The translations under genes were made by a program, and so were the position numbers. Below are positions 1-24,220 of a DNA stretch of 24,220 bases, one piece after another. Source of the stretch: a virus; the IMG/VR virus record IMGVR_UViG_3300044729_002766, positions 1 through 24,220 of that record; one strand, given 5' to 3'. Position 1 is the stretch's first letter, and each line of letters starts with the position of its first letter. The notes under the pieces were generated by a model, which had not been told where the DNA came from, made no database searches, and saw only the letters and a program-made list of their open reading frames with translations.

Positions 1-502
1 CAGCGGCTGCTTTGTTTAGGCCTCGTTTACTGGCTAACAGGGAAATTGCTGTAGTGACCAGGGGTACAGCTGCAGCTCCTCCGATTTGAGCCAGTTGACC
101 TCCTCCGAGTTGCCGTACGCTCTCTCCTGCCAATGTGCTGCCAAGGCTGGTCAGCAGTCCTTTGACTCCGCCTACTCCGCCGAAATAAAGAGAAGGATCT
201 GCAAACATACCAAACGCAGACGTTGTTAGACCAGTAAGCCCAGAAGCAGGCGTTTTGCCTTGTGCGCCGGTAAACTTTTCAACGTACGGCAGCGCCATTT
301 CGGTGAGGCTTGGCGCTGAGGGTTCAAATGTTTGCGCTCGTGTTGCCAACAAATCTGGCAAACTAAGCGCGGCTTGCGTCCCTTTAACAGCTAGATCTTG
401 CAGAAAGGAACGCTCCTGCGGTGATGCAGCCATTGGTTTCTCACCTGGCTCTTCACCATAGTACCGTTTGTAAAGCTCTTCTATTGGTAATGACAGCGTC
501 AT
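1..502 (-). CDS. N-terminal part of a probable internal/ejection virion protein (runs off the window)
   Basis: An open frame on the minus strand begins at ATG 500-502 and stays open to base 1, giving 167 complete codons without a stop; the rest lies beyond the left edge. AGGTG sits 5 nt before the ATG, and the preceding gene ends only 6 nt upstream. The protein begins MTLSLPIEELYKRYYG; residues about 85-165 are rich in Gly, Ala and Leu (for example FADPSLYFGGVGGVKG), which resembles membrane-active stretches of podovirus ejection proteins. It follows three other Ala/Gln-rich genes downstream of the tail nozzle gene, the usual place for internal virion proteins. No catalytic motif is visible in this part. 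The role is inferred from position and composition only; the frame itself is secure. Confidence 0.7.
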   Translation of the reverse strand, partial: MTLSLPIEELYKRYYGEEPGEKPMAASPQERSFLQDLAVKGTQAALSLPDLLATRAQTFEPSAPSLTEMALPYVEKFTGAQGKTPASGLTGLTTSAFGMFADPSLYFGGVGGVKGLLTSLGSTLAGESVRQLGGGQLAQIGGAAAVPLVTTAISLLASKRGLNKAAA

Positions 503-508
503 AGACAC

Positions 509-1396
509 CTATTTAGATTGAGGCTGAGAAGCAGTACGTTTTTTTGCCATGCGTGCGTCAGCTAGGCGGCTAGCAACTGTTTTTGCTTGGGCTATCTCCG
601 CTTCAGTCAGTATTCGCCCTGCTGCCTGTGCTTCGTTTTGCAGATCACGAATGATTTTGCTTAAAGCGTCTTGGAACTCAATCTGCGGCAGCAGCGAATC
701 CAGCACTGATTTCATCTGGTCAGGACGTTTTAGCGCTTCGGCGTCTAGTGGTGGCGTTTTAGGCATGCCGCTAAGGGGGCTTTGCATCAGTTGGTTGTAG
801 AGTCGTGCAATCTCTTGACGGGTAGCCAATCCATTTGCGCTTTCTAACCAACCAGGAGCCAGCCCACTAACGTCGCTAACTGCTCTGCCAAGATCAACGC
901 CTGCGCTAGCTAGACTGCTACTCAGCTTGTCAAACGACTGACGGATTTGCGGTATGATGGTTTCCGTTTGTCCTATGCTTTGCAGAGCTTCGTTCACACG
1001 CTCTTGCTGCCCTTGTAGCGGTGTAGGAATTCCAAATGCTTTAGCCCCCAGTGCTTGCCTAATCATCGTCGGATCGAACCCAGCCCCGCTAACTAATGAT
1101 TCGAACCCACCGCCTTTTCGCTGCGAGCCTTCCCTGCCTAGCATTCCTCCTACAGTGCCGCTTGCTCCGGTGCCGGCAAATGGCATACGAATGCCGCCAG
1201 ACGCAAGCATCTGCTGCAGTGTTTGCATGCCTCCAGGTTGCGTAAGCGCAAGGTTGACGAATGGTGCAAGGCTTTGTGCAAGTACAGGAGCTGAACTTTC
1301 CTGCTGTTTAAGACTGCTTTCAAACTCCTGCTGACGACGATTCGCCAGCATTTCGGCGATGCCAGTGCCAAGATACGGTTGTATAGGGGTACTCAT
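509..1396 (-). CDS. Probable internal/ejected virion protein, Gln/Ala/Ser-rich (295 aa)
   Basis: The 295-aa protein starts MSTPIQPYLGTGIAEML. Its ATG overlaps the stop of the preceding gene as ATGA, so the two are probably translationally coupled. Residues about 12-35 form a polar helix (EMLANRRQQEFESSLKQQ). The middle (about 55-125) is Gly-rich and low in complexity; residues about 130-175 and 225-290 look alpha-helical and ends basic (ARMAKKRTASQ). I see no enzyme motif or signal peptide. Gene order (nozzle, 187 aa, then a run of Ala/Gln-rich proteins) matches the place where podoviruses encode proteins carried inside the capsid and delivered with the DNA. I do not recognise a named family. 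Confidence 0.75.
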   Translation of the reverse strand: MSTPIQPYLGTGIAEMLANRRQQEFESSLKQQESSAPVLAQSLAPFVNLALTQPGGMQTLQQMLASGGIRMPFAGTGASGTVGGMLGREGSQRKGGGFESLVSGAGFDPTMIRQALGAKAFGIPTPLQGQQERVNEALQSIGQTETIIPQIRQSFDKLSSSLASAGVDLGRAVSDVSGLAPGWLESANGLATRQEIARLYNQLMQSPLSGMPKTPPLDAEALKRPDQMKSVLDSLLPQIEFQDALSKIIRDLQNEAQAAGRILTEAEIAQAKTVASRLADARMAKKRTASQPQSK

Positions 1397-1749
1397 GATT
1401 GAAAGCCTCCTGGCATTTGTGCGGCCATGTTGAATTGCTGTGGCCCCATCAGACCAGCCATAGGTGAACTTCCCTGCCCCATTAGCATGCTTAGCAGATC
1501 GCCTTCGACCATCTCACCAGGAAATGTTCGGTCATGCATGCCCAGGCGTTGCATCTGCCTATTTAGCAGTTGACCTAGTGCAGTGCCAACTTGGTTGTAG
1601 TCAGGTTGTTGCTGTCCACCGCCCATGAGCATCATGAGCAGTTGCAGAAGCTGCTCTTGGCCAGGTTGCACAGGCTGACCTTGTGCACCGGCCATCATTT
1701 GTTGATGAGGCATCATGTCTAGCCCCATAGACGTTTGCATTGGGTTCAT
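1393..1749 (-). CDS. Small Met/Gln/Gly-rich virion-type protein (118 aa)
   Basis: The 118-aa protein has extreme composition: Met and Gln dominate the first half (for example LLQLLMMLMGGGQQQP), with Pro and Gly spacers. It overlaps both neighbours by ATGA: its ATG lies in the stop of the upstream 257-aa gene, and its own TGA lies in the start of the next gene. That coupling supports expression as one unit with the two flanking Ala/Gln-rich genes. No transmembrane segment or motif is evident. It may be a minor internal virion component; the function is unknown. Confidence 0.7.
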   Translation of the reverse strand: MNPMQTSMGLDMMPHQQMMAGAQGQPVQPGQEQLLQLLMMLMGGGQQQPDYNQVGTALGQLLNRQMQRLGMHDRTFPGEMVEGDLLSMLMGQGSSPMAGLMGPQQFNMAAQMPGGFQS

Positions 1750-2519
1750 AGTCCATAACCTGGCATAGCTGTTGCTGATGGGCCAAAAAGCTGTTGATTT
1801 GTGACCTGCGGGTTACGCGGCATCACGCTACGCATAAAGTCTAGCTGGCTAGGGGCTGGTGCTGATGGACGGGCTTGTTGAGCTGCTTTTTGCCCGGTCG
1901 TCTGACCAAAAAACTGCTGACCGGCTGATAGCAAATCCATGATGGGGCTTTGTCCGCCAGCGCCAGGCGTAAGCAAATTCTGTAGCAACCCTGGTCTAGC
2001 AGCCTGACCTTCGCCTACCTGACGCATGGAGGCCATGCTGCCAAGTAGCGTGTTTGTCAGGCCCATTTGTCGTTCGGCCTGCTGGGCTGCTAAGTCCTTT
2101 TGCAACATACGAGCGGCTTGCGCCATAGCTGCATCAAACCCACCCGTGTATTTTTCCTGACCACTGCCGTACATCTGTTGCAGTCTGGGCATCGTTTCGC
2201 TTTCAAACTGTTGCATGGCCGCTTGGTACATGGGGCTGAACGCCTGCGGAGAAGCACCTAATAGCTGCTGAGCAAAGGGCCCCAGCGTGTCGAGCAGGTT
2301 GCCGTACATCTGGCTTCCTTGAGCCATGTAGGGTTCTCGCGTCTGCGGTGTGCCAAGGAATACGTCTAAAGGGCTGTACGGCCGCCCTTGTTGTTGAGCA
2401 ATTTGGCGCGTTCTGCCGCTGAATAGATCGCCTAGTGCGGGCCCAGCTTGAGCAAGGATATTCAGCAATGGAGGCCCGAACGCCATCAGCGCTGAGCCTA
2501 ATGTTACGGGATCTGCCAC
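1746..2519 (-). CDS. Probable internal/ejected virion protein with hydrophobic N-terminus (257 aa)
   Basis: The start codon is GTG at 2517-2519, preceded by GGAG eight bases upstream. The 257-aa protein opens with an apolar, Gly/Pro/Ala-rich stretch (residues about 5-32, including LMAFGPPLLNILAQAGPALG). Residues about 85-175 are Gln/Ala/Met-rich and probably helical. The C-terminal third is Pro/Ala/Gln-rich. It starts 2 nt after the 187-aa gene and overlaps the next gene by ATGA. The combination of a hydrophobic N-terminus, helical middle and position after the tail nozzle gene fits a phage DNA-ejection protein. No specific family is recognised. Confidence 0.75.
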   Translation of the reverse strand: MADPVTLGSALMAFGPPLLNILAQAGPALGDLFSGRTRQIAQQQGRPYSPLDVFLGTPQTREPYMAQGSQMYGNLLDTLGPFAQQLLGASPQAFSPMYQAAMQQFESETMPRLQQMYGSGQEKYTGGFDAAMAQAARMLQKDLAAQQAERQMGLTNTLLGSMASMRQVGEGQAARPGLLQNLLTPGAGGQSPIMDLLSAGQQFFGQTTGQKAAQQARPSAPAPSQLDFMRSVMPRNPQVTNQQLFGPSATAMPGYGL

Positions 2520-2521
2520 GG

Positions 2522-3085
2522 TTAGGACTCCGTTAAATATTCAATTGTTACGTACCCACTGTATCCCGGATACGCAATCGCCGCGTTGAGCACGACGTTA
2601 GGGCCTTGTATATACAGTTCGATGCCGGCTCCCGACACACTGACGTACGGCAACGGCAGATAGCGAAAGTATTCAGGGTCAGGGCCAAGCACGCCAGGAA
2701 CCGGGCTAGTTAGCGATACGTTTGCTAAAGTGCCGAATAGGCGCGTAACAAAGCGCAAATCGGAGGGGAGAAACGTAGGCGGAGGCACCGCCGGGTTCGG
2801 GTATTTGATTGGTATGCCGTGCGGGTACAGGTTGACCCCAAGCAATACTTGCGGGATGGGTACAACAACGCGAATCGCATATCGCGTATCGCCTGAAACG
2901 TTCGTGGGTGGCCACTGTTGCCCCGTCGCGATTGGCTGAAACGCGTAGTTAGCTACCTCACGTTGGTTAAGGTAGTACGCAGTCGTTGCTTCACGGGCCT
3001 CTAGTTTGCTTTTAACGGTATCTGTCTGCTCCGGGTACTGCCAGGCAGGAGGTAGAAACGGTCCACTGTCGGGAACATTGCTCAT
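2522..3085 (-). CDS. Virion-associated protein of unknown function (187 aa)
   Basis: The 187-aa protein starts MSNVPDSGPFLPPAWQYPEQ; its ATG overlaps the stop of the 670-aa nozzle-like gene (ATGA). Residues 25-50 are probably helical; the rest is rich in Pro, Tyr, Val and Gly with alternating hydrophobic residues, suggesting a beta-sheet fold. It lies between the nozzle gene and the ejection-type genes, so a minor tail or tail-tip component is plausible. I do not recognise the family. Confidence 0.75.
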   Translation of the reverse strand: MSNVPDSGPFLPPAWQYPEQTDTVKSKLEAREATTAYYLNQREVANYAFQPIATGQQWPPTNVSGDTRYAIRVVVPIPQVLLGVNLYPHGIPIKYPNPAVPPPTFLPSDLRFVTRLFGTLANVSLTSPVPGVLGPDPEYFRYLPLPYVSVSGAGIELYIQGPNVVLNAAIAYPGYSGYVTIEYLTES

Positions 3086-5094
3086 ATTTGCTCCTCTTCA
3101 GGTGGTGGCCATGCCTCGACGTTGGTAAACCTGCCCGCCGGGCAGCAGTGCACTAGGATACCCTGCAATTCAAAGTCCTGATTAAAGAACGGAGTCGCTT
3201 GTTGAGGCGTAATTGTGATTTGAAACGCTACGCTGCGACCTGTGACGCCGACATACACACGTTTTACCGTGCTCAAACCTGTTCCTTGTATAGGCACAGT
3301 CTTTGAGCTGCTAGGTGTCGGATCTGGGCCGCCCGGTTCAGGGTTGATGCTAGCCTCATCGACATATGTATTGACCGTAATGGTTCCCTGTAGCTGTGGG
3401 ACGCAATAGATATCGATATAGGGGATGCGAACGCGTTGTAACGCTGACAGAAATGGGTTTTCAAAGTTCGTGATTAAGCTAAACGGCAGACCTGTCTGCT
3501 CACCAAATTCGTTGACATCACTGCTTACATCGTCGCTAATCTGAAGTAAACGCCCGCTATCGTGCCCTGCTGCTAGGATGAGTTTGTCGATCAGACCGCC
3601 GTAGGTAAACCACGGCTGATCATATGAGCTCCAAGGCGCTGTTAGACTGCTCCACGGTGTTTCTGCCGTAGTGCGAAACAGCAACAAGGTGTTGTAGTAA
3701 GCCACACCCTGAGCCCAGCTATTTTCTAGATAGTTCCAGATCAGCAGACGATTGGTGCGCACACTGGCGCTCCGTACATAGTCTGTGCTCGTCTGTTCTC
3801 CTGGATAGCTGATCAGCATTTGTTGGTTGTAGAAGTCCTGCGCCATGACGACACGGCGGTAGTTCGACGACACGCGTTGATCAGCTGGGGCGCCGGATTG
3901 ATCTTGGTAGCTGGTTTCGACCGTCTGCGGAATGTCTAAAACGGGCATGTCAATGCGTTTGGTGTCAGCACCATTGCTAGCGACAAAGCCTTGCTGAGAC
4001 AGACCTAGTACGCTGTCGTCAAAGCTCCATACGCCGTTACTAGAGCCAGCTCCGTATTGGTCATTCACAATCTCCCAGACAAACGGACGCAGCGCGTTAT
4101 CTGTGTAACGTAGACACCAGATCGACCGTTCGAAATAAACAATTAGCTGGTCTCGCACGACGGCCGCCCCAACGATTGCCTGCCCGGTAGCAGCATCGGC
4201 AAATGTCGCGCCGTTAGGCGTAATGTCACCCCAAGCGTTCGGGTTTGTGGGGTTTACCTGCGGAGCACTCCAACGAGCTCGTTGCGGGTATGGCGTACCT
4301 GTGCTGGCTCCAACACCCTCATATGTATAGAACAGGATTAAACGCCCGCGGTACGCAACGATGATTCGCGCACTGCGTACGTTATCCCCTCCAGCTACTG
4401 GTGGGGTAAATGCCACCATGTTAGTGCCGTTATACCGCTGCATCTCGTCGCGAAAGTTCGTCGCATACAGCTGCCCGCGGTACATCGTGCCGTTAAATAG
4501 TTCGTAGTTGCGGGTCGTAAACGTTGGACTGCCAGGAATAAGAGTGAACGTCCCTGGCCCCGCGTTAAAGGTGTAGGCCGCATTGGCAGTAAACGCAATC
4601 AACCGCGTTTGCTCGTTTCCTGCGTCAGCTTCATAGCCTAACAGCCCCTGGATAGGCAGATAGACGGAAACCGCTCCTATCTGCAACGGATTGATCTGTG
4701 AGCCTACACGCGGACTTAGCGGGGTATTTGGGGCATAACGCAAGGTGATGGTAAACGGAGCTGGCCCAGCGGAAATTGCGGACACAACAAACGCGCCAAT
4801 TTCACCGTTTTGGAATAACCATACCCGCATCCCAACAGACAAACCGGTGCTAACGGCTGCACACGTCATCGTCACCGTGCCAGTGCCTGTATTGATGACC
4901 GTAACCGCAAAGTTACCAGGCAACCACTCCGGTACGCGACCAAGAACGCGCGCACCATTTCGTGTGTGGATCCTGCCCCTCTTGGCGTAGCAATTGTCTA
5001 GCTCAAAAAACGAACCCTCTGGTGATGTCCAGCTTGGGTAGTATCGGTTAAGCCCACTGCCGATAGGGGCGATGATGCGCGGCTGTAACGTCAT
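3082..5094 (-). CDS. Tail nozzle-like protein (P22 gp10 / T7 gp12-type candidate, 670 aa)
   Basis: The 670-aa protein begins MTLQPRIIAPIGSGLNRYYP and carries many beta-propeller-like elements: an early ELDNCYAKRGRIHTRNG segment resembling the 'narrative of sites plus input' start of nozzle proteins, then repeated Tyr/Trp-flanked strands such as IIVAYRGRLILFY and DQLIVYFERSIWCL. Length and composition fit podovirus nozzle or tail tubular B proteins, which form the hexameric tube at the distal end of the short tail. Residues about 62-122 (TVINTGTGTVTMTC... to ...FTITLRYAP) look like an inserted FCCH-type beta domain similar to those in two virion genes further upstream in the operon. It overlaps both neighbours by ATGA. 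The assignment is from fold-level resemblance and position, not strong motif identity. Confidence 0.7.
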   Translation of the reverse strand: MTLQPRIIAPIGSGLNRYYPSWTSPEGSFFELDNCYAKRGRIHTRNGARVLGRVPEWLPGNFAVTVINTGTGTVTMTCAAVSTGLSVGMRVWLFQNGEIGAFVVSAISAGPAPFTITLRYAPNTPLSPRVGSQINPLQIGAVSVYLPIQGLLGYEADAGNEQTRLIAFTANAAYTFNAGPGTFTLIPGSPTFTTRNYELFNGTMYRGQLYATNFRDEMQRYNGTNMVAFTPPVAGGDNVRSARIIVAYRGRLILFYTYEGVGASTGTPYPQRARWSAPQVNPTNPNAWGDITPNGATFADAATGQAIVGAAVVRDQLIVYFERSIWCLRYTDNALRPFVWEIVNDQYGAGSSNGVWSFDDSVLGLSQQGFVASNGADTKRIDMPVLDIPQTVETSYQDQSGAPADQRVSSNYRRVVMAQDFYNQQMLISYPGEQTSTDYVRSASVRTNRLLIWNYLENSWAQGVAYYNTLLLFRTTAETPWSSLTAPWSSYDQPWFTYGGLIDKLILAAGHDSGRLLQISDDVSSDVNEFGEQTGLPFSLITNFENPFLSALQRVRIPYIDIYCVPQLQGTITVNTYVDEASINPEPGGPDPTPSSSKTVPIQGTGLSTVKRVYVGVTGRSVAFQITITPQQATPFFNQDFELQGILVHCCPAGRFTNVEAWPPPEEEQI

Positions 5095-5705
5095 TGGACC
5101 ACTAAGATTGTAATGCCGTTAGGTGTGGTGAGACCTGGAGCTGACGCATTTGACCCATCCGTTTTAAAGAAAGAAACAACAACGTGAGAAGCTGTGATGT
5201 CCCATGCAAAAAAAACATTGCGTGGAGCCTGACGAACGCTAACGAACACTTTGGCTTCAGCCAGCTGCGTTGTTGTTAAATTTGTACTAAAATCAATTCT
5301 GTACGTGGCTGGGGCCGTAAACACCGGAGGATCGTTAAAATTGAAGCTCCCAGGGAGTAAGGTGATTGAACTGCCAGTCCCATTGGTTGAACATTTCCCT
5401 AACACAGTGATTGCACTAACGTTCGGAGGCGTAACCTGGTACACACTAGAAGCATTGGCAAAAAACAGCTGTTCTTGGCCACTGACGGTTTTGCTGTACA
5501 GCTGAGTTTTAGGGCTTGCCAGGACTGGGTCGACCTGTACGTCATTTAACGTAACTTTAATGTGTTCGCCCTGGTCACTCGCCTCAGTAAACGTAACGTG
5601 ATCCGTGCCGAAAAAGGTGTTGACCAAGTTAGTGTTAGTGCTCAGAGCAGGCTGTTGAGCGGCTGGGCTGTCGTTTGGGTTAGGCGCGTTTAACGTGTAT
5701 GTCAT
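5091..5705 (-). CDS. Conserved phage virion protein, 'FGxDHVTF' type (204 aa)
   Basis: The 204-aa protein has the early segment VNTFFGTDHVTFTEAS followed by GEHIKVTL, a pattern found in a widespread group of short phage virion proteins near the connector and nozzle genes. The start overlaps the stop of the upstream 53-aa gene as ATGA; its own stop overlaps the start of the nozzle-like gene the same way. The C-terminal half is beta-rich (YRIDFSTNL, VFFAWDITASHVVVSFF). The exact role is unknown; a tail-associated structural protein is the best reading of context. Confidence 0.75.
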   Translation of the reverse strand: MTYTLNAPNPNDSPAAQQPALSTNTNLVNTFFGTDHVTFTEASDQGEHIKVTLNDVQVDPVLASPKTQLYSKTVSGQEQLFFANASSVYQVTPPNVSAITVLGKCSTNGTGSSITLLPGSFNFNDPPVFTAPATYRIDFSTNLTTTQLAEAKVFVSVRQAPRNVFFAWDITASHVVVSFFKTDGSNASAPGLTTPNGITILVVQ

Positions 5706-5863
5706 CGTTTACCCTTTTGGACCTTTTGAACCTTGTTGCTTTTCGCCTTCCCAACTTTTTTGGGCAGTTTTTTGCCTTTTGGCGTGTGTTCTTCGAATTT
5801 TTGCGCGACAGCCGGCTCGTTGGCGTACAGAAAAGCGCGCTGTTCTTGGCTTTTGAACGGCAT
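5702..5863 (-). CDS. Small basic phage protein of the MPFKS type (53 aa)
   Basis: The 53-aa protein starts MPFKSQEQRAFLYANEP and ends in a Lys-rich tail (KKLPKKVGKAKSNKVQK). A short N-terminal PFKS-QxRxF-helix followed by a 'HTP...KLPKK' segment is common in small phage proteins, usually in structural operons; no function is known to me. I chose ATG 5861-5863 because the family normally starts at MPFKS and this ATG lies 1 nt after the stop of the 312-aa gene (termination-reinitiation). A longer frame from 5917 would overlap that gene by 53 nt and add 18 residues. Confidence 0.75.
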   Translation of the reverse strand: MPFKSQEQRAFLYANEPAVAQKFEEHTPKGKKLPKKVGKAKSNKVQKVQKGKR

Positions 5864-5864
5864 A

Positions 5865-6803
5865 TCAGTACCAATACCCTGTTGTAAGCCCCGAGTTTGT
5901 CCCATTTTGGTAAGCAAGCTGTTGAGAGTACGGCGTAGTCGGCCGTTGCTGACTGTTTTCCATCAACGTCGTCCTTTGGCAGTAGGTCAGCTGTTCTTTC
6001 AGCATGGGCATCACCTTGTTAATCTGGTCGGTATCCATGCGTTCTTCAAAGATCTTTTTAGCAGCACCGAAAGCCAGAGCCTGCCACCAGAAGGACAGTT
6101 CCGGAGGCTGACCGTTTATCAATGCGGTGGGCAAAGCGTAAGCTTGCAAAACCAGCAAGTAGCTTTGGTTTGGTACGGGTCTTACTTGAAACTCGCTATC
6201 AAACAGAAGCAAGCCTTGTGGGCGTTGCCATTGACCGGTTGCGTACTGAATGCTGATGGGCTCACCCGTTGGAATGATAGTGCTGAACGTTAAGCTAAGA
6301 GACCCAGTAGCGTAATTAACGGTGCTTCCGATGGTAACGCCATTTTGATTGTTAAATTGGCCATTGGTGGTGTCCGTGCCATACAGCAACGTGTTGCCTG
6401 ACAGAGCCGAGACATAGACGGTACCAGGCGTGATCTGCGGAAACTGGAGCGACGTTGTGTACGGCCCGACCGTTCCATTGCCAGTTAGATAGGCCTGCTG
6501 TTGGAACTCCGGGAACATTTGGTAGAACTGCTGCTGCGACTGGCTAAAGAAGATCGGGTAGCCAGCAACGTAAGCCGGACCACTAAAGCTAGTGTACAGA
6601 TCCCATGGCACCGCGTAGGTACCCTGACCGGGAACTAGTGGCAGCTCGTAGTTGATCTGCTGCTTGATTAGGCGTAGCTGCTGCGGGAAGTCGTTTAGGT
6701 AGTAGGTGTTGATGTACCCGTCGATTTGCGCGTCTGTGAGCTGCTGATTGTCTTCAGCTACCAAGCGGCGCACCTTGTTTCGGATGCTCTGCAGAGTGGT
6801 CAT
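5865..6803 (-). CDS. Putative head-tail connector/adaptor-type virion protein (312 aa)
   Basis: The 312-aa protein opens with a helix (SIRNKVRRLVAEDN, then LTDAQIDGYINTYY). Its middle is rich in Tyr, Gln, Phe and Gly with beta character, and it ends with a conserved-looking helix (residues about 236-275, ALAFGAAKKIFEERMD). A helical N-terminus that samples ends of the frame plus position between capsid-region genes and the nozzle suggest a neck or adaptor role, as gp4/gp11-type proteins have in short-tailed phages. I cannot match it to a specific family from motifs. Its ATG follows directly after a hairpin (6804-6826) that contains the likely ribosome-binding sequence GAGGGG. Confidence 0.6.
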   Translation of the reverse strand: MTTLQSIRNKVRRLVAEDNQQLTDAQIDGYINTYYLNDFPQQLRLIKQQINYELPLVPGQGTYAVPWDLYTSFSGPAYVAGYPIFFSQSQQQFYQMFPEFQQQAYLTGNGTVGPYTTSLQFPQITPGTVYVSALSGNTLLYGTDTTNGQFNNQNGVTIGSTVNYATGSLSLTFSTIIPTGEPISIQYATGQWQRPQGLLLFDSEFQVRPVPNQSYLLVLQAYALPTALINGQPPELSFWWQALAFGAAKKIFEERMDTDQINKVMPMLKEQLTYCQRTTLMENSQQRPTTPYSQQLAYQNGTNSGLTTGYWY

Positions 6804-6826
6804 GTCCCCTCATAGTTTAAGGGGAC
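6804..6826 (-). promoter_or_regulatory. Hairpin covering the ribosome-binding site of the 312-aa gene
   Basis: On the minus strand, GTCCCCT (6826-6820) and AGGGGAC (6810-6804) form a perfect 7-bp stem with a 9-nt loop, ending right at the ATG (6801-6803). The purine-rich 3' arm is the only Shine-Dalgarno-like sequence for the gene, so folding would hide it. It could tune translation or stabilise processed mRNA. The pairing is seen directly; the function is inferred. Confidence 0.5.
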
Positions 6827-6850
6827 TGTACCACGATTTTAAAATGAGGT

Positions 6851-7273
6851 TTACCCGATCTGACCAAACGCATCAGCCATGAAGCTGTACCGTGGCTGGC
6901 CTTTGGTTGTCACCATAACTTCCCGCTCGCCATCGCGCAGAATCGCGTTGCTGTCAGTTTCGATGTTGTGGGTGTAGTACGCTGAACCGTCTTCTAGAGC
7001 CCTTACAACGCCCCAGGGCAGCTCGTAGTGTGTTTGGTCCCTGAGGATATAGGTAGCGATCTTCTCGCCTTTATAGCGCCGATACGTGAAACGCAGCGTG
7101 CCGCCTGGACGTTCGTAGAAGTGAAACTTGCCACGCACAAGACGTTTATCAAGTGTCTGCTGTTCGGGAGTGTCGCGTACGATTGTGTCCTGATCAGGCA
7201 GGATTTCCGGGCTTTGCCAGTTTGCAAAGTCGACCGATTCGCCAGCTCGTTTGGATGTAGATGTTCTAGCCAT
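6851..7273 (-). CDS. Conserved-looking virion-region protein of unknown function (140 aa)
   Basis: AAGGAG lies 3-4 nt before the ATG at 7271-7273. The gene starts 7 nt after the stop of the upstream paralogous virion protein. The protein has a disordered N-terminus (MARTSTSKRAGESVDF) and a basic aromatic core (GKFHFYERPGGTLRFTYRRY) followed by mixed alpha/beta sequence. It has no recognised motif. Position between capsid-associated genes and the connector candidate suggests a head-completion or virion role. Confidence 0.75.
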   Translation of the reverse strand: MARTSTSKRAGESVDFANWQSPEILPDQDTIVRDTPEQQTLDKRLVRGKFHFYERPGGTLRFTYRRYKGEKIATYILRDQTHYELPWGVVRALEDGSAYYTHNIETDSNAILRDGEREVMVTTKGQPRYSFMADAFGQIG

Positions 7274-7280
7274 ATGCTCC

Positions 7281-7889
7281 TTATAGCGTGTTGCGGTATG
7301 GGTTTAATACTAAGCTTGAATTCACTCCGAAGCTAGCCAAGGTTGCAAAATCGTAGGCGGGTAGCGTAGGTGACGGGAATGCAAACGCGGCAAAATTTGT
7401 GGTATCAGCGTCTACCGTCATGGTGTTGGCCGTCACGCTCTTAATCGTGCAGGTCTGACCGTTAAACTGGCTCATGCCACACATGCGCGGGATGTTAACG
7501 TAGATTAGCTGACCGGGTACGTAGTTGTGGTCCTGGTTTGTAGTAATCGTCGCGGTAGCCGCTAGCGTAATAGCTAGGATCTGGTAGCTCTGTGGTTGCC
7601 AATACGGAGGCACGAGCAGTTTGCGGAACGTTACCGCAGTAGCAGGGGCTGCAAAAGCCGACGTGTCAAGGCCGTTAAGCTGAAACGTAGTGGGTCCAGT
7701 AACCGTCACCTGACACAGCAAGCCCGCTACTTGGGGCATGCCAGTACAGGCTTGGAGCAGAACTTTGTCTCCAGTCTGCAAATTGCCTGTGTTTGTGCTT
7801 GTGACGACGGCAGGGTTAGCCAGAGATACGGCTGTCCCGGTCAATGCTGGGCCGTAGTTGTAGACTTTGGTAGGTTGCGAAATAGACAT
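7281..7889 (-). CDS. Virion protein with two FCCH-like beta domains, paralogue of the next gene upstream (about 202 aa)
   Basis: The protein contains two beta domains of about 60-65 residues, each with the pattern 'hydrophobic strand, H/T, G..GD/GQ.., strand': residues about 20-75 (SLANPAVVTSTN, TGDKVLL) and about 105-165 (TATITTNQDHNYVPGQLIYV, SVTANTMTVDADT). This resembles the small FCCH-type domain widespread in phage virion proteins. It aligns over nearly its whole length to the central part of the 317-aa gene upstream, so the two arose by duplication. A TTG two codons earlier (7895) is an alternative start; ATG 7887-7889 is my choice. A GC-rich hairpin lies just upstream. Its role could be head decoration or a tail-associated function. 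Confidence 0.75.
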   Translation of the reverse strand: MSISQPTKVYNYGPALTGTAVSLANPAVVTSTNTGNLQTGDKVLLQACTGMPQVAGLLCQVTVTGPTTFQLNGLDTSAFAAPATAVTFRKLLVPPYWQPQSYQILAITLAATATITTNQDHNYVPGQLIYVNIPRMCGMSQFNGQTCTIKSVTANTMTVDADTTNFAAFAFPSPTLPAYDFATLASFGVNSSLVLNPYRNTL

Positions 7890-7898
7890 AGCCAAATG

Positions 7899-7916
7899 GG
7901 GAGGGTTTCCCCTCCC
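7899..7916. promoter_or_regulatory. GC-rich hairpin between two paralogous virion genes
   Basis: Plus-strand GGGAGGG (7899-7905) and CCCTCCC (7910-7916) form a 7-bp stem with a 4-nt loop, read as GAAA on the minus (coding) strand, a GNRA tetraloop. It fills most of the 33-nt gap between the stop at 7923 and the start at 7889. No U-run follows, so a simple intrinsic terminator is unlikely; translation control or RNA processing is possible. Confidence 0.5.
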
Positions 7917-7922
7917 ACACTA

Positions 7923-8876
7923 TTACACAGATGCAAAACTGTCGGCTTGAATGATCTCGTAGTGCACGAGACCGCTTGCTCCGCAAACAGCAGATCCAAG
8001 ATAGACTCCAGCAACCGCGTCGTTACGGTACGCATTCAGGACCAGACTGCCGTCGGTTCCGTAGTTAGACAAGTTCGGGAAGTCGAACGGTCCAGCACCA
8101 GTCAGCGGGAACGCAAATGCAGTGTAGCTAGACGTGTCTAGATCGATTGTCATTGTGTTCGCTGTGACTGCCTTAATCCGGCTGATTTTGCCGCTAGCTT
8201 GGACCATGCCAAACTGTGGGGCAACAGCAAGATAAATCATCTGTCCGACCTTGTAACCATGGTCAACCGATGTGGTGATCACTGCATCAGCAGCTCGGCT
8301 GATGTTCGTAATCAGGCAGCTTTGAGGTTGCCAGATCCCAGGAAACAGAATTTTGCGGAATTGCACAGCGGTAGCCGGACCACTAAATGGAGCTGACGAA
8401 TTCAACCCGTTGAGGCTGAAATTGAAATCGTCAATTTTAGTGATCTGGAAATACATGCCTGCGATTTGCAGCATGCCGGTGCTATTGCTAAGCAGAACCT
8501 GATCGCCAGTCAGCAACTCGTGCGCAACCGCACAGGTTACAACCGCCGGGTTAGCACGGCTAATTGCTGTGCCAACTTTGACAGGTCCGAGCGCGCTCCA
8601 CTCAGGATTGTAGTAACTGATGCCAGTTCCGACCAGAGCTGTGATGAAAGATTTTTGGTCGTTAGAGGCAACTCCAACGGTCAGCATTGCGCTGCCGTTT
8701 GGCATGTTGCGGTTCCAAAACGCCTCTTTTGTGCTTGTAGCACCTGTCCAGATGTCGCCTGAGTCGTTGCCTTGATAATACAGGCGCACGATGTCAGGTT
8801 GACCGGCAAACGGAAGATTTTTTGGCAGGCCGTCAGCAACAAAGCTGCCAGCAGCGATTTGAGATAGAATAGCCAT
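7923..8876 (-). CDS. Virion protein with FCCH-like beta domains, gene next to the capsid gene (317 aa)
   Basis: GGGAGG lies 8 nt before ATG 8874-8876, favouring this start over one 16 codons upstream that would overlap the capsid gene. Residues 1-105 (MAILSQIAAGSFVADG, then RLYYQGNDSGDIWTG) are unique; residues about 110-170 and 195-255 are two beta domains with TGDQVLL and VGQMIYL elements. The last 60 residues end SLVLNAYRND... The central and C-terminal parts align with the 204-aa-class gene downstream. The gene starts 14 nt after the capsid stop, so a capsid decoration or head-stabilising role is plausible. Ordinary phage virion protein otherwise. Confidence 0.75.
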   Translation of the reverse strand: MAILSQIAAGSFVADGLPKNLPFAGQPDIVRLYYQGNDSGDIWTGATSTKEAFWNRNMPNGSAMLTVGVASNDQKSFITALVGTGISYYNPEWSALGPVKVGTAISRANPAVVTCAVAHELLTGDQVLLSNSTGMLQIAGMYFQITKIDDFNFSLNGLNSSAPFSGPATAVQFRKILFPGIWQPQSCLITNISRAADAVITTSVDHGYKVGQMIYLAVAPQFGMVQASGKISRIKAVTANTMTIDLDTSSYTAFAFPLTGAGPFDFPNLSNYGTDGSLVLNAYRNDAVAGVYLGSAVCGASGLVHYEIIQADSFASV

Positions 8877-8890
8877 TTCAAATCCCTCCC

Positions 8891-9551
8891 TTAAGCCAGT
8901 GTGCTGCGCAGACGGATGATCCACGCATCGTTAAGAATGGTGGGTGCTTGGCTCCACTTAACCGCCAGCGAAGACGCTGTACGGAACCGTGGTTCCACAA
9001 TCGATGGATCGCTGTAGATAAGCTGAACGCCATAGCCAGAAAGCTCAACGTCACCCACTGACTCCCGAGCGACCATGAACATGTCATAGACGTCCTGTCC
9101 TGTGCTTGAAGCGTTCGCCTCAATCAGGCCTTCAGCCGACAGGCAGAAGCGGAAGTAGTTTACGTAGCCAACTTCAGCAGGCAGAACCGGCGTCACGTTG
9201 GAGTACTGGTGCGATGCGATAAACTGACTAATGTTTGTCAGGCTGTTCAGCAGGTCTGTATGACCGAGACCAAGATAGGACGCAGCGATAGGACCTGTGC
9301 CAAAGCGATCTTCCCCTTCGATACCGGAGGTGAACTTCATCGCTTTGTTGCGCAGAAGAACGGTGTTTACGTCCTGAATGTCACTGAGTGACAATTCAGT
9401 CGGAGATTGCCCGTTCACGCCGCCAACGCAGTTCACAACCGATGTCGTGGCCGCCATAGCGTCACGGATCAGTTGGTCTTGCGAAAGCTGGAAGCAGTAC
9501 TGAAGACGCTCTGTAGCGCCAACAAATACTGGCTGTTGGTTCTCGAGGTAT
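8891..9551 (-). CDS. Major capsid protein, exon 2 (residues 103-322 of the spliced protein)
   Basis: This is the 3' exon of a split gene; the full coding sequence is join of 10596-10289 and 9551-8891 on the minus strand, 969 nt, 322 aa. The exon starts ATACCTCGAG and continues YLENQQPVF, then QLIRDAMAATTSVVNCVGG, which matches the conserved centre of N4-gp56-type phage major capsid proteins (EQV-x-LQNQDPV...LIRDMxAATxSxxNCVGGxNG). It ends IIRLRSTLA at the stop 8891-8893. The GT/A codon across the junction gives Val103 and keeps the frame. The ORF is open a further 200 codons into the intron, so automated calls will wrongly extend it to about 10195. Capsid identity rests on motif memory and on its position after portal and scaffold. 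Confidence 0.85.
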
Positions 9552-10288
9552 CGAGTGCTGTTACTTTCCGGGAACCACCCGTACTGACCACTTGCGTGGC
9601 GGGGAAACCTCTTCGGATCTCCCTCTATAGGTTTCCCTATAGAGCAGACTATCGCTTCACCCTTGCGGGTGCCACTAGACTTAGTCGTTGCGGCTGTACA
9701 TCCATGCTTAGTTTTCATATGCTGTAGCGGCATTAGAAAAGAGCCATTATGACGGACGCGGAATGGGCATATTTTGCTGGCATCTTGGATGGAGAAGGAA
9801 GCATTTACGCCTCGGCCTCCGTTCCAAGTAAACAACCCAGTGGGAAAGTTTACGTCTGTTGCCAAACCACACTGACGGTGGTTAACAGTGACCATAGGCT
9901 GATCGATTGGATCGATGAGCGGTTGATAGGAAACACTGCTGAATACACTCCTGCGCAGACCCCAAAGAACGCTAGAAAGCGAGTTTTTAAGTGGTACTGC
10001 AACGGAGATAATATGGTGGCCGCTCTGCAAGGAGCTTTGCCATTCCTGGTCGTCAAAAAGCGTCAGGCTGAGTTGATGCTGGAGTTGCGAGCTACCTTCC
10101 AGGCTGGACGCGGCAGCAAAGCCGTGACCGACGAGGAGAGAGCTCATCGCGAGCATCTTGTACAACTCATTAAAGCTGAAAATCAGCGCTGACATATGGA
10201 CACTTGCCTCTGGTTACCATGCGCCTAGGCGGCGTTTAGGCTTTCCAAGTAATCACTAGTAGTTTTAAGCAGGCATACCAAATTTTTT
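9552..10288 (-). ncRNA. Group I self-splicing intron in the major capsid gene (737 nt)
   Basis: Pairing by eye gives the full core. P1: exon AGCAGGU (10295-10289) with GCCUGCU (10274-10268), including the required U-G at the 5' splice site. P10: first exon-2 bases AUACC (9551-9547) with GGUAU (10279-10275), directly next to the P1 strand. P3: CUACUAG (10262-10256) with CUAGUGG (9678-9672). P4: ACUUG (10250-10246) with CAAGU (10206-10202). P5: GCCUA with UAGGC (10241-10237, 10227-10223). P6: GUCCAU (10201-10196) with AUGGAU (9705-9700). P7: GACUA (9686-9682) with UAGUC (9651-9647). P8: CACCC/GGGUG (9671-9667, 9662-9658) closed by GCAA. P9: 9-bp stem (9644-9636, 9631-9623) with GAAA loop. The intron ends in G (9552). 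Order and junctions fit known group I topology. Splicing activity is inferred, not observed. Confidence 0.93.
9749..10192 (+). CDS. LAGLIDADG homing endonuclease, antisense within the group I intron (147 aa)
   Basis: The 147-aa protein has a single LAGLIDADG-type motif at residues 8-19 (YFAGILDGEGSI) with the catalytic acidic residues in place. The following beta strands (VYVCCQTTLTVVNSD) and WIDERLIG fit the usual core, and a Lys/Arg-rich C-terminus follows (LPFLVVKKRQAELMLEL). One motif per chain means it would act as a homodimer cutting an intron-less capsid gene at the junction CAGGT/ATACC. It lies on the plus strand, opposite to the capsid gene and intron, inside the P6 loop: P6 arms are at 9700-9705 and 10196-10201, and the stop codon (10190-10192) is 3 nt from an arm. 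It therefore needs its own plus-strand transcript; I see no convincing promoter. A weak SD (GAAAAGAG) precedes the ATG. Confidence 0.9.
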   Translation: MTDAEWAYFAGILDGEGSIYASASVPSKQPSGKVYVCCQTTLTVVNSDHRLIDWIDERLIGNTAEYTPAQTPKNARKRVFKWYCNGDNMVAALQGALPFLVVKKRQAELMLELRATFQAGRGSKAVTDEERAHREHLVQLIKAENQR

Positions 10289-10596
10289 ACCTGCTCGTTG
10301 AGGAGCACGGATTGACCGTAGTAACGAATACGTGCATCGACGAATTCGTCTGTCTGCACCGCAGGAGCCGGGATCGTCCCGTTCTGGGGCAAAGGTTGTT
10401 TGACCACTGGCAGGTTGTCGAAACGAACCATACGCAGGGTGTTACCGCTGTTCATCGGAAGCGAAAAACGCTTTACCGGGAACATGTGAATCAGGTCGGC
10501 TTCGGGTGTGGCCAGAATGTAATCTGACAACGCCTGTTGCACCGCTGGCGGCATGTTCAGAGTGGTCGTTGGACCGCTCAATGTAGAGACTGTCAT
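10289..10596 (-). CDS. Major capsid protein, exon 1 (residues 1-102 plus two bases of codon 103)
   Basis: The exon encodes MTVSTLSGPTTTLNMPP through YYGQSVLLNEQ and ends in GU, the first two bases of the Val103 codon finished by exon 2. Read through without splicing it gains 20 unrelated residues and stops at 10225. The N-terminal segment LIHMFPVKRFSLPMNSGNTL and the LLNEQV end resemble the start of N4-gp56-type major capsid proteins. No clear Shine-Dalgarno sequence precedes the ATG, which is odd for the most abundant virion protein; a CUAGA/UCUAG inverted repeat lies about 15-35 nt upstream. Splicing is required for any intact capsid subunit, so this gene depends on the intron working. Confidence 0.85.
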
Positions 10597-10846
10597 GTTG
10601 TCTACGAACTAGAGGTTGTTACTTCTAGGACTTGCGAGGTCTCTCGTACGCAGGGACTGGGTTGGTGACTCCCGATACACCGATGGAGGGCTGAGCTCCG
10701 GTACAGCTATCTAAACTGTATGTAGTAAGGCTTTTATTGGAAAGTGCGGGCCGCCATGGGGAAGGAGCACCCCGACCCGCCCCAGGATGTTTGCACAGGC
10801 GCGATATACCCATTTAGACGACAATGTGGAGCCTACGGAGGTCTAT
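10597..10846. other. Non-coding gap between the capsid gene and a plus-strand gene, with a G4/C4 hairpin
   Basis: These 250 nt hold no convincing gene. They contain the capsid leader on the minus strand and the leader of the plus-strand 106-aa gene. A hairpin of GGGG (10758-10761) and CCCC (10770-10773) with an 8-nt loop is visible. A 62-codon minus-strand frame (10625-10813) exists but lacks a ribosome-binding site. The region is the natural place for a capsid promoter and for a promoter of the divergent gene, but I find no consensus match. Confidence 0.4.
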
Positions 10847-11167
10847 ATGGCCACTTTGGATATCTATCCTCCCGTTGCGCTTTACGTCGCAGGCAGGTTC
10901 GCTCACTTACCCCGTAAGGGGCATGTCCAGGACTACGCCATCGCGATGAATCTTAACGAAGAGTCTCTGCATCACTACGCGGTCGAGCGTGCCCTATACA
11001 GTCCTGGCGACGTGATCCGCTCTTGCGATTTGCAATTAGCGATGAGTGATGACATTGATGAATGGGTTGCCCGCATCGATGACAATGCTCATGAGATCGA
11101 TATGCAAATTCAAAGGCTAGCTCATGCCTACAAGATGGGCTTGCCGTGTAACATCTTTCTAGGATAG
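10847..11167 (+). CDS. Plus-strand accessory (moron-like) protein of unknown function (106 aa)
   Basis: GGAGG five bases before ATG 10847-10849 marks the start; a longer frame from 10787 lacks an SD. The 106-aa protein starts MATLDIYPPVALYVAGRF and is acidic in its second half (MSDDIDEWVARIDDNAHEID), mostly alpha-helical, with no signal peptide or known motif. It is the only clear non-endonuclease gene on the plus strand inside the leftward structural module, and it meets the 70-aa minus-strand gene tail to tail with 9 nt of overlap (11159-11167). Opposite orientation inside a late operon is typical of morons, which are separately expressed and often alter the host or exclude other phages. 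That role is only inferred. Confidence 0.7.
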   Translation: MATLDIYPPVALYVAGRFAHLPRKGHVQDYAIAMNLNEESLHHYAVERALYSPGDVIRSCDLQLAMSDDIDEWVARIDDNAHEIDMQIQRLAHAYKMGLPCNIFLG

Positions 11168-11371
11168 GCGTCGCACGACTACGTTTCCCAGGCTAAAGCA
11201 CGGATAGAAAACGTCTTTGGCCGCGCCTTTCCATCCCATCGCCGTCGCGATTGTCTTAGCACGATCTTGACTCATGTCATGGGGATACAGCACGACCCAA
11301 GCATCATCGGATTGCAGTTGATCCATGAAGCTTGCGATTTTGCGATTCAGTGTGGCGGTAGAGATACGCAT
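11159..11371 (-). CDS. Small protein of unknown function downstream of portal (70 aa)
   Basis: The 70-aa frame begins MRISTATLNRKIASFMDQL at ATG 11369-11371. An AAGGTG sequence 10 nt upstream is the only SD candidate, and it lies in the 3' arm of a perfect 8-bp inverted repeat (11380-11413). The sequence DDAWVVLYPHDMSQDRAKTIATAMG suggests a small alpha/beta fold. Its last 9 nt overlap the convergent plus-strand gene. The frame can be extended upstream to 11458 without an SD. Function unknown. Confidence 0.55.
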   Translation of the reverse strand: MRISTATLNRKIASFMDQLQSDDAWVVLYPHDMSQDRAKTIATAMGWKGAAKDVFYPCFSLGNVVVRRLS

Positions 11372-11379
11372 AGAGGAAG

Positions 11380-11413
11380 GGCACCTTTTTTGCTTTAACC
11401 TACTCAAGGTGCC
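11380..11413. promoter_or_regulatory. Inverted repeat ahead of the 70-aa gene
   Basis: GGCACCTT (11380-11387) and AAGGTGCC (11406-11413) are perfect inverted repeats with an 18-nt loop. On the minus strand the hairpin includes the AAGGTG that would bind the ribosome for the 70-aa gene, so it could hold that gene off after portal translation ends 94 nt upstream. It could also be a protein-binding operator. The loop contains a run of A residues but no terminator-type U-run follows. Confidence 0.4.
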
Positions 11414-11506
11414 ACAGCCGTAGAAAATCGCAGCGCTTTTTGAAGAACGAGCGCACAAACAGAGGATCGACTCAACTGCAAGGACACCGCGCTGCGAAGG
11501 TCTAGT

Positions 11507-13612
11507 TTACATCCCTGCAACATTTGCCGCAGCAGGAGCCTGCATGTTAGCTGAAACATCTGCCTGCGCAGGTTTTGTTGCTGCAAGCGCAGCCTGTTCT
11601 TCGGCTGCATTACGGTCCTTGAGCGACTGAGCTAGCATCATGGCGTCACGCAACGCGGCAAAATCCATCTGTTGCAGCTCTTTCATGGCTTTGATGAGGT
11701 CAAGCAAACCCTGTTCTTCAGCACGCTCGCTGTCGCGTACCTTTTGCAACGCTTCGAATGGCACAAGTTTGCTACGAGCTTGCCGCTCTTCTGCCATCGC
11801 CATGTCGCTAGCGGCTTTGGCTTGGTCAGCTTGAGCCTTAGCCATAGCAGCCTGTTGCGCGGCCTGTTGTTGTGCCTGCATGGCTTGCTGCTCAGCTTGT
11901 TGCCGGATCTCGATGCTCTCCAGCAGCTCATGCTTGTTTTGCAGGGTGCTAGCTTCGATGAGCTGCTCTGGAGGAATGGGCACGCCGAGCTGTTGTAGCT
12001 GCAGCAGCTGAGCAAACTGCATCTGCTTCTGGGTGCTGGTGTTCAGGCCCTCCTCAACGACGCAGTCGTAGCGAATAAACGCCTGGGTTTTTAGCTTCGG
12101 ATCGATCTGCTCGTTGGTGATGCGCTCGATTTTTTCTGGGCGCCAGTTCATTTGGATCATTTCAATCATGCGTTGACCCAGGATCTTTTGGCTGCAATCT
12201 AGATGATCGAACAGCGTCTGTAGCGTCGTCAGACCAGCGCCTTGTCGAAGCATGCTTAGGATGCCTGCTTTTTCGTCTTCTGCTGCCCCTAGCAGCTCTT
12301 CGTTGACGCCAGAGATGTCACGGATCAACGACTTCATCTGATCGCTTAGCTGGATCATGGACGCGTCTACGCGCGGGCACTGGATCTGCTGGAGATCTCC
12401 AAGATTAGCTTCGTCACGCAACGCAATCAGTCGACCTTGCCCAACGTTCAGCAGATCTTGCGGATTGACAACGGCATTTTCTTTGTAGATCCAACCACTG
12501 TTGGGCTGGCTTTCTAGAATGTCGAGCTCGTTCAGTCGGAGGCGGTTGTAGATCCATTGTGGATCGCGGACCATGCGGGTAATCCCCTGAACGCGCAGTG
12601 GCCATTGAGCCGCCTCAGGTCGGTAGTAGGCAAAAACAGGGATAAAGGGGTAGCTATCGCTGCCGTAGGGATTTTGAGTGTCCATCACCTGGGCACCATC
12701 GACACAAATGCAGAGACGCACGGTGGGCACCATCATCTCGATGACGTCGATCTGCGCAAATGTCTGCGTGATCATGTCAAGATTGTTTTGGTCTCCTCTC
12801 CATGGCATACGATCTCCTGACCGCACATCGATGAGGAACTGTTGAGAGCGCTGATCCTGATACCAAAACTCATCCACCGTGCGCTGTCCGACTTGCGGCT
12901 GCACCATCAACTCTGGAAGGTACTGGAATTTGCCATCCCGATAGCCACGGCCTTGTCCCACTATTGGTACGTCACCGGGTAGGATTCTGCGACACTCCTC
13001 GTCCGAGACGACTTTGCGCATCCAGACCCAGCCACAATCCGATAGGTCAGGCTTTTTCCAGAACGGATCCATGGCGTACTCGTTGTAGGCCAACCGATTG
13101 AGGTACAGCTCTCCATTTATCGGGTCTGTATTGTAGTCCAGCCCCATATACAGCAGGTTCATGCCTGTGATCAGTGCACCCTCGAAGGCCTCGCTGATGG
13201 TCTCTAGCATACGGTCGCGGTTGACCGCCCACATGACAAGCTTTGTTAGCTGCGAACAGGCATAGGCATCCGTGTCGTCTTCTGGCGTTAGGATGATGCT
13301 TTTGCGGTGCTGCCTTTGATAGCCAGTGACCATCTGGATCACAGGGCGGATTAGATTGAAGTTGAAGCCCTGTTTGCGAAATGACGGAGCGTTGCCGATG
13401 GGTCGATTGTAGAGTGATTGGTCACCCAGGTAATACCGTGTGTCCACGTCAGACTCGGCCCAGTAGGACTGCAGAGGGGTCTGTGCTCGCATGTAACACT
13501 GTTCCATATACGAGCGCAGCGAACCGGACGGAGCGCTTCCTTGATTACATGGAGGAGCTGCCGGACCAAAAGGAGATTGAAAGCCAAAGGAACTGCCGTT
13601 TTCAAAGCGCAT
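11507..13612 (-). CDS. Portal protein (701 aa)
   Basis: Length (701 aa) and domain order fit P22-type podovirus portals, the dodecameric ring at one capsid vertex through which DNA is packaged and ejected. Residues 1-35 are a Gly/Pro/Ser-rich leader. Residues about 50-100 hold SYWAESDVDTRYYLGDQ and FNFNLIRPVIQMVTGYQRQH, the helical clip/stem approach typical of this family. A long core with aromatic and Asp-rich motifs (WKKPDLSDCGWVWMRK) follows. Residues about 560-650 are a Gln/Ala-rich helix (AEQQAMQAQQQAAQQAA) like the C-terminal barrel of large portals. The gene lies 46 nt after the scaffold-like gene; the SD is weak. No domain is missing or broken. Confidence 0.85.
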   Translation of the reverse strand: MRFENGSSFGFQSPFGPAAPPCNQGSAPSGSLRSYMEQCYMRAQTPLQSYWAESDVDTRYYLGDQSLYNRPIGNAPSFRKQGFNFNLIRPVIQMVTGYQRQHRKSIILTPEDDTDAYACSQLTKLVMWAVNRDRMLETISEAFEGALITGMNLLYMGLDYNTDPINGELYLNRLAYNEYAMDPFWKKPDLSDCGWVWMRKVVSDEECRRILPGDVPIVGQGRGYRDGKFQYLPELMVQPQVGQRTVDEFWYQDQRSQQFLIDVRSGDRMPWRGDQNNLDMITQTFAQIDVIEMMVPTVRLCICVDGAQVMDTQNPYGSDSYPFIPVFAYYRPEAAQWPLRVQGITRMVRDPQWIYNRLRLNELDILESQPNSGWIYKENAVVNPQDLLNVGQGRLIALRDEANLGDLQQIQCPRVDASMIQLSDQMKSLIRDISGVNEELLGAAEDEKAGILSMLRQGAGLTTLQTLFDHLDCSQKILGQRMIEMIQMNWRPEKIERITNEQIDPKLKTQAFIRYDCVVEEGLNTSTQKQMQFAQLLQLQQLGVPIPPEQLIEASTLQNKHELLESIEIRQQAEQQAMQAQQQAAQQAAMAKAQADQAKAASDMAMAEERQARSKLVPFEALQKVRDSERAEEQGLLDLIKAMKELQQMDFAALRDAMMLAQSLKDRNAAEEQAALAATKPAQADVSANMQAPAAANVAGM

Positions 13613-13658
13613 GGGCCACCGTGTTTTTCCCTACGGTAACCCATGCTTGAAAAGTTTA

Positions 13659-14321
13659 TTAGCGTTGCCACTGCGGCAGCACGGACATGAGGTTTTCTCT
13701 CGCTTGCTTGGGGGTCAATTTGGTCGGACTGATGAGCCCTTGAGCGATGGGACTGTTGCGCTGCATACCAGGACCTGGAATCGGTTTGGCCAGATTTTTG
13801 GCCATCTGGGCTTTTGCCGCGTCAGTCTCTGGATCAGCGACGTACTTTTTCATTAGCTTGTACATGGCCGCGCCCTTGCGGTACGGATCAGGAATCATCT
13901 GGGCAGCTTCCCAGAATTCAGGATCTTCGCGCGCAACACGTTCTTGAATGTCGCGATCTAACAGGACCTTTTCAATGTCGGGAAACTGCTGCTTCAGAGC
14001 TAGCTCAGCGTATTGCACGCGCTGCACCTGAGCAAGCTGGCCCATCTGCGTGTCTACAATCTGTTTGGCACGCTGTTCAGCCAACGCTTGCGCTGTCCGG
14101 TAATCAATTAGATCGTCCGGCGCCAGGTTAATTTCCGGAGCTTTGGGTTGGGTGGATTGGGCTTGCAGCTGCGCTAACTGGTCAAGCTTTTGTTTTAGCT
14201 GAGCGTTTTCGTCGCTGAGGCGGCGTTGTGCCTCCCTCATCTCCCTCCAGTTGTACTCCGCTGACTTCGGGGTTGGCTCCGAGGGCAGCGATTCTGTCGT
14301 ATTCGGTGTTGAGGGATCCAT
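13659..14321 (-). CDS. Scaffolding protein candidate, coiled-coil (220 aa)
   Basis: AAAGGAG lies 7 nt before ATG 14319-14321, so the start is secure even though it overlaps the upstream 201-aa gene by 140 nt. The N-terminus is acidic and disordered (MDPSTPNTTESLPSEPTPK); residues about 25-60 are a coiled coil (LSDENAQLKQKLDQLAQLQA). A helical segment ends with FPDIEKVLLDRDIQERV and IPDPYRKGAAMYKLMKKY, a pattern found in many phage scaffolds. Scaffolds direct assembly of the capsid shell and leave or are cleaved. Unusually, it sits before the portal in transcription order; portal-scaffold-capsid is more common. No protease motif is seen. Confidence 0.75.
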   Translation of the reverse strand: MDPSTPNTTESLPSEPTPKSAEYNWREMREAQRRLSDENAQLKQKLDQLAQLQAQSTQPKAPEINLAPDDLIDYRTAQALAEQRAKQIVDTQMGQLAQVQRVQYAELALKQQFPDIEKVLLDRDIQERVAREDPEFWEAAQMIPDPYRKGAAMYKLMKKYVADPETDAAKAQMAKNLAKPIPGPGMQRNSPIAQGLISPTKLTPKQARENLMSVLPQWQR

Positions 14322-14787
14322 TTACGTACTCCTTTACGCTAGAAACCAAGAATGGGTCAGCCCCTGGCGGCGGGGTGATTGCTAGCTGTTGGATCGCCAA
14401 ACGCGTTGGCAGCACCCACAACAGCTCTGCTTCGTATTTCTCGATATCGATATACCAACAATCTGTGTTCGGCTCGGCTCGTGGGCGCATGTGCAATCCC
14501 ATGAACACCTGTCTATACACATTGTCGGTTTCTACCCCATACATGGGTTTGCGCACGACATAAATAAAAAACTGTTTTGCAGTCTTGGCGTTGCCTTCGA
14601 TCGCAGCGTGCAGTTCGCGCGCATAGTCGTTCTCAAACTCACGGCGGTAATCTTCCACCGTCCCCGTGTTGCCTGTCTGCGCAGCTTTCAGACCTTCAGC
14701 AGTCAGGTTACGGCTGTTGCGTTTGATGCGATGATTCACTGTGGAATAAGGGGTGTTCCCACCCCCGTTGCCTCGCGGCTTAGACAT
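14182..14787 (-). CDS. Conserved-looking phage protein of unknown function (201 aa)
   Basis: I place the start at ATG 14785-14787 (MSKPRGNGGGNTPYSTVN), which overlaps the stop of the 72-aa gene by 8 nt; an upstream frame to 14937 would overlap that gene almost completely. Residues about 40-110 are mixed alpha/beta (EDYRREFENDYARELHAAI, TAKQFFIYVVRKPMYG). The C-terminal end is Lys/Arg-rich (QRRKRSAKTKA). The last 140 nt also encode the start of the scaffold-like protein in another frame, so both reading frames are constrained there. No motif names a function. Confidence 0.7.
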   Translation of the reverse strand: MSKPRGNGGGNTPYSTVNHRIKRNSRNLTAEGLKAAQTGNTGTVEDYRREFENDYARELHAAIEGNAKTAKQFFIYVVRKPMYGVETDNVYRQVFMGLHMRPRAEPNTDCWYIDIEKYEAELLWVLPTRLAIQQLAITPPPGADPFLVSSVKEYVNGSLNTEYDRIAALGANPEVSGVQLEGDEGGTTPPQRRKRSAKTKA

Positions 14788-14998
14788 ACATCGCCTTGTC
14801 GCCCAGCTCTTTGCTGTGCATTTTTTTCTCAGCCATGTCACGAACTGTGTTGTTAAACCCAGGGCGTGCGTACTCGCAATGGCAAGATGCATTGCTCCGT
14901 GGCCATTGTTTGAGAACTGATTGTTGGGGGGCACCATACATCATGCTGCCAGCCCAATCAGGCTTGCGACTGTCCAGTCCGCCTCTTTTCTTATCCAT
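14780..14998 (-). CDS. Small phage protein of unknown function (72 aa)
   Basis: AGGAG 5 nt before ATG 14996-14998 supports the start. The 72-aa protein begins MDKKRGGLDSRKPDWAGSMM and has a CHC pair (NASCHCEYARPG), then a charged C-terminus (MAEKKMHSKELGDKAMYV). Its final 8 nt overlap the start of the 201-aa gene. The 41-nt leader contains an imperfect GAGGG/CCCTC hairpin. No function is recognised. Confidence 0.65.
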   Translation of the reverse strand: MDKKRGGLDSRKPDWAGSMMYGAPQQSVLKQWPRSNASCHCEYARPGFNNTVRDMAEKKMHSKELGDKAMYV

Positions 14999-15039
14999 AT
15001 TGACTCCTAGGAGGGGAATGTTCCCTCAACAACAACTTA

Positions 15040-15267
15040 TCACACAGTACTTTCGTTCAGGAGATCTTCTCCGGCGGCAATCAAGCGCATTTCAAATAGC
15101 TGATCGCGCAAGTCTCGCAGCACGTGGTAATGCTCTTCACGTTTGTCTTCGTCCTTCATGCTCTCCATAAAGCCCCACTCAAGGTCGTGTTTAAACGCCT
15201 CGTGATCGACCAGCTGATCAAAACGTTCGAAAAGTCGGCCTAAATCCTCAATGCGGTGTCTAGCCAT
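15040..15267 (-). CDS. Small acidic/basic helical protein of unknown function (75 aa)
   Basis: GGAGG 5-6 nt before ATG 15265-15267 marks the start (MARHRIEDLGRLFERFDQL), inside the end of the 123-aa gene (8-nt overlap). A frame extending to 15315 has no SD. The protein is charged and probably all alpha-helical (MKDEDKREEHYHVLRDLRDQ). It could be a small regulator, a chaperone or a virion part; nothing in the sequence decides. Confidence 0.7.
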   Translation of the reverse strand: MARHRIEDLGRLFERFDQLVDHEAFKHDLEWGFMESMKDEDKREEHYHVLRDLRDQLFEMRLIAAGEDLLNESTV

Positions 15268-15631
15268 GGCTGCCTCCTGTCGGTGTGCCTTGGTATTGCG
15301 CGAGCGCTTCATCAATTACTCCCTGTAGCCGTATTAAAGCAGCCCGTGTGGGCAATCGATTCGGTTCGATACCTGCGCGAGCTAAGGTATCAGAAAAAAT
15401 GTCAGGCGGGGTGGCAGTTCGTTCAGCCACTTGTTGTAGCTGCGCTTGTATGTGTTGGTATGTACGTTGCGCTGCTTGCTCTTGGTCGCTTAGACGTGAC
15501 CGGTAAGGCTCAGCCCCACCACGACGCGATACGTACATCGGTTGGTCGCGATTGGGGCGCCTCCAAGCACAGCAATTACATGAGTCGCGGAAATCAAAGA
15601 CGATGTCGCGATTGGTTGCGATCGGCTGCAT
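15260..15631 (-). CDS. Protein of unknown function with N-terminal CxCC motif (123 aa)
   Basis: AGGAGGGATT directly before ATG 15629-15631 is a strong ribosome-binding site. The 123-aa protein has DSCNCCAWRRPNRD at residues about 17-30, a CxCC cluster that could bind metal, then a polar helical middle (SDQEQAAQRTYQHIQAQLQQ). The end is Gly/Ser/His (TPTGGSHG). It overlaps the next gene by 8 nt. The preceding gene ends 27 nt upstream. No family recognised. Confidence 0.7.
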   Translation of the reverse strand: MQPIATNRDIVFDFRDSCNCCAWRRPNRDQPMYVSRRGGAEPYRSRLSDQEQAAQRTYQHIQAQLQQVAERTATPPDIFSDTLARAGIEPNRLPTRAALIRLQGVIDEALAQYQGTPTGGSHG

Positions 15632-15658
15632 AATCCCTCCTAGGTGCAGCTGGCTCGC

Positions 15659-15880
15659 TCAGTCTCCTTGGGGTTTCCCCTCCGAGCGTACAGGTAGTTC
15701 CGGCGTGTCCGGAGTCAGGTCGATGGTAATGTCTAGCTCGACCCCTGCTAAAGCAGCGCCCTCTTCGACAGCGCTTTCAATGACCGTTTCGACAAACTCT
15801 TCCACTGGCCCGTCTGGCTTTTTTTGCCATTCGCTACAGCCAAGCAGACAACATGAACAGATCATCAACGTTTTCCACAT
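15659..15880 (-). CDS. Small lipoprotein (73 aa)
   Basis: The N-terminus MWKTLMICSCCLLGCSEWQ is a short signal peptide with a clean lipobox (LLGC, Cys15 as the modified residue). The mature part of 59 residues is acidic (PVEEFVETVIESAVEEG). It starts inside the end of the 43-aa gene (16-nt overlap, different frame) and has only a weak SD. Phage lipoproteins in late operons are often outer-membrane spanins for lysis or superinfection-exclusion proteins; this one is not Pro-rich like Rz1 and has no partner inner-membrane spanin next to it, so the role is open. The lipobox is seen directly; lipid attachment is inferred. Confidence 0.7.
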   Translation of the reverse strand: MWKTLMICSCCLLGCSEWQKKPDGPVEEFVETVIESAVEEGAALAGVELDITIDLTPDTPELPVRSEGKPQGD

Positions 15881-15996
15881 GGCTTGCTCTTTTTGGGTTT
15901 TTTTACCTTCTTCATCAAAGATTTGTCCTCGGCGATGCTTTTTTTCGCCTCAGCAATGTCATGTTTCAGGTGTTTGGCGATGCCTTTATCTTTCAT
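15865..15996 (-). CDS. Lys-rich mini-protein (43 aa)
   Basis: A 43-codon frame from ATG 15994-15996 to TGA 15865-15867 starts 2 nt after the stop of the 87-aa gene and has GGGAG 9-10 nt upstream. It encodes MKDKGIAKHLKHDIAEAKKS and ends in a run of Lys (LMKKVKKPKKSKPCGKR). Short Lys/Glu/Asp-rich proteins of this kind, one amphipathic helix plus basic tail, are common in phage structural operons next to DUF6321-type proteins. The function is unknown. The size is below many gene-caller limits, but position, SD and sequence type support it. Confidence 0.65.
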   Translation of the reverse strand: MKDKGIAKHLKHDIAEAKKSIAEDKSLMKKVKKPKKSKPCGKR

Positions 15997-15998
15997 GG

Positions 15999-16262
15999 CT
16001 AGCACTCCCATTTCCTGCGTGCTTTGCAGATTCTTTTCTCAGGTGTCTTCGAGCAGTCGATCCCGTGCATCTTGGCCTGTCCCGCGCTGCGTAAGCAGTA
16101 CGACTTGCGCCGCGCCGCTGATTTTGGGCTTTTGTCAGCCTGCTTCTTACTGACAGGCGGTTTGAGGTTCATGCCCTGCGCTTTGGCTGAGCGCCTGCCT
16201 GCCTCGTTCAGACCACCGCTTTCGGACTGACCTTCTTTGCGTTGCCATGCTGGTGTTTTCAT
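15999..16262 (-). CDS. DUF6321-like small basic phage protein (87 aa)
   Basis: GGAGG 5 nt before ATG 16260-16262 marks the start. The protein opens MKTPAWQRKEGQSESGGLN and contains EAGRRSAKAQGMNLKPPV, ARRKSYCLRSAGQAKMHG and a final CKARRKWEC. The order 'TPAWQR-x-GGLN-x-GR-x-NLKxPV-x-ARRKSxCxR' is characteristic of a widespread small phage protein family (DUF6321) whose role is unknown. It is the first gene of the leftward module, 97 nt from the divergent fibre operon. Confidence 0.75.
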   Translation of the reverse strand: MKTPAWQRKEGQSESGGLNEAGRRSAKAQGMNLKPPVSKKQADKSPKSAARRKSYCLRSAGQAKMHGIDCSKTPEKRICKARRKWEC

Positions 16263-16358
16263 ACATGCCTCCGACGCGACTTTATCAAAATTCGATTTGT
16301 GCTACGGTGCAGTTCGGCAAGGGGTGTGGCCCCTTACCCATACGTTCTGTTGAGGTAT
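16263..16358. promoter_or_regulatory. Divergent intergenic spacer between structural and fibre modules
   Basis: The 96-nt spacer separates the leftward small-gene operon from the rightward fibre operon, so it should carry two promoters. It contains a hairpin, AAGGGG (16319-16324) and CCCCTT (16330-16335) with a 5-nt loop, in the leader of the fibre operon. AT-rich sequence near 16280-16300 is the best place for promoter elements, but no clear -35/-10 pair is visible. Confidence 0.4.
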
Positions 16359-17102
16359 ATGACAAACGGACCTGTTCAACCGTACTTGAGCCCGTCAGGC
16401 TTCAGTACAAAAACGCAAGGCGTCACGGTCGTCCCGTACGCAGTGCGCTTGCCACGCAACCCCACCGGCGCGGACCGCGAGTACCCCGTTGGATCTGTTT
16501 GGGCCAACACGGCAAGCTTTCAAGCATTCATTCTCGCCAGCATCGTAGCTGGTGTAGCGCAGTGGGCGCCGTGCGGCGTCAGCCCTCTTGGCGACGTTCA
16601 GCGGTTGACGGGCGATGTCGGTGGCACCATTCTGCCAACGGCCAACAACATCAACATTCTTGGCGATGTTGGGTCTGGTATCACTGTCGTTGGCGATCCC
16701 GCTACAAGCACCCTTTCTTTGGTGTATGCGTCTACCTTCGTTGAAGGCACAGCGATTACCACAGACGGGACAACGTTTGTCAATCTTCTATCCATCCCAG
16801 TTCCTGCTTCCAAAACTCTTGTATTTGATGGTCGTTTAGTAGGTTGGACTTCCTCACTTGGCGGCGGGGCGGCTACGTCACTCGTTAAAATGGGTGCTTT
16901 TAGATTGGCCGGCCCTAACGCTACCCAAGTAGGCGCTGAAGATGTGACGTTGGATAAGCAGGGAGCGCTTGGCCCGAACAATTCGACGGCAGCCACACAG
17001 GTTTCTGCAAGTGCGGGCAATCTTGTGTTAGCTGTACGCGGCGTGGCTGGTGCTACGGTACAGTGGAAAGTCCAAGGTCTCTTCACAACGGTAGGTGTAT
17101 AA
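16359..17102 (+). CDS. Tail fibre-type protein, first gene of the fibre operon (247 aa)
   Basis: GAGG 4 nt before ATG 16359-16361 sets the start (MTNGPVQPYLSPSGFSTK); a frame from 16242 lacks an SD. Residues about 75-130 contain GDVQRLTGDVGG, then NINILGDVGSGITVVGDP, a pattern common in phage fibre and tail proteins ('LTGNSGG...NI.G....I.G.P...TL'). The C-terminal 115 residues are beta-rich and Gly/Ala-rich (KTLVFDGRLVGWTSSLGGG), probably a small head domain. It overlaps the next fibre gene as TAATG. It may be the fibre that anchors the others, but that is only a guess. Confidence 0.75.
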   Translation: MTNGPVQPYLSPSGFSTKTQGVTVVPYAVRLPRNPTGADREYPVGSVWANTASFQAFILASIVAGVAQWAPCGVSPLGDVQRLTGDVGGTILPTANNINILGDVGSGITVVGDPATSTLSLVYASTFVEGTAITTDGTTFVNLLSIPVPASKTLVFDGRLVGWTSSLGGGAATSLVKMGAFRLAGPNATQVGAEDVTLDKQGALGPNNSTAATQVSASAGNLVLAVRGVAGATVQWKVQGLFTTVGV

Positions 17103-17938
17103 TGGCCGGTTTTAACGGGCAGATTGTCCTTGCAAACAACATTCAGGTTGACGGATCTCAGTCCGGATCTGGTGATTTTAATGCGAACGGCCAGCTTCTG
17201 ATCGGCGGTGTTGCCGCTCCTAACATGGCAGTTGGCATCCCTACCGCTTCTAACGGCGTGGCCTTGACACTGGGGCAAAACACCTTAGCTGTGGCAGGGG
17301 TGAATGCGACTGACGCCGTGGTTGGCGTGGTGGAACTCGCCACAAACGCGGAAACAATTGCTGGCACTGATAGCGTACGCGCTGTTGTTCCCAGTGGACT
17401 TGCAGCGAAACTAGGTGCACAAACGCTCAATGCCGTGCCGTACGGTGCAGGTTCCTCAGCAGCTATGAACTGGCTGGGACCTTTGACGAACGGGCAACTA
17501 GTCATTGGCTCTACCGGTGCAGCACCTGTCGCTGCCACACTGACCGCCGGACCCGGTACCTCGATAGTCAACGCAGCGGGATCGATTACGATCAGCTCTA
17601 CCGCTTCTGGAGACAACTGGTCTGCGGTGTCAGCAAGCCTGACTATGGCTCCAAACAATAGCTATTTGTGCGTCGCCCCTGGTGGCGCGCTGACGCTGTC
17701 TTTGCCGCTGATCTCGGCGCAATTTACACGCATCACAGTAGCCCTCGAGGGTGCTGCATCGTTTGTCATTGCACAGGGCCCGGGACAACAGATCCGGTTC
17801 GGCAGTTTGCAGACCACGGTAGGTGCTGGCGGTTCGCTGGCGTCAAGCGATCAAGGTGATGTTGTGACGCTTGTTTGTACCGTTGCAGACACGAATTGGA
17901 TGGTAGAATCGGCCGTTGGTAACCTCGTAGTTCTGTAG
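17102..17938 (+). CDS. Fibre protein with two NGQLLIG cassettes and a shared C-terminal domain (278 aa)
   Basis: The ATG overlaps the previous stop (TAATG). Residues 29-67 and 130-168 are two copies of a cassette of about 38 aa (second copy TNGQLVIGSTGAAPVAATLT), about 101 residues apart. Between them is the tail-fibre motif VVELATNAETIAGTDSVRAV. Residues 173-278 form a beta-rich domain (WSAVSASLT..., QGPGQQIRFGS, SSDQGDVVTLVC) also found at the ends of the genes at 20571 and 21686. Such fibres bind host surface receptors. A 20-nt stretch of the second cassette (17531-17550) recurs exactly in the next gene. Confidence 0.8.
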   Translation: MAGFNGQIVLANNIQVDGSQSGSGDFNANGQLLIGGVAAPNMAVGIPTASNGVALTLGQNTLAVAGVNATDAVVGVVELATNAETIAGTDSVRAVVPSGLAAKLGAQTLNAVPYGAGSSAAMNWLGPLTNGQLVIGSTGAAPVAATLTAGPGTSIVNAAGSITISSTASGDNWSAVSASLTMAPNNSYLCVAPGGALTLSLPLISAQFTRITVALEGAASFVIAQGPGQQIRFGSLQTTVGAGGSLASSDQGDVVTLVCTVADTNWMVESAVGNLVVL

Positions 17939-18102
17939 GGTAAAATGGCTAAACAAAACTGTGTCAACCAAAGCGTCACGGCGAATGGTGTGCAAGTCGC
18001 TAACAGTGCTGGCATCGGCACTGTTAGCACCGTCCTCAGTGATGGACAACTTCTGATTGGTGCCACTGGTGCAGCGCCTGTTGCTGCCACACTGACCGCC
18101 GG
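17531..18102 (+). repeat. 20-nt exact direct repeat shared by adjacent fibre genes
   Basis: The 20-mer at 17531-17550 (start gctgccacac) recurs exactly at 18083-18102, inside the cassette coding PVAATLTA of two neighbouring fibre genes. It is a natural site for recombination that would fuse the first fibre's front to the second's back. Confidence 0.65.
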
Positions 18103-19687
18103 CGCTGGCATCAGCATCACGCCAGGTTCTGGCTCATTGACCATCACAAATACCGGCGGCGGCGGTGGTGGCATTTCCAGCGTTACCGGAGCCAACGGTT
18201 TGGAGGCCACCACGGTTGGCGGTGCGGTTACCGTTGGTGTAGATGAAAACAACCCTACAATTGCGTCTGACGGAAATTTCTCATTGACGATGGATCCAGA
18301 TGGCGCAAGTGCCGGGACTATCAGTCTCTATTCAAATGGATCGCCAGCCACCACAAGTGGCGGTTTTGTGCAAATTCTTGCAAGTGCCAACGGCGGGACA
18401 GGCGGCAGCGTAGGTAGGGTAACTATTTTCGGCAGCGGAGGCCCTGGCGGCGGCGGCAAGGTCACCTTGCAAGCGCAAGGTACTGATCCCGTTGGCGGAA
18501 GCGGTGTAGTCGAAATTCTGCCTCAGGGTGGTGGAACAGGTTCTGGTTGTTTCAACGTCACGTGCATCAGTGATGAAGGCCAGAGTTCAGGCCAGATTGT
18601 TTTGACAACCAATGGTTCCGATGGAACCAATTCAGGCAACATTCGATTAGTTGCCAACGCAGGTTCTGATCCAGGTAATCAAACTGGAAATATGTACCTG
18701 GATGCTAATGGGTCTGACGCAAGCAACAGCGGTAATATACAAATTACAGCAACTGCCACGGACCCCAATGCGCTTTCCGGCACTATATACCTTTATGCAA
18801 ATGGTGTTGATAATTCGACTGTCAATCAAGGTATAATCGAGTTAAATGCGAACAAAGGTAAGGTTTTAATTGGTTCGCAGGCAGCGGCTGGGGTAAACGA
18901 TACTGGCCAGGTACAAATTTCGGCCAACGGCGGTGACGGTCAAAATTCCGGTCAATTTGTTGTGGAAGCAACTGGCGGCACAGGAGACAGTTCTGGCTTA
19001 ATTAAATTTAATGCCATAAGCACCGATCCTGCTGTTTTAGGCGGTTACTTTGAGGTGTTGACCATTGGTCAAGACAATTGCAGTAGCGGCGCAGGAAACC
19101 AGTTATTTCAAGCAAACTCTGGATCTATTAACTTAGTCGCAAACGGTGCAAACGGCACTGTTAACAGTGGCCAGGTCAGCATTGCTTGTTTTGGCAATAC
19201 AGCCAACAACACCGGTCGATTCGATGTCACAGTCAATGACGGCAGCGGCGGCAATAATGCTAATTGCGCTCAAATCAATTTGACCGCAAACCAGACGAAT
19301 GGCGGGAGCGAACCTAGCCAAATCAAGCTGTTAGCCAACTACGGTAACGTCATTTTAGCTGCGTCCGAGCATTCCGTGGTTGCCGATCAAGGGGTTGTTG
19401 AGTCGCAAGCGCCAGTTCGTGTGACCTATGCAGGGGCTCTGCAGCCTTTCGCAATACAGTCAACCGGTCAATGGGGCACTGCAGCGCTTGTGAACGGCAC
19501 GGTCACGGTGTCAATCGGCTGGGTGACTGCTACCAATGTGATTTTGTGCACTCATAGGACGACAAGCGGAACGATTGGTCATCTAGCGGCATTGGCAGGG
19601 GCGGGTTCGTTCACCATCACCAGTGTCAAGTCTAACAACACGACGGAGACTAACGATCAGAGCACAGTGCAGTACTGGATCATGTAA
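17945..19687 (+). CDS. Long fibre protein with solenoid-like repeats (580 aa)
   Basis: AGGG precedes ATG 17945-17947. Residues 1-70 share the N-terminus and cassette of the other fibres (VTANGVQVANSAG, SDGQLLIGATGAAPVAATLT). Residues about 120-470 are imperfect repeats of about 15-17 aa of the type SGxIxLxANGxDGxN (for example SGNIRLVANAGSDPG, SGNIQITATATDPN, TGQVQISANGGDG), as in beta-solenoid or beta-helix fibres. The C-terminal 85 residues (ALQPFAIQSTGQWGTAALV) differ from the shared C-terminal domain of the other fibres and may be a separate receptor-binding tip. No pectate-lyase-type catalytic residues can be named. It ends in TAATG with the next gene. Confidence 0.8.
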   Translation: MAKQNCVNQSVTANGVQVANSAGIGTVSTVLSDGQLLIGATGAAPVAATLTAGAGISITPGSGSLTITNTGGGGGGISSVTGANGLEATTVGGAVTVGVDENNPTIASDGNFSLTMDPDGASAGTISLYSNGSPATTSGGFVQILASANGGTGGSVGRVTIFGSGGPGGGGKVTLQAQGTDPVGGSGVVEILPQGGGTGSGCFNVTCISDEGQSSGQIVLTTNGSDGTNSGNIRLVANAGSDPGNQTGNMYLDANGSDASNSGNIQITATATDPNALSGTIYLYANGVDNSTVNQGIIELNANKGKVLIGSQAAAGVNDTGQVQISANGGDGQNSGQFVVEATGGTGDSSGLIKFNAISTDPAVLGGYFEVLTIGQDNCSSGAGNQLFQANSGSINLVANGANGTVNSGQVSIACFGNTANNTGRFDVTVNDGSGGNNANCAQINLTANQTNGGSEPSQIKLLANYGNVILAASEHSVVADQGVVESQAPVRVTYAGALQPFAIQSTGQWGTAALVNGTVTVSIGWVTATNVILCTHRTTSGTIGHLAALAGAGSFTITSVKSNNTTETNDQSTVQYWIM

Positions 19688-19902
19688 TGCATGTTTCAAC
19701 GAACGTCCTACAGCCTAATGGGCTGAGCAGTGATGCAGACAGGGATGAAATCGTTGCAAGAGTGGTACGAGCCAGGCGGCAGCCCACACCGCAGGACCGC
19801 AAGTTTACGAGCGGAACGATGTGGATAGACAGGACAGGCGGTGAGGCGTGGGTGCTAATTGGGATGAACAGTGGGCAGGCGATATGGAAAAAAATCACAT
19901 GA
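19687..19902 (+). CDS. Small fibre-associated protein (71 aa)
   Basis: The ATG overlaps the stop of the long fibre (TAATG), and its TGA overlaps the next ATG (ATGA). The second half, GTMWIDRTGGEAWVLIGM and AIWKKIT, matches the short 'GTxWID...VxILxx...AxW' element found at ends of phage fibre proteins, here as its own gene. It may be a cap or fibre partner. Function unproven. Confidence 0.65.
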   Translation: MHVSTNVLQPNGLSSDADRDEIVARVVRARRQPTPQDRKFTSGTMWIDRTGGEAWVLIGMNSGQAIWKKIT

Positions 19903-20177
19903 AAAAACCAAAACCCGATTTGCCTGCCAAAGGCATCACAAAATTAAGAGCTCAGCCGGGCATGTCTTCGGCCGGCAAATACCCTGATGTCAAAAAGTTT
20001 GCAGGCCCAAAAGGAACCTTTCCGATCAACACGATGGAAAGAGCGCGTAACGCGATGGCTCGTAGCCATTTCGCCGCAGACCCTGCTGCAATTCGTAAGA
20101 AGGTGTTATCTGCCTATCCCTCATTGAAAAAAGGCAGTAAGTTTTCGCCAACGGGCCAATCAAAGAAAAAGGGCTAA
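19899..20177 (+). CDS. Small basic phage protein (92 aa)
   Basis: Start at ATG 19899-19901, overlapping the previous stop by ATGA. The protein begins MKKPKPDLPAKGITKLRAQ and carries FPINTMERARNAMARSHFA, PAAIRKKVLSAYPSLKKG. A motif of this kind ('FPxxxxxHARxALxR...PAxxxxVxxxVxxxYPxI') is common in short phage proteins of unknown function. The C-terminus is Lys-rich. Its placement between fibre genes does not show a role. Confidence 0.7.
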   Translation: MKKPKPDLPAKGITKLRAQPGMSSAGKYPDVKKFAGPKGTFPINTMERARNAMARSHFAADPAAIRKKVLSAYPSLKKGSKFSPTGQSKKKG

Positions 20178-20180
20178 ATC

Positions 20181-20519
20181 GTGAGCTATCCTAGAAAACT
20201 TTTTCCCTTGGCCCTGCGGTCTCTGCCATTTGGTGGCATTGGTGCCGGTTATGCGGCAGTTGGTGCTCCAGCTGATCAGCCATTACGGATGTTGCGGGTC
20301 GTCAATAGCACCGATTCTGCGTTGCTTATTAGCTTCGATGGCATCGTGGACCACATGGCGGTGCTAGCTGGCCAAAGCGTGCTTCTAGATGTCACGACAA
20401 ATCGCGTCCGGGAAGATGGATTTTTCATCGCTCAAGGCACGCAATTTTTCGCGAAACGAGCAGCCGGGGCTCCGACGAGTGGAGCGATCTATATTGAAAT
20501 GTACGCTGGAGCTCCTTGA
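20181..20519 (+). CDS. Small beta-rich virion-type protein (112 aa)
   Basis: The start is GTG 20181-20183, 3 nt after the previous stop, with a weak AAAGGG-type SD. The protein has mixed beta elements (LRMLRVVNSTDSALLISFDG, QSVLLDVTTNRVREDGFFIA). The segment FDG...VLAGQSVLLDVTTN resembles short phage virion proteins that form beta barrels near fibre genes. No firm assignment. Confidence 0.65.
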   Translation: MSYPRKLFPLALRSLPFGGIGAGYAAVGAPADQPLRMLRVVNSTDSALLISFDGIVDHMAVLAGQSVLLDVTTNRVREDGFFIAQGTQFFAKRAAGAPTSGAIYIEMYAGAP

Positions 20520-20570
20520 TCGGCGCAACGGCACAAACTAAAAAGTTGACACCAATTACGGTAAAACAAA

Positions 20571-21404
20571 ATGGCAATTAGAAACTCAATCAACACCGAT
20601 CTTCAGATTAACGGTCTGCAAATCGTCAACCCTTTCGGAACTGGTTTTTCTTCCGTAGTTTTGTCCGATGGTCAGATGCTGATTGGATCGACTGGGGCAG
20701 CACCTGTCGCGGCGACCATTTCTGGATCTAGCGGGGTAGCGGTAACAGCAGGCGCGGGCAGCCTGGCAATCGCTGGTACGCAAGCCACAACAGCGGCCCT
20801 TGGGGTTGTTGAACTGGCTGATTCAGCTGAAGCGATCGCAGGAACGGACGCAGATCGCGCGATCACCCCATCAACTCTGTTGAGCAAACTGGGTGCAATG
20901 ACACTCAATGCGCTTCCTGTTGCTGCTGGTTCTGCCGCTGCGATGTCCTACGTCGGTCCTCTGACCAATGGTCAATTGCTGATTGGATCGACTGGCGCAG
21001 CTCCCGTCGCGGCAGCTTTGACTGCTGGTCCTGGTATTGGAATTACCAATGCAGCGGGTGCAATTACCATCAGTTCTTTGGACGTAGTTTGGAGCGCAAT
21101 CACTGCGTCGCAAACAGCCGCAACATACAACGGCTATTTTGTTACCGCGAACGCAGTTGTAGTAGCGTTGCCAGCGACAAGCGCGATTGGCGACACATTT
21201 GAACTTTGCCTTGCTGGCGGAACAAGCTGGTCTATTTCCCAAGCTGCTGGTCAGCAGATTTTCTTCGGATCGTCTGCATCAACTGCTGGCGTTGGTGGAA
21301 GCTTGGCATCTACCGCCCAAGGCGACTGCGTTCGTCTCGTCTGCCGTCAGGCTAACCTGCAATGGCAAGTCGTTTCCTCTGTTGGTAACCTCAACATCGT
21401 GTAA
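20571..21404 (+). CDS. Fibre protein, paralogue of the 17102 gene, with two cassettes exactly 100 aa apart (277 aa)
   Basis: The N-terminus (MAIRNSINTDLQINGLQIVN) is of the shared fibre type. Cassettes lie at residues 33-69 and 133-169 (SDGQMLIGSTGAAPVAA and TNGQLLIGSTGAAPVAA), separated by GVVELADSAEAIAGTDADRA. Residues 173-277 are the shared C-terminal domain (WSAITASQ, QAAGQQIFFGS, QGDCVRLVC, ending VGNLNIV). The SD is poor. The DNA of the two cassettes shares a 19-nt exact match at a 300-nt spacing, showing an internal duplication. It is probably one of several alternative or co-assembled receptor-binding fibres. Confidence 0.8.
   Translation: MAIRNSINTDLQINGLQIVNPFGTGFSSVVLSDGQMLIGSTGAAPVAATISGSSGVAVTAGAGSLAIAGTQATTAALGVVELADSAEAIAGTDADRAITPSTLLSKLGAMTLNALPVAAGSAAAMSYVGPLTNGQLLIGSTGAAPVAAALTAGPGIGITNAAGAITISSLDVVWSAITASQTAATYNGYFVTANAVVVALPATSAIGDTFELCLAGGTSWSISQAAGQQIFFGSSASTAGVGGSLASTAQGDCVRLVCRQANLQWQVVSSVGNLNIV
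20677..20995 (+). repeat. Internal 300-nt duplication in a fibre gene
   Basis: The 19-mer at 20677-20695 recurs exactly at 20977-20995, a spacing of 300 nt (100 codons), in frame and within homologous protein cassettes. It could mediate deletion or duplication by recombination. The same cassette type with a similar spacing occurs in the 17102 gene. Confidence 0.7.
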
Positions 21405-21415
21405 CGTGACAGTTT

Positions 21416-21435
21416 GGGAGGGGAAGTCCCCTCCC
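21416..21435. promoter_or_regulatory. Perfect G/C-rich hairpin between fibre genes
   Basis: GGGAGGGG (21416-21423) and CCCCTCCC (21428-21435) form an 8-bp perfect stem with loop AAGT. It starts 11 nt after the stop of the 277-aa fibre and ends 40 nt before the 68-aa gene. An A-rich tract follows on the plus strand rather than U-run, so it is not a standard terminator on this strand. It might stop transcription on the other strand or stabilise the mRNA end. Confidence 0.5.
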
Positions 21436-21475
21436 AATTATGTAAAAAAATCACAAACAAATATTTGGAGTCATC

Positions 21476-21682
21476 ATGGCGAATTATGCTGTTGTGAATG
21501 AAGAAGACGGCATGTGCGTGAATGTAGTTGTTTGGGATGGCGTCGCTCAATGGGCACCACCCCTTGGCACATTTGTAGTAGAACTTGCTGCTGATTCCCA
21601 TGCAGGCATCGGTTGGCACTACGACGCAGCTTCACAAGTATGGGACGATGTTCGCCCAGCAACGATTGATGTAGAGACCTAA
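21476..21682 (+). CDS. Small fibre-module protein of the 'VVxNVVVWDG' type (68 aa)
   Basis: GGAG 5 nt before ATG 21476-21478 supports the start. The protein MANYAVVNEEDGMCVNVVVW continues DGVAQWAPPLGT and ends GIGWHYDAASQVWDDV. This layout (short beta protein with 'NVxxWDG...W.PP.G...GIGWxY') is common in phage tail-fibre regions, sometimes fused to fibre or chaperone proteins. The role is unknown; a fibre-assembly or tip-associated function fits the context. Confidence 0.7.
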   Translation: MANYAVVNEEDGMCVNVVVWDGVAQWAPPLGTFVVELAADSHAGIGWHYDAASQVWDDVRPATIDVET

Positions 21683-21685
21683 GCC

Positions 21686-22648
21686 ATGCCTATCACCAAC
21701 AACTTAAACAAGTTTTCACCCAATTTTGTGGTGCAAGACAACCTGACTGTTGGCAACACCGTCGCAGAAACCACTATTCCATTTGGTGGTGGAACGTTGG
21801 GCGTGAAAGTGTTGGTGGACAACGAAGGGTCAAGCGATTTAGCAGGCGTAGTTGAAAACCGTCACACCAACACAGCGGGCCTCGGTAGCAACTTCGTGTT
21901 GACCAGGACGCGTGGTACCAGCGCGTCGCCGACTACAGTGCTATCTGGCGACAACCTTGGGCGCGTTAGCAGTGCTGCTTACGACGGTACTGAGTTTGTC
22001 GCCGCAACGGAAATTCGTTCTGATGTTACGGGAACTGTTGCTGCGGGTAAAACGCCTGGTCAACTGGTTTTGTCGACGGCTGACAACGTGACTGGCGCGC
22101 TGCAAACCGCGATGACCATTACCAACGCGCAGGTCGTCAACCTTGCAAATGCGTTGCCTGTAGCTTCGGGCGGGACCGGTAACACCGGTACACCCACAAA
22201 CGGGCAGTTGCTGATTGGTAATGGCACTGGCTATACCCAAGCTACCATCACAGCTGGGGCAAATATAACCGTGACTAACGGTGTAGGAACAATCTCGATC
22301 GCTTCCACAGGAGGAGGTGGTGGTTCATTATCATGGTCCAGCATCACCGCTAACCAGTCCGCAGCAAAAGACAACGGTTACTTTGTTACGGCAAACGCCG
22401 TGCAAGTAACGCTTCCTGCTTCGAGCGCGGTTGGCGATACCTTCAAAATCTCGCTTGATGGTGGTACTAGCTGGTCCGTGCGTCAGTTAGCCGGTCAACA
22501 GATTTTTATCGGTAACCAAAACACGACCGCGGGTACCGGAGGGTCTCTGACAAGCTCGGAACAGGGCGATGTCATTGAGCTTGTTTGTCGACAAGCGAAC
22601 ACGCAATGGCGAGTCACTAGCATCATTGGAAACATTACGGTGGTCTAA
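21686..22648 (+). CDS. Fibre protein with distinct shaft and the shared C-terminal domain (320 aa)
   Basis: It starts 3 nt after the previous stop. The first 150 residues differ from the other fibres (RHTNTAGLGSNFVLTRTRGT, LGRVSSAAYDGTEFV, PGQLVLSTADNVTGAL), a sequence type seen in many phage fibres ahead of a tip domain. Residues 171-208 hold one cassette (TNGQLLIGNGTGYTQATITA), and 216-320 the shared C-terminal domain (WSSITANQ, LAGQQIFIGN, QGDVIELVC). Ends TAATG with the next gene. The mix supports domain shuffling between fibre genes. Confidence 0.8.
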   Translation: MPITNNLNKFSPNFVVQDNLTVGNTVAETTIPFGGGTLGVKVLVDNEGSSDLAGVVENRHTNTAGLGSNFVLTRTRGTSASPTTVLSGDNLGRVSSAAYDGTEFVAATEIRSDVTGTVAAGKTPGQLVLSTADNVTGALQTAMTITNAQVVNLANALPVASGGTGNTGTPTNGQLLIGNGTGYTQATITAGANITVTNGVGTISIASTGGGGGSLSWSSITANQSAAKDNGYFVTANAVQVTLPASSAVGDTFKISLDGGTSWSVRQLAGQQIFIGNQNTTAGTGGSLTSSEQGDVIELVCRQANTQWRVTSIIGNITVV

Positions 22649-23694
22649 TGCCAATTATCAATGCAACAAACACCCTGGTGACTGCTAACGGAATACCAGT
22701 AGCAAATGCGACCGGTAGCGCCTTTACGACACCCACGCTTGCCAACGGCCAAATGCTGATCGGCAGCGCTGGCGGAGCTCCTGTCGCGGGAACAGTTGCG
22801 GCCGGTGGTAGTCTGCAAGTGACTACGGGCCCGGGGACTGTGACAGTCAGCTCGACTCTACCAAAACTCACAAGATTTACTTCTAGCGGCACATGGACCA
22901 AAGATCCAAATGCTAGATGGGTAAAGGTCATTCTTTGGGGCGGCGGCGGGGGCGGTCAGAGTGGAGAGCGTCGAGCAGTCGGCGTGCAGGCTTTCGGAGG
23001 ACAGGGGGGCCGATCGGGTATCACGTATATCGGTGAATCGCCAGCCGATCAATTTGGAACAACTGAGGTTGTCACCATAGGCGCAGGCGGTCAAGGCGGT
23101 GTAGTGCCAGGAAACAACAGCGCCCCAGCCGATCCGACAGCCGCTGGACTTACATACTTTGGTGATTTTGTTGCATTAGGCGGGAACACTGGTTTGCCAC
23201 TGCTGAACAACGGCGATGGCTCGACAAACTGTACGGCAGGTGCCCAAAGTTTCGGTGGAAATGGCACCGCTCCTCCAAATATCAGCCAGAACGGACAACC
23301 GTATTTTAATCTGCCAAGTCGATACGTCGGCAGCGTTGGCGGCGGCGGCGGTGGAATTAGCGCCGCTGAGGCAACTCAAGCCGGCGGAAACGGACTACGT
23401 CAAACCCTATACGATCTAACATTCAGCAACATCGTCATTGCGGGTGGAGCAGGTGGAGCTGTCGGAACTAACGGCAGTCCAGGCAATCCGTACACAACCA
23501 AAACCACGGGAGGGTTTCAGGCCTCTACTGGCGGCGGTGGCGGGGGTTCTGCGATTGTAGGTGCAGCGGGTAACGGTGGAGACGGGGCAGCCCCAGGAGG
23601 AGGTGGTGGCGGTGGTGGCGCTTCTCGCAACGGTATGACTGGTGGTTCGGGCGGCCGCGGGGGTGATGGGGCTGTGTGGGTAATAGAATTTTAA
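22648..23694 (+). CDS. Fibre/adhesin with Gly-rich C-terminal domain (348 aa)
   Basis: The ATG overlaps the previous stop. Residues 1-70 are the shared fibre N-terminus and cassette (VTANGIPVANATG, ANGQMLIGSAGGAPVAG). From residue 76 the sequence changes to FTSSGTWTKDPNARWVKVIL then WGGGGGGQSG, the mark of phage glycine-rich adhesin domains; Gly runs continue to the end, interrupted by variable segments. Polyglycine-rich tips of this kind bind host surface receptors in some phages. The shared N-terminus suggests it docks on the same site as the other fibres. Confidence 0.8.
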   Translation: MPIINATNTLVTANGIPVANATGSAFTTPTLANGQMLIGSAGGAPVAGTVAAGGSLQVTTGPGTVTVSSTLPKLTRFTSSGTWTKDPNARWVKVILWGGGGGGQSGERRAVGVQAFGGQGGRSGITYIGESPADQFGTTEVVTIGAGGQGGVVPGNNSAPADPTAAGLTYFGDFVALGGNTGLPLLNNGDGSTNCTAGAQSFGGNGTAPPNISQNGQPYFNLPSRYVGSVGGGGGGISAAEATQAGGNGLRQTLYDLTFSNIVIAGGAGGAVGTNGSPGNPYTTKTTGGFQASTGGGGGGSAIVGAAGNGGDGAAPGGGGGGGGASRNGMTGGSGGRGGDGAVWVIEF

Positions 23695-23712
23695 AAAGCG
23701 TAGAAGGATCCT

Positions 23713-24220
23713 ATGGCACAGAACGCAATCAACAACGTCCAGTTCACCTCTGTCAACATCGTGACCTTTACAAGCAGCGGGGTCTACAATCCGCCCCAGA
23801 ACCTGCTCTGGGCTCAGGTAGAACTCGTAGGCGCTGGAGGTGGTGGCGGCGGCGCTGCTGCAACCGGAGTAGGGCAATATTCAGCAGGTGGCGGCGGCGG
23901 CGGTGGCGGCTACACAAGAGCTGTTTATCCGCGCAGCAGTTTGGCGCCGAGCATTGCCATTACGATTGGATCGGGAGGAACAGCGGGATCTACAGCTGGC
24001 GGCAACGGCGGGATTGGTGGCACTACTGTATTCGGTGCTTTGTTAATTGGCACCGGCGGAGAAGGTGGAATCGGTGCCGCTGCAGCGACAACCAGCATTT
24101 GCAATGGTGGTATTGGTGGTGGCGCGACGGGTCCGAGCATAACGATTAATGGGTCAGCTGGTGGGTGGAGTTGGGGAAGCTCCGCAGGCAGTGTAACCGG
24201 TAGCGGTGGAGCAAGTTATT
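23713..24220 (+). CDS. Second Gly-rich fibre/adhesin, cut by the right edge (169+ aa visible)
   Basis: AAGGA 5-6 nt before ATG 23713-23715 marks the start, 18 nt after the previous stop. The frame stays open to the window end. The protein begins MAQNAINNVQFTSVNIVTFT then SSGVYNPPQNLLWAQVELVG, the same glycine-rich adhesin type as the gene before it, but without the NGQLLIG cassette. Long Gly runs (GAGGGGGGAAATG) follow. Two such genes in a row suggest duplication followed by loss or replacement of the N-terminal part. Confidence 0.75.
   Translation, partial: MAQNAINNVQFTSVNIVTFTSSGVYNPPQNLLWAQVELVGAGGGGGGAAATGVGQYSAGGGGGGGGYTRAVYPRSSLAPSIAITIGSGGTAGSTAGGNGGIGGTTVFGALLIGTGGEGGIGAAAATTSICNGGIGGGATGPSITINGSAGGWSWGSSAGSVTGSGGASY

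Follow-up and report, generated by a model that had tools for sequence, protein, structure and literature searches.

The DNA analysed here, referred to below as the window, is a 24,220-base virus record of IMG/VR and is itself a fragment. The minus-strand frames at 10596–10225 and 10195–8891 are the two halves of a single protein, the major capsid protein (MCP), and the MCP gene is interrupted by a predicted group I intron of 737 nt (9552–10288, minus strand), which in turn encloses a putative 147-aa homing-endonuclease gene on the plus strand (9749–10192). Exon 1 (10596–10289, minus strand) carries codons 1–102 and two bases of codon 103 and was assigned from its open reading frame and the profile match of the joined protein, while exon 2 (9551–8891, minus strand) was assigned from the joined frame and a gapless alignment to intronless relatives. 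A second plus-strand ORF of 126 aa (10787–11167) lies between the capsid and portal genes, inside the minus-strand structural block. A match to the S4-Bacteroidia leader at 8849–8884 was below threshold and was set aside.

Excision of 10288–9552 results in a continuous MCP of 322 aa, which matches phrog_1357 ("major head protein") with E 7.3e-24 over residues 10–320, i.e., nearly its full length, against 0.0082 for exon 1 alone and 8.7e-16 for the exon-2 ORF alone. A protein of exactly this length had been proposed in an earlier, sequence-only reading of the locus, and the exon junction predicted there also reappears in relatives that have no intron at this place: the L004 and L005 proteins, 37–38% identical, align without any gap across it. 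Comparison of the L011-type MCP with cultured phages gave no match, and hence no isolate of the L011 clade can be named.

The splice sites and the intron fold obey the rules of group I introns. Exon 1 ends in U, and its last seven bases (AGCAGGU, 10295–10289) form P1 with the internal guide GCCUGCU (10268–10274), so that the splice site is marked by a U·G pair; the adjoining GGUAU (10275–10279) directly abuts P1 and pairs with the start of exon 2 (AUACC, 9551–9547) in a P10 of 5 bp without a gap, and the intron is closed by a terminal G. Further inside, all on the minus strand, the 5′ strand of P3 (CUACUAG, 10256–10262) finds its partner in CUAGUGG (9678–9672), the P4–P5 domain occupies 10202–10250 (ACUU/AAGU or CUUG/CAAG, and GCCU/AGGC), and the P6 strands (10201–10196 and 9705–9700) flank the endonuclease ORF. 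The 3′ part of the catalytic core (9647–9686), which is also where the partial RF00028 match and the match to covariance model R1 fall, consists of P7 (GACUA, 9686–9682, with UAGUC, 9651–9647) and, between the P7 strands, of P8 (CACCC/GGGUG) and the second strand of P3. It is followed by the P9 hairpin CUCUAUAGG/CCUAUAGAG (9623–9644), identified by helix comparison. Note that the C at 10206 can be used by P4 or by P5, not by both, which either leaves P4 as ACUU/AAGU or shortens P5 by one pair; the group I assignment is independent of this choice.

Comparison of eight related introns demonstrated a conserved core of P3, P4, P6, P7 and P8 with covariation. The pairs were kept in 55/56 cases for P3, 38/40 for P7, 38/38 for P8 and 54/54 for P9 (95–100% across the helices), despite seven strand variants each of P1, P3 and P9, six of P8 and four of P7. 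When strands were exchanged between introns, pairing was clearly worse for P1, P3, P5, P6, P7 and P9 (for P3, 225/378 against the native 55/56); this control is uninformative for P4, which is almost invariant, and for P8, where comparable swaps were scarce. Seven relatives, with the window left out, served to build a covariance model, which had a single match in the 24 kb, at 9736–9644 on the minus strand (E 0.0014), and an automatic boundary finder returned identical intron ends. The general Rfam model performed less well: RF00028 matched the 3′ half only, with 18.8 bits against a gathering score of 50, probably because of the 444-nt ORF in the P6 loop. The ORF-less family member L098 was matched over the whole model with 31.1 bits (E 1.8e-6), still under the cut-off, and the absence of any group I match for L004–L007, L010–L013 and one 206-nt intron reflects the sensitivity limit of Rfam rather than absence of such introns. 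The capsid intron of this phage is confirmed, as far as comparative sequence analysis can do so, as a group I intron with exact ends at 10288–9552. The late transcript would fold, guanosine would attack after the exon U, and the exons would be joined into the capsid mRNA. It follows that virion yield would depend on splicing, provided that this MCP is the sole capsid gene.

The plus-strand ORF takes up 444 of the 737 nt (60% of the intron) on the strand opposite to the MCP gene. A profile of the ORF and its relatives, compared with solved structures, matched I-MsoI (1m5x) with E 1.6e-9 and I-CreI with about 1e-6; the similarity to I-MsoI extends across the domain and includes a single motif (AYFAGILDGEGSI). 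An acidic motif residue, E16 in DGEG, and a later lysine, K103 in FLVVKKRQAEL, are both kept in two relatives (L010 and L011), and we take them to correspond to D20 and K98 of I-CreI. The ORF also matches phrog_5046 (E 1.1e-19), which PHROG labels HNH; an HNH identity was rejected in view of the I-MsoI/I-CreI profile match. The AlphaFold model of the protein (pLDDT 52) is too weak for testing the fold. By these profile matches, the intron ORF is predicted to be an I-MsoI/I-CreI-type single-motif LAGLIDADG endonuclease. I-MsoI and I-CreI are homodimeric single-motif proteins of the same length class; their genes, however, lie in 23S rRNA introns of algal chloroplasts, whereas the window protein is encoded antisense in a phage capsid intron.

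A scan of IMG/VR for the endonuclease returned 80 loci, with homologues 27–47% identical, and among the distinct copies lying within MCP gaps, 57 were antisense and 7 sense to the capsid gene. It might be argued that the ORF is only a by-product of coding and RNA constraints, in agreement with the consensus scan, which recognised no promoter for the antisense gene; with a 147-aa match to endonucleases of the I-MsoI type and 57 distinct homologues in the same orientation, this is hardly credible. A transcript of the plus strand, separate from the capsid mRNA, would then produce the endonuclease, whose homodimer would cut, at this site, capsid alleles lacking the intron; the intron would then be copied in during repair. 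Members or relatives of this endonuclease group were also noticed in other settings. In L006 (3424–4000) an antisense LAGLIDADG ORF is located in the P9-side loop instead of P6, which suggests a separate antisense acquisition; in L071 (2400–2879) and L083 (2405–2857) endonuclease relatives stand outside introns, directly upstream of uninterrupted MCP genes; and in the 108-kb contig L012 a relative lies between tail-like genes, so that the family is not limited to capsid genes.

Exons were mapped in 218 MCP loci by chaining followed by splice-aware alignment; endonuclease homology was part of how these loci were selected, and they are related to one another; the counts given here therefore describe a clade and not a frequency. 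Core-bearing introns were found at about 35 positions of the MCP gene in the relatives, with a maximum of five core-bearing introns and one mini-intron (see below) in a single gene (L118), and some 145 of the 218 loci had no insertion at all. The codon position of the window intron is occupied in 22 loci, the window included, and the intron at this position is therefore read, from these alignments, as a widespread mobile intron. It could still be proposed that the capsid gene is broken here, by an intron that is dead or by faulty assembly, and that another gene makes the capsid, and a second capsid gene could indeed lie elsewhere, the record being a fragment. This is very improbable: the identical intron is present in two further metagenome contigs from other samples, every helix is intact, the conserved capsid protein is kept in both exons, and 21 other loci carry an insertion at the same site. 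Three features are read directly from the sequence of this element: its group I architecture is intact, its removal restores the capsid frame exactly, and its antisense LAGLIDADG gene in P6 is intact. As a whole, it is best explained as a mobile group I intron residing in the MCP gene, with a probability that we put at about 0.93.

Such a layout has a precedent. The capsid intron of LittleE (Omegavirus, Cluster J) is group I-like, carries a bottom-strand LAGLIDADG gene, and was shown to be spliced by RT-PCR and N-terminal protein sequencing (PMC3706429). In LittleE as in the window, therefore, the MCP intron contains a LAGLIDADG gene that runs opposite to the capsid gene, and the antisense-endonuclease arrangement in capsid introns is already known. 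At the same time, LittleE is an unrelated phage with an unrelated host, its endonuclease can be aligned to that of the window over 19 residues only, and its intron is not matched by the window-family covariance model and scores 30.7 bits with RF00028, likewise under the cut-off of 50. Several group I introns per MCP gene have also been described in crAss-like phages (PMC7886860); these are different phages, and an antisense endonuclease, a mini-intron or a tag is not described in the available part of that account. The statement of the sequence-only reading that introns in structural genes are uncommon can be kept for phages in general, but not for this group, with its approximately 35 occupied MCP positions, nor in view of the published LittleE and crAss-like cases. 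The details of that reading that were checked held, while two features escaped it: the antisense LAGLIDADG gene and the C-terminus of the unspliced product, which resembles a tag.

The latter arises as follows. The frame of unspliced exon 1 enters the intron for 21 codons and ends at a TAG stop (10227–10225), giving a read-through product of 123 aa (10225–10596, minus strand) that terminates in KNLVCLLKTTSDYLESLNAA-stop. An incomplete capsid protein thus ends ..SDYLESLNAA, with an exposed C-terminal Ala-Ala-COOH. The tmRNA (ssrA) tag marks incomplete proteins with a C-terminal Leu/Val-Ala-Ala, and ssrA-type Ala-Ala-COOH ends are recognised by ClpXP. The MCP introns likewise place Ala-Ala at the C-terminus of incomplete proteins; the difference is that their tag is encoded by the intron, or out of frame by exon 2, and the ssrA tag by tmRNA. 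By itself, the Ala-Ala-stop of the window is one observation. In the family, an in-frame Ala-Ala-stop occurs in 34 of 79 core-bearing introns that are read through for four codons or more, compared with a background of 6/5192 out-of-frame stops in MCP genes and 2/204 in the other two frames of the same introns. Among core-bearing introns without an upstream mini-intron, 33/65 are also without the tag, and read-through of the T4 nrdB intron gives no Ala-Ala tag. LittleE (L337) and BAKA, whose tail-gene intron (L338) has 156 bp in common with that of LittleE, show the tag as well, their unspliced frames ending ..SVATAAA-stop and ..SDDLAAAAA-stop, respectively; neither this tag nor mini-introns are reported in the LittleE paper (PMC3706429).

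The mini-introns were found only in relatives and are absent from the window. They comprise 41 distinct inserts of 31–68 nt at four neighbouring positions of the MCP gene (carriers include L010, L103, L108, L111, L118, L126, L134, L158, L241, L245, L249–L254 and L289), and this length is far too small for a catalytic core. Nevertheless, all 41 start after U, end in G, and form a P1 of 6–9 bp with U·G and an abutting P10 of at least 4 bp. Compensatory changes occur both in P1 (UUCGGU/GCCGAA, UUUGGU/GCCAAA, UACGGU/GCCGUA, GCUGCAU/GUGCAGC, GCUGCGU/GCGCAG) and in P10 (ACAG/CUGU versus ACUG/CAGU). Chance pairing was ruled out by two controls: shuffled inserts equalled the observed score in 0–0.25% of trials each, and inserts swapped between different exon ends scored at least 10 in 5% of cases, compared with 22/22 for the native combinations. 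In length and in interrupting the frame, the inserts do resemble translational bypass signals such as that of T4 gene 60. This explanation is improbable and was rejected on the covariation of P1 and P10, the terminal G, present in every insert together with the initial U, and the codon split in phase 2 at one mini site; a core-bearing intron downstream of each insert also speaks against it.

This last relationship was consistent throughout. Every one of the 41 minis has a core-bearing intron downstream in the same gene, separated by 21–168 nt of exon, and in two scans with a mini-only pattern, all 26 MCP loci that could be judged had an intron of core size downstream; the chance expectation for 26/26 is about 2e-5 if 66% of genes bear introns, which is an upper bound, and shared ancestry weakens this figure. 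In L241, for example, a mini of 41 nt is followed by an intron of 242 nt. The simplest reading is that the core of the next intron would remove both itself and the mini, although mini removal may depend on some other factor. Group I cores that excise a short core-less intron located elsewhere have been engineered as spliceozymes, in which P10 helps (PMC4094466); there the ribozyme acts in trans and itself provides the guide, whereas the natural minis would be spliced in cis with a guide of their own. The minis may have been spread by co-conversion during homing of the neighbouring intron. Endonuclease-bearing introns in L146, L149 and L162 occupy a codon where other phages have minis, a hint that minis could have arisen through core loss. 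At a mini-intron site there are also introns of 976 nt (L013, about 1973–2948) and 953 nt (L248, at residue 112); that of L013 has a sense double-motif LAGLIDADG ORF, a guide about 24 nt before its 3′ end, and no core by model R1. Both may be introns that lack a core and carry an endonuclease of their own.

The minis are especially rich in the tag: 35/41 end in Ala-Ala and five of the remaining six in Val-Ala, and some of their ends (NEYALLAAA, DYAYRLAA) are close to the ..ENYALAA of ssrA. In the family, Ala-Ala is written with 14 and 17 codon/stop combinations at 4–38 codons from the exon, and this variety together with the variable distance argues for selection on the peptide and not on one RNA motif. 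Moreover, with X-type minis, which shift the frame, the tag lies within exon 2 in a frame other than that of the capsid protein (13/19 against 1/66 mini-less genes, p 5e-10), and the tag is rare in a core-bearing intron directly behind a mini (2/41 against 32/65 others, p 5e-7), although both p-values overstate independence, as relatives share ancestry. The window follows this rule of exclusion, with a tag inside the intron and no mini.

These data bear on the question of whether the introns are simply ordinary mobile group I introns, with the Ala-Ala of the window due to chance and the family pattern due to shared RNA ancestry. The Ala-Ala end is confined to about 40% of the core-bearing introns whose read-through spans four codons or more, which agrees with this simpler account, as does a core sequence common to many full introns in the same frame, e.g., ..SLIDLELLAA. 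It does not, however, accommodate the high Ala-Ala and Val-Ala share of minis that have no core, the several codon/stop combinations at variable distance, the X-type tag coded out of frame in exon 2, the mutual exclusion of mini and full-intron tags, or the tags of LittleE and BAKA, and on balance we consider it rather unlikely. The introns of this phage group probably mark capsid fragments that are translated from unspliced RNA as targets for degradation, as judged from these sequence patterns. A ribosome entering the unspliced intron of the window would produce the 123-aa fragment, its ssrA-like C-terminus would be recognised by ClpXP-type proteases, and fragments that poison assembly would be cleared; in many relatives, the tag would be supplied instead by the upstream mini of 31–68 nt, which would have its own P1 and P10 and borrow the core of the next intron. 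A broader interpretation, to which we incline with somewhat less assurance, is that the capsid introns act as splicing quality control, either through an intron-encoded degron or through an upstream degron/guide mini that shares the main ribozyme.

The intron itself thus adds to a known kind, and the novelty, as far as found, lies in the tag and in the core-less mini-introns of the family; no description of such a tag or of natural core-less group I introns was found in the open-access literature, as far as its incomplete coverage goes. Annotation tools overlook the system: the exons become stray ORFs, the Rfam scores fall short of the threshold, and the endonuclease receives an HNH label. If the reading of the minis is true, the core-less group I introns of 31–68 nt, each standing beside a core-bearing intron, would be natural counterparts of the engineered spliceozymes and would offer a simple example from bacteria in which several introns share one ribozyme. 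A built-in degradation tag, if true, would address the problem that ribosomes start before splicing is completed, and would explain how phages can afford to carry introns in the structural genes that they express most.
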